From positions 1-64,000 of the forward strand of contig NZ_BHVX01000008.1 in assembly GCF_003851545.1 (NCBI RefSeq): 64,000 bases of DNA, written 5' to 3'. The stretch is from Ralstonia sp. SET104 (GTDB taxonomy: Bacteria; Pseudomonadota; Gammaproteobacteria; Burkholderiales; Burkholderiaceae). The position numbers were made by a program, and so were the translations under genes. This document shows positions 1 to 64,000 of this stretch, in pieces. Positions within the stretch are counted from its first letter, which is position 1. Each line of letters opens with the position of its first letter. Under the pieces are notes generated by a model, which was not told where the DNA came from, made no database searches, and saw nothing but the letters and a program-made list of their open reading frames with translations.

Positions 1-75
1 AGGTGGTCGCTCAGCATCGCGACCAAAGTTAACAGCCTGCCGCTCTGTTTACAACTCCAACCCCTAAAAACAAAA

Positions 76-104
76 ATGCCGTTCAGGTCTTAACTGAACG
101 GCAT
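76..104 (-). terminator. Rho-independent terminator of the atp operon
   Basis: A perfect 11-bp inverted repeat (ATGCCGTTCAG at 76-86 and its complement at 94-104) has a 7-nt loop. On the minus strand it is followed by a T-rich tract (TTTTTGTTTTT). It lies about 60 bp downstream of the atpC stop codon, so it is the expected end of the atp transcript. Confidence 0.85.
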
Positions 105-105
105 T

Positions 106-126
106 AGCCCTTCGGGGCTGCTTTTT
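106..126 (+). terminator. Small GC hairpin with T-tract, possible plus-strand terminator
   Basis: AGCCC (106-110) pairs with GGGCT (115-119) around a TTCG tetraloop and is followed by GCTTTTT on the plus strand. It could terminate a plus-strand transcript entering from outside the window. It may equally be part of the minus-strand terminator region. The stem is short. Confidence 0.4.
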
Positions 127-166
127 CATCTGAGCCAGCTGATCACACCAGCCGGCGCATACTGCC

Positions 167-583
167 TTAGCGCTTGCGGCGCAGCCGCGCGATCGCTGCC
201 AACTGCGCAGCAGCCACGGCCAGTTCACCTTGCGCACGGGCCAGATCCAGGTCGCTGCTCTGGTTCTGCAACGCCTCTTCGGCCGCACGCTTGGCTTCCG
301 TTGCCTTGGCTTCGTCCAGGTCGTGACCGCGAATTGCGGTATCGGCCAGCACAGTCACCCTCTTCGGCTGCACTTCGAGAATGCCACCGGCAACGAACAC
401 GAACTCTTCGCCGCCGTCTTCCTTCTCGATGCGCACGGCGCCCGGCTTGATGCGCGTGATCAGCGGCGTGTGGCCGGGCAGAATGCCCAGCTCGCCGGCT
501 TCACCGGGCAGCGCCACAAACTTGGCATTGCCGGAGAAGATCTCGTGCTCAGCGCTGACGACGTCTACATGAATGGTTGCCAT
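167..583 (-). CDS. atpC: F1Fo ATP synthase epsilon subunit
   Basis: This 138-aa protein is the epsilon subunit of the F1 sector, part of the central stalk and an inhibitor of ATP hydrolysis. The start [10 protein letters not shown] fits the family. The N-terminal beta-sandwich contains [15 protein letters not shown] at about residues 30-45. The C-terminal half is a charged, Ala-rich two-helix domain. The ATG at 583 was preferred to a longer frame because that frame has no family similarity upstream. It is the last gene of atpIBEFHAGDC, about 100 bp after atpD, and is followed by a clear terminator. Confidence 0.96.
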
Positions 584-682
584 CTCGATTCCTTTGCTCA
601 GAAAAGCCGCTTCCTGAATGGACTTCAGGAAGCCAGTACTGGCCCCCCGCGCCACAGTCGCGCACGGGGCCAGACGTCGCGC

Positions 683-3005
<2,323 letters not shown>

Positions 3006-3069
3006 TTCACTCTCTCCGTTCAGACCTGGCCACGCAGGCTAAGCGTGGCCAACTCCAGGAATGACGCGG

Positions 3070-4611
3070 TTAGAACGCGGCGGACTTCTTGAAATCCTCG
3101 ATCGCGGCACGCAGAGCGGCCTCATCGTCCTTCGACAGATCTTTCGTATCTTCGATGCGGTTGATGAGATCGGCGTACTTCGTCTTCAGCGTGTCGTGCA
3201 GGCCCTTTTCGAAAGCCAGGATGTCCTTCACGTCCACGTTGTCGAGGAAGCCGTTGTTGGCTGCGTACAGCGACGCGGCCAGCTGCCACACTTGCAGCGG
3301 CTGGTATTGCGGCTGCTTGAGCAGTTCGGTCACGCGGCGGCCGCGCTCGAGCTGCTTGCGGGTCGCTTCGTCCAGGTCGGAAGCGAACTGCGCGAACGCA
3401 GCCAGTTCACGGTACTGGGCCAAGTCGGTACGGATACCGCCGGACAGCTTCTTGATGACCTTGGTCTGCGCAGCACCACCCACACGCGACACCGAAATAC
3501 CGGCGTTGATAGCGGGGCGAACACCAGCGTTGAACAGATCGGTTTCCAGGAAGATCTGGCCGTCGGTAATCGAGATCACGTTGGTCGGCACGAACGCGGA
3601 CACGTCGCCGGCCTGCGTTTCGATCACGGGCAGTGCGGTCAGCGAACCGGTCTTGCCCTTGACTTCACCGTTGGTGATCTTTTCAATGTGGTCAGCGTTC
3701 ACACGAGCAGCACGCTCCAGCAGGCGCGAGTGCAGGTAGAACACGTCGCCCGGGTAGGCTTCACGGCCAGGCGGACGGCGCAGCAGCAGCGAAACCTGAC
3801 GGTAAGCCCAGGCTTGCTTGGTCAGATCGTCATACACGATCAGTGCGTCTTCACCGCGGTCGCGGAAGTATTCGCCCATCGTGCAGCCGGCATAAGCCGA
3901 CAGGTACTGCATGGCGGCCGAGTCGGACGCAGCAGCAGCCACCACGATCGTGTATTCCAGCGCGCCGTGCTCTTCGAGCTTGCGCACCACGTTGGCGATC
4001 GTCGAAGCCTTCTGGCCGATTGCCACGTACACACAGAAGATGCCCTTGCCCTTCTGGTTGATGATGGCGTCGACTGCCACGGCGGTCTTGCCGGTCTGGC
4101 GGTCGCCAATGATCAGCTCACGCTGGCCACGGCCGATGGGCACCATTGCGTCGATCGACTTCAGGCCGGTCTGCACCGGCTGGCTCACCGACTGACGTGC
4201 GATCACGCCCGGAGCGACCTTCTCGATCACGTCCGTCTTCTTGGCGTTGATCGGGCCCTTGCCGTCGATCGGCTGGCCCAGTGCGTTGACCACGCGGCCC
4301 AGCAGTTCCGGGCCGACCGGCACTTCCAGAATGCGGCCCGTGCACTTGACTTCCTGGCCTTCGGAAATGTGCTCGTACTCGCCCAGCACCACAGCGCCGA
4401 CGGAGTCGCGCTCAAGGTTCAGCGCGAGGCCGAACGTGTTGCCCGGGAATTCCAGCATTTCGCCTTGCATCACGCCCGACAGGCCATGAATGCGGCAGAT
4501 ACCGTCCGTCACGGAGATGACCGTGCCGGTGTTCTTTGCGTCAGCGCCAGCCTTCAAGCCCTCGATACGGGTCTTGATCAGGTCGCTGATCTCGGAGGGG
4601 TTCAGTTGCAT
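3070..4611 (-). CDS. atpA: F1Fo ATP synthase alpha subunit
   Basis: This 513-aa protein is the alpha subunit of F1, the non-catalytic nucleotide-binding partner of beta in the alpha3-beta3 hexamer. Walker A GDRQTGKT is at residues 169-176. The start [13 protein letters not shown] and the length match proteobacterial AtpA exactly. [18 protein letters not shown] carries the usual alpha-subunit signature around [13 protein letters not shown]. It is the sixth gene of the operon, between atpH and atpG. Confidence 0.97.
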
Positions 4612-4683
4612 CGAATGCTCCTAATTCTTCAATCTGGTTCGCGGGCGGCGTCTCGTCGATTTAGCCAGTCACGCGAATCAGCA

Positions 4684-5220
4684 TTACGCGGCGGTCAGCG
4701 CAGACTGCATCTGCGTCAGGCGCGCGCGCACCGAGGTGTCGAGCACTTCGTCGCCAATCTGCACACGCACGCCGCCGATCAACGAGGGATCGACGCTCAC
4801 ATGCGCCTGCAGCTTTTTGCCGAACTTGCGTTCGAGCGTGGCGACCAGTTCGGTCAGGGGCGCGCCCTCAAGCGGGAACGCACTGGTGATCTCGACGTCG
4901 GCGGCGCCTTCGCTGGCATTCCGCAGCACATGGAATTGCGCGGCAATTTCCGGCAGCAGCGACAGGCGCTTGTTGGCCACCAGCAGGCCAACCAGTTCCT
5001 TCGCCTCATGCGAAACCGGAGATTTCAGCGCCGACAGGAAGATCCCCGCCACATCGGCTTTGGAGAGCTTCGGATCATCGGCGACTGCCTTCATGTCGGG
5101 CACAGCGGCAATTTGCCCCATTTCCGACACGAGCTCAGACCATGCACCCAGATTGCCGGCCTTCGCTACGCGAAACAGCGCCTCTGCGTACGGACGGGCA
5201 ACGGTTGCGAGTTCTGCCAT
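4684..5220 (-). CDS. atpH: F1Fo ATP synthase delta subunit
   Basis: This 178-aa protein is the delta (OSCP-like) subunit, which sits on top of F1 and attaches it to the peripheral stalk formed by subunit b. The N-terminus has the conserved [12 protein letters not shown]. The C-terminus carries [22 protein letters not shown], the family signature region. It starts only a few bases after atpF ends, so the two are translated in close succession. Confidence 0.96.
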
Positions 5221-5222
5221 GA

Positions 5223-5693
5223 TTACAGCTCAGCCTTGAGTTGATTGAGCAGATCAGAGTGGACCTGCGCATTGACTTCACGCTTGAGGATCTGCTCGGC
5301 ACCCTTGACGGCCAGCGTGGCAACCTGGTCGCGCAGCGATTCACGCGCGCGCACGGTTTGCTGCTCGGCTTCGGCCTTGGCTTGCGCGATGATGCGCGCG
5401 GCTTCAGCTTGGGCGTTTTGCTTGATCTCGTCGGCGCTCATCTGGGCACGCTTCTCAGCGTCCGCGATGCGCTGCGCGCCTTCATTGCGCGCTTCGGTCA
5501 GTGCCTGGTCGACCCGCTTGTTGGCCAGCTCCAGCTCAGCCTTGCCCTTATCGGCTGCGGCCAGGCCATCGGCAATTTTCTTCGCGCGTTCGTCGAGCGC
5601 CTTCACCAGGGGCGGCCAAATGAATTTGGCGACAACCCACCACAGGATGAAGAACACGACCATCTGCGCGACGAGTGTGGCGTTCAGGTTCAT
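5223..5693 (-). CDS. atpF: F1Fo ATP synthase subunit b
   Basis: This 156-aa protein is subunit b, the peripheral stalk or stator. A single N-terminal membrane helix (about residues 7-25, [21 protein letters not shown]) is followed by a long, charged, Ala-rich helix that dimerises. Length and architecture are those of the usual proteobacterial subunit. The stop codon is 2 bp from the atpH start. Confidence 0.96.
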
Positions 5694-5799
5694 GGTGTGT
5701 TCCTTTCGGTATTGAGACTACGGATCAATGCACGAAGCGGCGAGGGTCACGCGTTGCGAGTGCCCTGGCCGCCTCCGGCATCATGCAGACCGAAAAGAA

Positions 5800-6078
<279 letters not shown>

Positions 6079-6149
6079 TTACGTGAAAGACTAAGAACTT
6101 GAGAACTTGGAAAAATCAAACGGAACCGGAGAACCTGAACCGCAACTAC

Positions 6150-7037
<888 letters not shown>

Positions 7038-7251
7038 TCAGTCCAATATTGCGAAACATTCTTCGTGATCCGTTTCAGCTCGCGCCCGATGCTCAACAGG
7101 TTTCCCTGGAGATCGCGGACTGCACGCGGCTGGAGCGTGCCACCTTATTCTTGCGGAGTGTCAGCGCAATGAACCGAGGCTTCTCCTACCGCGGTTCCTG
7201 CTACGTGCCAACATTTCCGGTGCCCGCCGCATCGCGGTGGGCCGGAGTCGA

Positions 7252-7821
7252 TCATCGCAGCGCGAGACCGACCCAATACATCTTGAGCGCCAGGATCAGG
7301 GTGATCAGCAAGGGCGGCCAATGCAGGCCCTTGAACACCACCACCACAACCACCAGCAGCGCGACCGTGCCGAGCACCTTGATCGCTTCGCCCACCACCA
7401 GACGGGCGATGGATTCGAAACCCCTGGCCCCCGACAGCCGCATCGCGAACCATGCCGAAGGCACCACACATACACCGCCACCCAGCAGGGCCGACAACGC
7501 AGCTTGGCCCGCTGACGCAGTCCCCGTGCCTGCGTACCAGCTGCCGACAAACCATCCGAGCGCACACAGGAGTGTGATGGCCACCTGGCCGAGCACGATG
7601 GAAAAGGGCGTGATACGCGAGGCCCGCAGAGCCTGCTCGCCGAACAGAGCGACCGCCTCGTCATGTGAAAGCGCACGCACTGGCGGCTCCGCCTTCTCCT
7701 CGTCGTCCCAACGATCGCGCTTCGGATCCTGCTCCGACTGAGGTCGGGCGGCTTCGAACGAAGCGTAAGAATCGGGCCGTTGCCGGTCGGTTGGCTGCAT
7801 GGAAGAATGCGCTTTCATCAT
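7252..7821 (-). CDS. atpI: ATP synthase subunit I (AtpI family)
   Basis: This 189-aa membrane protein is the non-stoichiometric subunit I, thought to help assemble the c-ring. A polar, charged N-terminus of about 65 residues is followed by four predicted membrane helices. The pattern GGGVCVVPSAWFAMRL is typical of the family. It is longer than the usual 120-130 aa because of the N-terminal extension. It is the first gene of the atp operon and has a good promoter about 40 bp upstream. The start codon is the first of two ATGs, with only a weak ribosome binding site, so the exact start is uncertain. Confidence 0.88.
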   Translation of the reverse strand: MMKAHSSMQPTDRQRPDSYASFEAARPQSEQDPKRDRWDDEEKAEPPVRALSHDEAVALFGEQALRASRITPFSIVLGQVAITLLCALGWFVGSWYAGTGTASAGQAALSALLGGGVCVVPSAWFAMRLSGARGFESIARLVVGEAIKVLGTVALLVVVVVVFKGLHWPPLLITLILALKMYWVGLALR

Positions 7822-8152
7822 GCCGCACCGCTTTGGGTCAGGCGGATTTAAAACCGCACGATTTTACGGGACACGGCGTTCGCCCGTCAACGCGCAAGCG
7901 AACGCTCGTGCGGGCGCCTTAGGCAGCACTCCGCACGGCAGCGTTCCATACCGCAAGCGCAATGACGTGCTGCTGCCGGAGTACCAAATCCACCGATGCA
8001 GCGGGCGCCCCGTTGATTCCATGATGGTGCTGGCGACACACAGCGTCGATGACGTGCGAGGTAATCGCACCAATTCTGTGCCACGAAGTGCCCGTAAATG
8101 GCGCAGCCGTAGGCGAGATGGAGCCTGCGTCAAACTGTCGCAGGCGCCGGAT
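7822..8152. other. Gap between parB and atpI (331 bp)
   Basis: The gap holds the atp promoter near its left end and no credible gene. A 7-bp hairpin (8123-8129 with 8139-8145) lies just after the parB stop codon. It lacks a T-tract on the minus strand, so it is at best a weak or Rho-assisted terminator of the par operon. Confidence 0.6.
7861..7890 (-). promoter_or_regulatory. Sigma70 promoter of the atp operon
   Basis: On the minus strand TTGACG (7885-7890) and TAAAAT (7861-7866) are separated by 18 bp. Both are close to the sigma70 consensus. They lie just upstream of atpI, giving a short leader of roughly 35 nt. Confidence 0.75.
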
Positions 8153-9064
8153 TCACGCAACCTCTTTGTCGTTCTCTGGTCGCAGGCGCGCCAGCAAACC
8201 GTCAAACTCATCGAGGCTGCTGAACTGCACGGTTAACTGACCGCGACCTTTGGCCGCCAATTTGATCTGCACGCCCAAACCGAGTTGGTCAGCCAGTTCT
8301 TCCTCAAGGCGCGCAACGTCACGGCCACCCTGATGACCGCCCTTCTGCTTGAGTGACTTCAACTCAAACGGCTTGAGCGTCAACGCCACCAGTTTTTCCG
8401 TCTCACGCACCGAAAGGCGCTTGTTGACGATCTGGTTAGCCAATGTGATCTGGGTTGCGCCATCAACGGCCAGCAGCGCACGGGCATGGCCCATGTCGAG
8501 GTCGCCGGCCATCAGCATGGTCTGCACGGGCTGCGCGAGGTTCAGCAAACGCAACAGATTCGATACGGCGCTGCGCGAGCGACCGACCGACTCCGCTGCC
8601 TGCTCATGCGTGAACTGGAATTCACGCACCAACCGCGCAATGCCCTGCGCTTCTTCCAGCGGGTTGAGATCTTCGCGCTGAATGTTTTCGATCAGCGCCA
8701 TCGCGGCGGCGGATTCGTCCGGCACGTCCTTCACGAGCACCGGCACTTCGGTCAGGCCAGCGAGGCGCGAGGCACGGAAGCGACGCTCACCTGCGATGAT
8801 TTCGTACTTTGGCTTCGTGCCGTCGGACTCGACCTTGCGCACCAGGATCGGCTGCATCAGCCCTTGCGCGCGAATGCTCGCGGCCAGTTCCTGCAATGCA
8901 CCCTCGTCCATCCGCGTGCGCGGCTGATACTTGCCGGGCTGCATTTGCTCGAGCTTCAGCACCGTCGGCGCGCCCTCCTGCTTGGCGGTCTCGACAATCT
9001 CGGCGGGACTGCCGAGCAGTGCTTCGAGGCCACGTCCCAATCCCTTTTTCTTCATTGTGCTCAT
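8153..9064 (-). CDS. parB: Chromosome partitioning protein ParB
   Basis: This 303-aa ParB binds parS and loads onto DNA as a CTP-dependent clamp for origin segregation. The N-terminus KKKGLGRGLEALLG is the region that stimulates ParA. The CTP-binding box II GERRFRASR is at residues 92-100. A central helix-turn-helix (EQAAESVGRSRSAVSNLLRL) follows, then a C-terminal dimerisation domain. AGAGGAAC lies 4 nt before the ATG, fixing the start. It is downstream of parA by 27 bp. Three matching parS sites lie within 3.6 kb. Confidence 0.96.
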   Translation of the reverse strand: MSTMKKKGLGRGLEALLGSPAEIVETAKQEGAPTVLKLEQMQPGKYQPRTRMDEGALQELAASIRAQGLMQPILVRKVESDGTKPKYEIIAGERRFRASRLAGLTEVPVLVKDVPDESAAAMALIENIQREDLNPLEEAQGIARLVREFQFTHEQAAESVGRSRSAVSNLLRLLNLAQPVQTMLMAGDLDMGHARALLAVDGATQITLANQIVNKRLSVRETEKLVALTLKPFELKSLKQKGGHQGGRDVARLEEELADQLGLGVQIKLAAKGRGQLTVQFSSLDEFDGLLARLRPENDKEVA

Positions 9065-9091
9065 GTTGTTCCTCTTGCCACAGAGCCGGCG

Positions 9092-9877
9092 TCAGGCTGG
9101 CATGTCGGCCATCTGCCGCACGCGCGCGATCATTTCGGCGCCAAAATCCAGGTACGCCTTGGCACCCTTCGATGCCACATCGAACGCCACGCCGGGCATA
9201 CCGTACGACGGCGCCTCGGCCAGACGCACGTTGCGCGGGATCACTGTCTTGAATACCTTGTCGCCGAAGTGCGATTCAAGTTGCGCCGACACCTGCTGTT
9301 GCAGCGTCACGCGCGGGTCAAACATCACGCGCAGCAGACCGATCACCTTGAGATCACGGTTCAGGTTGGCGTGCACCTGCTTGATGGTATTGACCAGATC
9401 CGACAGCCCTTCGAGCGCGAAGTACTCGCATTGCATTGGCACCACCACGCCGTGCGCGGCGCACAGGCCGTTGAGCGTAAGCAGCGACAGCGATGGCGGA
9501 CAATCGATGAGGACAAAATCGTACGCATCGGCCACCTCGGCCAGCGCGAGCTTGAGGCGGTTTTCACGATGCTCCAGATCGACCAGTTCGACTTCAGCGC
9601 CGGCCAGATCGCGGTTGGCGGGCAGCACATCATAGCGCCCGGCTTCCGAGTGCTGACGCGCTTGCGCAATCGTCGCCAGGCCGACCAGCACCTGGTAGAC
9701 GCTGAACTCGAGCGTGTGCTTGTCGATGCCCGAGCCCATCGAGGCATTGCCTTGCGGGTCGAGGTCGACCAGCAGCACGCGCTGCCCTTGTGCGGCCAGC
9801 CCCGCCGCGAGGTTCACCGTGGTGGTGGTCTTGCCGACCCCACCCTTCTGGTTGGCGATCACGAAAATATTCGACAT
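9092..9877 (-). CDS. parA: Chromosome partitioning ATPase ParA
   Basis: This 261-aa ParA/Soj ATPase works with ParB to move origins apart. The deviant Walker A QKGGVGKTTT is at residues 10-19. The second motif LLVDLDPQGNAS follows, and Walker B is FVLIDCPPSL. Its short N-terminus without a DNA-binding extension marks it as the chromosomal (type Ib-like) form rather than a plasmid ParA. It is co-directional with rsmG upstream and parB downstream. Confidence 0.96.
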   Translation of the reverse strand: MSNIFVIANQKGGVGKTTTTVNLAAGLAAQGQRVLLVDLDPQGNASMGSGIDKHTLEFSVYQVLVGLATIAQARQHSEAGRYDVLPANRDLAGAEVELVDLEHRENRLKLALAEVADAYDFVLIDCPPSLSLLTLNGLCAAHGVVVPMQCEYFALEGLSDLVNTIKQVHANLNRDLKVIGLLRVMFDPRVTLQQQVSAQLESHFGDKVFKTVIPRNVRLAEAPSYGMPGVAFDVASKGAKAYLDFGAEMIARVRQMADMPA

Positions 9878-9914
9878 GACTCCTCTGCGGTGAATGGCTC
9901 GCTACAACGTTCAC

Positions 9915-10580
9915 TCACGCCGACGGCGCGAGGATGACCAGGTGACGCTCGGCCGGCAACCCCGGCACGGTCAGGCGTTCGATGGATTCAACAGTCCAGC
10001 CGGCAGGCAGGCGCTCGATTTCGGCATCGGGGCGCACGCCCTTCATGGCGACCATGCGGCCGCCTGGCGCCAGCAGATGGCCAGCCAGATTCACGAAATC
10101 GACCAGTTCGGCAAATGCGCGCGACGTGATGACGCCGTAGCCGTTGGCATCGGCCAGCTTTTCCACGTGGCCCCAATGCGATTGCGCGTTGGCCAAGCCA
10201 AGCTCCGCGCGGCACTGTGTCAGGAAGGCGGTCTTCTTTTGCACGATATCGACCATCGTGACGCTCACATCCGGAAAAGCGATCGCCAGGGGAATGCCGG
10301 GCAAGCCGCCGCCGGAGCCGACATCCAGCACGCGTGGCGCTTTGGGCTGCGCACGGCGCGCCAGCTCAGCAATGCGCGACACAGCCGACAGCGAATCCAG
10401 CAGATGATGCGTAAGCATCTCGCCCGCATCGCGGATGGCGGTCAGGTTATAGACACGGTTCCACTTGGCGAGCAGCCCCTGATATGCAAGCAGGCGATCC
10501 AGTTGCGCGGCATCGAGCGACAGGCCAAGCGCGCGCGCACCGGCTTCCAGTTCCAATCGAGCATCAGCCACATTCGCCAT
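9915..10580 (-). CDS. rsmG: 16S rRNA (guanine527-N7)-methyltransferase RsmG
   Basis: This 221-aa SAM-dependent methyltransferase (formerly GidB) makes m7G527 in 16S rRNA. The SAM-binding motif [17 protein letters not shown] begins at about residue 83, and the N-terminal [13 protein letters not shown] signature precedes it. The ATG at 10580 overlaps the mnmG stop by one base (TGATG), which indicates translational coupling. A TTG one codon earlier is less likely. Confidence 0.95.
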
Positions 10581-12529
10581 CAAGCTGCCTCGCCTTCAGC
10601 ACTCGAACGGGGGCCAACTTGGCCGCGAAGCACGCCCTTTTTCAAATGCACCAGCAGCAGCGACACCGCCGCCGGCGTGATGCCAGAAATACGCGAGGCT
10701 TGGCCGATGGTCTCGGGCTTGTGCTTGGCCAGCTTCTGCTGCACTTCGATCGACAGGCCACGCACCTGCGAATAGTCGAAGTCCGCCGGCAGGCGGGTGT
10801 TCTCATTGGCGCCCAGGCGCTCAACTTCATCCGCTTGGCGGGCAATGTAGCCGTGGTATTTGATGCCGATCTCGACCTGTTCGCGGATCTGTTCGGCCAG
10901 CAGCGGATCTTCTGCAAATGGGCCTTCGGGCGCGTACTTGCCACCCTGCATGCCCATTAGGGATTCGTACGTCACGTTCGGGCGGCGCAGCAGATCGGCC
11001 AGCGAATATTCGCGCTCGATGCCTTTGCCCAGCACTGGCTCTGCGTCTTCTAACGGAAGGATCGCCGGGTTCACCCAGGTCGATTTCAGCCGCTCTGTTT
11101 CACGTGAAACAGCATCGCGCTTGCGATTGAACGCGTCCCAGCGGGCATCGTCGACCACACCAATGGCGCGGCCGGCTTCGGTCAGACGCATGTCGGCGTT
11201 GTCTTCCCGCAAGCTCAAGCGGAACTCGGCGCGGCTGGTGAACATGCGGTACGGCTCGGTCACGCCCCGTGTGATCAGATCATCAACAAGCACGCCCAGG
11301 TAGGCTTGGTCGCGGCGCGGCGTCCACGCATCTTTGCCCTGAACTTGCAGACCGGCATTGATACCGGCGAGCAAGCCTTGGGCTGCGGCTTCTTCATAAC
11401 CGGTTGTGCCGTTGATCTGGCCTGCGAAGAACAGCCCGGAAATCGCCTTGGATTCAAGCGAAGACTTCAGCGCACGCGGGTCGAAGTAGTCGTACTCGAT
11501 GGCATAACCTGGGCGCAGGATGTGCGCGTTCTCCAGGCCGCGCATCGAGTGGATCAGGTCGAGCTGTACGTCAAACGGCAGGCTGGTCGACACACCGTTT
11601 GGATAGAATTCGTTGGTCGCCAAACCTTCTGGCTCCAGGAAAATCTGGTGGCTGTCCTTGCTGGCGAAACGGTGAATCTTGTCTTCAATGCTCGGGCAGT
11701 AGCGCGGCCCCACCCCTTCGATCACGCCTGTATACATCGGCGAGCGGTCAAGCCCAGCGCGAATAATGTCGTGCGTGCGCTCGTTGGTGTGCGTGACCCA
11801 GCATGGCACTTGGCGCGGATGCATATCCGCACGGCCCATAAACGAGAACACCGGCACCGGATCAAGATCGCCCGGCTGCGCTTCCAGCGCCGAGAAATCA
11901 ATGGTGCGACCATCAATCCGCGGCGGCGTGCCGGTCTTCAGGCGCCCTTGCGGCAACTTCAATTCTTTCAGGCGCGCTGACAATGACACCGCTGCCGGAT
12001 CGCCCGCGCGGCCGCCGGTGTAGTTGTTCAGCCCCACGTGGATCTTGCCGTCGAGGAACGTCCCCGCCGTCAGTACCACGGCACGTGCACGGAACTGCAC
12101 CCCAACCTGCGTGACCGCGCCGATCACACGATCGCCGTCAACGAGCAGATCTTCCACCGCCTGCTGAAACAGCATCAGGTTCGGCTGGTTTTCGAGGCGA
12201 TGGCGGATCGCCGCCTTGTACAGGACGCGGTCCGCCTGGGCGCGGGTCGCACGGACGGCCGGCCCCTTGCTGGAATTGAGGATGCGAAACTGGATCCCGC
12301 CCTCGTCCGTGGCGATGGCCATGGCACCGCCCAGCGCATCGACTTCCTTGACCAGATGGCCCTTGCCAATGCCCCCGATGGACGGGTTGCAGCTCATCTG
12401 CCCCAGCGTCTCGATGTTGTGCGTTAGCAGCAGGGTCTGACAACCCATGCGTGCCGCCGCCAAAGCGGCCTCGGTGCCGGCGTGTCCGCCGCCCACCACG
12501 ATCACATCGAATTCAATTGGATACAGCAT
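10580..12529 (-). CDS. mnmG: tRNA uridine-5-carboxymethylaminomethyl modification enzyme MnmG
   Basis: This 649-aa FAD enzyme (formerly GidA) works with MnmE to modify the wobble uridine (mnm5/cmnm5) of certain tRNAs. The FAD-binding [10 protein letters not shown] starts at residue 13. [15 protein letters not shown] and [13 protein letters not shown] are family signatures. The start at 12529 was chosen because AGGAGGAAG lies just upstream. The segment encoding VSRET contains a perfect parS site in reverse reading. It is the first gene of the mnmG-rsmG-parA-parB operon. Confidence 0.96.
11096..11111. promoter_or_regulatory. parS: parS site inside mnmG
   Basis: TGTTTCACGTGAAACA is a perfect 16-bp palindrome identical to the universal bacterial parS consensus. 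It is embedded in the mnmG coding region and read there as part of the codons for V-S-R-E-T. It is a centromere-like loading site for the ParB encoded 2 kb away. Confidence 0.92.
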
Positions 12530-12573
12530 GGCTTCCTCCTCGCATGGAGGCATCGAAAATTTGGAGAAGCGGA

Positions 12574-12579
12574 ATTATA
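12574..12579 (-). promoter_or_regulatory. Possible -10 element for the mnmG operon
   Basis: On the minus strand a perfect TATAAT lies 45 bp upstream of the mnmG start codon. No good -35 hexamer is seen at 16-18 bp, so activation or a weak promoter is possible. Confidence 0.4.
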
Positions 12580-12642
12580 AGTCGGGCAGCTACACCGCAG
12601 TTCGACGATGCGGTAATCGAGACGAAATTCCCTCGCCTTTCG

Positions 12643-12658
12643 TGTTTCACGTGAAACA
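12643..12658. promoter_or_regulatory. parS: parS site upstream of mnmG (first copy)
   Basis: TGTTTCACGTGAAACA is a perfect parS palindrome 114 bp upstream of the mnmG start codon. It is identical to the copy 40 bp to its right and to the one inside mnmG. ParB bound here could also affect transcription of the mnmG-parB operon. Confidence 0.93.
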
Positions 12659-12682
12659 TGCACCGCTTACTTCAATCGTTTG

Positions 12683-12698
12683 TGTTTCACGTGAAACA
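12683..12698. promoter_or_regulatory. parS: parS site upstream of mnmG (second copy)
   Basis: This is a second intergenic TGTTTCACGTGAAACA, 40 bp centre-to-centre from the previous copy, nearly four helical turns. A half-site-like GTGAAAC occurs a little further right at about 12708 but has no partner arm. Confidence 0.93.
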
Positions 12699-12900
12699 CA
12701 TCGGAGCGTGAAACCCACTGCTTTTAGATGGCGCCTCGAATTTCCGTTGGCGCGAGGAAAAAGAAGGGCGGCCGGTCTGAGTGCAGGGCGTTTGCCTCCC
12801 TTCCCTCTCTGCTACAGAAATTCAATGCGTGTTCGCCATCTTGGGCGAACCTTTCTTTGCCTGGCTCCGTTGGCGAGCACACCATAAGCAACCAAAACAA

Positions 12901-12928
12901 AACGCCGCACCCCAAGAGGTACGGCGTT
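12901..12928 (-). terminator. Terminator of the periplasmic binding-protein gene
   Basis: AACGCCG (12901-12907) pairs with CGGCGTT (12922-12928), and inner ACC/GGT pairing extends the stem. On the minus strand the stem is followed by TTTTGTTTTGG. It lies 30 bp beyond the stop codon of the upstream gene. Confidence 0.8.
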
Positions 12929-12957
12929 TGAACACACCGGTTATTGAAAGCGTCAGC

Positions 12958-14106
12958 TCAGTTCTGCAGCTTCCACTTCCCATCCTTGATCTCTACCATC
13001 ACACGCGCCCGCTGATCCAGCCCCAGGTGATCCTTCGGATTCATGTTCATCACCCCATGCGAGATCGCCAGATTGGAAGTCGTCTCCATCGCATCCCGCA
13101 GGCCCTTGCGGAACGCGGGCGTGCCTGGCGCCCCCTTCTTCAGCGCCTCGGGCATCGCATGCGCCAACAGCAGACCCGCATCCCACATATGGCCGCCGAA
13201 GGTGGAAACCTGCCCGCCATACGCCTTCTCATACGCGGCCTTGTAAGCCAGTGCCGGCTTCTTCACCGGATTGCTGTCGGGCAACTGCTCGGCCACCAAG
13301 ATCGGGCCGGCCGGCAGGAACGTGCCCTCGCAATCCTTGCCACATACCCGCAGGAAGTCGGCATTTGCCACTCCATGCGTCTGATACAGCTTGCCCTTGT
13401 AACCCCGCTCCTTGAGCGCCCGCTCCGGCAATGCCGCCGGCGTGCCCGAACCGGCGATCAGCACCGCATCCGGATTGGCCGACATGATCTTCAGCACCTG
13501 CCCCGTCACCGATGTATCGGTGCGCGCAAAACGCTCGTTGGCGACGACCTTCAGCTTGCGCAGCGCCGCGACCTTGTCGAACTCCTGCGCCCACGACTCG
13601 CCATAGGCATCGGTAAAGCCGATCAGCGCGACCGTCTTCACGCCATGGTTGGCCATGTGTTCGGCAATGGCGGTGGCCATGTGGGAATCGTTCTGCGGCG
13701 TCTTGAACACCCACGCGCGCTTGGCATCCATCGGCTCGATGATGCGTGCCGATGCGGCCAGCGTGATCATCGGCGTTTCGCTTTCGGCCACCACGTCCAC
13801 CATCGCCAGCGAGTTGGGCGTGACGGTCGAGCCGATCACCAGGTCAACCTTGTCTTCGGTGATGAGCTTGCGCGTGTTCTTGACGGCGGTGGTGGTGTCG
13901 GATGCATCGTCGAGCACGATGTACTCGATCCTCTTGCCCGCGATTTCCTTGGGCAGCAGCGCCACCGTATTCTTCTCGGGAATCCCCAGCGACGCCGCCG
14001 GCCCGGTGGCCGACACCGTGATGCCAACCTTCACCTGGGCGAATGCCGTGCCTGCCAACAGCGCCGTCGCGGCGAGTGCGATGCGGGATGCGCGCGAAAC
14101 CTTCAT
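12958..14106 (-). CDS. ABC transporter substrate-binding protein, branched-chain amino-acid (type I fold) family
   Basis: This 382-aa periplasmic binding protein has a clear Sec signal peptide (residues 1-23, cleavage after AFA). A Peripla_BP_6/LivJ-like fold follows, starting VKVGITVSATGPAASLGIPEKN. Contacts typical of the family (TLAAS at about residue 123, GFTDAYGESW) are visible. No permease or ATPase gene is adjacent, so it is an orphan binding protein that may feed a transporter elsewhere. The ligand cannot be assigned: such proteins bind amino acids, amides or aromatic acids. Its own terminator makes it monocistronic. Confidence 0.85.
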   Translation of the reverse strand: MKVSRASRIALAATALLAGTAFAQVKVGITVSATGPAASLGIPEKNTVALLPKEIAGKRIEYIVLDDASDTTTAVKNTRKLITEDKVDLVIGSTVTPNSLAMVDVVAESETPMITLAASARIIEPMDAKRAWVFKTPQNDSHMATAIAEHMANHGVKTVALIGFTDAYGESWAQEFDKVAALRKLKVVANERFARTDTSVTGQVLKIMSANPDAVLIAGSGTPAALPERALKERGYKGKLYQTHGVANADFLRVCGKDCEGTFLPAGPILVAEQLPDSNPVKKPALAYKAAYEKAYGGQVSTFGGHMWDAGLLLAHAMPEALKKGAPGTPAFRKGLRDAMETTSNLAISHGVMNMNPKDHLGLDQRARVMVEIKDGKWKLQN

Positions 14107-14254
14107 GCCGTCTCCTGAAGAGTGTGGGCGGGTTCTGCGCCCGCCCTAATTTGGCCGACCGCTGGGTCGGGGATGAACGAGTCTAGAAGGAGTCACGCCG
14201 CGCAGGCAAGGGGGAGATACCCCGAACCTTAACGTGTTCACGACCCGTCCCGAT

Positions 14255-14860
14255 TCAGCCCACGTGATACACCCGGCCACTCTGCACACCTTCCACGCTG
14301 CGCCGGTACGCCAGCGCCGCGCGCCCTGCCGACACCGGCTCAAAACCGGGGAAGAACGGGCCATACGCGTCCATCGATTCGGTCAGCACCGTCGGGCTTA
14401 TAGCGTTGATGCGGATGCCGCGCGGCAGCTCGCACGCAGCGGCACGCACGAAGCCTTCTATCGCGGAGTTCACCGCTGTTGCGTTAGCGCCCTGTGCGAT
14501 CGGCTCCTGGCCGACGATGCCGGTTGTGAGTGTGATCGAACCGCCGTCGCTCAGATAATGCTGGCCGACCAGCGCCAGCCGCACCTGACCGAGCAGCTTG
14601 TCCTGCAGGCCGATGTTGAAATCCGCCGCCGTCATCCTGGTCAGCGGCCCGAAGAACAGATTGCCGGTGGTGGACACAACCGCATCCACGCAGCCGAGCT
14701 TGTCGAACAGCGCCGCCACGCTGTCGGCATGGGTGATGTCGACCTGATGCTCGCCTTGCGTACGGCCGACGCGGATGATTTCATGCGCCCCGCCCTGCTC
14801 CAGTTCCGCCACCACGGCGCGGCCAAGCGTGCCACTGGCGCCAATCACGACGATTTTCAT
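14255..14860 (-). CDS. Short-chain dehydrogenase-like protein lacking the usual YxxxK motif
   Basis: This 201-aa Rossmann-fold protein has GASGTLG at residues 7-13 for NAD(P) binding. The start at 14860 is supported by AAGGAG 6 nt upstream. The position where classical SDRs carry Tyr-x3-Lys reads instead as an Ala/Asn/Ser-rich stretch (ATAVNSAIEGF), so the standard catalytic pair is absent. It diverges from a LysR gene 107 bp away, which probably regulates it. The substrate is unknown, and a non-catalytic or altered-mechanism role is possible. Confidence 0.75.
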   Translation of the reverse strand: MKIVVIGASGTLGRAVVAELEQGGAHEIIRVGRTQGEHQVDITHADSVAALFDKLGCVDAVVSTTGNLFFGPLTRMTAADFNIGLQDKLLGQVRLALVGQHYLSDGGSITLTTGIVGQEPIAQGANATAVNSAIEGFVRAAACELPRGIRINAISPTVLTESMDAYGPFFPGFEPVSAGRAALAYRRSVEGVQSGRVYHVG

Positions 14861-14967
14861 GCTGTGCTCCTTCGCATATCCGGTTGGAATGGCGTTCATT
14901 CTTGACCGAACCCATCATGCGATAAAGCCGTGATACCTTCACCTATTGCTAATCAATAGTTCGGAAT

Positions 14968-15876
14968 ATGGACAAGCTGCGCAGCATGGAAACCTTCGTC
15001 GCCGTGGTGGAGGGCGGCAACTTCACCGAGGCGGCGGCGCGGCTGGAGATATCGGCAGTGATGGTCGGCAAGTACGTGAGCGCACTGGAGACGCAGCTCG
15101 GTGCGCGCCTGCTCCAGCGCAGCACGCGCCGCCAAAGCCTGACCGATGCCGGTCGCGTCTTCTATGAAGACGCCAAACGCGTGCTGGAACAGGTGCGCTG
15201 GGCGGAGACATCCGTCGAGCGGTTGCGTGCCTCGCCATCTGGCACGCTCAAGATCAGTGCGCCCACCACCTTCGGCGCATGCGTAATCGCCCCACTCGCG
15301 GCAACGTTCCAGCAAGCGCACCCGCAGGTGCGGGTGGACCTGAGCCTGAGCAACAGCAGGGTCGATCTCGTCGACGAAGGATTCGATCTTGCCATCCGCA
15401 TCGGGCCACTCGGAGAAGCCGATCTCGTGGCCAAGCCGCTGTGCGTGTACCGCATGGTCATCTGTGCGTCACCGGATTACTTGGCGCGGCATGGGCATCC
15501 GGAAACACCGGCTGACCTGCCGCAGCATCGCTGCCTCTCGCACATGGTGTGGAACAACCGCAATGCGTGGCAGCTCACCGGCTGGGATGCGAGCACGCCA
15601 TGGCGCGATGATCCGGCCCTCACCTGCAACGACGGTCACGGCCTGCGCATGGCGGCGATGGCCGGGGCTGGCTTGCTGTTGCAGCCGGAAGTGCTCGTTG
15701 CAGAAGACCTGGCGAATGGCCGGCTCGTGCGTGTGCTGCAAGCCTATGCGCCAGCGCCTCGGCCGATCCACATCGTGTATCGGCAGGATCGGCGGCCGTT
15801 GCCGAAGCTGACGAGTTTTGTGGCGCATCTGGTGGCGCAGGTGACGGCGCGCGTCCCCACATCGGCGGCACAATAG
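14968..15876 (+). CDS. LysR family transcriptional regulator
   Basis: This 302-aa LysR regulator has an N-terminal winged helix-turn-helix (about residues 1-60, with FTEAAARLEISAVMVGKYV and RLLQRSTRRQSLTDAG). A C-terminal effector-binding domain resembles the CrgA/DsdC-like group common in Burkholderiales. It diverges from the short-chain dehydrogenase gene, the usual arrangement for a regulator and its target. Confidence 0.88.
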   Translation: MDKLRSMETFVAVVEGGNFTEAAARLEISAVMVGKYVSALETQLGARLLQRSTRRQSLTDAGRVFYEDAKRVLEQVRWAETSVERLRASPSGTLKISAPTTFGACVIAPLAATFQQAHPQVRVDLSLSNSRVDLVDEGFDLAIRIGPLGEADLVAKPLCVYRMVICASPDYLARHGHPETPADLPQHRCLSHMVWNNRNAWQLTGWDASTPWRDDPALTCNDGHGLRMAAMAGAGLLLQPEVLVAEDLANGRLVRVLQAYAPAPRPIHIVYRQDRRPLPKLTSFVAHLVAQVTARVPTSAAQ

Positions 15877-15881
15877 CGCCC

Positions 15882-16097
15882 ATGCAACCCGAAGACCTCC
15901 AACGCCTCGTCACCACGCAAATGCCCTTCGGCAAATACAAGGGCCGCCTGATTGCCGATCTGCCGAGCCACTACCTCAACTGGTTCGCGCGGGAGGGCTT
16001 TCCGCCGGGGCAGATCGGCCGCTTGCTTGCGCTGATGCAGGAACTGGATCACAACGGCCTGAAAGGCCTGCTCGACCCATTGCGCCAGCGCCGATAG
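15882..16097 (+). CDS. DUF3820 family small protein
   Basis: This 71-aa protein contains the pattern MPFGKYKGRLIADLPSHYL then W-F, which defines DUF3820. Some members are annotated as quorum-sensing-regulated virulence factors, but the biochemical role is not established. It starts 5 bp after the LysR stop codon and is probably co-transcribed with it. It converges on the next gene. Confidence 0.82.
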   Translation: MQPEDLQRLVTTQMPFGKYKGRLIADLPSHYLNWFAREGFPPGQIGRLLALMQELDHNGLKGLLDPLRQRR

Positions 16098-16109
16098 CAC
16101 GCCGATCAT

Positions 16110-17006
16110 TCAATCGCCGTTGATGTAGCGCAGCAGCCCCGCCGCCAGCGCATCAAACACGACACGGCAACGCGGGCTGTCGCGCAGGTCTTCATGCATG
16201 GCGAGCCACGTATCGAGCGTGATGGAGATCTGATCGCTGAACAGCCGAACCAGATCCGGGTTGTGACGCACCAGGCCGACCTGGCAGAAACCGACACCAA
16301 AGCCCGCCCGCAGCGCGGCAATCGCAGCCAGATCACTGTCGGTGCGCAATGCGAAGCGGTTGCGCTGAATCCACGGCAACTGCGCTCGCATGCTGCGCAG
16401 GAACGCGTTCTCTTTGTCGTAGCCGATCAGCGCGTGGGCAGCGAGGGCTTCTACCGTGGTGGGCGTACCGCGCTGCGCCAGATAGCGTCGATGCGCAAAC
16501 AGCCCCAGTTCGATACCGCCAAGGTGCCGTGCGACGAGCACGCCCTGGCTCGGCGGCAGCATGCGCACGGCGATGTCGGCCTCCCGGCGTAGCAGATCTT
16601 CCATTCGGTTCGAGGGCACCAGCTCGAGCGTCAGTTCCGGATACGCAGCGTGCAGATCGGCGAGGATGGGCGGCAGCACTTCCACCGCGACGACTTCGCT
16701 GGCGGTAATCCGCACGGTGCCGCGCACGCCTTCGCCCTGGCTGGAAGCGGCACGCAGCAAGGCGGCGCTGGTGGCTTCGAGCGATTCGGCAAACGGCCGC
16801 AGTGACAGGGCCGCCTCGGTCGGGCTCAACCCCTGCTGCGTACGGATGAACAGCGACATGCCCAGGGCCTGTTCCAGCGCATCGACATGGCGCCCTGCCG
16901 TGGGCTGCGTCAGCCCCAGCGCGCGCGCCGCGCCCGACAGCGAACCCGCTCTCACCACGGCCAGAAACGTCCGATACAACTCCCAACCGGGTTCCGATTT
17001 GTTCAT
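16110..17006 (-). CDS. LysR family transcriptional regulator
   Basis: This 298-aa LysR regulator has an HTH in residues 1-65 (SLSGAARALGLTQPTAGRHVDALE) and an effector domain after it. The ATG at 17006 begins MNKSEPGWELYRTFLAVV. A much longer open frame continues upstream but is the shadow of the divergent epimerase gene. It diverges from that epimerase with a 105-bp gap, so the epimerase is its likely target. Confidence 0.88.
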   Translation of the reverse strand: MNKSEPGWELYRTFLAVVRAGSLSGAARALGLTQPTAGRHVDALEQALGMSLFIRTQQGLSPTEAALSLRPFAESLEATSAALLRAASSQGEGVRGTVRITASEVVAVEVLPPILADLHAAYPELTLELVPSNRMEDLLRREADIAVRMLPPSQGVLVARHLGGIELGLFAHRRYLAQRGTPTTVEALAAHALIGYDKENAFLRSMRAQLPWIQRNRFALRTDSDLAAIAALRAGFGVGFCQVGLVRHNPDLVRLFSDQISITLDTWLAMHEDLRDSPRCRVVFDALAAGLLRYINGD

Positions 17007-17111
17007 ACAAATTTGTATAACTGCACGTTCATCATCATCAATTCCATTGAAGCACACGCGCGCCCAGAATGCCTCCATCGCAACGCTCACACATCTCCAA
17101 GGAGCACGGAC

Positions 17112-18068
17112 ATGGAACAGGCAAAACGCATCGCATTGGTTCTGGGCGCCACGGGCGGCATCGGCGGCGAAGTGGCACGGCGCCTGGTCGCACGCGGCTG
17201 GCATGTGCGGGCGCTGCAGCGCAATCCGGATGCACTCACTAACCGCAACACCGCGTTCGAATGGATACGCGGTGACGCGATGGTGCGCGAGGACGTGGTC
17301 GGCGCGGCGCAAGGCGCGGAACTGATCATCCACGCCGTCAACCCGCCGGGCTACAAGAACTGGGCTGGCCAGGTGCTGCCGATGATCGACAACACGATCG
17401 CCGCGGCCCGCGCTCGGGGCGCACGCATCGTGCTGCCGGGCACGGTGTACAACTTCGCGCCGGACACGTTTCCGGTGCTGCGTGAGAGCACCGCGCAACA
17501 GCCGCTCACGCGCAAAGGCAAGATCCGCGCGGAGCTGGAGCGCCGCATGCAAGCCGCCAGCACAGACGGCGTGCGCAGCCTGATCGTGCGGGCGGGCGAT
17601 TTCTTCGGGCCCCATACGGGCAACAACTGGTTTGCCGGTGCGCTGGTGCGGGCGGGCAAGCCGGTGCGCACGCTCACGTATCCGGGTGCGCACGGCATCG
17701 GCCACCAATGGGCGTATTTGCCGGACGTGGCCGAGACGATGTTGCGCCTGGTCGATCAAGGCGACCGCCTGCCCGACTTCGCCGTTTATCACATGCGTGG
17801 CCACTGGGATGCCGACGGCACGCAGATGGCCGCATCGATCGGCCGCGCGGTGGGGCATCCCGTGAAGACTCGCGCGTTTCCGTGGTGGCTGATGCCGGCC
17901 CTGGCGCCGTTCTCTGAAATGCTGCGTGAGATGCGCGAGATGCGTTATCTGTGGCAGCACCCGGTGCGCATGGACAACGCGAAGCTCGTGCAGACGCTCG
18001 GCGCCGAACCGCACACGCCGTGGGACGAAGCCGTGGGCGCGACGCTGCGCAGCCTAGGCTGCCACTGA
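17112..18068 (+). CDS. NAD(P)-dependent epimerase/dehydratase family protein
   Basis: This 318-aa extended-SDR/atypical Rossmann protein has the nucleotide-binding GATGGIGGEVARRL at about residues 12-25. AAGGAGCACGGAC immediately precedes the ATG. The segment GTVYNF occupies the place of the active-site region, but a classical YxxxK is not obvious. Its last 15 bp overlap the convergent HD-domain gene. The substrate is unknown. The neighbouring divergent LysR gene is its probable regulator. Confidence 0.8.
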   Translation: MEQAKRIALVLGATGGIGGEVARRLVARGWHVRALQRNPDALTNRNTAFEWIRGDAMVREDVVGAAQGAELIIHAVNPPGYKNWAGQVLPMIDNTIAAARARGARIVLPGTVYNFAPDTFPVLRESTAQQPLTRKGKIRAELERRMQAASTDGVRSLIVRAGDFFGPHTGNNWFAGALVRAGKPVRTLTYPGAHGIGHQWAYLPDVAETMLRLVDQGDRLPDFAVYHMRGHWDADGTQMAASIGRAVGHPVKTRAFPWWLMPALAPFSEMLREMREMRYLWQHPVRMDNAKLVQTLGAEPHTPWDEAVGATLRSLGCH

Positions 18069-18605
18069 AACGCGCGCGGCTATCGTCAGGAAGTGCGTGA
18101 GATCGGGCGTCGCCTGGCGCTCCATCTTGGCGAGGTCATCCCAGCGGCGCAGTTGCAGCGCATCGGCGGCGTATGGGTGCTGCATGAAGGCCTCGGCCTC
18201 CTCCGCCGTGAACACGCCGCCCTGCAGCGCCAGGCTGCGCACGGAATCCGCAGACAGCCGCGCGTAGTAATGCGCGTCCATCGCGCACAGGCAGCGCTTG
18301 GCATCCACATGCAGGCGGATAGGCTCCAGCACCGCATCAGGAAACGTCGCACGCAGAAACGGCAGCACAAAGTACTGGTGCTGATCGTCAATACCGTGAG
18401 CGGTGGGCGTGTCACCCTGCAGGTTCAGCAGATGGCCCAGATCGTGCAGCAACGACGCGGTAACAAGCGCATCCGAGGCCCCGGCCGCTTCTGCCAGCGC
18501 CGCTGTCTGCAACGCGTGTTCAAGCTGGGTGACGGGCTCGCCGCTGTAGGCGATATCGCCGTGGCGACCAAATAGCGTGCGGATATCGTCGAGGCTCAGG
18601 GCCAT
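18054..18605 (-). CDS. PhnZ-like HD-domain protein (phosphonate-degradation HDIG family)
   Basis: This 183-aa HD-domain protein resembles the family found in phosphonate catabolism operons, whose studied member PhnZ is a mixed-valent di-iron oxygenase that cleaves 2-amino-1-hydroxyethylphosphonate. Likely metal ligands are visible: His30, His54-Asp55, His70 or His76, His99 and Asp156 or Asp157. Tyr20 and Glu23 keep the Y-x2-E spacing of the PhnZ substrate loop. No phosphonate genes are nearby, so the substrate here is uncertain. The ATG at 18605 is the first that fits the family; no strong ribosome binding site is seen. Confidence 0.78.
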   Translation of the reverse strand: MALSLDDIRTLFGRHGDIAYSGEPVTQLEHALQTAALAEAAGASDALVTASLLHDLGHLLNLQGDTPTAHGIDDQHQYFVLPFLRATFPDAVLEPIRLHVDAKRCLCAMDAHYYARLSADSVRSLALQGGVFTAEEAEAFMQHPYAADALQLRRWDDLAKMERQATPDLTHFLTIAARVSVAA

Positions 18606-18775
18606 GATGCTGCGCGAAAGAAAGCGGAACCTCGCAGCGTAATCCGCGCATGCGGCAACGCAGTGACAGCAAGGCAGCCCATTAGCCTGCGTGATCCGCA
18701 CGATTAGAAAGTTTGGTTGGGAATGCGCCGGACATGGCCTTATCTTCAGGGCCTGCCGATACATCGGAGCGCATC

Positions 18776-19153
18776 ATGCTCGCAGGTCAATCCGTGCAGG
18801 TCGCGCACGCGCTGGAACAGGTGACGGAGTATTGGTCGCCGCGCATCGTCGGCCAGGTCAACGACCAGTACATCAAGGTCGCAAAGCTCAAGGGCGAGTT
18901 CGTCTGGCACGACCACCCGAATGAAGACGAGCTGTTCTTCGTCGTCTACGGCCGCCTGAAGATCGCTTTTGAAGACCGCCCCGACGTGCACCTCGGCCCA
19001 GGCGAATTCTGTGTGGTGCCGCGCGGCGTGCGCCACTTTCCCGTCGCTGATGATGAGTGCGGAATCCTGCTGATTGAAACCGTCACCACGCAGCACACCG
19101 GCGACACCATCACCGAGCGCACCGTAGCGCTCGAGACGCAGTTGGGTGCGTAA
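18776..19153 (+). CDS. Cupin domain-containing protein
   Basis: This 125-aa single-domain cupin has the metal-binding motif HDHPNEDELFFVVYGRLKI (His, His, Glu) and the second motif PGEFCVVPRGVRHFP with its His. The start at 18776 has GGAG 7 nt upstream; in-frame upstream ATGs lack one. Small cupins of this type can be sugar isomerases, dioxygenases or binding proteins, and no function can be assigned. It sits alone between two minus-strand genes. Confidence 0.8.
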   Translation: MLAGQSVQVAHALEQVTEYWSPRIVGQVNDQYIKVAKLKGEFVWHDHPNEDELFFVVYGRLKIAFEDRPDVHLGPGEFCVVPRGVRHFPVADDECGILLIETVTTQHTGDTITERTVALETQLGA

Positions 19154-19156
19154 ACA

Positions 19157-19915
19157 TCAGCGGATGAACGCGTCGTAGGCCGTCTTCAGGATCAACGCCA
19201 GGACCACCACGATAAACACCTTGCGCACGAAGCCGCTGCCATGCCGCAGCGCAAGGTGGCTGCCAACCTGATTGCCGGCCACGTTGGCCACTGCCATCAC
19301 CAGGCCAAGCTGCCACCACACATGCCCCTTGGATGCCAGCAGCAGCAAGGCCGCCACGTTGGTCGCCAGATTGACGATCTTGGTGGACGCCGATGCGTGC
19401 AGAAAGTCGTACCCGAACACGCGCACGAACACGATCATCAGAAAGCTGCCGGTACCGGGCCCGAACACGCCGTCGTAGAAGCCGATGACAGCACCAGCCA
19501 GCAGCGCCGCCGTGCGCTCGCGCCAGCCCTTGAGACTGGGGGCGTGGTCGGCACCGAGATTCTTCTTCACCACGGTGTAGATCAGCAGCACCGCCAGCAC
19601 AAAGGGCAGCGCGCGGCGCAGCGGCTCGGCCGGGATATGCATGAGCGCCCACGCGCCCAGCAGTGAAAATGCAAACGCCGTGACCACCGCGGGCGCCGTT
19701 GCGCCCCAATAGATGCGCACCGTACGGCCGTAACGCACCGCCGCCGTGGCCGTGCCCGACATCGACGCGACCTTGTTGGTGCCGATCAGCGTGGCAGGCG
19801 CGATGTTCGGGTACGCCGAGAAGAGCGCGGGGATCTGCACCAGACCGCCGCCACCGGCCACGGCGTCGATCAGGCCAGCGAGAAAACCGGCCACGGCGAG
19901 CAAAGCGAATTCCAT
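19157..19915 (-). CDS. TSUP family membrane permease (TauE/SafE)
   Basis: This 252-aa protein has about eight hydrophobic helices and is a TSUP/TauE-SafE transporter, a family linked to movement of sulfonates, sulfite or related small anions. The conserved GLIDAVAGGGGLVQIP and GFYDGVFGPGTGSFL repeats, one in each half, are visible. The start at 19915 leaves 23 bp after the upstream gene. A longer frame with a TTG start would overlap it. The direction and substrate of transport are unknown. Confidence 0.85.
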   Translation of the reverse strand: MEFALLAVAGFLAGLIDAVAGGGGLVQIPALFSAYPNIAPATLIGTNKVASMSGTATAAVRYGRTVRIYWGATAPAVVTAFAFSLLGAWALMHIPAEPLRRALPFVLAVLLIYTVVKKNLGADHAPSLKGWRERTAALLAGAVIGFYDGVFGPGTGSFLMIVFVRVFGYDFLHASASTKIVNLATNVAALLLLASKGHVWWQLGLVMAVANVAGNQVGSHLALRHGSGFVRKVFIVVVLALILKTAYDAFIR

Positions 19916-19938
19916 CAGAGACAGCCAAACAGGAAGAA

Positions 19939-20376
19939 TTAGCCCAGCGACTTGGGCGAGGGGCGCGCGCTGCGCCGCCAGCAACCGGACGCATCCAGCG
20001 CGAAGCCAAGCCCTGTGGCGTCATCCGCCGCAAGCGCTGCGGGCGGCAGCAGGACGTGGAGTATGCCATGTGCACGAGCGTACTCATGGATGGCCGCCAA
20101 GGCGGTATCACGCGTGGTCACGTCGCCAGAAAGCACCATCACGCCAACCGGCAACCACGCCACCAGCCCGCCCAGCGCCAAGTGCGGCACCAGCGTGATC
20201 GGCGCCACCCCGGCTAACGCGTCGCCCATTTCAACCAGAAAGCACGGATGCACGCTCGGATGGGCGAGCAGCGTATCGACGGCATGCGCCAACTGCAGCG
20301 GCGAAGCAGTCGACGCGATGGCAGACAGCAGGCGCGGCCGATCGTCGGGCGTGGCAAGGCGGGTGGACAGGTTCAT
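19939..20376 (-). CDS. Hypothetical protein, possibly a degenerate GNAT acetyltransferase
   Basis: This 145-aa protein starts MNLSTRLATPDDRPRLLSAI, a beginning typical of GNAT acetyltransferases. It continues with a strand-like FLVEMGDALAGVAPITLVP and a terminal GLGFALDASGCWR. The classical acetyl-CoA loop (Q/RxxGxG/A) is not seen, so the GNAT assignment is tentative. It is just upstream of the TSUP gene and probably in one operon with it. The start could also be the ATG 30 bp earlier. Confidence 0.55.
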   Translation of the reverse strand: MNLSTRLATPDDRPRLLSAIASTASPLQLAHAVDTLLAHPSVHPCFLVEMGDALAGVAPITLVPHLALGGLVAWLPVGVMVLSGDVTTRDTALAAIHEYARAHGILHVLLPPAALAADDATGLGFALDASGCWRRSARPSPKSLG

Positions 20377-20530
20377 GGGCGGCTCTGGCGAAGGCGCCAT
20401 TGTCATGCAGCGGCTGCATGGGCGTCGACACCTCGTGGGAAGGATTCTGCGTTTCCCATCACGGCACGCCTGCGTGCAACTCATTCCAGGCATTATTACC
20501 GCATCCAGCCATTAATGCGGAAAATTGCAT

Positions 20531-20559
20531 TTGACACTCGGTATATTGATTTCTAGGAT
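20531..20559 (+). promoter_or_regulatory. Near-consensus sigma70 promoter for the secreted-protein gene
   Basis: TTGACA (20531-20536), a 17-bp spacer and TAGGAT (20554-20559) form a near-perfect sigma70 promoter. It drives the gene at 20647 and leaves a leader of about 80 nt. Confidence 0.75.
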
Positions 20560-20646
20560 CCAGCAGTCGATTGCGAAATGCAACAGACCCGGCAGATATT
20601 CAGTTATTTTTCAAACCGCCTTGAATAATATGATAGGAGAAATGGC

Positions 20647-21081
20647 ATGCATCGTGCACTGCGAACGGTATTCTTGACGACGGCGCTGTTGTGCCAATCT
20701 GCCGCCGTGCTGCTTTTCGTGCAGCGGCCTGCGCTGGCGGAATCCAGTCCGCCCGCCCCCACAGCGGGCACCACGCAAGCCAAAGCACTCACCAAGGATA
20801 AATACAGGGACGAGGTAACTGCATTGAAGCAGGTGGAAGAACAGCAGCGAGAGGAAGGAAAGTCGGAAGAAGAAATCGCCCGAAATGTCGACCAGAAGCG
20901 CCGAGAATTGAATCAGCGGTATTATTCGACGCTTCCGGATGCCGAGCGCAAAGCCCTCTACGCCAGCAACAAAAAGAAATATGGAAATGAGATCGGCCCC
21001 GACATCGATTATTTCAAAAAGAAAGGGCGCTCTTGGCGGGAAATCAGCGACTCGGCAAGCAAGGTCAGTTCAAAGATTTGA
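20647..21081 (+). CDS. Small secreted hypothetical protein
   Basis: This 144-aa protein has an N-terminal signal peptide (about residues 1-31, ending PALA). The mature part is highly charged and Lys/Glu/Arg-rich, probably helical, and lacks cysteines. The C-terminus has KYGNEIGPDIDYF then KGRSWREISDSASK. AGGAG lies 7 nt before the ATG. The local sequence is richer in A/T than its neighbours, which suggests recent acquisition. A Y-G-N...G-P...G-K/R-S-W...S-A pattern is recalled from the C-termini of some polymorphic toxins, but this is not firm. The function is unknown. Confidence 0.7.
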   Translation: MHRALRTVFLTTALLCQSAAVLLFVQRPALAESSPPAPTAGTTQAKALTKDKYRDEVTALKQVEEQQREEGKSEEEIARNVDQKRRELNQRYYSTLPDAERKALYASNKKKYGNEIGPDIDYFKKKGRSWREISDSASKVSSKI

Positions 21082-21130
21082 GGCAATCGCTTAGCCAGCC
21101 ATGGGTCGATAACCTGATGGCCACAAACTA

Positions 21131-21165
21131 AAAGGCCCTGCCGGGGATCGCCTGGCAGGGCCTTT
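21131..21165. terminator. Bidirectional terminator between the secreted-protein gene and the liv operon
   Basis: A 12-bp perfect stem AAAGGCCCTGCC / GGCAGGGCCTTT has an 11-nt loop. On the plus strand it is followed by ATCTATTTT and on the minus strand by TAGTTTG. It can end the secreted-protein transcript and back up the end of the liv operon. Confidence 0.8.
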
Positions 21166-21365
21166 ATCTATTTTGCATCTCCACCGTACATGCGGTGTGT
21201 GCTGTCGTCTCCTCGCTCCCGCCTCATTTATCTCGTGCGAAAACCGTGACGCGACTGTAAAAGATGCACCGCAATGCAGCAACTAGAGCAAACCCTTACG
21301 GTGCATTGCGCACCAAAGATCACCCATTCGGTTGAAACGCGGCAGCTTCTTCGGCCATTGTGGCC

Positions 21366-22370
21366 TTAACGCCGCAGCCAGGGCACCCGGGCCGCGATCT
21401 CGCCCATGATGCCGCGGCGGAAGGTCAGCACGCAGATCACGAAGATCGCGCCCGTGACCGTGGTGACCGATTCGCCGAGGATGTTGAAGCCGTCGATGCC
21501 GGTCGCGCCCGCCAGGAAGGCGCCGATATCGCCGAGCTTGTTTTCCAGCGCGATCACGAGCGCCGCACCCAACAGCGGGCCCGACAGAATACCCAGGCCG
21601 CCCACCAGCGTCATCAGGATGACGGAGCCCGACATCGACCAGTGCACGTCCGTCAGCGTCTCAAAACCGAGCACGAGGGTCTTGAGCGAACCCGCCAGGC
21701 CGGTGAGCGCGGCTGACAGCACGAAGGCCAGCAGCTTGAAGCGGTCGGTGTCGTAGCCGAGGGACGTGGCGCGCGGCTCGTTCTCCTTGATGGCCTTGAG
21801 GATCTGCCCGAACGGCGAGTGAATCGTGCGCACGATCAGCAGGAAAGCCAGCGCGACGATGACGAGCACCACGTAATACAGCGTCAGGTCGGACGACAGA
21901 TCCAGCACGCCGAACAGCTTGCCGCGCGGCACGCCTTGCAGGCCGTCTTCACCGCCCGTGACCGGCGCCTGCAGGCAGAAGAAGTACAGCATCTGCGCCA
22001 GCGCCAGCGTGATCATCGCAAAGTAGATGCCCTGGCGGCGGATGGCCAGCAGGCCGACGATCAGGCCGATGAACGCGCCCGCCGCGGTGCCAGCCAGCAA
22101 GCCAAGCTCCGGCGTGACATGCAGGTCGCGCATCATGTAGCCGGCCACGTAGCCGGCGCCACCAAAGAATGCCGCGTGCCCGAACGACAGCAGCCCGGTG
22201 TAACCCAGCAGCAGGTTGAAGGCCGACGCAAACAGCGCGAAGCACAGCAGCTTGGCAACAAACACCGGATACGCGCCCACCAGCGGCGCGGCAATCAGCG
22301 CCACCAACAGCAAGCCGTACAGGACGTATTTGAGGGAAGAAGAGTTGGTCATGTTGGCTGCGCCGCTCAT
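21366..22370 (-). CDS. livM: Branched-chain amino-acid-type ABC transporter permease LivM
   Basis: This 334-aa inner-membrane permease of the LivM group has about 9-10 helices. The family signatures FNLLLGYTGLLSFGHAAFFG and FGQILKAIKENEPRATSLGY (the cytoplasmic coupling loop) are present. Its ATG overlaps the livH stop by 4 bp (ATGA), so the two permease subunits are translationally coupled. It is the last gene of livG-livF-SBP-livH-livM. Confidence 0.9.
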   Translation of the reverse strand: MSGAANMTNSSSLKYVLYGLLLVALIAAPLVGAYPVFVAKLLCFALFASAFNLLLGYTGLLSFGHAAFFGGAGYVAGYMMRDLHVTPELGLLAGTAAGAFIGLIVGLLAIRRQGIYFAMITLALAQMLYFFCLQAPVTGGEDGLQGVPRGKLFGVLDLSSDLTLYYVVLVIVALAFLLIVRTIHSPFGQILKAIKENEPRATSLGYDTDRFKLLAFVLSAALTGLAGSLKTLVLGFETLTDVHWSMSGSVILMTLVGGLGILSGPLLGAALVIALENKLGDIGAFLAGATGIDGFNILGESVTTVTGAIFVICVLTFRRGIMGEIAARVPWLRR

Positions 22371-23251
22371 TTCTCTTTACCGAACAGGCCCGCCGGACGC
22401 ACCAGCAGCACCAGCACCATGATCACGAACACCACGGTGGCCGACGCCTGTGGATAAAACACCTTGGTCAGCCCTTCGATCACGCCCAGGCCCAGCCCAG
22501 TGACGATCGAGCCGAGAATCGACCCCATCCCGCCGATCACGACCACCGCAAACACGGTGATGATCATGCTCTGCCCCATCAACGGCGAGATCTGGATGAC
22601 TGGCGCCGCCAGCACGCCCGCAAACGCCGCCAGTGCCACGCCAAAGCCGTAGGTCAGCGTGACCATGAGCGGCACGTTCACGCCAAAGGCTTCCACCAGT
22701 TTCGGGTTCTCGGTACCGGCGCGCAGGTACGCGCCCAGCTTGGTCTTCTCGATCATGAACCACGTGGCGAAGCACACCAGTAGCGAGGCCACCACCACCC
22801 ACGCGCGATAGTTGGGCAGCATCATGAAGCCCAGGTCGGTCGCGCCCTGCAGCAGCTCGGGCGTGTCATACGGCAGGCCGGACACGCCATAGATGGCGCG
22901 GAACACACCCTCGATGACAAGCGTCACGCCCAGCGTGAGCAGCAGGCCATAGAGGTGGTCGAGCTTGTAGATGAAGCGCAGCAGCGTGCGTTCGATCACC
23001 ACGCCCAGCAGGCCGATCACCAGCGGCGAGAGCACCAGCATCGCCCAGTACGGCACGCCCAGATACGAGAACCCCATCCACGTGAGCACCGCGCCCAGCA
23101 TGAACAGCGCACCGTGCGCAAAATTGATGACGTTGAGCAGCCCGAAGATGACCGCAAGGCCCAGGCTCAACATCGCATAAAAGGAACCGTTGACCAGACC
23201 CAGCAGCAACTGGCTGAGCATGGCCGGTAGCGGAACGCCGAAGATTTCCAT
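22367..23251 (-). CDS. livH: Branched-chain amino-acid-type ABC transporter permease LivH
   Basis: This 294-aa permease of the LivH group is all hydrophobic helices. The conserved LGLAVIFGLLNVINFAHGA lies near residues 30-48 and the coupling loop RAGTENPKLVEAFGVNV at about 175-190. It pairs with LivM to form the membrane channel. It is separated from the binding-protein gene by an 80-bp gap. Confidence 0.9.
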   Translation of the reverse strand: MEIFGVPLPAMLSQLLLGLVNGSFYAMLSLGLAVIFGLLNVINFAHGALFMLGAVLTWMGFSYLGVPYWAMLVLSPLVIGLLGVVIERTLLRFIYKLDHLYGLLLTLGVTLVIEGVFRAIYGVSGLPYDTPELLQGATDLGFMMLPNYRAWVVVASLLVCFATWFMIEKTKLGAYLRAGTENPKLVEAFGVNVPLMVTLTYGFGVALAAFAGVLAAPVIQISPLMGQSMIITVFAVVVIGGMGSILGSIVTGLGLGVIEGLTKVFYPQASATVVFVIMVLVLLVRPAGLFGKEK

Positions 23252-23331
23252 CGCGGTCAGAGAAAGAACGCCAACACAACATTGACGGCGCCGCCGCCCA
23301 CACGGGCAGCGGCGCCGGATTGCCTACGCTT

Positions 23332-24540
23332 TTACTTCTTCATCAGCGAGCACTTGGACTCGGCCGGCGTGGTGAACGCCTGCTCCCCCGGAATGGTCGC
23401 CACGACCTTCAGGTAATCCCACGGCTTCTTCGACTCGGCCGGGGTCTTCACCTGCAGCAGATACATATCGTGGATGCCGCGCCCGTCCTGGCGGATATAG
23501 CCCTTGGTGTAGAAGTCGTCGATCTTGGTCTTCTTGAGCTGCGCGATCACCTTGTCCGGGTCGTCCGTGCCGGCAGCGGCAACCGCCTTGATGTAGTTCG
23601 ACACGGCCGAATAGTCGGCGGCCTGCAGGCTGCTCGGCATCTTCTTCATCTTCGAGAAGTAGCGGTTGGCGAACTTGCGGCTGGCGTCGTTCATGTCCCA
23701 GTACCAGCTATCGGTCATCAGCAGGCCTTCGGCCGTTTGCAGGCCAAGGCTGTGCACGTCATTGATGAACATCAGCAGGCCGGCGATCTTCATCGACTTG
23801 GTGATGCCGAATTCCTTGGCCGCCTTGATCGAGTTGATCGTGTCACCGCCGGCGTTGGCCAGACCCAGGATCTGCGCCTTGGACGACTGTGCCTGCAGCA
23901 GATACGACGAGAAGTCCGACGCCGACAGCGGATGCTTGACCGAACCCACCACCGTGCCGCCGTTAGCCTTGACCACGGCCGTGGTGTCGTTCTCCAGCGA
24001 GTGGCCGAAGGCGTAATCGGCCGTCAGGAAGAACCACGACTTGCCGCCCTGCTTGACCACCGCGCTGCCGGTGCCCTTGGCCAGCGCCACCGTGTCATAC
24101 GCGTAGTGGATCGTATATGGCGTGCACTCTTCGTTGGTCAGGCGCGCCGTACCGGCACCGATGTCGATGAACACGCGCTTCTTCTCCGAAGCCACCTTGT
24201 TCATGGCAAGGCCCGTGGCGGAGTTCGTGCCGCCCAGCAGCATGTCCAGACCTTGCTGGTCCATCCACTCGCGCGCCTTGGAAGCGGCAATGTCAGCCTT
24301 GTTCTGGTGATCGGCCGTGACCAGTTCAATCGGCTTGCCGAGCACCTTGCCGCCCGCATCCTCGATCGCCATCTTCACTGCTTCGACGCCGCCCTGCCCG
24401 TCGATGTCGGCATACAGACCGGAGAGATCGGTGATGTAGCCGATCTTCACCTTGTCGCCGCTCACCTGCGCATGCACGCCGAATGCCGCCGCGCCCAGTC
24501 CTACCGCCATCAATGCACCAGCCAGCTTCTTGAGTGTCAT
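23332..24540 (-). CDS. ABC transporter substrate-binding protein of the liv-type operon
   Basis: This 402-aa periplasmic binding protein has a signal peptide (residues 1-24, ending GVHA). The Peripla_BP_6 fold then starts GDKVKIGYITDLSGLYADIDGQGG. The start at 24540 is supported by AGGAGATGAGACC. Being in the middle of the operon it gives the transporter its specificity. The family is broad (branched-chain amino acids, aromatic acids, amides), and sequence alone does not say which. Confidence 0.88.
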   Translation of the reverse strand: MTLKKLAGALMAVGLGAAAFGVHAQVSGDKVKIGYITDLSGLYADIDGQGGVEAVKMAIEDAGGKVLGKPIELVTADHQNKADIAASKAREWMDQQGLDMLLGGTNSATGLAMNKVASEKKRVFIDIGAGTARLTNEECTPYTIHYAYDTVALAKGTGSAVVKQGGKSWFFLTADYAFGHSLENDTTAVVKANGGTVVGSVKHPLSASDFSSYLLQAQSSKAQILGLANAGGDTINSIKAAKEFGITKSMKIAGLLMFINDVHSLGLQTAEGLLMTDSWYWDMNDASRKFANRYFSKMKKMPSSLQAADYSAVSNYIKAVAAAGTDDPDKVIAQLKKTKIDDFYTKGYIRQDGRGIHDMYLLQVKTPAESKKPWDYLKVVATIPGEQAFTTPAESKCSLMKK

Positions 24541-24615
24541 GGTCTCATCTCCTGTGTCGTGCGCGCCGCAGATCATGCTGGCGCATGGGTCTTGCAAACC
24601 AGTGGGGAAAACGTC

Positions 24616-25368
24616 TTAAACGCCGAGCAATTCGTGCAGCACCGGCATCTTGTCCTGCAACTGCGCCGCCTCGAAACGCTCAACGATGCGGCCGTGTTCC
24701 ATCACATAAAAGCGATCCGCCAGCGGCGCGGCAAAGCGGAAGTTCTGCTCCACCATCACCACCGTATAGCCACGCTTCTTGAGCATCAGGATCATGCGGG
24801 CCAGCGCCTGCACGATCACCGGGGCCAACCCCTCGGAAATCTCATCGAGCAGCAACAGGTTCGCACCGGTGCGCAGAATGCGCCCGACCGCCAGCATCTG
24901 CTGCTCGCCGCCTGACAGGCGCGTGCCCTGGCTCTGGCGGCGCTCGGCCAGGTTGGGGAACATCTCGTAGATCTCGCCGATGCTCATGCCGGCCGCATTG
25001 CCCCCCGCCGCGCTCTTGGCCACTTGCCCTTTCAGCACCGGCGGCAGCATCAGGTTCTCTTCGCACGACAGGCTGGAGAAAATGCCGCGCTCTTCCGGGC
25101 AATAGCCAATGCCGCAGTGGGCGATCCTGTGCGTGGGCAGGTCGATGGTCTCCACGCCCTGGCCGCTCGCGTCATGCACAACGATGGAGCCCTTGCGCGT
25201 GCCCACCAGGCCCATGATGGCGCGCAGCGTAGTGGTGCGGCCCGCGCCGTTGCGGCCGAGCAGCGTGACGACCTCGCCGCGGTTCACGGTCAGGTCAACA
25301 CCATGCAGAATGTGCGATTCACCGTACCAGGCGTGCAGGTCCTTGATCTGGAGCGCGGGCGTGCTCAT
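24616..25368 (-). CDS. livF: ABC transporter ATP-binding protein LivF, Walker A lysine replaced by arginine
   Basis: This 250-aa ATPase of the LivF group couples ATP hydrolysis to uptake by LivHM. The signature LSGGEQQM and Walker B LLLDEISEGL are normal, and the switch region MVEQN is present. The Walker A motif reads GRNGAGRTTT at about residues 39-48: the codon CGC gives Arg where nearly all ABC ATPases have the phosphate-binding Lys. LivG next to it has a normal GPNGAGKTT, so the pair may have only one fully competent site. The start at 25368 (MSTPALQIKDL) fits the family. Confidence 0.9.
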   Translation of the reverse strand: MSTPALQIKDLHAWYGESHILHGVDLTVNRGEVVTLLGRNGAGRTTTLRAIMGLVGTRKGSIVVHDASGQGVETIDLPTHRIAHCGIGYCPEERGIFSSLSCEENLMLPPVLKGQVAKSAAGGNAAGMSIGEIYEMFPNLAERRQSQGTRLSGGEQQMLAVGRILRTGANLLLLDEISEGLAPVIVQALARMILMLKKRGYTVVMVEQNFRFAAPLADRFYVMEHGRIVERFEAAQLQDKMPVLHELLGV

Positions 25369-25454
25369 GCAGTGTTCTCGTGTGTTCGGGTCTAGCGTTC
25401 GGGTGACACAGCGTACGGCCGCGTCGCATGATCGATCAGCGTCGATCCGTGGCC

Positions 25455-26225
25455 TCAATGGCCTTCCAGCGCCGCATCGGCGGTGCCCATGTAGGCTTCC
25501 ATCACCTGCGGGTTCTTCGAGACGTCTTCGTACGGGCCTTCGGCCAGAATCTGGCCACGCTGCAGCACCGTGATCTTGTCGGCAATGGACGAGACCACGT
25601 TCATGTTGTGTTCGACCATCAGGATCGTGCGGCCCTGCGCGACACGCTTGATCAGCTCCGTCACGCGGTCCACATCTTCGTGGCCCATGCCTTGCGTGGG
25701 CTCGTCGAGCAGCATGAGCTCGGGCTCCATCGCCAGCGTGGTGGCAATCTCCAACGCGCGCTTGCGGCCGTAGGGCAGCTCCACCGTCACGGTGTGCGCG
25801 AACTGCGTCAGGCCCACTTGTTCGAGCAGCTCCATCGCGCGCGCATTCAACGTGTTGAGCGACTGCTCGCTGCGCCAGAACGCATACGCCGTACCCAGTT
25901 GGCGCTGCAGGCCCACGCGAACGTTTTCCATCACGGTTAGATGGGGAAACACAGCGGAGATCTGGAACGAGCGGATCACACCGCGGCGCGCAATCTGTGC
26001 CGGCTTTTCCGAGGTGATATCGCCGCCGTTGAACAGAATCGTGCCGCGCGTGGGCACCAGGAATTTGGTCAGCAGATTGAAGCAGGTCGTCTTGCCGGCG
26101 CCGTTCGGGCCAATGAGCGCGTGGATGGACCCGCGCTGCACACGCAGGTTGACGTCGGACACGGCGGTAAAGCCTTTGAAGGCTTTAGTCAGTCCGCGCG
26201 TTTCGAGAATGATGTCCTGCGCCAT
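25455..26225 (-). CDS. livG: ABC transporter ATP-binding protein LivG
   Basis: This 256-aa ATPase of the LivG group has Walker A GPNGAGKTT (about residues 38-46). The signature is replaced by LPYGRKRALEIA, as is usual for LivG. Walker B is LMLLDEPTQGM. The ATG at 26225 is preceded by AGAGGGAATC. It is the first gene of the liv-type operon and carries the normal Walker A that its partner LivF lacks. Confidence 0.92.
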   Translation of the reverse strand: MAQDIILETRGLTKAFKGFTAVSDVNLRVQRGSIHALIGPNGAGKTTCFNLLTKFLVPTRGTILFNGGDITSEKPAQIARRGVIRSFQISAVFPHLTVMENVRVGLQRQLGTAYAFWRSEQSLNTLNARAMELLEQVGLTQFAHTVTVELPYGRKRALEIATTLAMEPELMLLDEPTQGMGHEDVDRVTELIKRVAQGRTILMVEHNMNVVSSIADKITVLQRGQILAEGPYEDVSKNPQVMEAYMGTADAALEGH

Positions 26226-26376
26226 GATTCCCTCTTGTCTCCCGCCCTTTTTATGGTGCGGATGATTGTCAACGGCTGTTGCGTTGCAAAACATCGGGGT
26301 TTTTACCGAGACGATTACACCCCGCTTACGACCCCGAAACCCGCTCCCGTATTGGCTTTCCGGCTCGCCGGAGGGG

Positions 26377-26394
26377 GTTACGTAGAGTTACGTA
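26377..26394. promoter_or_regulatory. Tandem GTTACGTA repeat upstream of the liv-type operon
   Basis: GTTACGTA occurs twice at 10-bp spacing (26377-26384 and 26387-26394), in phase with one helical turn. It lies in the gap between livG (start 26225) and the GMC oxidoreductase stop, so it could bind an activator of the liv-type operon. The regulator is not identified. Confidence 0.4.
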
Positions 26395-26460
26395 TCGGGG
26401 CAATGCCGATTGCCTTGGGCAGTAGACACAGGCGCTGTGTCACGCCCATGTCATCAGCCA

Positions 26461-28095
26461 TCAAACCGCTACCGCCTCACCCCGCGCCCGCGCCTTGCGC
26501 GCGGCCCGAATCATCTCGCTCGCCTTCTCTGCAATCATGATCGTCGGCGAGTTGGTATTGCCCGAGGTAATCGTCGGCATGACCGACGCATCCACCACAC
26601 GCAAGCCCTCGATGCCGCGCACGCGCAGTTGCGCATCGACCACTGCGTTTGCATCATCGGCGCGGCCCATGCGGCAGGTGCCGACGGGGTGAAAGATGGT
26701 TGTGCCGATCTCCCCAGCGGCGCGGGCGAGTTCTTCGTCGGTCTGGAAGGCGACGCCGGGCAGATACTCTTCGGGCCTGTATTGCGCCAACGCAGGTTGC
26801 GCGACGATGCGGCGCGTGAGGCGCAGTGAATCGGCCGCAACCTTGCGGTCTTCCTCGGTCGACAGGTAATTCGGCGCGATGGCCGGTGCCGCAAACGGAT
26901 CGGCCGAGGTGACATGCACCGTGCCGCGCGAAGTCGGCCGCAGGTTACACACGCTGGCGGTAAACGCGTTGAACGCGTGCAGCGGATCGCCAAATTTGTC
27001 GAGCGACAGCGGCTGCACGTGGTACTCCACATCGGGCCGCGACACGTGCGGGTTGGAGCGCGCGAACACACCCAACTGCGACGGCGCCATGCTCATCGGC
27101 CCGCTCTGGTTGAACGCGTACTGCATGCCGATCAGCGCCTTGCCCCACCAGTTGGACGCACGCGTGTTGAGTGTCGGCACGCCGTTCACCTTGACCACGC
27201 TGCGCAGTTGCAGATGGTCCTGCAGGTTCTCGCCGACACCCGGCAGCGCCTGACGCACAGGGATACCGAGCGCCTGCAACCGCTCCGGCTGACCAATGCC
27301 TGCCAATTCCAGCAACTGCGGCGAGTTGATCGCGCCGGCCGAGAGAATCACCTCCTCGCGTGCGGCCACCGTGTAGTCCTGCCCCGCCCCGCGATACGTC
27401 ACGCCCGTACAGCGCTTGCCGTCAAACGTCAGCGCCCGCACTTGCGCACCCGTAACGATGGTCAGGTTCGGCCGCCGCGAAGCCGGGCGCAGAAAACCCT
27501 TGGCCGTGTTCCAGCGGATACCGCGTTTCTGGTTGACCTCGAAATAGCCGACGCCAAAGTTATCGCCGCGGTTGAAATCGTCCGTGCGCGGAATACCCGC
27601 CTGCACTGCAGCTTCGATGAAGGTTTCCAGCACCTGCCAGTGCAAACGCTGCGGCTCGACGCGCCATTCGCCATCGGCGCCGTGCCATGCGTTTGCGCCG
27701 CCGTGGTGGTTCTCGCTGGCCTTGAAAAGCGGCAGCACCGCATCCCACTTCCACGAATCATCACCGGCGATGGCGGCCCAGCCGTCGTAGTCTTCGCGCT
27801 GGCCGCGCATGTAGATCATGCCGTTGATCGACGAGCAACCACCCAGCACGCGACCACGCGGATAGCCAAGTGAGCGGCCATTCAGGCCGGGCTCTTCGCG
27901 TGTGCGATAGAGCCAGTCGGTGCGCGGGTTGCCAATGCAATACAGATAGCCGACAGGGATATGGATCCAGTGGTAATCGTCCTTGCCGCCGGCCTCCAGA
28001 AGCAGCACGGAGACGTCGGGATCGCGTGTCAGGCGGTTCGCCAGGACGCAGCCTGCGGAGCCTGCGCCAATGATGATGTAATCGTAGGTTTCCAT
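26461..28095 (-). CDS. GMC family FAD-dependent oxidoreductase (choline dehydrogenase-like)
   Basis: This 544-aa GMC oxidoreductase oxidises an alcohol to an aldehyde using FAD. The dinucleotide-binding GAGSAGCVLANRL is at residues 11-23. GMC signature 1 lies around GRVLGGCSSINGM (about 90-102), and signature 2 around GAINSPQLLELAGIG. The C-terminus has FHPVGTCRMG with the catalytic His region and TSGNTNSPTIMIAEKASEMI. The substrate may be choline, a long-chain or a polyethylene-glycol-type alcohol. The product of the downstream hydrolase gene is not an obvious partner. Confidence 0.9.
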   Translation of the reverse strand: METYDYIIIGAGSAGCVLANRLTRDPDVSVLLLEAGGKDDYHWIHIPVGYLYCIGNPRTDWLYRTREEPGLNGRSLGYPRGRVLGGCSSINGMIYMRGQREDYDGWAAIAGDDSWKWDAVLPLFKASENHHGGANAWHGADGEWRVEPQRLHWQVLETFIEAAVQAGIPRTDDFNRGDNFGVGYFEVNQKRGIRWNTAKGFLRPASRRPNLTIVTGAQVRALTFDGKRCTGVTYRGAGQDYTVAAREEVILSAGAINSPQLLELAGIGQPERLQALGIPVRQALPGVGENLQDHLQLRSVVKVNGVPTLNTRASNWWGKALIGMQYAFNQSGPMSMAPSQLGVFARSNPHVSRPDVEYHVQPLSLDKFGDPLHAFNAFTASVCNLRPTSRGTVHVTSADPFAAPAIAPNYLSTEEDRKVAADSLRLTRRIVAQPALAQYRPEEYLPGVAFQTDEELARAAGEIGTTIFHPVGTCRMGRADDANAVVDAQLRVRGIEGLRVVDASVMPTITSGNTNSPTIMIAEKASEMIRAARKARARGEAVAV

Positions 28096-28162
28096 GTCTC
28101 CGTGCTTCTTTTGCTTGGTGTTATTGGTTTTTATTCTTGTGGCGCAACCAACTCACTTCAAA

Positions 28163-29032
28163 TCAAATCTGCGACGCAAGCCACTCCGTCATCTTCCTGA
28201 ACACCTCACTGCGCATCGGTTCGGCTTCGTTGAAGATCTCGTGATAACCACTATCGAACCAGGCCAGCGTGCGTAACGCCTCCGGCGCGTTCGCATAAAA
28301 ATCGCGGCTGCCGGAAGGATCGACAATCGAATCGGCCCCACCGGCCATCAGCAGCATCGGCGCGTCCAGGCGCGGCGCATCCTGCTGCGCCTGCGTCATC
28401 GCATTGAGCATGAATTCAAGCAGCGATGCACTGATCGTGCCCTGCACCAGCGCATCTGCCCGATAGGCAGGCGCAACGCTGGGGTCGTGCGAGAGCTTGG
28501 CCGGGTCCACCGGATTGGGCACCGCCCACTTGGGCGCCAGCGCAGAGAGAATCCCGCGCACGAGCCCCGCCCCCGGTGGCAGCTTCACGCGCAGCGCGGG
28601 CGATGACAGCAGCACGCCGCGCACCGGCCGCATGCGCGCGGTAGTAAAGCGCGCGACGATCAACCCGCCCATGCTGTGCCCGAGCACGAACGGCGTCTCA
28701 TGCCATTCAGCGACAGCGGCGTCGATGATTTCTGCGAGGTCGGTCAGGTAGTTGTCTTGCGCGTCCAGCGCCATGCGCGGGCCGCCGCTCTTGCCGTGGC
28801 CGCGCAGGTCGAAGGCGCGCACACGCAGGCCAAGACCGGTGAGCACCTTGGCGACATGTGGATAGCGGCCGCTGTGTTCGGCCATGCCGTGAACGAGGAT
28901 GACGGTGCCGCGCGGTGCGCCAGCCTCGGGCGCGGGCAACCACGTGCGAACCAGCAATTCAGTGCCGTCCTTCATGCGCTGGCGGGTTTCCTGCGCATGC
29001 GGGGCGATGGCCTGAGCGGGGGCTTGCGTCAT
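28163..29032 (-). CDS. Alpha/beta hydrolase, monoacylglycerol lipase-like
   Basis: This 289-aa alpha/beta hydrolase has the nucleophile elbow GHSMGG (Ser120). The acid is in GGADSIVDP and the base in SGYHEIFNE, giving a complete Ser-Asp-His triad. The oxyanion region is VILVHGMAEHSGRY. The HGMAEH pattern matches the monoacylglycerol lipase/lysophospholipase group. No signal peptide is seen, so it is cytoplasmic. It shares direction with the oxidoreductase downstream, with a 67-bp gap. Confidence 0.87.
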   Translation of the reverse strand: MTQAPAQAIAPHAQETRQRMKDGTELLVRTWLPAPEAGAPRGTVILVHGMAEHSGRYPHVAKVLTGLGLRVRAFDLRGHGKSGGPRMALDAQDNYLTDLAEIIDAAVAEWHETPFVLGHSMGGLIVARFTTARMRPVRGVLLSSPALRVKLPPGAGLVRGILSALAPKWAVPNPVDPAKLSHDPSVAPAYRADALVQGTISASLLEFMLNAMTQAQQDAPRLDAPMLLMAGGADSIVDPSGSRDFYANAPEALRTLAWFDSGYHEIFNEAEPMRSEVFRKMTEWLASQI

Positions 29033-29107
29033 CGGCGTCTCCTCCTTGGGTTGCCAGATTGTGGCATAGACGCCGCCCGTCGCAATGCGTGGCGATAGAG
29101 CGCCCTG

Positions 29108-29590
29108 TCAGCGGCAGCGGGCGTCGCCGTCGGTGCCGCCGGTGCCGTCACCCTCCTCGCCGGCCACGCCTTGGAGGATGGGGCAATCGGGCCGGTCATC
29201 ACCGTAGCAGGCGTTGGCGAGTGTCATGAGCGTGTCGCGCATGTTTTGCAGCTCGCCGATCCGCGCGTCGAGATCAGCCACGTGGCGCAGGGTGACGGCC
29301 TTCACGTCAGCGCTGGCGCGTTCGCGATCATTCCACAGTGAAAGCAGCGTGCGAATCTCTTCCAGCGCGAAGCCCAGCGAACGCGATTTGTGGATAAAGC
29401 GCAGCACGTGCACCGCCCGCGCATCGTACATGCGGTAGTTGCCCTCGGTGCGCGGGCTGGGCGGCAGCAGGCCGATGCTCTCGTAGTAGCGGATCATCTT
29501 GGCCGACACGCCGCTGGCGCGGGCGGCCTCGCCAATACTCATTGCGCCAGGAATGGCGCCCTGATTGTCGATGAGATCGGTGCGCGTCAT
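29108..29590 (-). CDS. cueR: Copper-responsive MerR family regulator CueR
   Basis: This 160-aa MerR family protein has an N-terminal winged HTH (from [26 protein letters not shown]) and a dimerising helix. The metal loop has Cys128 and Cys136 in [12 protein letters not shown], the CueR pattern for Cu(I), Ag(I) or Au(I). The ATG overlaps the copA stop by 4 bp. An internal ATG at residue 17 would give the more usual length of about 144 aa. Two 19-bp-spacer promoters with the CueR dyad lie 2.2 kb upstream at copA and copZ. The C-terminal tail is Gly/Asp-rich and variable. Confidence 0.92.
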
Positions 29591-31812
29591 GCGTTATCTC
29601 CGGTGGCGTGCCAGCGGCGCAGCATCAGCGCGTTGGTGACAACGCTCACGCTGGAGAACGCCATCGCCGCGCCGGCAAAGGTCGGGTTGAGCAGGCCGAA
29701 TGCCGCCAGCGGAATGCCCACCACGTTATAGACGAAGGCCCAGAACAGGTTCTGGCGGATCTTGGCGACGGTGCGGCGCGAGAGGTCCAGCGCGTCGCTC
29801 ACCAGGCGCGGTTCACCGCGCATGAGCGTAATACCGGCCGCCTGCATTGCCACATCCGTACCCGTAGCCATGGCAATGCCAACGTCAGCCGCCGCCAGCG
29901 CGGGCGCATCGTTGATGCCATCGCCCACCATCGCAACCACATGGCCGCTCTGCTGCCACGCCGTCACGCGCGCAGCCTTGTCTTGCGGCAGCACCTGCGC
30001 GGCCACTTCGTCAATGCCGAGTGCATCAGCCACGCTGCGCGCCGCGCCTGCGTTGTCGCCCGTCACAAGTGCAGTGCGCACACCACGCGCCTGCAATGCG
30101 GCCACCGCATCCTTGGCACCGGGCTTGAGCGCATCACCAAAGGCAATCAGGCCACGCAGTTGCACGTTGCCTTCGCCACGCTGCGCGAGCCACGAGACAG
30201 TGTTGCCTTGCGCCTCCAACGCCTGCGCACGAGCCTGCAATGCGCTGCGGTCGAGCCCCAGTTCGTCCATCCACCGCGCGTTGCCGAGATGCAGCGATGC
30301 GCCATCCACGACGCCGCGCGTACCGCGCCCAGCCAACACTTCGGGCGATTGCGCAGGAACGATCGCACGGCCCTGCTCAACCGCATACTCACGTGTGGCG
30401 TGCGCTAACGGGTGCGTGTTCTCGGCCTGCAGCGCAGCGAGCTGGTCGAGCAACGCATTGGCGTCGATGCCGGGGGCCGCTTCCACCGCCGTCACACGCG
30501 GCTGGCCAATGGTGAGCGTGCCCGTCTTGTCGAAGACGACAAAATCCACTTGCTGCGCGCGTTCCAACGCCTGCGCATCGGCAATCAGGATGCCGCGTCG
30601 CGCCCCTGCGCCAGTGCCCGCCATGATGGCCGACGGCGTGGCCAGCCCCAGCGCACACGGGCAGGCAATGACCAGCACGGCCACGGCATTGACGATGGCC
30701 GTCTCCATCCCTGCGCCAGAGATGATCCAACCGGCCAGCGTGAACACCGCCGCCACCAGCACCGCCGGCACGAAGATCGCGCTCACGCGGTCAACCAGTT
30801 GCTGGATGGGCGGCTTGGCGGCCTGGGCGTCTTCAACGAGGCGGATGATGCGCGAGAGCATCGTGTCAGCGCCAATGGCCGTGGTGCGCACGAGCAGCAC
30901 ACCATCGGTGACAATGGCGCCGGCGGTCACGCGGTCGCCTTCGCGTTTGGGCACGGGCAGACTTTCGCCGGTCAGCATGGATTCATCAACGTGGCTGACG
31001 CCTTCGAGCACCGCCGCGTCCACCGGGATGCGCTCACCGGCGCGCACTGACACCACATCGCCAACACGCACTTGCGCGACAGGTGTATCGCGCAGCGTGC
31101 CATCTGCACCGCGCACGCGGGCGGTATCGGGGCGCAGCGCCTGCAATGCGCGGATGGCCTGGGCGGTCTGGCGCTTGGCACGGACCTCCAGCCACTTGCC
31201 CAGGCGCACCAGCGTGATGACCACTGCGGCGCTTTCGAAGTACAAGTGCGGCATGTCTTCCGCACCCGCGCGCCACCACAGCCACAGCGACAACCCATAC
31301 GCTGCCGATGTACCGAGCGCGACCAACAAGTCCATATTGCCGGCCCCCGCGCGCACCGCCTTCCAGCCCGCCTTGTAGAAGCGCGCGCCAATCGCAAACT
31401 GCACCGGTGTCGCCAACAGCCATTGCGCCCAGGCGGGCAGCATCCAGTCGCTGCCGAACCAGCCAGCGATCATCGGCAGCACCAGCGGCACGGACAACGC
31501 GGCGGCAATCCACACCGGGCCGGCCCCGTCCCAGAAGTCGGGGGCGGCGGCGGGAGCGGCGGCGGTTTCGTCGGAAGCGACGCGCGCCTCATAGCCGGCA
31601 GCCGTGACGGCGGCGATCAGTGCATCGCTGGCGGCGGCGCCCTGCACCCGGGCGCGCTCGGTGGCGAGGTTCACGCTGGCTTCGGTCACACCGGGCACCG
31701 CGCGCAAGGCACGTTCGACCCTGCCCGCACAGGCGGCGCACGTCATCCCGCTGATATCGAGATCGGTGGAGGTCGCGTCAAACGTGTCGACGACGGGGCT
31801 GGCGGCAGTCAT
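29587..31812 (-). CDS. copA: Copper-translocating P-type ATPase CopA
   Basis: This 741-aa P1B-type ATPase exports Cu(I) from the cytoplasm. One N-terminal heavy-metal-binding domain has GMTCAAC (residues 22-28). The membrane metal site is CPC in [13 protein letters not shown]. The phosphorylation motif is [11 protein letters not shown], the nucleotide-domain HP is in NTHPLAHA, and the hinge is [11 protein letters not shown]. It is transcribed from a CueR-type promoter and is followed by cueR in the same operon. Confidence 0.96.
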
Positions 31813-31842
31813 GGAAGCGTCCGTTCTGAGGAAGATGGCACC

Positions 31843-31873
31843 ATCCTAAACCTTCCCATCTTGGTAAGGTCAA
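31843..31873 (-). promoter_or_regulatory. CueR-controlled promoter of copA
   Basis: On the minus strand TTGACC (31868-31873), a 19-bp spacer and TAGGAT (31843-31848) are seen. The spacer contains the CueR-type dyad ACCTTACC-N-GGGAAGGT. The overlong spacer is typical of MerR-activated promoters, where the regulator untwists the DNA. Confidence 0.88.
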
Positions 31874-31888
31874 GCCCGCATTTTACGC

Positions 31889-31919
31889 TTGCGCTTCCCA
31901 TGGTGGGAAGGTTCATACT
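31889..31919 (+). promoter_or_regulatory. CueR-controlled promoter of copZ
   Basis: TTGCGC (31889-31894), a 19-bp spacer and CATACT (31914-31919) are seen. The spacer carries the dyad CTTCCCATGGTGGGAAGG. It faces away from the copA promoter with 15 bp between the two elements, so copZ and copA each have a separate CueR operator. Confidence 0.88.
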
Positions 31920-31959
31920 GCGCTCGTGACTTTCTCTTCCCTCTTATCAGGAGCAGACC

Positions 31960-32172
31960 ATGACGACATTTTCCGCAACGTTCGCCGTAACAGGCATGAG
32001 CTGCGGCCATTGTGTATCGGCCGTCACGCGTGCGGTGCAGCAGGTCGATGCCGGTGCCAATGTGCAGGTGGATTTGGATAAACAAACCGTAGCCGTCACC
32101 AGCAGTGCCAGCGCCGATGCGGTCAAAGCCGCCATCGAACAGGCCGGCTATCCGGTCAAAGCCGTTGCCTGA
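31960..32172 (+). CDS. copZ: Copper chaperone CopZ
   Basis: This 70-aa heavy-metal-associated domain protein has the Cu(I)-binding motif GMSCGHC (residues 12-18) and the ferredoxin-like fold pattern of Atx1-type chaperones. It would hand Cu(I) to CopA. It diverges from copA and has its own CueR promoter and a terminator. Confidence 0.95.
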   Translation: MTTFSATFAVTGMSCGHCVSAVTRAVQQVDAGANVQVDLDKQTVAVTSSASADAVKAAIEQAGYPVKAVA

Positions 32173-32184
32173 ACGGCGCGCGGG

Positions 32185-32220
32185 CAACAAAAAAGCGTGC
32201 CGCAATGGCACGCCTTTTTT
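32185..32220. terminator. Bidirectional terminator between copZ and ompW
   Basis: GCGTGCC (32195-32201) pairs with GGCACGC (32207-32213) around a 5-nt loop. It is flanked by an A-run on the left and a T-run on the right, so it works for copZ and for the convergent outer-membrane gene. Confidence 0.88.
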
Positions 32221-32237
32221 GTTTGCGCATAAGCCGC

Positions 32238-32957
32238 TTAGAACCGATAGCCGACGTTCAGGAAGGTCACGACCGGGTTGATCTTGATCTTCGCTTCACT
32301 CACGACGTGTACACCCGTCGCCGTCTTGGAGTCGATCGTCGCCGTCGTCTTGAGCGGCAGATACGACACTGACAGACCAACGAACCAATCCTTCGTGATG
32401 GCATAGGTGGCGCCCACGTTCAGCACCGGGTTCAGCGAGCTGTCGGTCGACACGCTGCTGGTGCTGCCCGGACCGGCCAGCTTCGTCTGGAAGGCGCTGT
32501 TCGTGATCTTCTCGTCGGAGAACCATGTGTAGTTCAGGCCCACACCAACATACGGACGCAGCTTGGTATCCGCGTTAAAGAAGTACCACTTGGCCAGCAG
32601 GGCCGGACTCCATTGCTTGGCGGAGCCGATTTCACCATAGGGCGAAAGCGCACCAGTGCCCTCGATCTTGTGGCGCGGAGGAATACCGCCCACCAGTTCC
32701 AAAGCAACGTTATCGGTAAAGAAATGCGTGAAAGCGAGGCCGACCGTATCGGCTTCCTGAATCTTGGCGCCCGTGCCCGACTGCGACTGGTTCACCGGCA
32801 TGCCGCCGATGCTCTTGACCAACAGCGGGTCGCTCGAGCTGTTCGGCATCACGCGGAACCAGCCAAGGCTGACGATGTTGCTGCCGGCAGCCTGTGCGTG
32901 CGCGGCGGTGGCGAGGATCATCCCGGCGGCGGCCGCCAGTGCTTTTTTATAGGCCAT
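32238..32957 (-). CDS. OmpW family outer membrane protein
   Basis: This 239-aa protein has a signal peptide (about residues 1-22) and an OmpW-like 8-stranded barrel pattern. Features include VGLAFTHFFTDNVALELVGGIPPRHKI, PALLAKWYFFNADTKLRPYVGVGLNYTWF and a C-terminal Phe (NVGYRF) for barrel assembly. OmpW proteins form narrow hydrophobic channels in the outer membrane. AGGAG lies upstream of the ATG. It is monocistronic. Confidence 0.9.
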   Translation of the reverse strand: MAYKKALAAAAGMILATAAHAQAAGSNIVSLGWFRVMPNSSSDPLLVKSIGGMPVNQSQSGTGAKIQEADTVGLAFTHFFTDNVALELVGGIPPRHKIEGTGALSPYGEIGSAKQWSPALLAKWYFFNADTKLRPYVGVGLNYTWFSDEKITNSAFQTKLAGPGSTSSVSTDSSLNPVLNVGATYAITKDWFVGLSVSYLPLKTTATIDSKTATGVHVVSEAKIKINPVVTFLNVGYRF

Positions 32958-33160
32958 CTCTGTATGTGCTCCTGTTGAGACGCATCCCGAGCAAGCGCAG
33001 CTAATACGTTTGCGGTGCGTTCTAAGTCTCCTCCCAGACGGAAGGGATGGCCATTATCCCGTGTGATTGCCTTGGCTAGAACCCTTTTTCTAGAGGTTTC
33101 CTGTTATAAGCAGCACGCGAAACCCGCCTGGGACGGGCGTTTTCAGCACATGACCGATTT

Positions 33161-34162
33161 TTAAACAGGCTTGGATTTGGACAGCGCAAGCACGCACGCG
33201 GCCAAGTCCCATAGGGCGCTGCCGACGCTCTTGAACACCACCGGCGACACCGGCGCAGGCTGCGTGAGGCTGTCCGGCGGCGTATCAATGCACTGTTGTA
33301 ACGGCCGCACACGTGACCATGGCACACCGGCCTGCAGCAGATCGCCCGCTTCGGCTTCCAGGTCGACCAGTGTGTCGGCGTACAACCGATTGACTGCCGC
33401 CGCATGCACGCACAAGCGCGGCGGAAGCTCAGCCATATCGGGCCGGAATGCGCCGACTGCCGCAATAAAGTGATGCGGCCCCCACGCATAGCCGGCGGTG
33501 TGACTTGGCTCAGCCAAATCCGGGAGCACCGGTTGCGATGATGGTGTGGCGGTGATCACCAGCGGCGTCTGCGGCAACACCGCGCGCGCGGCATCCGCCA
33601 CGCCCGCCGCATCACCACCGGCCAGTGCGGTGGCGTCCATGCCGAGCGCACGTGCGTAGCCGGCCAGCCCATCCGCGCTGGCAGCCGTGCGCGCAACGAT
33701 CGTGACGCGTCGTGTGCCCAGCCCGAAGCGAAAGGCTTCCAGGTGGGCACGTGCCTGGGCCCCGGCGCCAACCAGCAGCAAATCACCCGCTGGCTCCGGT
33801 GCCAGCAAGCGCGCCGCCAGCAATGACACGGCTGCCGTACGGCGTGCGGTAACGGTGGGGCCATCCAGCATCAGTCGGCGCTGGCCGGTTCGGGCGTCCA
33901 TCACCACCACCTCGCCATGAATGGCCGGCAAGCCGTTTGCCGGGTTGTGCGGATGCACGGTAATCATCTTGGTGATGGCGATGTCGGCGTTGGACGCCGG
34001 CATCAGCAGCAAACTGCCGGCGCCGGCCACGGGCATCACGAGCCGCGCGGGCGCCTGGGCCCGGCCGGCGCGCGCATCGCGCAACACCTGGGCAATGGCA
34101 TCAGCCAACGCGGCATACGGCAAACGGGCCGCCGTGGTGGCAGCGTCGAGGGTCTGCAGCAT
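33161..34162 (-). CDS. Ornithine cyclodeaminase / mu-crystallin family protein
   Basis: This 333-aa protein is of the ornithine cyclodeaminase/mu-crystallin family. The NAD(P)-binding LLVGAGAQARAHLEAF lies in the middle, and the N-terminal KMITVHPHNPANGLPAIHG and substrate loop LDGPTVTARRTAAVS are characteristic. Members may be ornithine cyclodeaminases, ketimine reductases or pyrroline-2-carboxylate reductases, and sequence alone cannot choose. GCAGGAG lies before the ATG at 34162. It is 35 bp after the YhhN gene and probably in one transcript with it. Confidence 0.85.
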   Translation of the reverse strand: MLQTLDAATTAARLPYAALADAIAQVLRDARAGRAQAPARLVMPVAGAGSLLLMPASNADIAITKMITVHPHNPANGLPAIHGEVVVMDARTGQRRLMLDGPTVTARRTAAVSLLAARLLAPEPAGDLLLVGAGAQARAHLEAFRFGLGTRRVTIVARTAASADGLAGYARALGMDATALAGGDAAGVADAARAVLPQTPLVITATPSSQPVLPDLAEPSHTAGYAWGPHHFIAAVGAFRPDMAELPPRLCVHAAAVNRLYADTLVDLEAEAGDLLQAGVPWSRVRPLQQCIDTPPDSLTQPAPVSPVVFKSVGSALWDLAACVLALSKSKPV

Positions 34163-34197
34163 GGGGGCTCCTGCAGCGGAAGAAACGTCGGACAGAC

Positions 34198-34962
34198 TTA
34201 TGCCGCGGTCTGGCGCGCCGGTGGTGTGCGGCGCGTCAGCAAACCGGCGCTGATGAGAAGCTGGGCGGCGGCGTAGCTCCACCAGATCGCCAGTTCATGG
34301 TCGGTAAACGGAAAGACGAACACGCTGATGCCGATCATTGCGTCAGACGCTGCAAAGGCGAGCGCGCCCCACGCCGTGAGCGGGCCCGGCAAGCGCGCGA
34401 GCAAGGCCGCACACACCATTGCCGAGAGCACGAGCATGTAGGCAATCACCGGCCCCTTCAACACACCCAAGCCAGGCCAGTACCACAGCAGCATGCCGAT
34501 GGCCACGCCAATCATCAGCCCGACCCCGATCATGCGAATGGCCGACGACGCGCCGCGCAGCCGCATCAGCACCCGCAGATAACACAGGTGCGCCAGCAGA
34601 AAGCAACCCAGCCCGGCCATGAACGAGAACGCCAGCCACGGCAGCGCAAGCCACAGATCCCCCAGCGCAGAGAACACCATGGCGCCGATCAGCCAGCGCC
34701 GCTCACGCGGAACCTCATGGAGCGAGGCTGCACGCGCCAGCAGCAGCGCCATCAGCATCTTCCACAACGGCTGCGCGACGATGCGGCCGACCAGCGGCGT
34801 GCCGGGCGGTACATCCGCAGCCACCATGGTCAGCATGCCGCCGTAGGTGACGCCTGCCACCGCCGCGGCCACCCACCAAGCGCGAACCCGTGCCGGCATG
34901 CCGTAGCCGCCTGCCAGATGCGCCAGCGCGTGCGCCGGATGCGTGGTGTGTCCGTCAACCAT
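34198..34962 (-). CDS. YhhN family membrane protein (possible lysoplasmalogenase)
   Basis: This 254-aa protein has about seven or eight membrane helices. It shows the YhhN/TMEM86 pattern FSALGDLWLAL, then FLLAHLCYL and LPGPLTAWGALAFAASDAMIGISVF. Animal TMEM86B and a bacterial homologue hydrolyse lysoplasmalogen; the role here is unproven. It lies between an Lrp gene and the cyclodeaminase-like gene on the same strand. Confidence 0.8.
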   Translation of the reverse strand: MVDGHTTHPAHALAHLAGGYGMPARVRAWWVAAAVAGVTYGGMLTMVAADVPPGTPLVGRIVAQPLWKMLMALLLARAASLHEVPRERRWLIGAMVFSALGDLWLALPWLAFSFMAGLGCFLLAHLCYLRVLMRLRGASSAIRMIGVGLMIGVAIGMLLWYWPGLGVLKGPVIAYMLVLSAMVCAALLARLPGPLTAWGALAFAASDAMIGISVFVFPFTDHELAIWWSYAAAQLLISAGLLTRRTPPARQTAA

Positions 34963-35054
34963 CGTGGTCTCCCGCCCAAGACGGGCGATTCATGTCAGCA
35001 GGTGATGTCGGCTTGCAGCGTGACACGCTGCGCACCCCGGCGCAAGGCGCGAAT

Positions 35055-35531
35055 CTACCCACCAAGGTGGGATAGCGGCAGCGCGCCATCGCGCTTCAAG
35101 GCCGTCAATACGATATTGGAACGCACATTGTCCACGCCCGGCACGCGCATCAACTTGCGCATGACGAATTCCGACAACGCCGGCAGATCAGGCACCACCA
35201 CACGCAGCATGTAATCGGCATCGCCGGCCACGGAATAACATTCCTGCACTGCGTCGAGCAGGCTGATCTCTTCGCGAAAGCGTTCGACGATGGCGTCGCC
35301 GTGATGCGCGAGCTTGACGCTGGCGAATACCGTCACGCCCAGCCCCAGTCCCGTCGGCGAAAGCACCACCCGGTAGCCCTCGATCACGCCTTCCGACTCA
35401 AGCCGCGCCAGGCGCCGCCCAACCTGACTGGCTGACAGGTGAACCTGCTCCGAGAGCTGCTGATGCGTCGCACGCCCATCGCGCTGAAGGGCCGCCAGCA
35501 GAGCCAGATCGAAGTTATCCAGCGAAATCAT
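35055..35531 (-). CDS. Lrp/AsnC family transcriptional regulator
   Basis: This 158-aa Lrp/AsnC regulator has an N-terminal HTH (LLAALQRDGRATHQQLSEQVHLSASQVGRR) and a C-terminal RAM domain with the effector-binding region CYSVAGDADYMLRV. It diverges from phhA with 139 bp between. An inverted repeat overlaps its own start codon, so it likely represses itself and controls phhAB in response to Phe or Tyr. Confidence 0.9.
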   Translation of the reverse strand: MISLDNFDLALLAALQRDGRATHQQLSEQVHLSASQVGRRLARLESEGVIEGYRVVLSPTGLGLGVTVFASVKLAHHGDAIVERFREEISLLDAVQECYSVAGDADYMLRVVVPDLPALSEFVMRKLMRVPGVDNVRSNIVLTALKRDGALPLSHLGG

Positions 35532-35571
35532 GCATATCTCCTGCGTTTATCAACGACATTCTGCATGATTT
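35525..35571. promoter_or_regulatory. Inverted repeat, probable Lrp-type operator for lrp and phhA
   Basis: AAATCATGCA (35525-35534) and its exact reverse complement TGCATGATTT (35562-35571) are separated by 27 bp, so their centres are 37 bp apart. The left arm covers the start codon of the regulator. The arrangement suits an Lrp-type oligomer wrapping DNA between divergent genes. Confidence 0.6.
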
Positions 35572-35670
35572 CCGCACACAATGCGCAATGGATGGCGGTT
35601 TTGCGGCCAACCCGCGTGGCTGCGCCAATACACTGGCCGGACTCTGATTGCACGAGATCGACATTACAAA

Positions 35671-36615
35671 ATGGACATCGCAACCACCGCCCCCGAAGCC
35701 GCCCAAAATGCCGCCCCGGCCGGCTTTAACGGCACCCTGACCGACAAGCTGCGCGAGCAGTTTGCTGAAGGCCTGGACGGCCAGACCCTGCGCGCCGATT
35801 TCACCATGCAGCAGCCGGTGCACCGCTACACCGCCACCGATCATGCGACGTGGCGCACGCTGTATGACCGCCAGGAAGCACTGCTGCCGGGCCGTGTGTG
35901 CGATGAATTCCTGCAAGGCCTGTCGACGCTGGGCATGAGCCGCGATGCCGTACCGTCATTCGACCAGCTCAACGAAACGCTGATGCGTGCCACCGGCTGG
36001 CAAATCGTTGCCGTGCCCGGCCTGGTGCCCGACGAAGTGTTTTTCGATCACCTTGCCAACCGCCGCTTTCCCGCAAGCTGGTGGATGCGTCGCCCGGATC
36101 AGCTCGATTACCTGCAAGAGCCCGACTGCTTTCACGATATCTTTGGCCACGTGCCCCTGCTGATTAACCCGATCTTTGCCGACTACATGCAAGCGTACGG
36201 CAAGGGTGGCCTTAAGGCCGCACGCCTGGGCCAGCTCGACATGCTCGCGCGCCTGTACTGGTACACGGTGGAATTCGGCCTGATCCGCACGCCGGCCGGC
36301 CTGCGCATCTACGGCGCGGGCATCGTGTCGAGCAAGAGTGAATCGGTGTACGCGCTGGATTCAGCCAGCCCGAACCGCATCGGCTTTGACGTGCGCCGCA
36401 TCATGCGCACGCGCTATCGCATCGACACGTTCCAGAAGACTTACTTCACGATCGACAGCTTCGAGCAGTTGTTCGACGCCACGCGCCCAGACTTCACCCC
36501 GCTGTATGAAGAGCTCGCCGCGCTGCCGGCCATTGGTGCCGGCGATGTGGTGGATAGCGATCTGGTGCTGAACGTTGGCAACCGCGAAGGTTGGGCAGAT
36601 ACGGCAGATATCTGA
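35671..36615 (+). CDS. phhA: Phenylalanine 4-monooxygenase
   Basis: This 314-aa pterin-dependent, iron-containing aromatic amino-acid hydroxylase converts phenylalanine to tyrosine. The iron ligands His155 and His160 ([13 protein letters not shown]) and Glu201 (YTVEFGL) are all present. Short bacterial type without a regulatory ACT domain. The ATG at 35671 gives the normal length; no strong ribosome binding site is seen. It is followed at 47 bp by phhB, which recycles the pterin. Confidence 0.95.
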
Positions 36616-36662
36616 GCGCTGACTATACTGCGCGCATTCACGACCGATTTCCGCCACAAGCC

Positions 36663-36968
36663 ATGATGCCGACCATGAACGAAGACCAACGCAAGGCCCT
36701 CTTTGCCGAAGTGCCCGGCTGGACACTACAGAGCGACCGCGACGCCATCCAGAAGACCTTCACCTTTGCCGACTTCAACGCCGCGTTCGGCTTCATGACG
36801 CGCGTGGCGATCAAGGCCGAGCAGATGAATCACCACCCGGAGTGGTTCAACGTGTGGAATCGCGTCGACATCACCTTGTCCACGCATGATGCGAACGGGC
36901 TCACGCACCGTGATGCCGATCTCGCGCGCTTCATCGAGCAGGCCGCAAAGACCACCGGCGCGAAGTAA
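36663..36968 (+). CDS. phhB: Pterin-4a-carbinolamine dehydratase
   Basis: This 101-aa protein dehydrates 4a-hydroxytetrahydropterin made by phenylalanine hydroxylase so that the cofactor can be reused. The family motif [18 protein letters not shown] and the later [14 protein letters not shown] are visible, with His-His-Pro at the active site. Three in-frame ATGs are close together (36663, 36666, 36675), so the start is uncertain by four residues. It forms an operon with phhA. Confidence 0.93.
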
Positions 36969-36986
36969 CCCTCTGAAAGCTGGCGC

Positions 36987-37214
36987 TCAGCCCTGCGTGG
37001 CTGCGCGCCACGCCTCATACGCTGCCCGCGCCTTGTCGCCCAATTGGTCGGGGGCGATACGGGTGGCGCCTTGTACAATCATCAGCGCATACGGCTTGGC
37101 CAGCGCCGACGCCTCGGCACACAGCCGCAGTTCCTCGCCCTCGGCGGGCGAACGGGCACGCCAGAAATTGATGGCGGCCTCCAAATCGGTGATGGTGAGC
37201 AGGGCATCGGTCAT
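36987..37214 (-). CDS. DUF3717 domain protein
   Basis: This 75-aa protein is of the Burkholderiales family DUF3717, with the pattern ITDLEAAINFWRARSP followed by LCAEASALAKPYALMI. The function is unknown. It is convergent with phhB, and its start lies 65 bp from the divergent response regulator. Confidence 0.82.
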   Translation of the reverse strand: MTDALLTITDLEAAINFWRARSPAEGEELRLCAEASALAKPYALMIVQGATRIAPDQLGDKARAAYEAWRAATQG

Positions 37215-37278
37215 CCGCGCATTGTAGCGCTGCCCATCTGCTCTGATCTCTTTCACTTTTGCTTCCCCGGCTGCATTC

Positions 37279-37989
37279 ATGCGCATTCTGCTGATTGAAG
37301 ACGACCGTGCCATCGCCAGCGGCATCCATGCCGGGCTCACGCAGGCTGGGCATCGCGTGCATGTTGTGCACGACGGTGTGTTCGCCGCAGAACAACTTGC
37401 CAGGCAGACTCACGATCTGGTGATCCTCGATCTTGGGCTGCCGGGCATCGATGGCATGACGCTGCTGTCGCAGTTCCGCGCGCGCGATCGCGCAACGCCG
37501 GTGCTGATCCTCACCGCACGTGATGGTTTGCTCGACAAGGTGAACGGCCTGAACGCCGGCGCCGATGATTACCTGCTCAAGCCGTTCGAGATGCTTGAAC
37601 TCGTGGCCCGCGTGGGTGCGCTGCTGCGCCGTCGCGGTGATCCCTCTGAACCTGCGGCGCGTCCGGATGTTCTGGTTGGCCGGTTGCGCATGAGCGGCGT
37701 GGAACGACGCATCTTTGTTGATGCTGCACCGTTGGAACTGTCGCCGCGCGAGTTTGCTGTGCTGGAGCTGCTGATGCTGCGCCAGGGCCGCGTGGTCAGC
37801 AAAGTGCAACTGCAGGACCATCTTGCCAGCTTCGGTCATGCCATCGGCGAGGCCAGCCACGATGTGGTGGGCGACACGGCCATCGAAGTCTATGTGCACC
37901 GCGTGCGGCGCAAGATCGAACATTCCGAAGCGGAGATCGTCACGGTGCGCGGCTTCGGCTACTTGTTGCAGGCGCGCGCTGCGGCGTAG
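37279..37989 (+). CDS. OmpR family response regulator
   Basis: This 236-aa two-component response regulator has a receiver domain with the phospho-acceptor Asp51 in VILDLGLPGIDG and the acidic pocket EDD at residues 7-9. The Lys is in LLKPFEMLEL. A C-terminal OmpR/PhoB winged helix follows (VVGDTAIEVYVHRVRRKIE). It resembles the QseB/TctD group. It is 9 bp before its kinase gene, so they form one operon. Confidence 0.93.
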   Translation: MRILLIEDDRAIASGIHAGLTQAGHRVHVVHDGVFAAEQLARQTHDLVILDLGLPGIDGMTLLSQFRARDRATPVLILTARDGLLDKVNGLNAGADDYLLKPFEMLELVARVGALLRRRGDPSEPAARPDVLVGRLRMSGVERRIFVDAAPLELSPREFAVLELLMLRQGRVVSKVQLQDHLASFGHAIGEASHDVVGDTAIEVYVHRVRRKIEHSEAEIVTVRGFGYLLQARAAA

Positions 37990-37998
37990 TTCTCGCCC

Positions 37999-39672
37999 AT
38001 GTTCAAGCGCCATCGCCCCACCTCGTCGGGTTCATCGGCTCCGGCCAAGAGCGTGGGTAACGGCGCCGTCAGCCTGCGCCTGCATCTGTTGCGGGCGCTT
38101 GCAACGCCGCTGTTTGGTTTGATTGTGGGCACCGGCGCGCTGTCGTATTGGCTGGCGGCGCACTACACCGCGCAGGTGTTTGATCGCGCGCTGGTGGGTG
38201 TGGCTAACACGCTGGCCGAGCAATTGCGCATCGCCGGTCCACATGTGCCGGCGGCCAAGCTGTACGACATTGCCCTCACCGCGCAGACGCTGGTACAGAA
38301 CAGCGGCGAAGACCGCATCTACTGGCGCATTTACGGCCCGGCGGGCACGCTGATCGGGCGCGACACGCCGCTGGGTTACGGCTCAGGCCAGGTGCGCATT
38401 GGCGATGCACGCGTGTTCTATAGCTGGATCGACGGCAAACAGGTCCGCGCTGTGCATCTGCTGGTGCCGGGCGTGAGCGCCGAAGTACCCAAGCCGGTCT
38501 CGCCACGCCAGCCCGTGCCACCCGACCCGGCAGATGATGTCACGCGCCCCGCGCTCGCGCCCACACAGGCGCAGACGGCCCCGGCATTCAATCCATCCAA
38601 TCCGCCGGACGCCATGCAAGCCGACGGCGGCATCGTCGTGGAAGTAGCGGAACTGCTCGATCATCGTGATACAGCAGCCAAGGAAGTGCTGCTGTCAGTG
38701 TCGATTCCTCTGATCGTGCTGCTGGCTGTGGGCGGGCTGATTCTCTCGCTCGTGCTCAAAGAAGAACTGCAGCCGCTGCAAACGCTGGCCGATACGCTCA
38801 ACAGGCAAAGCGCGAGATCGGTGACGCCGCTGCCCGCCGAATCGGCCGAACGCGTACCTGCTGAACTGCAACCGCTCATCAACGCGATGAACGCGCTGCT
38901 CGCCCGCTTGCGCGATGCCCTCGAAGCGCAACGCACCTTCATTGCCGACGCGGCACATCAACTTCGCACGCCGCTCACCGCATTGAAGCTGCATGCCGAC
39001 CGCGCAGTCGAGGCCAAGACATTGGACGACGCACGACCCGCTCTGCTGGAACTGCAATCGGGCGCCAACCGCGCGGTGCGCCTGTCCAACCAGTTGCTGA
39101 CGCTGGCACGTGCTGAACCGGGCATGACGCTCGATCAGTTGGGGCCGCCCATGCGGGTGGATCTTGTCTCGCTCGCGTTTGATGCCGGTGCGCAATGGGT
39201 GCCGCGTGCACTGGCACGGGGGCTGGATCTCGGTTTCGAAGCCTGGCCGCAGGAAGCCACCTCGCCGGGTTCGTTGCGGGCGCCGGTCATGGCCAACGTG
39301 CTGCTGCTGCGCGAAGCCATCAACAACCTGCTCGACAACGCCATCAAGTACGTGCCAGCCGGCGGGCGCGTGACCCTGCGTGCGGGCATGGAAGCCGATG
39401 CCGCTTCACAGTGGTGGGGCGTCGTGAGCGTGGAAGACAACGGCCCGGGTATCCCACCCGAGCGCCGTGGCGAAGTGTTCCAGCGCTTCTTCCGTGGGGA
39501 TGCGGATCACCGCTCTGGGCAACCGCAGGGTAGCGGCCTGGGCCTGGCCATCGTGCACGACATCGTGCGATTGCACGGCGGCACCGTTGCCATTGATGAT
39601 GCGCTCACACGCGATGGCAACCACGTGATGCGCTTCGTGTTGCGCCTGCCGCTGGCAGGCGAGTCCGCCTGA
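37999..39672 (+). CDS. Sensor histidine kinase (TctE/QseC-like)
   Basis: This 557-aa membrane histidine kinase has helix 1 at about residues 34-54 and helix 2 at about 233-253. The TctE-type periplasmic sensor region lies between them, with a Pro-rich insert around 164-205. A HAMP-like linker follows. The phospho-acceptor His320 lies in DAAHQLRTPL. The ATPase domain has N (NNLLDNAIKY), G1 (DNGPGIP) and G2 (GSGLGLAIV). The stimulus is unknown; the family includes tricarboxylate and cation sensors. Confidence 0.92.
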   Translation: MFKRHRPTSSGSSAPAKSVGNGAVSLRLHLLRALATPLFGLIVGTGALSYWLAAHYTAQVFDRALVGVANTLAEQLRIAGPHVPAAKLYDIALTAQTLVQNSGEDRIYWRIYGPAGTLIGRDTPLGYGSGQVRIGDARVFYSWIDGKQVRAVHLLVPGVSAEVPKPVSPRQPVPPDPADDVTRPALAPTQAQTAPAFNPSNPPDAMQADGGIVVEVAELLDHRDTAAKEVLLSVSIPLIVLLAVGGLILSLVLKEELQPLQTLADTLNRQSARSVTPLPAESAERVPAELQPLINAMNALLARLRDALEAQRTFIADAAHQLRTPLTALKLHADRAVEAKTLDDARPALLELQSGANRAVRLSNQLLTLARAEPGMTLDQLGPPMRVDLVSLAFDAGAQWVPRALARGLDLGFEAWPQEATSPGSLRAPVMANVLLLREAINNLLDNAIKYVPAGGRVTLRAGMEADAASQWWGVVSVEDNGPGIPPERRGEVFQRFFRGDADHRSGQPQGSGLGLAIVHDIVRLHGGTVAIDDALTRDGNHVMRFVLRLPLAGESA

Positions 39673-39697
39673 ATGGCAGGTCTTCGAGACGTTCGGC

Positions 39698-40237
39698 TTA
39701 CTTCTTCTTGCGCTTCTCAGGCCGCGCCAGCATCGTGCCGCGGCATTTCTTGGCGCCACAGCGGCACGCAAACTGTTCCTTCAACGCCTTGGTCTGGCGG
39801 CCTTCAATGACGAGGCCGTAGTCGTAGAACAGTTCTTCACCGGGTTCGATGTCACGCAGCGCGTGAATAAACACCTGGCCGTCTTGTTCGCGCGCTTCGC
39901 AATTCGGCTTGCAGGCGTGGTTGATCCAGCGCGCGCGGTTGCCACCAAACTTGGCGTCGATCACGCTGCCGTCTTCCAGGCTGAAGTAGAACGTGTGGTT
40001 CGGGTCGGTCGGATCGTGTGGATGGCGGCGCAGCGCCTCTTTCCACGTGATGTGCTCGCCCTTGTATTCGATGATCTTCTTGCCGCGGGCGATGGCGACC
40101 ACGGCGTACACACCGCGTCCGTGCACGCCCGATTCACGCACCTCAATGCGATCGCGGCGGCGCAGTTTGGCCGGAGCTTCCGGCGCGGGCGCAGACTCAG
40201 CCAGGGCCGGCGTGGCATCAGGGGACGTACGTGTCAT
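39698..40237 (-). CDS. SET domain protein-lysine methyltransferase
   Basis: This 179-aa protein is a complete SET domain of the eukaryotic-like kind. It has RGVYA (residues 41-45), the SAM/active-site pseudoknot pieces INHACKPNC (105-113) and ELFYDYG (135-141), and a post-SET zinc cluster C158-x-C160-x4-C165 that would use Cys113 (or Cys109) as partner. Bacterial members are thought to methylate protein lysines; the target is unknown. The C-terminus ends in a run of Lys/Arg. The start at 40237 was chosen over a longer frame running into the DnaA-box region. Confidence 0.87.
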   Translation of the reverse strand: MTRTSPDATPALAESAPAPEAPAKLRRRDRIEVRESGVHGRGVYAVVAIARGKKIIEYKGEHITWKEALRRHPHDPTDPNHTFYFSLEDGSVIDAKFGGNRARWINHACKPNCEAREQDGQVFIHALRDIEPGEELFYDYGLVIEGRQTKALKEQFACRCGAKKCRGTMLARPEKRKKK

Positions 40238-40887
40238 GGGGCAAATGGCGCGGTGAAGCGGAACAAAAACGTCGATCAACGAAGCCGTGAGCCTACACCA
40301 AAAGCATGGCACCTCGACACGTGCCGCCGTCCCGTGCAACCCGGTCCATGTGAATAACCAATGTGGATAACCCGGCCCGCAACTGTGGATAACTACCGTC
40401 AAAGCCTGTTGGCTGTCTGTGGCTGCCCTGTCGATGGCGTGGGCACAAGTGATGCACTTGCCGGCAGGGGCACCGAAAAAATCAGCAATCTATCCACCAG
40501 AGGACACACCCGGTACCCCTGGTTTTGCTTGCAGCAAGTAATTGAACACAAAGCGCTTTTTCCACTTATCCACAGAAACTGTCCACCGTTATCTACTACT
40601 ACTATCTGTATACATAAAGAAAAAGGTAAACCAACCAATCGACTTGCGTCGAACCAATCAGCGAACACGCAAGCCAACCGAAAACCACGACATCCAACGG
40701 CAATGCTGATGTGATGGGATCGCCTCGCAACGTAGGCCCCATGCGGGGTTTGCGGAACCCACATGCCATGCGCGGTTACAAAGCTCACGTGCCGGCGCTG
40801 TTCGCATGCCGGTATCATGTCGCCCTTGGAGCCATCCCCCGGGCGGCTCTGTTGTGTGTTTTATCTACTCTTGAAGGGAGTCAAGCA
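40238..40887. other. Large gap with origin-like DnaA-box region (650 bp)
   Basis: No gene is seen in this stretch between the SET gene and hupB. Perfect DnaA boxes TGTGGATAA are at 40362-40370 and 40384-40392, and TTATCCACA at 40566-40574. A one-mismatch box (TGTGAATAA) is at 40349-40357. A DnaA-trio run at 40593-40605 is followed by moderately A-rich sequence. The rightmost part (about 40640-40887) should hold the hupB promoter; TATCAT at 40813-40818 is a possible -10. Confidence 0.7.
40553..40621 (+). other. Origin-unwinding-like module, copy A (DnaA box plus DnaA-trios)
   Basis: DnaA box TTATCCACA (40566-40574), an 18-nt gap, then CTACTACTACTAT (40593-40605), whose complementary strand reads as repeated 3'-GAT trios. 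TATACATAAAGAA follows. This is the order described for the basal unwinding part of bacterial oriC. The 69-bp block matches copy B at 58570-58638 at 62 positions by direct comparison. Confidence 0.65.
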
Positions 40888-41166
40888 ATGACGAAAACCG
40901 AACTGATCGACGCCATCGCCAGCGGCGTAGACGGTCTGACCAAGGCCAAGGCCGAGCAGGCACTGAATGCGACGCTGCAAGCCATCATGGAATCCGTTGG
41001 CAAGGGTGATACGGTCAGCCTTATCGGCTTTGGTACCTTCAGCCAGGGTGAGCGCGCCGAGCGCATGGCTCGCAACCCGCGTACCGGTGAGGAAATCAAG
41101 GTCGAAGCTGCCAAGACGGTCAAGTTCAAGGCCGGTCAGAAGTTCAAGGACGCTGTCAACGGCTAA
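40888..41166 (+). CDS. hupB: DNA-binding protein HU (beta type)
   Basis: This 92-aa HU protein starts MTKTELIDAIASGVDGL and has the HU signature GFGTFSQGERAERMARNPRTGEEI, covering the beta arm with its Arg-Asn-Pro tip. It bends DNA and takes part in nucleoid structure and origin function. GAAGGGAG lies upstream of the ATG. It is directly downstream of the DnaA-box region. Confidence 0.96.
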   Translation: MTKTELIDAIASGVDGLTKAKAEQALNATLQAIMESVGKGDTVSLIGFGTFSQGERAERMARNPRTGEEIKVEAAKTVKFKAGQKFKDAVNG

Positions 41167-41309
41167 GGCAGTGACGACCTTGGCGTGACCAGCCAGGCTG
41201 GTCAGCGCCCTCGACGTGGCATGCCGTTGCATGCGTGAACAGACCGCAGCATTGGCGTACCACGTCGGAAGGCCTGTCTCCCCGTCAGGCCATCCCTTCT
41301 CCCGCTTCC

Positions 41310-42257
41310 ATGTCTTGCCGCTTCCCGCGCAATTCACGCGCTCTGCGCATTGCCCTGCCGATTGTCCTGATCGCACCGGTGCTCTGGTTTGCCGGCTGCG
41401 CAACGCCGCCTGCGCGCCCGCAAGCCGAACCGCTGCCTGACAATGAAGTCGTGCAGACAAAGCCAGGCGCCACACCGCGTGAAAGGATGATCGAGATTGC
41501 CCTGACCGAGTGGGATCGGTGGGGGCGCCAGACGGTGCGTGTGGGGCGTGACGATACGTATTGCGTGACCGGTGGCGGTTTTCCCGATCAGCCGCAAGGC
41601 CGCTGGCTGACCCCCGACTACCCCGCCCCTGCCCCTTCCGATGAAGAAGGCGGTGCCGACATACCGCTGCCCAAGGCGGCTGCCACACCGGTAGCACCGC
41701 CCCCGACGCCTTGCCTGCGCTACCCCGATGGCACGGGTGGTGAAGCAACGGCCCGCGGCTGCATGCTGGCCAAGCGCTACTGGGGCATCGTCGGCAAGAC
41801 GCCGACCTGCCAGCAACTGACCACCGGCGGCTGGGCGTGGTCGGCCGTGTTCATCTCGTGGATCATGCGCAAGGCCGGCTTGCAGAACGACCAGTTCCTC
41901 ACCGGTGCCACGCATGCCGAATACGTGACCGATGCGCGCGACCTCCTGCTCAAGCACCCCGCCTTCGCGCTCGAACCCACGCCGGCCGTGCCGCGCCCGG
42001 GCGATCTCATGTGCACCGCACGCGGCGCCGATCGCTTCATGACCGACCCCACTGAGATCCAAGCCGGCAGGACGCCCATGCATTGCGATCTCGTTGTCGA
42101 GGTGGACCCGGTGCGCCATGAGGTGAAATCAATTGGCGGCAACGTGCAGCAATCTGCGTCGATGAGCATCACCGAGTTGAACGATGCGAACCAGCTCGAC
42201 CCGTATACGAACTCGGTCATGCAGTGGCTGGTGATCTTGCGCAACCAACTGCCTTAG
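41310..42257 (+). CDS. DUF2272 domain lipoprotein
   Basis: This 315-aa protein has a lipoprotein signal peptide (lipobox WFAGC, Cys about residue 30). The C-terminal DUF2272 region has WAWSAVFISWIMRKAG, PRPGDLMC and HCDLVVEV...IGGNV. That pattern resembles CHAP/NlpC-type folds, but no activity is known. A Pro-rich linker lies in the middle. The start at ATG 41310 was chosen because it gives a standard signal peptide; a GTG at 41235 is also open. Confidence 0.78.
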   Translation: MSCRFPRNSRALRIALPIVLIAPVLWFAGCATPPARPQAEPLPDNEVVQTKPGATPRERMIEIALTEWDRWGRQTVRVGRDDTYCVTGGGFPDQPQGRWLTPDYPAPAPSDEEGGADIPLPKAAATPVAPPPTPCLRYPDGTGGEATARGCMLAKRYWGIVGKTPTCQQLTTGGWAWSAVFISWIMRKAGLQNDQFLTGATHAEYVTDARDLLLKHPAFALEPTPAVPRPGDLMCTARGADRFMTDPTEIQAGRTPMHCDLVVEVDPVRHEVKSIGGNVQQSASMSITELNDANQLDPYTNSVMQWLVILRNQLP

Positions 42258-42367
42258 CCGCGAACGGATGTAACGGCGTTTGACGTCCGGCGCAAGTTCA
42301 TTAACATGTGAATTACAAAAGCGCCGACAATCGACCGGCGCGTGATCCTGCGACCAGGAGACAGGTC

Positions 42368-43201
42368 ATGTCCGTGCTTTCGCTCACTTCCGATGTTGCC
42401 GATGCCGGATCGGACATCCAGGCTCATCGTCCCGCCTGGTGCGGCCCGAGCGAATGGGCCGCACGCGTGAAGCTGGCGGCGTGCTACCGCATCTTTGCGC
42501 AGCTCGGCTGGACCGAACTGATCTACAACCACATCACGCTGCGCCTGCCGCCCGAGGACGGCGCGAATGACGATGATGGTCCGCACTTCCTCATTAATCC
42601 GTTTGGCCTGACGTATGCCGAGGTTTGCGCTTCAAACCTTGTGAAGCTCGACTTGCAGGGCAATGTGCAACGCACGGCAGGACAGCCAGACTGGCCGGTC
42701 AACCCGGCGGGCTTTACGGTGCATGCGGCCATCCATGCCGGCATTCAGGGCGCGCACTGCGTCATGCACACCCACACCACTGCCGGCATGGCCGTGGCCT
42801 GCTCGCGCGATGGCTTGTCGATCAGCAACTTCTACGCAGCACAACTGCACGGCAAAGTGGCGTACCACGACTTTGAAGGCATCACCGTGCATGCCGATGA
42901 AGGGCCGCGCCTGGTGGAGAACATCGGCGGCAAGCCCGCGGTGATCTTGCGCAATCACGGGCTGTTGGCCTGGGGCGATTCGATTGCGCGGGCGTTTGCC
43001 GTGTTGTGGTTGCTCAACCGCGCGTGTGAGATTCAACTGGCATCAACATCGATGGGCCCGGTGTTGGAGATTCCCGAGGCGGTTGCGCGCAACTGCACGC
43101 GCGATTCGCTGCAGTTCAACCCGAACTTTGGCGCCGGTGAAGACGTGTTCGCGGCGCTGACCCGCACCATTGATCGCATCGACCCTTCCTACCGTATCTG
43201 A
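42368..43201 (+). CDS. Class II aldolase/adducin family protein
   Basis: This 277-aa protein is of the class II aldolase/adducin family. The zinc ligands fall in MHTHTTAGMAV and in the later RNHGLLAWG region, and the substrate/phosphate-binding part near YNHITLRLP is conserved. GGAG lies 7-10 nt before the ATG. Members include L-fuculose-phosphate aldolases and decarboxylases. It is 4 bp before a ketopantoate-reductase-like gene, so they form a pair acting on a hydroxy- or keto-acid that cannot be named. Confidence 0.87.
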   Translation: MSVLSLTSDVADAGSDIQAHRPAWCGPSEWAARVKLAACYRIFAQLGWTELIYNHITLRLPPEDGANDDDGPHFLINPFGLTYAEVCASNLVKLDLQGNVQRTAGQPDWPVNPAGFTVHAAIHAGIQGAHCVMHTHTTAGMAVACSRDGLSISNFYAAQLHGKVAYHDFEGITVHADEGPRLVENIGGKPAVILRNHGLLAWGDSIARAFAVLWLLNRACEIQLASTSMGPVLEIPEAVARNCTRDSLQFNPNFGAGEDVFAALTRTIDRIDPSYRI

Positions 43202-43205
43202 TCTC

Positions 43206-44183
43206 ATGACACGCATTTGCATCGTCGGCGCCGGCGCTGTCGGCGGCTATTTTGGCGCGAAGCTCGCGCTGGCGGATCAACCGGTCAACGTGCTGGCACG
43301 TGGCGCCACGCTTGCTGCGTTGCAGGCGGAAGGGCTTTGTCTGACCGAAGACGGCAACACACAATCTGTGCCGGTGCACGCGAGTGACAACGCGCATGCA
43401 CTCGGCGTGCACGACGTGGTGATCGTTGCCGTGAAGGCACCGGCCATGGAAAGCGTTGCGCAAAGCATCGCCCCGTTGATCGGCCCCGAGACCTGCGTGG
43501 TGGTGGCGATGAACGGCGTGCCGTGGTGGTTTTTTGATCGGCCCGGCCCGCACGAAGGGTTGCGATTGCGGTCGGTCGATCCGCACGGCTCGATTGCGCG
43601 GTCGATTCCCACGAAGAATGTGCTCGGCTGCGTGGTGCATCTGACGTGTTCGACGTCTGCACCAGCACATGTGCGTCATGGGTTCGGCAAGCGATTGATT
43701 CTCGGCGAACCTGCGGGTGGTACTTCAACGCGCCTGGAAGCGGTCAGCGCGCTTTTTGAACGTGCCGGCTTGCAGATCGAACGCAGTCAGGCCATCCAGC
43801 GCGATGTCTGGTTCAAGCTGTGGGGCAACATGACGATGAATCCGGTGTCCGTGCTGACGGGTGCTACATGCGATCGCATCCTGGACGATCCGCAGGTGGC
43901 GGCGTTCTGTCTGGCGATCATGGAAGAAGCCAAAGCGATTGGCGCGCGCATCGGTTGTCCGATCGAACAAAGTGGTGAAGAGCGCAGCGCCGTGACACGT
44001 CAACTCGGTGCGTTCAAGACGTCGATGCTGCAGGATGCGCAAGCCGGACGCGGCCCGCTGGAGATCGACGCGCTGGTGGCGTCGGTGCGGGAAATCGGCC
44101 AGCACGTGGGTGTGCCGACACCGCAGATCGATGCCCTGCTGGGTCTGGTGCGTTTGCACGCCCAGACCCGAGGACTCTACTGA
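43206..44183 (+). CDS. 2-dehydropantoate 2-reductase family protein (PanE/ApbA-like)
   Basis: This 325-aa protein has the N-terminal NADP-binding GAGAVGGYFGAKLA (about residues 8-21). The ApbA C-terminal domain has the catalytic-Lys region DVWFKLWGNMTMNPVS. It may be a true ketopantoate reductase for coenzyme A synthesis or a paralogue reducing another 2-keto acid. The coupling to an aldolase-family gene favours a catabolic paralogue. Confidence 0.85.
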   Translation: MTRICIVGAGAVGGYFGAKLALADQPVNVLARGATLAALQAEGLCLTEDGNTQSVPVHASDNAHALGVHDVVIVAVKAPAMESVAQSIAPLIGPETCVVVAMNGVPWWFFDRPGPHEGLRLRSVDPHGSIARSIPTKNVLGCVVHLTCSTSAPAHVRHGFGKRLILGEPAGGTSTRLEAVSALFERAGLQIERSQAIQRDVWFKLWGNMTMNPVSVLTGATCDRILDDPQVAAFCLAIMEEAKAIGARIGCPIEQSGEERSAVTRQLGAFKTSMLQDAQAGRGPLEIDALVASVREIGQHVGVPTPQIDALLGLVRLHAQTRGLY

Positions 44184-44196
44184 AGAAGCGTCTTCG

Positions 44197-45000
44197 TTAC
44201 GGCGCGAGCGCGGGGTGCTTCAATGCATGCGCCGTTTCGATCCACTGTTGGTGATACGCGGCATCGTCACGCTTGAGGCCGAGTTCACCGTTCTGATACG
44301 CCATTGCCAGGGCTTGCACGGCTTCGGGCAATTCGTGTTCGGCGGCATCCTGGTACAGCGCCAGCGCGCGGGCTTCATCGCGCGGCACACCATCACCGTC
44401 ACGGTACGCGTTGGCGAGCATGAACATCGCAGCCGGAATCTCACGGCGTGCGGCACGATCAAACCAGTGCGCGGCCTGTGTCGTGTCGATGGCCGTGCCG
44501 TAGCCGCTGCGATACATCACGCCAAGGTAATAAGCCGCTGCCGCATCGCCCTTGTCAGCGGACTGACGCAGCAGATGCAGCGCACGCGGATAGTCGCGTT
44601 CCACACCACCGGTACCGAGCAACAACACCTTACCGAGCGACAACTGCGCGCGCGCATCGCTCGGTGCCGCGGTTTCCAGCCAACGTATCCCTTCGTTGCG
44701 CAGCGAGCCGTCGTGCGCGCTGAGCAGTGCTTCGCCCAACGCCGATTGCGCCGGCACCGAGCCACTGCGCGCCAACTGACGCAACTGCTGCAGCGCTTCG
44801 GGCTCCATCGCCTGCACGACCATCGCGCGCCACGCTTCCAATTGCGTGGCATCCACCGTGGGTGCCTGACGCCCATGCGACAGCCAGCCACCAACAGTCA
44901 CGACAATCGCCAGTGCGGCGGCCACCGTAAGCATCGGCACTGACTGGCGCGGCGATTCCATGGCTGGCGCACCAACCCATGCAGAACGAAGAGATGGCAT
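44197..45000 (-). CDS. Sel1-repeat membrane-anchored protein
   Basis: This 267-aa protein has one N-terminal membrane helix (about residues 22-41) and then several Sel1/TPR-like repeats. Examples are AAAYYLGVMYRSGYG, AAHWFDRAA and PAAMFMLANAYRDGDG. Sel1 proteins act as scaffolds in envelope signalling. It starts 13 bp after the nucleotidase stop codon, so they are in one operon. Confidence 0.8.
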   Translation of the reverse strand: MPSLRSAWVGAPAMESPRQSVPMLTVAAALAIVVTVGGWLSHGRQAPTVDATQLEAWRAMVVQAMEPEALQQLRQLARSGSVPAQSALGEALLSAHDGSLRNEGIRWLETAAPSDARAQLSLGKVLLLGTGGVERDYPRALHLLRQSADKGDAAAAYYLGVMYRSGYGTAIDTTQAAHWFDRAARREIPAAMFMLANAYRDGDGVPRDEARALALYQDAAEHELPEAVQALAMAYQNGELGLKRDDAAYHQQWIETAHALKHPALAP

Positions 45001-45013
45001 TGATGGCTCCTGC

Positions 45014-47071
45014 TTACTGCGTCAGGTCGATCTGGTACACCGCCAGACCCTTGCCCGAGCCGTCATCCGCGGCCACTTGCGTGACGTTGGTGATGCCGGC
45101 AGCCGTGGCGTTGGTCTGCTTGTTGGGCGCTGACGAGAACTGCACCTGCGCCACCGACGTCGCCAGCTTCGTGAAACGCCAGCTGCGTTGCGAGCCGTTG
45201 GTGGCACGCGTTACCGTACCGAGCTTTTTGATGTAGCTGATCAGCACATCGCGATTGGCATCCGGCGACGCATAGATCGTCTTGCTGCCATCCAGGCCGG
45301 GGAAGTTGCCGCCACCGCTCGCACGATAATTGTTAGTGGCCACGATGAACTGGCCTGCCGGATCGATCGGTGTGCCCTTGTACAGCAGATTCTTGATGCG
45401 GCTGCCTACCGGCTGCGTGACGTCAATCTCATACGTCAGGTCGGGCGTGGTGAACATGTCGAAGTTGTAGCCGGGGAACGTGCTCACCAGCTTCTGCACC
45501 GTCGCGCTGGTCGGGTCGATGGTGTTGAAGCGCTTGGCCGCGGTTTCCAGCCAGTTCTTGATGTCGGAGCCGGCCACCTTCACCGCGTAGACCGTGTTCG
45601 GATACAGGTACAGGTCGGCCGCGTTGTTGATCGCCAGCGGACCTGCGGCCACGTCGGTGAAGTCCGTGCCGCCCCCAAAGCCGCTCTTGAACGGCGCGCT
45701 GACCGACAGCACCGGCAGCGATGCGTACTGCGGCAGGTTCGCCTGGATGTATGCCGACACGTAATCGGCCTGCGCCTGGTTGACGATCTCGATCGCACCC
45801 GGGTCGCCCACGTCGGCAAAGTACGTGCTCATGTTGAAGTCCGTGCTGCCCACCGGCGTCTTCACGTAGTTGATCGTCGCCTGGTGTTCTGTGGCGATGG
45901 CGGCCGAGACAGTCGGGTCGGCGGCCACGTAAGTCTTGTCGGCGTTCTGGATCGAACGCGCTTCCACCGTGGTCTGCGTCTTGTCGACAGCCCAGTTCGT
46001 GCCGTCGAACGTCAGACCCAGTTTGATCACGCCCAGGTGCTTGCCCCAGTAGTTGGCCATCACGGTCGGCACGCCGTTCACGGTGCCGTTGACCTTGTCC
46101 ACGCCCGGCAGATTGAACTGGGTTACCGTGCTCTTCGCATCCGGGAAGAGCTGATGCGAGTGGCCGATCAGCATGGCATCGATGCCCGGCACGGTCGAGA
46201 GCCACCAGCTGCCGTTTTCCATCGTCGGCGAATACGTCGAGTTGTCCAGCCCGCCGTGCGAGATGGCCACCACCAGGTCGGCACCGTTCGCGCGCATCTC
46301 GGGGATGTACTTGGCAGCCGTTTCCTTGATGCCGACGGTGTAGACCTTGCCGTCGAGCCAGCGCTTGTCCCAGCTCGTGATGGTGGGCGGTGTAAAGCTG
46401 ATGATGCCGACCTTGACCGGTGCGCTGATGGTGCTGCCGTCCGGCGCCGTGGCCGTCACGGTCTTGGTGATGATGGTGTACGGCTGGAACAACGGCGCAT
46501 TGGTCTTCGCGCTCATCACGTTGGCCAGCACCTGCGGGAAGCTCGGGCCCGCGCATTTGGTCTGCGCGCCCGGATCGGGCATACCGGTTACGTTGAACGT
46601 GTTGCCCGTGACTTGCGACAGATATGGCAGGCCGTAGTTGAACTCGTGGTTACCGATACCGCCGCCGTCGTACCTGGCTGCGTTCATCACCTTGTAGATC
46701 GCCAGCGTCTGGCTGCACGTGATGGGGTTCACCATGGCCTGGTAGTCCGACAGCGCAGTGCCCTGGATGGTGTCGCCATTGTCCAGCAGCAGCGTGTTCG
46801 GGAACTGCGTGCGCGCCTGATTGATGAGCGTCGCCACACGCTCGAAACCGAACGAGTTGTCGGCCGCGAGCTTGAAGTAGTCGTACGACAGCACGTTCGT
46901 GTGCAGGTCGGTTGTTTCCAGCACGGCCAGCGTGGCCTTGGTGCCAGCCGGGGTCGTGTTACCGGTCGAACCGGTGGTGGGCGAATCATCGCTGCCGCCA
47001 CAGGCAGCCAATGACATCGACAAAAAAACAGCAAGCGGCAACGCCGCCGAACACAACGGTCGGACTCGCAT
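45014..47071 (-). CDS. Bifunctional metallophosphatase/5'-nucleotidase lipoprotein
   Basis: This 685-aa exported enzyme has a lipobox (LAACG, Cys about residue 24) and a Ser/Thr/Gly linker. The metallophosphatase domain has TTDLHTN, DNGDTIQGT, GNHEFNYG and GHSHQLF as metal ligands. The C-terminal 5'-nucleotidase domain binds substrate (TNNYRASGGGNFP). It is the 2',3'-cyclic-nucleotide phosphodiesterase/5'-nucleotidase type, recovering phosphate and nucleosides in the periplasm. AGGGAG lies before the ATG. Confidence 0.9.
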   Translation of the reverse strand: MRVRPLCSAALPLAVFLSMSLAACGGSDDSPTTGSTGNTTPAGTKATLAVLETTDLHTNVLSYDYFKLAADNSFGFERVATLINQARTQFPNTLLLDNGDTIQGTALSDYQAMVNPITCSQTLAIYKVMNAARYDGGGIGNHEFNYGLPYLSQVTGNTFNVTGMPDPGAQTKCAGPSFPQVLANVMSAKTNAPLFQPYTIITKTVTATAPDGSTISAPVKVGIISFTPPTITSWDKRWLDGKVYTVGIKETAAKYIPEMRANGADLVVAISHGGLDNSTYSPTMENGSWWLSTVPGIDAMLIGHSHQLFPDAKSTVTQFNLPGVDKVNGTVNGVPTVMANYWGKHLGVIKLGLTFDGTNWAVDKTQTTVEARSIQNADKTYVAADPTVSAAIATEHQATINYVKTPVGSTDFNMSTYFADVGDPGAIEIVNQAQADYVSAYIQANLPQYASLPVLSVSAPFKSGFGGGTDFTDVAAGPLAINNAADLYLYPNTVYAVKVAGSDIKNWLETAAKRFNTIDPTSATVQKLVSTFPGYNFDMFTTPDLTYEIDVTQPVGSRIKNLLYKGTPIDPAGQFIVATNNYRASGGGNFPGLDGSKTIYASPDANRDVLISYIKKLGTVTRATNGSQRSWRFTKLATSVAQVQFSSAPNKQTNATAAGITNVTQVAADDGSGKGLAVYQIDLTQ

Positions 47072-47395
47072 GAACTTCTCCCTGAAGTCTATTTTTTGGT
47101 ATGCGAACTACAGACTGCGAACTGCCGATGAAGCGGAGGACGCGCGCGCAGGTAGATAACCGTTTGCGCAACACGAGAGAACAACAGACTGTGCCGGGGG
47201 CCCAGAAGCGGAGAAGTATCAAAAGCGTGCATGACGATGCCGTGACCATCGCATGACATTTGCGCGCGGCGTCGGCAGCGCGGAGAACTGCGCCGGTCGC
47301 GCATCTCAGCCGGACGGCGGATCGAGGGGGCCAAAAAATTCAAGGCGTTTCGTCAACAACGTTAGAATGAGCCCATTTTTCCGCGTAGCTGTTCT
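47072..47395. other. Divergent gap between the nucleotidase and minC (324 bp)
   Basis: This gap must hold promoters for both directions. TAGAAT at 47363-47368 with TTCAAG 18 bp upstream is a plausible weak sigma70 promoter for minC. No other structure or gene is recognised. Confidence 0.45.
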
Positions 47396-48163
47396 ATGTC
47401 TCAGAAGAAAGCGCCGTTGTTCGAGATTCGCAGCGGCACCGTCGACGCCCTGCTGCTGTCGCCGCGCACCGCCGACATGGACGCGCTGGCCGCCGAACTC
47501 ACGCGACGCTTTGCCGACACGCCGGAGTTTTTCTCCAACGACGTGATCGCCATCGACGTGCGCCGCCTGGCCGAGGATGAGCGCCTGCCCATCGACCGTT
47601 TGGTGGAGACCCTGACTGCGCTGCGCGCCCGCGCGATCGGCGTGGTCGCCAGTCCCGAGCAGGCCGAGTGGGCCCAGGCCTTTGGTTTGCCATTGCTTGA
47701 TAGCCACGGCCGTCGCCAGCGCAGCGAGAAAGACGCCAAGGAAAGCGATGACAGCCAGGAGGCTCCCGAGCACGCACAGGCCGCCGCAGCCCCTGCCGTT
47801 CCGGCCGTCGACGTCGCGGCCATGCAACCCGGCACGATGATCATCGACCGCCCCCTGCGTTCCGGCCAGCGCATCTACACGCGGGGCGACCTTGTTGTGC
47901 TCGATCTGGTGAGCGACGGCGCCGAGGTGATCGCCGAGGGCAACATCTACGTGTATGCCTCGCTGCGCGGCCGCGCGCTTGCGGGCGTCAAGGGCAACCT
48001 GGACGCGCGCATTTTCTGCACGTGCCTGGAGCCCCAACTGATTTCCATCGCCGGCATCTACCGCACCGGCGAAACCCCGTGGCCGGAGCCCTACGCCAGC
48101 AAGCCTGCGCAGGTCCGGCTCGCGGACAACACGCTGGTTTTCGAACCGTTGCGGATGAAATAA
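47396..48163 (+). CDS. minC: Septum site-determining protein MinC
   Basis: This 255-aa FtsZ-assembly inhibitor has an N-terminal inhibitory domain ([20 protein letters not shown]). A variable linker with an Ala/Pro/Glu-rich stretch lies around 110-145. The C-terminal beta-helix domain has [26 protein letters not shown] and the dimer/MinD-binding part. The Min order minC-minD-minE is complete. Confidence 0.95.
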
Positions 48164-48209
48164 CACGCTGCGTGCGTGCCGAGCGATTTAACTCACAGAT
48201 ATACGAGCC

Positions 48210-49028
48210 ATGACCAAGATCATCGTAGTCACCTCCGGCAAGGGCGGCGTCGGCAAGACGACCACCAGTGCGGCGTTTTCCGCCGGCCTTGCGCTGCGCG
48301 GTCACAAGACTGCCGTCATCGATTTCGACGTCGGCCTGCGCAACCTCGACCTCATCATGGGTTGCGAGCGTCGCGTGGTGTATGACCTGATCAACGTGAT
48401 CCACGGCGAGGCCAATCTGAACCAGGCCCTCATCAAGGATAAGAAGTGCGAGAACCTGTTCATCCTCCCCGCCTCGCAAACGCGCGACAAAGACGCGCTC
48501 ACGCGTGAAGGTGTCGAGAAGGTGATCGAGGGCCTGAAGGAAATGGGCTTCGAATACATCGTCTGCGATTCGCCTGCCGGTATCGAATCGGGCGCGCTGA
48601 TGGCGATGTACTTTGCCGATGAAGCCATTGTCGTGACCAACCCGGAAGTGTCTTCCGTGCGCGACTCCGACCGCATCCTGGGCATCCTGTCGTCCAAGTC
48701 GCGCCGCGCGGTGGAAGGCAAAGACCCGATCAAGGAACACCTGCTGCTCACACGCTACAACCCGAAGCGCGTGTCCGAAGGCGAGATGCTGTCGCTCACG
48801 GATATTCAGGAAATCCTGCGCATCAAGCTGATCGGCGTGATTCCGGAATCGGAAGCCGTGCTGCAAGCGTCCAACCAGGGCGTGCCCGCCATCCACCTGG
48901 AAGGCTCCGATGTGGCCAACGCCTACCACGACGTGATCGACCGCTTCCTGGGCAAGGAAAAGGAACTGCGTTACGTGGAATACGCGAAGCCTGGTTTTCT
49001 GCAACGCCTGTTTGGTGGCGGCAAGTAA
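48210..49028 (+). CDS. minD: Septum site-determining ATPase MinD
   Basis: This 272-aa membrane-cycling ATPase recruits MinC and oscillates with MinE. The deviant Walker A KGGVGKTT is at residues 11-18 and Walker B in IVCDSPAGIE. The C-terminal amphipathic membrane-targeting helix (PGFLQRLFGG) ends the protein. It is 46 bp after minC and 15 bp before minE. Confidence 0.97.
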   Translation: MTKIIVVTSGKGGVGKTTTSAAFSAGLALRGHKTAVIDFDVGLRNLDLIMGCERRVVYDLINVIHGEANLNQALIKDKKCENLFILPASQTRDKDALTREGVEKVIEGLKEMGFEYIVCDSPAGIESGALMAMYFADEAIVVTNPEVSSVRDSDRILGILSSKSRRAVEGKDPIKEHLLLTRYNPKRVSEGEMLSLTDIQEILRIKLIGVIPESEAVLQASNQGVPAIHLEGSDVANAYHDVIDRFLGKEKELRYVEYAKPGFLQRLFGGGK

Positions 49029-49043
49029 AGGAGACGCACACAC

Positions 49044-49298
49044 ATGTCGATTCTGTCTTTCCTGTTGGGCGAGAAGAAGAAGACTGCAACCGTCGCCAAG
49101 GAACGCCTGCAGATCATCCTCGCCCATGAACGCACCGCCAGCGGTGCGCCTGCCGACTACCTGCCCGCGCTGCAACGCGAGCTGGTGGCCGTGATCTCGA
49201 AATACGTGAAGATCGGCAACGACGACATCAAGGTCAACCTCGAGCGTCAGGACAATCTGGAAGTGCTCGAAGTGAAGATCGAGATTCCGCAGGCCTGA
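49044..49298 (+). CDS. minE: Cell division topological specificity factor MinE
   Basis: This 84-aa protein has an N-terminal membrane/MinD-binding part ([30 protein letters not shown]) and a C-terminal dimerisation domain (ISKYVKI...[10 protein letters not shown]). It drives MinD release and pole-to-pole oscillation. It is the last gene of the min operon. Confidence 0.96.
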
Positions 49299-49334
49299 GT
49301 CTTTTCGCCTGCATCGTCGTTACCTGACGCGAAT

Positions 49335-49367
49335 GATGCGGCCCGCCGGTGCTTCGGCGGCCGCATC
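49335..49367 (+). terminator. Strong hairpin downstream of minE, without T-tract
   Basis: GATGCGGCC pairs with GGCCGCATC plus an inner 4-bp stem with a single bulge, about 13 bp in all, around a 6-nt loop. It lies 37 bp after the minE stop codon. It lacks a run of T on either strand, so it may act as a transcript-stabilising or Rho-assisted end rather than a classical terminator. Confidence 0.4.
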
Positions 49368-49412
49368 GAACAGTCCCGTCTGCTGTCACCCGCCAAAGAG
49401 GTTGATCGTTCT

Positions 49413-50810
49413 ATGCAGACTGTCAGCCCTACCGGAGCACTCAGCCAGTTGTGGACCGTGCTCGGCCAGCCAGCCGACGTGCTGTCGCGCGTGACGCTGA
49501 CGGGTGTCGAGCCTGCTCTGCCCTCGTCGTTCGCGGTGGGCACGCTGGCGCAGAGCACCATTGCCGCCGCCGCCCTGGCCGCCGCGCACGTCGACACGCT
49601 GCGCACGGGGCGCCAGCAAACCGTATCGGTAGAGATGCACCACGCTGCGCTGGAGTTTCGCTCCGAGCGCTACTTCCGTGTCGATGGCCAACTGCCGCCC
49701 GAGCCGTGGGACAAGATCGCCGGGCTGTACCGCTGCGCCGATGGCCGCTGGGTGCGCCTGCACACCAACTTCCCGCATCACCGCGATGGCGTGCTCAAGC
49801 TGCTCGGCTGCGCATATGACCGCGAAGCCGTGGCTGCTGCGCTGAACCAATGGAAGGCGGAAGCGTTTGAAGAGGCTGCGGCGCAGGCGGGCATGGTCGT
49901 GACCGCAGCGCGCACGTTTGAAGAGTGGGATCACCATTCGCAAGGCATCGCCCTCGCGGGTCAACCGCTCATGACCATCGAGCGCATTGGCGATGCGCCA
50001 CCGCGGCCCTTGCACGCCCATGCCGATGGGCGCCCGCTTTCCGGCGTGCGCGTACTTGACCTCACGCGCGTGATTGCCGGCCCCGTCTGCGGCCGGACGC
50101 TGGCTGCCCACGGGGCGGACGTGCTGCTCGTCACGGGGCCGCATCTGCCCGCTGTGCCGCCGCTGGTGATTGATACCGGGCGCGGCAAGCGCTCGGCACA
50201 GCTCGACTTGCGCGATGCTACCGGCGCGGAGCAACTGCGCGCCCTGTTGTGCGACGCCGACATTTTCGTGCAGGGCTATCGGCCGGGCGGCCTGGCGTCG
50301 CTCCAGTTCGGCCCGGAACAGGTTGCGGCATTGCGCCCCGGCATCGTCTACGTGAGCCTGTGTGCGTATGGCGATGACGGGCCGTGGGCCAATCGGCGCG
50401 GTTTCGATTCGCTTGTGCAGACCGCCAGCGGTTTCAACTGGGCTGAAGCCGAAGCAGCCAGCGACGTCAAGCCGCGCCCGCTGCCCGCGCAGGCGTTGGA
50501 CCACGGCGCGGGCTACCTGATGGCCGCTGGCGCAATGGCGGCCCTCGCGCGCCGCATGACCGAGGGCGGAAGCTGGCACGTGCGCGTGTCGCTGGCACAA
50601 ACGGCGCGCTGGCTGCGCAGCTTTGGTCGCGTTGCGCACGGCTTTGACGCGCACGACCCGCGCTACGAAGACATTGGCACGTATCTGGAGACCACGCCCT
50701 CCGGCTTCGGCATGCTCACGGCACTGCGCCACGCGGGGCAGCTTTCCGACACGCCGCCGCACTGGACGCTGCCTGCCGTACCGCTGGGGACGCACCCCGC
50801 GCGGTGGTAG
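49413..50810 (+). CDS. Family III (CaiB/BaiF) CoA-transferase
   Basis: This 465-aa CoA-transferase of family III moves CoA between carboxylic acids. The central GVRVLDLTRVIAGPVCGRTLAAHGADVL and the substrate part QGYRPGGLASLQFG are characteristic. The family's catalytic Asp is not clearly placed: the usual LDL-K region reads QLDLRDATG. An N-terminal segment of about 210 residues carries the other half-domain. It follows minE by 114 bp and is probably separate. The substrate is unknown. Confidence 0.85.
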   Translation: MQTVSPTGALSQLWTVLGQPADVLSRVTLTGVEPALPSSFAVGTLAQSTIAAAALAAAHVDTLRTGRQQTVSVEMHHAALEFRSERYFRVDGQLPPEPWDKIAGLYRCADGRWVRLHTNFPHHRDGVLKLLGCAYDREAVAAALNQWKAEAFEEAAAQAGMVVTAARTFEEWDHHSQGIALAGQPLMTIERIGDAPPRPLHAHADGRPLSGVRVLDLTRVIAGPVCGRTLAAHGADVLLVTGPHLPAVPPLVIDTGRGKRSAQLDLRDATGAEQLRALLCDADIFVQGYRPGGLASLQFGPEQVAALRPGIVYVSLCAYGDDGPWANRRGFDSLVQTASGFNWAEAEAASDVKPRPLPAQALDHGAGYLMAAGAMAALARRMTEGGSWHVRVSLAQTARWLRSFGRVAHGFDAHDPRYEDIGTYLETTPSGFGMLTALRHAGQLSDTPPHWTLPAVPLGTHPARW

Positions 50811-50870
50811 CATTCGCGCCTACCGTTTTCTTTGCCTGCGCCGGATACCCAGCGCGCACATGGCCCGCCG

Positions 50871-51728
50871 ATGCTCAGTTACCGTCACGCCTTCCACGCC
50901 GGCAACCACGCCGATGTCCTCAAGCACGCCATCGTCGTGCAGTTGCTCGACTACCTGACGCAGAAGGACAAGCCGTTCTGGTACATCGACACGCATGCCG
51001 GCGCGGGGCTCTACGCGCTGGACCACGAATGGGCACAGAAGAAGGCCGAGTTCGACACCGGTATCGGCCCACTGTGGCGCGCGGCGCAAGCCGGCGAAAC
51101 GCTGCCCCCGCTGCTCCAGGCCTACCTCGACCAAGTGCGCGAACTGAACGCCAATGGCCAGCTCAAGCACTATCCCGGATCCCCGTGGCTTGCGTGGCAG
51201 ATGCTGCGCGATGCTGATCGCTTGCGCCTGTTCGAGCTGCACAGCGCCGAGATCAAGGTGCTGTCCAACAATTTTCGCGGTGCGGGTCGCAAGGTCATGC
51301 TGTACGACGGTGACGGCTTTGCCGGTATCAAGGCGATCCTGCCGCCGCCGCCGCGCCGTGCGCTGGTGCTGATTGATCCGTCGTTCGAAGACAAGCAGGA
51401 CTACGCACGCACCGTGCAGGCGCTGCAAGACAGCCTGCAGCGCTTTGCCACTGGCATGTACGCGATCTGGTATCCGCAGGTGCAGCGCCGCGAAGCCGCG
51501 CAGTTTCCCGCCCGCCTGAAGCAGTTGCGGCCAACAGACTGGCTGCACGTCACGCTTACCGTCAAGCGCCCGGTGGAAGGCGGGTTGGGCCTGCACGGCA
51601 GCGGCATGTTCATCGTCAACCCGCCTTGGACGCTGAAGGCGCAACTGCAGGAAGCCCTGCCCACGCTGGTGCGCCTGCTCGGCCAGGACGATGGCGCCAA
51701 GTTCACGCTGGAAGGCGAGTCGAGCTGA
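50871..51728 (+). CDS. rlmJ: 23S rRNA (adenine2030-N6)-methyltransferase RlmJ
   Basis: This 285-aa methyltransferase starts MLSYRHAFHAGNHADVLKH, the RlmJ signature, and has IDTHAGAGLY for SAM. The catalytic motif reads LIDPSFED where N6-adenine methyltransferases usually have DPP[YF]: a conserved Pro is replaced by Ser. It should modify A2030 of 23S rRNA. An upstream in-frame ATG exists at 50832, but the family start fits 50871. Confidence 0.92.
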   Translation: MLSYRHAFHAGNHADVLKHAIVVQLLDYLTQKDKPFWYIDTHAGAGLYALDHEWAQKKAEFDTGIGPLWRAAQAGETLPPLLQAYLDQVRELNANGQLKHYPGSPWLAWQMLRDADRLRLFELHSAEIKVLSNNFRGAGRKVMLYDGDGFAGIKAILPPPPRRALVLIDPSFEDKQDYARTVQALQDSLQRFATGMYAIWYPQVQRREAAQFPARLKQLRPTDWLHVTLTVKRPVEGGLGLHGSGMFIVNPPWTLKAQLQEALPTLVRLLGQDDGAKFTLEGESS

Positions 51729-51859
51729 GTTCACGGGCGCCCGGCGCTTTTCCATGTCACTCCTCCGCCACATGCTCGTGCTACCTAGTCGGGCTTAGAC
51801 TTGTAATGCGCCGCCCGCGCGCAGCGCCCCAACATCAGGATCGGCAGGAGCAGGACATC

Positions 51860-52762
51860 ATGAGTGAACGTGACGCAGAGCGGCAGGCACGCCTGCAGGA
51901 AGACCTCCTCGACACGCTGGACGAGGAGCTGGAGATGGAAATCGACGACCACCTGCTCGGTGGCGGCAAAGGCATCAGCGACGAAGCCCGCGAGACGCGG
52001 CGCGTGTATTTTCGCGAGCTGTTTCGCCTGCAGGGCGAACTCGTCAAGCTGCAGGATTGGGTGATCGAAACCGGTCACCGGCTGATCGTCCTCTTTGAAG
52101 GGCGCGATGCTGCTGGCAAGGGCGGCGCCATCAAGCGCATCACGCAGCGTCTGAACCCGCGCGTTTGCCGCGTGGCGGCCCTGCCCGCACCCACCAACCG
52201 CGAACGCACGCAGTGGTATTTCCAGCGCTATGTGGCCCACCTGCCGGCGGCTGGCGAGATCGTCCTGTTCGACCGCAGCTGGTATAACCGCGCCGGCGTG
52301 GAACGCGTGATGGGCTTCTGCACCGACGATGAATACGAAGAGTTCTTCCGCTCGGTGCCCGAGTTTGAAAAGATGCTGGCGCGCTCGGGCATCCAGATCG
52401 TCAAGTACTGGTTTTCGGTCACGGACGAAGAGCAGGAAGTGCGATTCCAGAGCCGCATCGACGATCCGCTCAAGCAATGGAAGCTCAGCCCGATGGACCT
52501 GGAGAGCCGCCGCCGCTGGGAGGCCTATACGCGCGCCAAGGAGGCGATGCTTGAGCGCTCGCACATTCCCGAATCGCCGTGGTGGGTCGTGCTGGCCGAT
52601 GACAAGAAGCGCGCACGCTTGAACTGCATCCACCACCTGCTCGGCCAGGTGCCTTACCACCCGGTGCCGCATTCTCCAGTGCTGCTACCCGAGCGCGTGC
52701 ACCACGCGGAGTACATCCGCCACCCGGTGCCGCAAGAGATGATCGTGCCGAACGTGTACTGA
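51860..52762 (+). CDS. ppk2: Polyphosphate kinase 2 family protein
   Basis: This 300-aa PPK2 uses polyphosphate to phosphorylate nucleotides (GDP or ADP, depending on subclass) or makes polyphosphate. Walker A is GRDAAGKGG at residues 81-89 and Walker B is DRSWYNRAG at 138-146. A short acidic N-terminus (DEELEMEIDDHL) precedes the kinase core. AGGAGCAGGACATC precedes the ATG. The length suggests the one-domain class. Confidence 0.93.
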   Translation: MSERDAERQARLQEDLLDTLDEELEMEIDDHLLGGGKGISDEARETRRVYFRELFRLQGELVKLQDWVIETGHRLIVLFEGRDAAGKGGAIKRITQRLNPRVCRVAALPAPTNRERTQWYFQRYVAHLPAAGEIVLFDRSWYNRAGVERVMGFCTDDEYEEFFRSVPEFEKMLARSGIQIVKYWFSVTDEEQEVRFQSRIDDPLKQWKLSPMDLESRRRWEAYTRAKEAMLERSHIPESPWWVVLADDKKRARLNCIHHLLGQVPYHPVPHSPVLLPERVHHAEYIRHPVPQEMIVPNVY

Positions 52763-52798
52763 TCAGCCAGCAGATCCGTCCGCAAAGATTGCTGAAAA

Positions 52799-53086
52799 TT
52801 ACACCGTGGGGCGGATCTCGAAACCGGGCACGGGCGCCTCGTGCTCACCCGGCGCGACATCGAGTTGCGTGACTTGCGCGCAGACCGGGCCCGCCCATAT
52901 CCATTCGCGCATGCGCAGCACATTGGCTTCGGGGCCGGCCAGAAAGGCTTCGACCGCCCCATCACGGCGATTGCGCACCCAGCCGCGCAGGCCCAGCAGG
53001 CGAGCGTGGTCGGCACAAGCGGCGCGGTAGCCCACCCCCTGCACCCGGCCCTGTACGATAACGATCACTTGCGCAATGGCGGACAT
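52799..53086 (-). CDS. acyP: Acylphosphatase
   Basis: This 95-aa acylphosphatase hydrolyses the carboxyl-phosphate bond of acyl phosphates. The motif GRVQGVGYRAACADHARLLGLRGWVRN contains the catalytic Arg (GVGYR) and Asn. The start at 53086 gives the usual length. It is convergent with ppk2. Confidence 0.92.
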   Translation of the reverse strand: MSAIAQVIVIVQGRVQGVGYRAACADHARLLGLRGWVRNRRDGAVEAFLAGPEANVLRMREWIWAGPVCAQVTQLDVAPGEHEAPVPGFEIRPTV

Positions 53087-53157
53087 GGCGGGTCTCCGAG
53101 CAAAAAGGCAGGTGATGTGTTGGATCGAACATGACAAACCGGCGCTGTCGCATCTCT

Positions 53158-53178
53158 GTCACATTTCTGGAATGTGAC
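53158..53178. promoter_or_regulatory. Perfect palindrome between acyP and the ABC permease gene
   Basis: GTCACATT (53158-53165), spacer TCTGG, AATGTGAC (53171-53178). The perfect 8-bp arms lie between divergent genes, 72 bp before the acyP start and 168 bp before the permease start. It has the form of a dimeric operator; the regulator is not known. Confidence 0.45.
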
Positions 53179-53346
53179 GTCGTCAGACTGACAACCGCAG
53201 CGCGGGCTCTGACGTTACGCAAGGTAAACTAGGCGGCTTGCCGACGGGTGCCAAGCAATGCCTGCGCAACGCACTGCGCCCGGCTCTGAGCCCTGAGCCC
53301 TGAGGCGCCCGAATTTCGTCCGCGGTTTCCGTCCCGGTTATCCAAG

Positions 53347-55131
53347 ATGCAGCAAAACGACAACGAAACCACTTTCCGGGGCCGCTTGGGTGCCACCTTC
53401 GGCACCAACTTTGGCGTCAACTTCGGCAACTTGCTGACCGCGCCGCCCAACCGCTTCGATCTGGCGCTGCTGCCGATCATCCTGGCCGCCATCGTGCTCG
53501 TGGCCTATGCCGCCAAGCAGATGAACGTGCCCTACACGCCCGGCGAACACCTGGACGTGAGCCTGGACGTGGCCGAACTGCCCTACTACCTCCTGCGCAC
53601 CAGCATCCGCATGCTGCTGGCGCTGGGCGCGTCGCTGGCGTTCTCGTTTGCATTTGCGGCCATTGCCTCCAAGAACCGCACGGCCGAGAAAGTGATGGTG
53701 CCCGCGCTGGACATCCTGCAATCGATTCCGGTGCTGGGTTTCCTGTCGATTACGGTCACGGGCTTCATTGCGCTGTTCCCAGGCAACCTGGTGGGCGTGG
53801 AATGCGCGGCCATCTTTGCCATCTTCACGTCGCAGGCGTGGAACATGGCGTTCTCTTTGTACCAATCGTTTCGCACCATCCCGACCGATCTGGAAGAAGC
53901 GGCCACGGTGTTCCGGCTGTCCAAATGGCAGCGCTTCTGGCGCCTGGAAGTGCCGTTCGCCATGCCGGGCCTGCTGTGGAACATGATGATGTCGATGTCG
54001 GGCGGCTGGTTCTTCGTGGTGGCGTCGGAAGCCATCTCGGTGTCGGGCCACGACATCAAGCTGCCGGGCATCGGTTCGTATATCTCGCTGGCGATCGCCC
54101 AGCAGAACCTGGCCGCCATCGGTTGGGCCATCCTGGCCATGCTGATCGGCATCATCCTGTACGACCAACTGCTGTTCCGCCCGCTGATTGCCTGGGCAGA
54201 CCGCTTCCGCTTTGACACGATGTCGTCGGAGCGCGAGCCGCAATCCTGGCTGCTCGACCTGCTGCGCCGCTCCGAATGGGTCAAGGCGCTGCTGGAGCGT
54301 ACCGCCGCGCTGGCCGAGCGCACGCTCTCCTGGGGTGCCGAGCGCACGCGCCCGACCGCCAGCAGCAGCGGCAACGGTTTCCCGCGCTTCCCGTGGTCGC
54401 ACCGCGTGGCCGATGTCGTCATCATCGTGGCCGCGCTGGTGGCGGTGGCGCACGTGCTGCAGTTCGTGCGCTCCGAGGTGGGCTGGGCAGAAGTGGGCCA
54501 CGTGTTCTGGCTCGGCTTCCTGACGATGGTGCGCGTGATCCTGCTGATTGCGCTGGCAGCCCTGGTGTGGGTGCCGATCGGCATCCGCATCGGCCTGAAC
54601 CCGAACGTAGCGCGCATCGCCCAGCCGGTGGCGCAGTTCCTGGCGGCGTTCCCGGCCAACCTGATGTTCCCGCTGGCGGTGATGCTCATCGCGCGCTTCG
54701 CGCTCAACCCGGAAATCTGGTTGAGCCCGCTGATGATTTTTGGCACGCAGTGGTACATCCTCTTCAACGTGATTGCTGGCGCGTCGGCCATCCCGACCGA
54801 ACTGAAACTGGCTGCCCGCAACTTCGGCCTGCGCGGCTGGCTGCTGTGGAAGCGCTTCCTGATCCCCGCCGTGTTTCCCAACCTGCTCACGGGTCTGGTG
54901 ACGGCCGCAGGCGGTTCATGGAACGCCAGCATCGTCTCCGAATACGTGTCGTGGGGCGACCGCACGCTGGTGGCCACGGGCCTGGGCAGCTACATCGCAG
55001 AGATGACGGCCAAGGGCGACTTCCCGCGCATCGCACTCGGGATTGCCGTGATGAGCCTGTTCGTGGTCGGCTTCAACCGGCTGCTGTGGAACCGGCTGTA
55101 TGACATCGCGCAAGAGCGCACCCGCCTGTAA
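53347..55131 (+). CDS. ABC transporter permease with two fused transmembrane domains
   Basis: This 594-aa inner-membrane protein carries two complete binding-protein-dependent permease domains, about residues 20-290 and 350-590. Each has the EAA-type coupling loop (EEAATVFRLSKWQRFWRLEVPFAMPG; KLAARNFGLRGWLLWKRFLIP). It resembles the nitrate/sulfonate/bicarbonate permease family. A soluble linker at about 290-345 joins the halves. The ATPase gene follows at 33 bp, and no substrate-binding protein gene is adjacent. Confidence 0.87.
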   Translation: MQQNDNETTFRGRLGATFGTNFGVNFGNLLTAPPNRFDLALLPIILAAIVLVAYAAKQMNVPYTPGEHLDVSLDVAELPYYLLRTSIRMLLALGASLAFSFAFAAIASKNRTAEKVMVPALDILQSIPVLGFLSITVTGFIALFPGNLVGVECAAIFAIFTSQAWNMAFSLYQSFRTIPTDLEEAATVFRLSKWQRFWRLEVPFAMPGLLWNMMMSMSGGWFFVVASEAISVSGHDIKLPGIGSYISLAIAQQNLAAIGWAILAMLIGIILYDQLLFRPLIAWADRFRFDTMSSEREPQSWLLDLLRRSEWVKALLERTAALAERTLSWGAERTRPTASSSGNGFPRFPWSHRVADVVIIVAALVAVAHVLQFVRSEVGWAEVGHVFWLGFLTMVRVILLIALAALVWVPIGIRIGLNPNVARIAQPVAQFLAAFPANLMFPLAVMLIARFALNPEIWLSPLMIFGTQWYILFNVIAGASAIPTELKLAARNFGLRGWLLWKRFLIPAVFPNLLTGLVTAAGGSWNASIVSEYVSWGDRTLVATGLGSYIAEMTAKGDFPRIALGIAVMSLFVVGFNRLLWNRLYDIAQERTRL

Positions 55132-55164
55132 AACGACGACGACCTTTTCAGCAGAGAACCCACC

Positions 55165-56544
55165 ATGGCTATCAACGGCACCCACAGCCAAAGCGCCGAA
55201 AGCGTCATCGAACTGCGCGGCGTCTCGAAAATCTTCCGCACCGCAGACCACACCGACCGCTCGGTGCTCGAGGGCGTGGACCTCAACCTGCGCCAGGGCG
55301 AGATTGTCGCCATGCTGGGCAAGTCCGGCTCGGGCAAGTCGACCCTGCTGCGCATCATGGCGGGCCTGGTGCGCGCCGATCGTGGCCAGGTGCTGTTCCG
55401 TGGGCGCGAGTATTCCGGCCCCGTGCAGGGCATTGCGATGGTGTTTCAGTCGTTCGCGCTGTTCCCGTGGCTGACGGTGCAGCAGAACGTGGAGCTGGGC
55501 CTGGAAGCACAAGGCGTGGCCAAGGCCGAGCGTGAAGAGCGCGCCGAGCAGGCCATCGACCTGATCGGTCTGTCGGGCTTTAACAGCGCCCTGCCGCGCG
55601 AACTCTCGGGCGGCATGCGCCAGCGTGTGGGCATTGCGCGCGCGCTTGTTACCGAACCCGACCTGCTGCTGATGGACGAAGCGTTCTCTGCGCTGGATGT
55701 GCTGACCGGCGAGAACCTGCGCGACGAAATGCTCGACCTGTGGGAAGACCGCCGCACCAACATCAAGAGCATCCTGATCGTCTCGCACAACATTGAAGAA
55801 GCGGTGATGATGGCCGACCGCATCGTCATCCTGTCGAGCGATCCGGGGCGCATCCGTGCCGAGGTGCGCGTGCCGTTCCCGCGCCCGCGCAATCGTGACT
55901 CGGCCGCCGTGCGCAACCTTATCGACGAGGTGTACGGCCTGATGACCTCGCCCGAGCGCGTGGGCGTGCATGTGGGCGTCGAGCCCGCTGCCGAGCAGCT
56001 CGCTTACCGCCTGCCCGAGGCCGAGATCGGCCAGATGGAGGCCATTCTCGACCTGCTGGTCGAAGCCCCGTTCAACGGCCGCGCCGACCTGCCGCACCTG
56101 GCCGAAGAAGCCGGCGTGACCGACGACGACCTGCTGCCCGCCTGTGAAGCGCTGGCCCTGCTGCAACTGGCCACCATCGAGCGCGGCGACATCATCGTCA
56201 CCCCGTTCGGCAAGACCTACATGGAAACCGAACCGCCTGAGCGCAAAGTGCTATTCGGTCAGAAGCTGCTGGAGCGCGTGGCCCTGGCCTCGCACATCCG
56301 TGCCGAACTGGCCGCCAACGAAAATGGCGAGATCCGCGAAGAGCACGTGTTGCGCGAGCTGGAGGCCTACCTCAAGCCCGAAGAAGCCGAGCGCGTGCTC
56401 AAGATCGGCATTGAATGGGGCCGCTACGGCGAGGTGTACGAGTACGTGTACAACACCGGCATGCTGATCCTGCCCCGCGAGGAACGCGAAGAGCGTGAGG
56501 AGCGCGAGGCTGAAGGCGGGGGGGATGGGGCGAGCGGGGCTTGA
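55165..56544 (+). CDS. ABC transporter ATPase with AAA-associated C-terminal domain
   Basis: This 459-aa protein has an N-terminal ABC ATPase of the nitrate/sulfonate/taurine type. Walker A is GKSGSGKST (residues 52-60), the signature LSGGMRQRVGIARAL and Walker B LLLMDEAFSALD. A C-terminal domain of about 180 residues (AAA-associated domain) then starts near EAEIGQMEAILDLL. The tail is a charged Glu/Arg run. With the fused permease it forms an ABC importer whose substrate is unknown. A terminator follows. Confidence 0.9.
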   Translation: MAINGTHSQSAESVIELRGVSKIFRTADHTDRSVLEGVDLNLRQGEIVAMLGKSGSGKSTLLRIMAGLVRADRGQVLFRGREYSGPVQGIAMVFQSFALFPWLTVQQNVELGLEAQGVAKAEREERAEQAIDLIGLSGFNSALPRELSGGMRQRVGIARALVTEPDLLLMDEAFSALDVLTGENLRDEMLDLWEDRRTNIKSILIVSHNIEEAVMMADRIVILSSDPGRIRAEVRVPFPRPRNRDSAAVRNLIDEVYGLMTSPERVGVHVGVEPAAEQLAYRLPEAEIGQMEAILDLLVEAPFNGRADLPHLAEEAGVTDDDLLPACEALALLQLATIERGDIIVTPFGKTYMETEPPERKVLFGQKLLERVALASHIRAELAANENGEIREEHVLRELEAYLKPEEAERVLKIGIEWGRYGEVYEYVYNTGMLILPREEREEREEREAEGGGDGASGA

Positions 56545-56574
56545 GGCCTTGCAGCATCCTTGTTCGCACTGAAG

Positions 56575-56598
56575 AAGAGCCGCGTCATGCGGCTCTTT
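56575..56598 (+). terminator. Terminator after the ABC transporter operon
   Basis: AGAGCCGC (56576-56583) pairs with GCGGCTCT (56589-56596) around a 5-nt loop, followed by TTT. It lies about 30 bp after the ATPase stop codon. Confidence 0.75.
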
Positions 56599-56739
56599 TC
56601 ACGCTCAGGCAGTGAGTTGTCGCCTGCTGCGGCTGCGGCCGGCTTTTTGGCACCTCATGCAAATGCATGGCAGCGATTTGCCATCCGGCCACCTATTCTT
56701 GACGCGAGGCACCCAACGGGTCTTGGGGAGGTGACGCCA

Positions 56740-57117
56740 ATGACGATTCAGTACTTTGCGGAAAGCAACCCGAGCACGCACAGCCTGCCACGCTCGCGCG
56801 CGACGAAGGCCGGCGACTTTGTTTTCGTGTCGGGTCAAGTCGCCAGACACGCAGACGGCAGCATCGTCGTGGGCGACATCGAGGCCCACACGCGCCAGAC
56901 GCTGAAGAACGTTGCCGACGTGCTCGCGCTTGCGGGTTGCACGCTCGAGGACGTCGTGAAGGTGACCATATGGCTTGAAGACGCGCGCGACTTTGATGCA
57001 TTCAACCGCGTCTACGGAGCGTTCTTCCCAGAAAACAAGCCCGCAAGATCGACCTTGCAGGGGAACAACATGGTTGGCACAAAGATCGAGATCGAGGCCG
57101 TTGCTTACCGACCGTGA
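56740..57117 (+). CDS. RidA family protein (reactive enamine/imine deaminase)
   Basis: This 125-aa RidA/YjgF family member starts MTIQYFAESNPSTHSLP and has VFVSGQVARHADG and VKVTIWLEDARDFDAFN. The C-terminal KPARSTLQGNNM has the substrate-binding Arg. The usual RidA motif RSCVEV is changed, so it is a divergent subfamily. GGGGAGGTGACGCCA before the ATG supports the start at 56740; the open frame upstream is non-coding. Confidence 0.85.
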   Translation: MTIQYFAESNPSTHSLPRSRATKAGDFVFVSGQVARHADGSIVVGDIEAHTRQTLKNVADVLALAGCTLEDVVKVTIWLEDARDFDAFNRVYGAFFPENKPARSTLQGNNMVGTKIEIEAVAYRP

Positions 57118-57186
57118 AGCCGTGAAGCCCCCCTGCGGCCCTGACCATTGCCGGTAGCTGGCTCACGGTGGAGATGGACCGCCCGT

Positions 57187-58143
57187 TCAGTGCCTGAGCC
57201 AGGGCGAATCGACCGCCCAGAAGATCACGTCCACGCCGAGGTAATCCTTGGCGAAGCCGACGAATTCGTCATGGGTGAACGGCTTGCCGGTTTTGGCGTT
57301 GACGTAGCGCAGCGTCGGTTCCTGCACCGCCATTGCCACCAGTGGCAGCTTCCCCTTGTACTGATGGAAGAACGGGTAGGCGTTCTTCATCTGCGCCTTC
57401 TTCCACGGCACGATGTCGGGCCCGCCTAAGCCGATGCCGTCCTGTTCGGCGGCGGCAAACAGGCGTGACATGTACTCGCGGTCGTTGTCCCATTCGCACG
57501 GCCAGAAATTGACGTATTGCACGACGTTCGTACGGTGGAACTGTTGCCGGGCAAAACGCATGTTTGCCAGCGTGGCATGAAAGTAGGCGTTGCAACTGAA
57601 GCCGGTCTTGTCGCGCTTGCGGTCAATGTCGATGGCGGTTTCGGGCAGGTTGACCCCCATGATCCGTCCGTCGAACTGCTTGGCGAGCGCCGCCAGCAAT
57701 GCCTGGAAGCGCGTGCGCAGTGCGGGGTTCCATTGCTGCGCGACCCATCCGCTGCCGCCCGGGTTCACCTCCGAATCATCGGACTGGCGCACCAGGCCGC
57801 CGGTGTAGGCAGGCTCCTTCAGCAAGTACGCCGGGATATGGCGCGCTGTCGGCAGGAAGAAGCGGTCTTGCACTTGCACGAAGAGCTTCTTGTGCCGCTG
57901 CTGCAGGTATGCGAGATCGCGCTCGATCGCCGAAAAATCATATTGCCCCTGAACGGGCTCCAACTGCTTCCAGCTATAGATGATCTGCACGCCGTCAATA
58001 TCGGGCCGCGCAAGCAACGGCTCGATCTGCGTGAGTTCGTCTGATCCGGTGTAGAGGAAGTGGCGTGGTTCGCTGGCCGCCGCGCTGGTGCACGCCAGCG
58101 ACAGGGCCATCGACAGGGCCAGCACGGCAACGACGCTGCGCAT
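57187..58143 (-). CDS. Secreted protein with glycoside-hydrolase-like TIM barrel
   Basis: This 318-aa exported protein has a signal peptide (about residues 1-24). The DGVQIIYSWKQLEPVQGQYDFSAIERDLAYLQ segment is typical of the first strands of GH family TIM barrels (beta-galactosidase/GH42-like). NLPETAID may carry one acid and DSPWLRH ends the protein. Conserved Cys pairs may form disulfides. Glycosidase activity is inferred from fold pattern only. GGAGAGAAC precedes the ATG. Confidence 0.65.
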   Translation of the reverse strand: MRSVVAVLALSMALSLACTSAAASEPRHFLYTGSDELTQIEPLLARPDIDGVQIIYSWKQLEPVQGQYDFSAIERDLAYLQQRHKKLFVQVQDRFFLPTARHIPAYLLKEPAYTGGLVRQSDDSEVNPGGSGWVAQQWNPALRTRFQALLAALAKQFDGRIMGVNLPETAIDIDRKRDKTGFSCNAYFHATLANMRFARQQFHRTNVVQYVNFWPCEWDNDREYMSRLFAAAEQDGIGLGGPDIVPWKKAQMKNAYPFFHQYKGKLPLVAMAVQEPTLRYVNAKTGKPFTHDEFVGFAKDYLGVDVIFWAVDSPWLRH

Positions 58144-58569
58144 GATGTTCTCTCCGCAAAAGGTACGGAGGAAGGAGCCCCAGGCGTCTCGGCAAGTTCC
58201 TGCTGGTGCATGCCTGTGACAACTTGCCAACAATCGATGTCTGGCGCACGCCGTTGGCGCAGACACAAACGCCTGCCCCCAGGCACGCCCTGCACTTCTG
58301 CTGCAACAGCGCGTTCACGCCGTAGCCAGCGCTGCGGCTGCCGCCCCGAGACCACACACAACGGTTTGCCGAACCCGATGTGGATAACTCCACCGGCCCC
58401 TGTGAACAACTCCAGGGAAAAGCGTGTTGGTTCTTTGGGGTTAGCGTGCGCACAGCGTGGGAACAACGTTCAACCGCAGAGACCGCGTGCAATGCCATTG
58501 CCCGACACATCCACACCGCAGCACACGCTGTCCGATGGGTTGTCTGTTCTGTAACGCATTGATGTAACA

Positions 58570-58638
58570 GCGCTTTTGGAACTTATCCACAGGACTTGTC
58601 CACCGTTATCTATTACTACTATCTGTATACATAAAGAA
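58570..58638 (+). other. Origin-unwinding-like module, copy B (DnaA box plus DnaA-trios)
   Basis: The DnaA box at 58583-58591, an 18-nt gap, then CTATTACTACTAT at 58610-58622, followed by TATACATAAAGAA. The spacing equals copy A exactly, and the 69-bp blocks match at 62 positions. One trio differs (CTATTA instead of CTACTA). Copy B has one upstream perfect box where copy A has two. Confidence 0.6.
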
Positions 58639-58751
58639 GTAAACCGATAAACCCACTGTGAGGCACCGAGCCCGCGATGGGGTTGTGGGCAAACAGCCCT
58701 GCCCCGTGCCAGAACGGGCGCTCCCCTGTCTCTTCAAGACATCAAGATGCC

Positions 58752-58780
58752 TTGTTGCAACGATATATTTCGAATATATT
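58752..58780 (+). promoter_or_regulatory. arsR promoter/operator
   Basis: TTGTTG (58752-58757), a 17-bp spacer and TATATT (58775-58780) form a possible promoter. The spacer and -10 contain ATATAT-TTCGA-ATATAT (58763-58779), a dyad likely bound by ArsR. The predicted start of transcription is at or next to the arsR ATG (58787), so the message may be leaderless. Confidence 0.55.
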
Positions 58781-58786
58781 GGAAAT

Positions 58787-59110
58787 ATGGAAGAAAACGA
58801 CGCTATCCGCTCCCTCGCCGCGCTGGCCCACGGCATCCGCCTGCAAGTGTTCCGCCTGCTCGTGGTGGCCGGGCCGACTGGCCTCACGCCAGGCGCCCTT
58901 GCTGAACAGCTCGACGTGCCGGGCGCCACGTTGTCGTTCCACCTCAAGGAACTGACGAACGCGCATCTGGTAACGCAGGAGCGTGATGGTCGCAATCTGA
59001 TCTATCGCGCCGCGTACGACCACATGAACGCCCTGCTGGGCTTCCTGAGCGCCAACTGCTGCCAGGGGGAGGCTTGCCTGGAAGCCCGTTTCACCGATTG
59101 CAATTGCTGA
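58787..59110 (+). CDS. arsR: ArsR family arsenic-responsive repressor
   Basis: This 107-aa winged-HTH repressor has the HTH around LTPGALAEQLDVPGATLSFHLKELTNAHLV. The C-terminus carries the Cys cluster NCCQGEACLEARFTDCNC, suited to binding As(III) or methylarsenite and unlike the alpha3 site of the E. coli protein. It lacks a good ribosome binding site. It is the first gene of arsR-arsI-arsC-aqpS. Confidence 0.93.
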   Translation: MEENDAIRSLAALAHGIRLQVFRLLVVAGPTGLTPGALAEQLDVPGATLSFHLKELTNAHLVTQERDGRNLIYRAAYDHMNALLGFLSANCCQGEACLEARFTDCNC

Positions 59111-59121
59111 AGGAGCACCCC

Positions 59122-59604
59122 ATGAAACGATTCCACGTCCATGTCCACGTTGACGACCTCAACAAGAGCATCGCCTTCTACTCCAGGCTGTTCGCCGCCG
59201 AGCCGACCCGCGTAGAAAGCGATTACGCAAAATGGATGCTCTACGACCCGCGCATCAACTTCGCCATCTCCACGCGCGGCGGCGCCGTTGGCGTGGATCA
59301 CCTCGGCTTCCAGGTGGATGACGCTGCCGAGCTGGCTGAACTGAAAACCCGCGCCGAAGCCGCAGACATGGCGTTGCTGGACGAAGGCGAAACCACCTGC
59401 TGTTATGCCCGCAGCGACAAGCACTGGATTACAGACCCGCAGGGCATCGCATGGGAGCACTTCCACTCGCTGGACAACATCCCGGTATTCAGCGAAGGCA
59501 AGCAGGCAGACGCTGCCACGGAAGGTGCCGTTTGCTGCCCACCGCGCACGCCGCGTGGAAAGCCGATCGGCATTGCCGTGAAGTCCGGATCGTCCTGCTG
59601 CTGA
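59122..59604 (+). CDS. arsI: ArsI/CadI family lyase (organoarsenical C-As bond)
   Basis: This 160-aa vicinal-oxygen-chelate protein starts MKRFHVHVHVDDLNKSIAFYSRLF. The metal ligands are His (HVHVHV), His (GVDHLGF) and Glu (WEHF). The paired Cys in ETTCCYARS is the thiol site required in ArsI for binding trivalent methylarsenical. The terminal GSSCC adds two more Cys. ArsI cleaves the C-As bond of methylarsenite and aromatic arsenicals. CadI-type annotation is also used for this family. It is 11 bp after arsR. Confidence 0.9.
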   Translation: MKRFHVHVHVDDLNKSIAFYSRLFAAEPTRVESDYAKWMLYDPRINFAISTRGGAVGVDHLGFQVDDAAELAELKTRAEAADMALLDEGETTCCYARSDKHWITDPQGIAWEHFHSLDNIPVFSEGKQADAATEGAVCCPPRTPRGKPIGIAVKSGSSCC

Positions 59605-59614
59605 GCGAGCCCCC

Positions 59615-60109
59615 ATGACAACCAACGTCCTCATCCTCTGCACCCACAACTCCGCACGCAGCGTGCTGAGCGAAGGCATGCTCAACCACTGGGCGCAAAA
59701 GCTTGGCAAAGACGTGCGCGCATACAGTGCAGGCAGCGCACCGAGCGGGCGCCTCAACCCGTTCGCGCTGGAAGCGCTTACCAACGCGGGCATTGACACC
59801 ACCGGCTATCACAGCAAGAGCTGGGATGCGTTTGTTGCCGACGGCGCACCGCAGATGCGCATCGTCATTACCGTGTGCGACAGCGCCGCAGCCGAGACCT
59901 GCCCATACTGGCCCGGCAGTCCCGTGAAGGTGCATTGGGGCTATGCCGACCCGTCCAACGCCGCAGGCGGTGACGAAGGCAAGCGCCTTGCCTTTGAACT
60001 CACGCGCCAGGCCATTGGCTACCGCATGCTGCAACTGCTGGCATTGCCGCTCGACACCCTTAGCAACGCCGAACTGCAGGCCGCGCTTGAACGCATTTCG
60101 CGGAGCTGA
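59615..60109 (+). CDS. arsC: Arsenate reductase, low-molecular-weight-phosphatase type
   Basis: This 164-aa protein has the phosphatase loop LCTHNSARS (Cys9, Arg15) and the later Cys pair in TVCDSAAAETCPYWPG used for the disulfide cascade. It reduces arsenate to arsenite, probably with thioredoxin or a glutathione-type donor. It starts 10 bp after arsI and 5 bp before aqpS. Confidence 0.93.
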   Translation: MTTNVLILCTHNSARSVLSEGMLNHWAQKLGKDVRAYSAGSAPSGRLNPFALEALTNAGIDTTGYHSKSWDAFVADGAPQMRIVITVCDSAAAETCPYWPGSPVKVHWGYADPSNAAGGDEGKRLAFELTRQAIGYRMLQLLALPLDTLSNAELQAALERISRS

Positions 60110-60114
60110 ACACC

Positions 60115-60822
60115 ATGATGGACATGCGCAGCCGGCTTTGCGCCGAAACCCTGGGCACGGCGTTGCTGTTGGCCATCGTCATCGGCTCAGGCGTCATGGC
60201 CGAGCGCCTGGCTGGTGGCAACGTTGCGATCGCGTTGCTCGCCAACACGGCCGCCACAGTGGGCGGGCTGTACGTCCTGATCGAAACCCTGGGGCCCGTC
60301 AGCGGCGCGCACTTCAACCCGGTGGTTAGCGCGGTGATGGCAGCGCGCGGTGAGTTGCCCGGCGCCGCGCTGGTGCCGTACATCGTTGCGCAACTGATTG
60401 GCGCGGTGCTGGGCGCATGGTTGGCCCACGCCATGTTCGACATGACCATCGTGCAACTGTCAACCAAGGTGCGCAGCGGCACGGGCCAGTGGATTGCCGA
60501 AGCGGTGGCAACCGCTGGCCTGCTTCTGGTCATCCTGCGCGCGCCCAACGGGCGTGCCTCGTCCATGGTGGCGGCGTACATTGGCGCGGCGTACTGGTTC
60601 ACGGCGTCTACGTCGTTCGCCAATCCGGCGGCGGCGTTCGGGCGCATGTTCAGCAACAGCTTTGCCGGCATCGCGCCGGGCAGCGTGCCGGGGTTCGTGC
60701 TGGCCGAATGCGTGGGCGCCGTGGTTGGTGTGCTGCTGCATCGTGCGCTTGAGCCGCGCCTTGCCCGCAGCGGCCATCCCAATGTTATTGAATCGTCTGG
60801 CGAGCACGCGCCCAAAACGTAG
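60115..60822 (+). CDS. aqpS: Aquaglyceroporin (AqpS-like) of the arsenic operon
   Basis: This 235-aa MIP channel has six helices. The first NPA box is altered to NPV in GAHFNPVVS and the second is standard in FANPAAAFGR. Channels of this kind in ars operons (AqpS type) let arsenite formed by ArsC leave the cell down its gradient, replacing an ArsB or Acr3 pump. No such pump gene is in the window. A terminator follows. The start may be the second ATG. Confidence 0.88.
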   Translation: MMDMRSRLCAETLGTALLLAIVIGSGVMAERLAGGNVAIALLANTAATVGGLYVLIETLGPVSGAHFNPVVSAVMAARGELPGAALVPYIVAQLIGAVLGAWLAHAMFDMTIVQLSTKVRSGTGQWIAEAVATAGLLLVILRAPNGRASSMVAAYIGAAYWFTASTSFANPAAAFGRMFSNSFAGIAPGSVPGFVLAECVGAVVGVLLHRALEPRLARSGHPNVIESSGEHAPKT

Positions 60823-60832
60823 GGCGTGCTAG

Positions 60833-60857
60833 AGAAAGCCGCCGTGGGCGGCTTTCT
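60833..60857 (+). terminator. Terminator of the ars operon
   Basis: An 11-bp stem AGAAAGCCGCC / GGCGGCTTTCT has a 3-nt loop and is followed by TGTTTCT on the plus strand. The flanks are A-rich on the left, so it may also stop minus-strand transcripts from the chromate operon. Confidence 0.8.
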
Positions 60858-60874
60858 TGTTTCTGCGCCGCTGC

Positions 60875-61336
60875 CTACGCGGGCATCCTGGGTGGCCAGT
60901 TATGCGTTTCTGCCTGGCAGTGCTTGCACCATGCATAGAGCGCGTCGTACATCACCAGACCGTGCTCCAGCATCTCGTGGTCGTTGGCAAACACCTGCGA
61001 CAGACCCAGTGAGATGGCGTACAGCCCGCTCGATTGCGGTGTCAGGTCCAGCCGCGAGGTATCCGCACCGCGCACGATGCGGGCCAGTTGCTGCAAGGCG
61101 GCATCATCGCCAAGGTGGTACGTGCTGATGAAGGCATCGAAGCTGCACAGCTCGCCCACGTGGGTGAGCGCCACGCCAGGAACGTCGTACGGAATGGCGC
61201 CCGTCTCGTTGGCAATGCGCAGCACATCGCCCGGCGGCACGTAGAGGAAATCGGGAGTCTCGTCGATGAAGCGGGCGATCAGCCAGGGGCAGGCGATCCG
61301 GTCGATCTTGGGGCGCTCGCGCGTGATCCATTGCAT
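60875..61336 (-). CDS. ChrB C-terminal-domain-like chromate resistance protein
   Basis: This 153-aa protein is homologous to the C-terminal half of ChrB. It shares the segments KIDRIACPWLIARFID and ALTHVGELCSFDAF, which mirror VDRVACAWLIQRFID and TFTHVGNRVSFEVL of the full ChrB at 62575-63546. It lacks the N-terminal domain. Its role is not established; it is the last gene of the chromate operon, 13 bp after chrA. Confidence 0.85.
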   Translation of the reverse strand: MQWITRERPKIDRIACPWLIARFIDETPDFLYVPPGDVLRIANETGAIPYDVPGVALTHVGELCSFDAFISTYHLGDDAALQQLARIVRGADTSRLDLTPQSSGLYAISLGLSQVFANDHEMLEHGLVMYDALYAWCKHCQAETHNWPPRMPA

Positions 61337-61349
61337 GGCGGCCTCCTTG

Positions 61350-62552
61350 TCAGTGATGCAGCAGCGGATAGACGGCCAAGCCGATCAGGGCTGCGCCCGC
61401 CACGATGACGGGCTCGGGCAGCTTCTTGAACTTCACCAGCAGCACGACGGTTGCGAGCGCCAGCAGCACCGTTGGCACATCGACGACCGAGCGCTTGGCC
61501 AGCACGATCACCGCGCCCGCAATGGCGCCCACGGCCGCTGCCGTTACGCCATCCACAAAGGCCAGGATGGCTGGCAGCTTGCCGTACTTCTTGAAGTACG
61601 GCGCGGGCAGGATCGTGAACAGGTAGCACGGCAGGAAGGTGGCAAGCGCGGCCACACAGGCACCCGGCAGGCCGGCCACCAGGTAGCCGATAAAACCCAC
61701 CGTGATGACGACAGGGCCCGGCGTGATCATCGCCACGGCCACGGCATCCACAAACTGTTTTTCATTGAGCCAGTGGTGCTCGGTGACCACGCCGCCGTAC
61801 AGGAACGGCACGATGGCCAGCCCCGAGCCAAACACGAAGGCGCCGGCCTTGGCAAAGAACACGCCAATCTGCGACAGCAGCGGCCAGTCGATCATGCTGA
61901 AGAGGCCGCTTGCCGCTGGGATGGGCGTTGCTGCCAGCGCGTTCATCTTGCCCTGGCGCAGCCACTTGGGCGGTGCGCGCCAGAACCACACGAGCACACC
62001 GCTGGCCAGAAACAGCCACGCCACCTCGGATTCTGTGACGACCGTCACGCCCGCCAGGACCAGGTAGACGAACCACAGCAGCTTGTCTTTGCCGACGCTC
62101 TTGGTGGTGAGCTTGTAGGCGCTGATGGCAATGATGCCGATGACCGCCGCGCCCACGCCGTAGAACACTGACTGCATCCACGTCAGCCCGCCAAAGCGCA
62201 CATACGCCCAGCCCAGCGCCACCACCATCAGGAACGATGGCAGCACGAACGTGATGCCGACCAGCGTCGCGCCCAGGATGCGGTAGTGCACATAACCGAG
62301 ATAGATCGCCAGTTGCGCGGCCAGTGGCCCTGGGGCGAGCTGGGCCAGCGCGAGGCCTTCTTTGTAGTCGCCTTCGGTAATCCACTGGCGGGTTTCCACC
62401 AGATCGCGACGCATGTAGCCAGCCAGGGCAACCGGGCCGCCAAAGCCCAGGGCGCCTAGCCGCGCGAAGTACAGCAGCAGTTGCCACAACGTATATGCCG
62501 GGCGTTCGTGCCCAGCGTGCAGTGGCGGGATGGTTTGCGGGGTTGTGTTCAT
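61350..62552 (-). CDS. chrA: Chromate transporter ChrA
   Basis: This 400-aa membrane protein has two homologous CHR domains. Each starts with a Gly-rich segment: GALGFGGPVALAGYMRRDLV in the first half and AFVFGSGLAIVPFLYGGVV in the second. It exports chromate. The ATG at 62552 follows the chrB stop by 22 bp. A longer frame upstream overlaps chrB and is not supported. Confidence 0.93.
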   Translation of the reverse strand: MNTTPQTIPPLHAGHERPAYTLWQLLLYFARLGALGFGGPVALAGYMRRDLVETRQWITEGDYKEGLALAQLAPGPLAAQLAIYLGYVHYRILGATLVGITFVLPSFLMVVALGWAYVRFGGLTWMQSVFYGVGAAVIGIIAISAYKLTTKSVGKDKLLWFVYLVLAGVTVVTESEVAWLFLASGVLVWFWRAPPKWLRQGKMNALAATPIPAASGLFSMIDWPLLSQIGVFFAKAGAFVFGSGLAIVPFLYGGVVTEHHWLNEKQFVDAVAVAMITPGPVVITVGFIGYLVAGLPGACVAALATFLPCYLFTILPAPYFKKYGKLPAILAFVDGVTAAAVGAIAGAVIVLAKRSVVDVPTVLLALATVVLLVKFKKLPEPVIVAGAALIGLAVYPLLHH

Positions 62553-62574
62553 CGTGGTGGGCCGACGGTGTGAA

Positions 62575-63546
62575 CTAGGGTTTCCGGCTACCGGAAAAAT
62601 GGGTGTACAGCGAGTCCAACACGCTGCCGACTTCCGCCAGCAGCATGGAGTCGTCATTGGCCAGCCGCTTGCGCGCGCCCGCCAGAATGGCCTCAAAACC
62701 GCTGGCTTCCGGCACGGCCACGGTGGGGCCGCCCACGTCCAGCGCATGCACCACGGCGCCGAGCCTGTTCAGCCCGTGGTTGCCATCCAACCCGAAGCTG
62801 ATCATCAGCACCTCAAACGACACTCGGTTGCCAACGTGGGTGAAGGTGGCGCCGTCAAAGTCGAAGCCCAGGGCATCGGGCGGGCAATCGGCGGGGCTTT
62901 CCAGCCAGAGGAAGCGGGCATGGGGGTCGATAAAGCGCTGGATCAGCCACGCGCAGGCCACGCGGTCAACCCACAGGTGGCGGCGTGTTGCCCACAGGCG
63001 CCCCTGGTATTGGGCGGGGTCGCGGCGCGCAATGTTGCCGGCGGCAGCATGTGGCTCGCCGGGCGACTGAACGGATTCGACGGCGGCGGCAAAATCACGC
63101 CATTGCGCATCTGCGCGGATGGACGCCTCGCCGGGGAAGAAGTCGATCTTGCGGATGGCCTCGTAGGCGCGATCGTGGCGGCGCTGTAAGCGATTGAGTT
63201 CAGCCGTCCCCAGGCTTGAGAACGTCTTGCGGGCCTCCGCCAGGTCGGCCAGCCAGTCCACGTAATCGGCGGTGCGATCGAACAAGGCGCGGTAGGCGCT
63301 GTCTTCTGCGGCGTCTTGGGCCTGCACGCGCAGGAGCCACGCCTGGCCGTCTTCCTGCAGGGCCTCGTCGGCAAGGCGGCGCAGTTGTGCTGCCTGCTCA
63401 GCGTGTGCGGGCAAGAGGTAGGCGCCGTCGCGCAACGCGGCACAGCCGATGGCCTTCAGCGCCCGCCAGATCCGCATGCGCGCGGTGGCGCTGGCGGTGG
63501 GCAGGCTGACGATCAGCAGGAGCCAGGCATCAAAATTGGCAGTCAT
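62575..63546 (-). CDS. chrB: Chromate-responsive regulator ChrB
   Basis: This 323-aa ChrB has an N-terminal winged-helix-like domain (LLIVSLPTASATARMRIWRALKAIGCAALRDGAYLLP) and the conserved C-terminal domain (VDRVACAWLIQRFIDPHARFLWL). It is reported to sense chromate and control the chr genes. It is the first gene of chrB-chrA-chrB-like. The start at 63546 fits the family; an open frame upstream is non-coding. Confidence 0.9.
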   Translation of the reverse strand: MTANFDAWLLLIVSLPTASATARMRIWRALKAIGCAALRDGAYLLPAHAEQAAQLRRLADEALQEDGQAWLLRVQAQDAAEDSAYRALFDRTADYVDWLADLAEARKTFSSLGTAELNRLQRRHDRAYEAIRKIDFFPGEASIRADAQWRDFAAAVESVQSPGEPHAAAGNIARRDPAQYQGRLWATRRHLWVDRVACAWLIQRFIDPHARFLWLESPADCPPDALGFDFDGATFTHVGNRVSFEVLMISFGLDGNHGLNRLGAVVHALDVGGPTVAVPEASGFEAILAGARKRLANDDSMLLAEVGSVLDSLYTHFSGSRKP

Positions 63547-63897
63547 GACGGCAGCATAGATAGCCGTACGAACTGCTGCAACGATGTAGAGGTCGCTACA
63601 GATTTCGCCATAACAGACCCCCCACGCCAATCCTGATAACCGCCGCCATCAAGCGCACGCTGATCTGTTCGACAAGCGCTCGAAGCTGTGGGCGGGCCGC
63701 CTCGTTTTTACACGCCTTCGTTTTTACACACCGTTTACACCCCTCGCCCCAACCTTTACCCCGTTTTTATCCCCCTTTCCCTACTGTTGCACTGCGCGCC
63801 GGCCCCCTGACGGAAGCCCGCGTGCAAGCCGCTTTCCGCCTCGTTGCGTGCACACGCGCCGGGCCGATCGGTGCCCAAAACAACAAGGGAAAGGTCC
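63547..63897. other. Divergent gap with tandem direct repeats (351 bp)
   Basis: This gap should hold the chr operon promoter on the minus strand and the promoter of the exported-protein gene on the plus strand. Its centre carries repeats of CGTTTTTACAC (see the separate entry). Nothing else is recognised. Confidence 0.55.
63702..63741. repeat. Tandem CGTTTTTACAC direct repeats
   Basis: TCGTTTTTACAC occurs at 63702-63713 and again at 63718-63729, 16 bp apart, and the variant CCGTTTACACC follows at about 63731. CCGTTTTTATCC at about 63760 is a fourth related copy. They lie upstream of the exported-protein gene and may be regulator binding sites. Confidence 0.55.
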
Positions 63898-64000
63898 ATG
63901 CAAGCCAAGCAGGTTTCTTTGCGCGCCACGGTCATCGGTGGCGTTGCGCTCTGTGCCGCAGTGCTCTCGGGCGCGGCCGCCCGTGCGCAGTCCAATGATG
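63898..64000 (+). CDS. Exported protein, start only (cut by window end)
   Basis: The ATG at 63898 is preceded by GGGAAAGG. The first 34 codons encode a typical Sec signal peptide (MQAKQVSLRATVIGGVALC, then a hydrophobic stretch ending ARAQ), with cleavage expected near residue 31. The rest lies outside the window, so the product is unknown. Confidence 0.75.
   Translation, partial: MQAKQVSLRATVIGGVALCAAVLSGAAARAQSND

What the first reader, a model, noticed from the sequence alone, without database searches (positions are those of the whole stretch)
58379..58638. Second, near-identical origin-like module B, 18 kb from A
The 69-bp blocks 40553-40621 and 58570-58638 match at 62 positions, with the same 18-nt box-to-trio spacing and orientation. 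The flanking intergenic DNA is not similar apart from an upstream TGTGGATAA box. Two conserved unwinding modules on one chromosome are unexpected. One may be the working origin and the other a decoy, a bipartite partner, a former plasmid origin, or a DnaA-responsive control element of the downstream gene.
Basis: partly seen in the sequence, partly recalled or inferred. Interest (0 to 1): 0.78.

Follow-up and report, generated by a model that had tools for sequence, protein, structure and literature searches.

The report
Spare chromosome start site in Ralstonia
This stretch is a complete second copy of the DNA-opening site where a bacterial chromosome normally starts to copy itself, and Ralstonia species keep it, which raises the testable question of whether they can start copying from more than one place.

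Summary
B (58379-58644) is more than a 69-bp repeat. It is a complete ~270-bp origin-like module: DnaA boxes (two perfect, two weak) at -232, -210, -104 and -28 from a DnaA-trio, the spacing of A; the second least stable 50 bp of the window (A has the first); and two GTWWAC methylation motifs. The genome holds a third, diverged copy C, which lies inverted 127-152 kb to the other side of A in the six relatives where both share a contig. In 16 genomes of the genus (Ralstonia), A was found in 16, B in 14 and C in 15; the gaps are in two fragmented assemblies. A motif scan of 1.2 Mb of one relative finds exactly A, B and C, and nothing at dnaA or hemE, the two origins published for R. pickettii 12D. 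B is a sharply bounded island between flanks that have turned over, so selection keeps it. A has the ancestral address (between SET and HU genes, shared with two other genera) and is the likelier main origin. Strand signals conflict, however: some switch at A, while KOPS and GC3 switch near dnaA. Best reading: B is a selected accessory origin platform, probably able to unwind. Whether it fires is unknown and testable.

The parts
58379..58644 (+). Module B: complete origin-like module, from the first upstream DnaA box to the second GTWWAC site
   Evidence: Conserved island in Ralstonia with flanks that do not align; box register as in A
58379..58387 (-). DnaA box 1 of B (TTATCCACA on the minus strand), -232 from the trio
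58401..58409 (-). DnaA box 2 of B (TTGTTCACA here; TTATTCACA in 12 of 13 relatives), -210
58507..58515 (+). weak box of B (ACATCCACA here; TCATCCACG in 12 of 13 relatives), -104
58583..58591 (+). trio-proximal DnaA box of B (TTATCCACA; CTATCCACA in G010 and G012), -28
58596..58604 (+). second trio-proximal box of B (TTGTCCACC; TTATCCACC in 13 of 13 relatives), -15
58611..58622 (+). DnaA-trio of B (TAT TAC TAC TAT)
58605..58654 (.). low-stability DNA of B: second least stable 50 bp of the 64-kb window
58625..58644 (+). two GTWWAC methylation motifs of B (GTATAC 58625, GTAAAC 58639)
   Evidence: both present in 14 of 14 B copies
40362..40631 (+). Module A: same architecture, in the SET-HU intergenic region; likely main chromosome origin
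   Evidence: GTATAC 40608 and GTAAAC 40626
40594..40605 (+). DnaA-trio of A (TAC TAC TAC TAT)
39698..40402 (-). SET-domain gene flanking A (longest reading frame; it overlaps the A boxes, so the true start is probably inside)
40711..41166 (+). HU-family gene flanking A (the HU domain begins near residue 60 of this frame)
58658..59110 (+). ArsR-family gene downstream of B; not the neighbour in 4 of 14 genomes
11096..12698 (.). three parS sites (11096, 12643, 12683) in and beside mnmG, 28 kb left of A
8153..9877 (-). parB (8153-9064) and parA (9092-9877) genes, next to rsmG and mnmG

Best explanation
B is a selectively maintained paralogue of the chromosome-1 origin module A. DnaA binds the -232/-210 and -104 boxes and the -28/-15 box pair, then spreads onto the trio strand and melts the adjacent AT-rich DNA, as in the basal unwinding system. 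Shown by sequence: the elements, their register and their conservation. Inferred: binding and melting. A is the ancestral and probably main origin. B is replicated passively within about a minute of initiation at A, and acts as an accessory platform that can nucleate the same DnaA complex: a reserve or low-frequency origin that also takes up DnaA-ATP just after A fires. GTWWAC methylation next to the trio would gate A and B alike, and not most C copies (inferred).
For: Same box register in A and B of the window, within 1-2 bp in relatives' A and B for most boxes, and within 1 bp for the -232, -210 and -28 boxes in 9 of 9 A homologues of another genus. Box plus trio at exactly A, B and C in 1.196 Mb. 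A and B are the two least stable 50-bp windows of 64 kb. Over 7 species pairs B core 89-93% and upstream arm 75-79% identical, flanks 12-63%. B present in 14 of 16 genomes. GTATAC plus GTAAAC in 30 of 30 A and B copies, none in 12 of 15 C copies. A's address shared with two other genera. The orientation-controlled 4-fold-site score is negative left of A and positive between A and B in 7 of 7 genomes.
Against: No replication profile, footprint or unwinding data. KOPS and coding-strand GC3 keep left-arm polarity from A to dnaA and switch near dnaA. The plain GC-skew minimum is 95 kb right of A, the codon-3 minimum 40 kb and the KOPS minimum 18 kb from dnaA. In one search, 6 of 7 A-B values lie within two standard errors of zero, the G008 stretch from C to 60 kb left of A is not left-arm like (+0.11 +/- 0.11), and the G008 cumulative minimum lies 5 kb right of B. 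Nothing measured separates a firing B from a non-firing DnaA sink. The genomes are not independent.
Confidence: 0.55

Rival explanations
1. B is a DnaA sink or regulator that does not fire (it works like datA or DARS): it assembles DnaA soon after A is duplicated and so limits re-initiation.
For: 18.0-34.4 kb from A, same side and orientation, in all 11 genomes where both lie on one contig, so duplicated early. The conserved box set suggests ordered DnaA assembly.
Against: Titration alone does not call for a conserved trio and two GTWWAC sites next to it, kept in 14 of 14 copies, nor for the low-stability DNA measured in the window copy.
Confidence: 0.27
2. The working chromosome-1 origin is at dnaA; A, B and C are all DnaA-responsive sites of another kind on the left arm.
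For: KOPS switch near dnaA in G008 (1:14 from A to dnaA, 26:3 beyond it) and are left-arm like right of A in G015 (5:16) and G012 (2:26); coding-strand GC3 skew changes sign near dnaA. DnaA boxes in the rpmH-dnaA intergenic region. dnaA is one of the two origins predicted for R. pickettii 12D.
Against: No box-plus-trio at dnaA in G008. parAB and parS lie 28-32 kb from A. The 4-fold-site score is weakly right-arm like from A to dnaA. In C. metallidurans the GC-skew transition lies about 90 kb from dnaA beside a 213-nt stretch with 3 perfect boxes (PMC2864759, passages), the span of the -232 to -28 boxes of A's homologue.
Confidence: 0.13
3. B is a relic of duplication that is decaying.
For: B and C sit on a long common stem; box 2 is degraded in B of the window and the -28 box has one mismatch in B of G010 and G012.
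Against: B stays intact while both flanks have turned over and its core is about as conserved as A's.
Confidence: 0.05

Closest known systems
Basal unwinding system (BUS) / DnaA-trio origins (PMC8287927, passages seen)
   Same: DnaA box pair, short spacer and trio repeats; AT-rich DNA beside them here; each Ralstonia copy has box and trio
   Different: Complete modules in three places on one chromosome, none beside dnaA
Putative double origins of Ralstonia pickettii 12D chromosome 1 (Gao 2015, PMC4403523, whole text seen)
   Same: Proposal that a Ralstonia main chromosome may have more than one origin
   Different: Those are at hemE and dnaA. The corresponding places in G008 carry or lie near DnaA boxes but have no box-plus-trio module and no profile match; A, B and C are other sites
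Chromosome-1 origin region of Cupriavidus metallidurans CH34 (PMC2864759, passages seen)
   Same: 213-nt stretch with 3 perfect DnaA boxes at the GC-skew transition, 90 kb from dnaA: the span of the -232/-210/-28 boxes of A's homologues (that it is the same site is inferred)
   Different: Trio not mentioned in the passages seen; Ralstonia has two more copies
Methylated HU-SET intergenic region of R. solanacearum (PMC5390034, section 26 and passages seen)
   Same: Same gene pair as around A, with three conserved GTWWAC sites
   Different: Read there as promoter control of HU and SET; here as origin-associated sites
Bipartite oriC of Helicobacter pylori and B. subtilis (details recalled; named in PMC4403523)
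   Same: More than one DnaA-box cluster
   Different: As recalled, there the parts flank dnaA and together make one origin; here each copy is complete and 18-34 kb or 127-152 kb apart
datA and DARS of E. coli (recalled)
   Same: Non-coding DnaA-box clusters that may tune initiation
   Different: As recalled they carry no trio or melting region; B has both

Membership tests
BUS / DnaA-trio origin module | DnaA box(es) in fixed orientation next to trio repeats | tested here: met
   Box at -28 (perfect or near-perfect) and trio in the 16 A, 14 B and 12 C copies aligned and in the motif scan; a second box-like site at -15 in many copies
BUS / DnaA-trio origin module | At least three NAN trios | tested here: met
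   Four TAN trios in A, B and C of G008 and of the window genome
BUS / DnaA-trio origin module | DNA beside the trio is easily melted | tested here: met
   Least stable 50 bp of the window for A, second least for B, by nearest-neighbour energy only
BUS / DnaA-trio origin module | DnaA-dependent strand separation | not testable with these tools
   needs purified DnaA
Working chromosome origin | Strand-composition switch at the site | tested here: inconclusive
   For A: 4-fold-site score and k-mer classifier mostly favour A; KOPS, GC3 and GC skew do not. For B: the A-B interval is positive like the right side in 7 of 7, but the G008 cumulative minimum lies 5 kb right of B
Working chromosome origin | Near parS/parAB of the chromosome type | tested here: met
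   Three parS sites 28 kb from A and 46 kb from B; three per genome in 16 of 16; parA and parB beside rsmG and mnmG in the window
Working chromosome origin | Replication starts there in vivo | not testable with these tools
   no sequencing-depth data held
Bipartite oriC | Incomplete sub-origins flanking dnaA | tested here: not met
   Each copy complete; A and B are 236 and 212 kb from dnaA in G008
Plasmid or chromid origin | Adjacent rep gene | tested here: not met
   17 of 17 called genes between A and B and four right of B scanned: no Rep-type family; genes were called by a simple script
datA/DARS-type regulator | Changes the DnaA-ATP level or initiation timing | not testable with these tools
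   needs mutants and flow cytometry

The most novel reading that the evidence does not exclude
Ralstonia chromosome 1 naturally uses more than one origin: A fires in most cells, B (and perhaps C) fires in some cells or conditions, with A and B gated together by GTWWAC methylation. Several other Burkholderiaceae genera, which also carry two or more such modules, would do likewise.
Probability: 0.25. Interest if true: 0.92.

Novelty: new variant of a known kind. Interest (0 to 1): 0.74.

Why it matters
One origin per chromosome is treated as the rule in bacteria. Gao 2015 states that there was then no evidence of two functional origins being used on one chromosome. A genus-wide set of three complete modules with a conserved box register, and clear candidates for main, secondary and diverged copies, makes that question testable by sequencing depth and by in vitro melting. 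It also gives exact candidate sites in a family where a main origin was left 'uncertain' (B. cenocepacia c1), and it links a conserved methylation motif to the trio.

Tried and rejected
Plain GC skew was too weak to place the origin. The k-mer arm classifier (cross-validated accuracy 0.92-0.94) placed the switch within 1 kb of A in G015 and G012. In G008 it was a near tie between A (-33.6) and +95 kb (-34.1), and the result depended on k (3-mers gave 3.27 Mb; 4- and 5-mers 3.19 Mb). Because gene orientation could leak into it, I repeated the test with coding-strand 4-fold sites (69% accuracy on its own training genes, not cross-validated). The near-zero k-mer asymmetry between A and B in 7 genomes first looked like both origins firing. 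I dropped that as proof, because 50-90 kb right of A is also near zero and the 4-fold score is positive between A and B.

Considered and rejected: dispersed repeat, promoter element of arsR, plasmid origin, bipartite oriC (each copy complete).

I thought Ralstonia C might be the orthologue of the second module of genus g3, because G040 has a similar inverted geometry (144 kb). The neighbours differ (tag-like and fieF-like against PAP2 and GGDEF). In the 1.2 Mb of G008 no tag homologue was found, and a fieF homologue lies 75 kb from C. So this is not supported.

Rows dropped: the conservation profile used 15 A copies (G013 not yet fetched) and 12 of 14 B copies (G010 and G012 failed the script's box pattern). 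The 42-copy alignment has 16 A, 14 B and 12 of 15 C. The gene calls behind searches come from a simple composition script. It misplaced at least one gene: it put a plus-strand gene over parB and parA.

Full report
What was checked. The two 69-bp blocks are real (62 of 69 identical, E = 1.5e-20 in the genome). They are the right-hand part of a longer module. In window coordinates the DnaA boxes of A start at 40362(-), 40384(-), 40490(+) and 40566(+), with the trio at 40594. Those of B start at 58379(-), 58401(-), 58507(+) and 58583(+), with the trio at 58611. The offsets are the same in both: -232, -210, -104 and -28. In A the boxes at -232, -210 and -28 are perfect; in B those at -232 and -28; the others have two mismatches. 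Offsets printed are one lower because it counted from the second base of the trio. In relatives the first B boxes mostly lie one base further out, and the first C box at about -223 or -234. The upstream 195 bp of A and B are 55% identical, against a mean of 27% and a maximum of 37% in 10 shuffles.

How many copies. The own genome has a third copy, C, on another contig. In 16 genomes of the genus a 90-bp profile built from 42 copies finds 3 matches in 13 genomes, 2 in two fragmented ones (G002, G013) and 4 in one (G012, whose fourth has E = 0.047). By position and flank, A is in 16, B in 14 and C in 15 of 16; G002's second match (E = 1.3e-16) was not assigned. The genus is Ralstonia: an exact pattern in named genomes returns Ralstonia records and two labelled only Burkholderiaceae, and contig lengths identify G006 as R. 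pickettii SSH4 and G005 as Ralstonia sp. UNC404CL21Col. A and B are direct repeats 18.0-34.4 kb apart in the 11 genomes where both lie on one contig. C is inverted, 127-152 kb to the other side of A, in the six where both lie on one contig (G006, G008, G009, G010, G012, G015).

Is it more than chance. A scan of 1.196 Mb of G008, from 2.56 Mb through dnaA to +340 kb, for a DnaA box (up to 1 mismatch), 8-22 nt, and four TAN trios finds exactly three places: A, B and C; with three trios it finds the same three. That stretch has 13 perfect DnaA boxes in all. In the window, A and B hold the least stable and second least stable 50 bp by nearest-neighbour energy. A stricter pattern than the profile (perfect box, 5-30 nt, TAYTACTACTA) is in 16 of 16 genus genomes and 2 of 184 other family genomes.

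Is B kept by selection. Over 7 species pairs the core of B is 89-93% identical, its upstream arm 75-79%, the upstream flank 14-42% and the downstream flank 12-63%. The left neighbour falls in 4 groups and the right neighbour in 3 groups over 14 genomes. The ArsR gene downstream of B in the window is not found beside B in G004, G010, G011 and G012. So the module outlived changes of its neighbours. C is also an island, with one flank alike in all 15.

History. In a tree of 45 Ralstonia modules and 6 of genus g3, B plus C lie on one side of a fully supported branch (100/100) and B is one clade (97/86). A and C are not each resolved as single clades. As all three occur across the genus, they were probably present before the sampled Ralstonia diverged. 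In 9 of 9 g3 loci and the one g5 locus fetched, the module lies between the same HU and SET genes as A. In the 9 g3 loci the boxes stand at -232 or -231, -210 or -209, and -28. A is the ancestral address. Calling g3 Cupriavidus-like is inference: C. metallidurans has its GC-skew transition about 90 kb from dnaA beside 213 nt with 3 perfect DnaA boxes (PMC2864759, passages), and G040 of g3 has its module 95 kb from dnaA.

Which copy is the main origin. For A: parS lies 28 kb away with parA and parB beyond. The 4-fold-site score, read on the coding strand so that gene orientation is controlled, is negative in the 60 kb left of A (40 kb in G000) in 7 of 7 genomes, positive from A to B in 7 of 7, and positive in the 60 kb right of B in 6 of 7 (G000, with 7 genes, is -0.02); 6 of the 7 A-B values are within two standard errors of zero. 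The k-mer classifier gives A in 2 of 3 genomes and a near tie in the third; 70 of 77 bins left of A carry the left-arm sign. Pooled over 7 genomes, gene polarity changes at A: 116 of 395 called genes are plus-strand on the left, 111 of 170 between A and B and 210 of 348 right of B. It is a local signal that does not last beyond dnaA in G008. Against A: KOPS-like motifs keep left-arm polarity right of A (G008 1:14 up to dnaA, against 26:3 beyond; G015 5:16; G012 2:26), and coding-strand GC3 skew changes sign near dnaA. The minima of GC skew, codon-3 skew and KOPS are at 3,275, 3,376 and 3,398 kb, against A at 3,180 and dnaA at 3,416. In G008 the stretch between C and 60 kb left of A is not left-arm like (+0.11 +/- 0.11), and the cumulative 4-fold minimum is at 3,208 kb, 28 kb right of A and 5 kb right of B. 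One way to reconcile these is that the A-dnaA segment, longer in Ralstonia (235 kb in G008) than in G040 (95 kb), came from the left arm and its slow signals have not caught up. That is inference. On balance A is favoured over B, but G008's cumulative minimum does not separate them.

How it could work. In the basal unwinding system a box pair guides DnaA onto trio DNA and the strands part (PMC8287927, passages). B has the pair (-28, -15), the trio and the weak DNA. Forks from A would reach B in about 0.5-1 minute at the 33 kb per minute measured in B. cenocepacia (PMC4948915, section 6). Hence B doubles almost at once after initiation, which suits both a reserve origin and a DnaA sink. A and B carry GTATAC and GTAAAC just past the trio in 30 of 30 copies; of 15 C copies none has both, 3 have one and 12 have none. 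Only 5 pairs of GTWWAC sites within 40 bp occur in the 1.196 Mb of G008, two of them at A and B. GTWWAC is methylated in R. solanacearum and B. cenocepacia, and in the latter it is found near the origins (PMC5390034, section 26; PMC7364216, passages).

What is in print. Gao 2015 proposed two origins for R. pickettii 12D, at hemE and dnaA, 291 kb apart. In G008 hemE is 289 kb from dnaA. A pair of DnaA-like boxes lies near it, but neither the box-plus-trio scan nor the profile matches there. The R. solanacearum methylome paper noted three conserved GTWWAC sites between HU and SET and read them as promoter control. I found no report of A, B and C as a set in the searches, of which only the listed top results were seen; supplementary files and subscription papers were not seen.

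Wider family. In 120 family genomes (10 of them Ralstonia) the profile matches 97 at E <= 0.01, often weakly. Several genera show two modules: an inverted pair about 3 kb apart around two genes in G028 and G105, a tandem pair about 0.5 kb apart in G065, and inverted pairs 47-49 kb apart in G068 and G119. Of these 10 copies, 9 have a box within one mismatch at -28; the second copy of G105 does not. All 10 have a trio-like run and several GTWWAC sites. Repeated origin modules may therefore be a family habit. These pairs were read in five genomes only and were not tested for function.

Between A and B. The 17 called genes include minC, minD, minE, a 5'-nucleotidase-like gene, a polyphosphate kinase 2 gene, an rRNA methyltransferase and an ABC transporter; no gene of a plasmid replication family was matched.

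Noticed in passing
L300 (G028:C6:92600-96600) and L301 (G105:C1:2248200-2252200): In two genomes of other genera an inverted pair of trio modules, rich in GTWWAC, brackets a two-gene block (a cation/proton-antiporter-like gene and a glutamate-cysteine-ligase-like gene, named by eye) about 3 kb long.
   Followed up: partly
L295-L299 (G040, G058, G114, G080, G017): Genomes of g3 carry a second trio module with several GTWWAC sites; in G040 it lies 144 kb from the A homologue, inverted, between tag-like and fieF-like genes (named by eye).
   Followed up: partly
G008:C1, A (3180352) to dnaA (3415996): KOPS-like motifs and GC3 skew are left-arm like over most of this 235-kb segment while the 4-fold-site score is weakly right-arm like: possible trace of a rearrangement or origin shift.
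   Followed up: partly
G008:C1:3126375-3126563, next to hemE: DnaA-box pair without trio, matching the address of the published oriC1 of R. pickettii 12D.
   Followed up: partly
G012:C1:3354294-3354331: Weak fourth profile match (E = 0.047), 23 kb from module C on the same strand.
   Followed up: no
alignment A2, upstream of the trio-proximal box: AAAGCGCTTTT-like element conserved in A, B and C, starting about 17 bp before the box; function unknown.
   Followed up: no
rpmH-dnaA intergenic region, L090: Boxes TTATCCACA and TTTGTGGATAA close together without a trio; may be dnaA autoregulation or an old origin.
   Followed up: no
window 47396-49298: minC, minD and minE lie in the A-B interval, between the two origin-like modules.
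   Followed up: no
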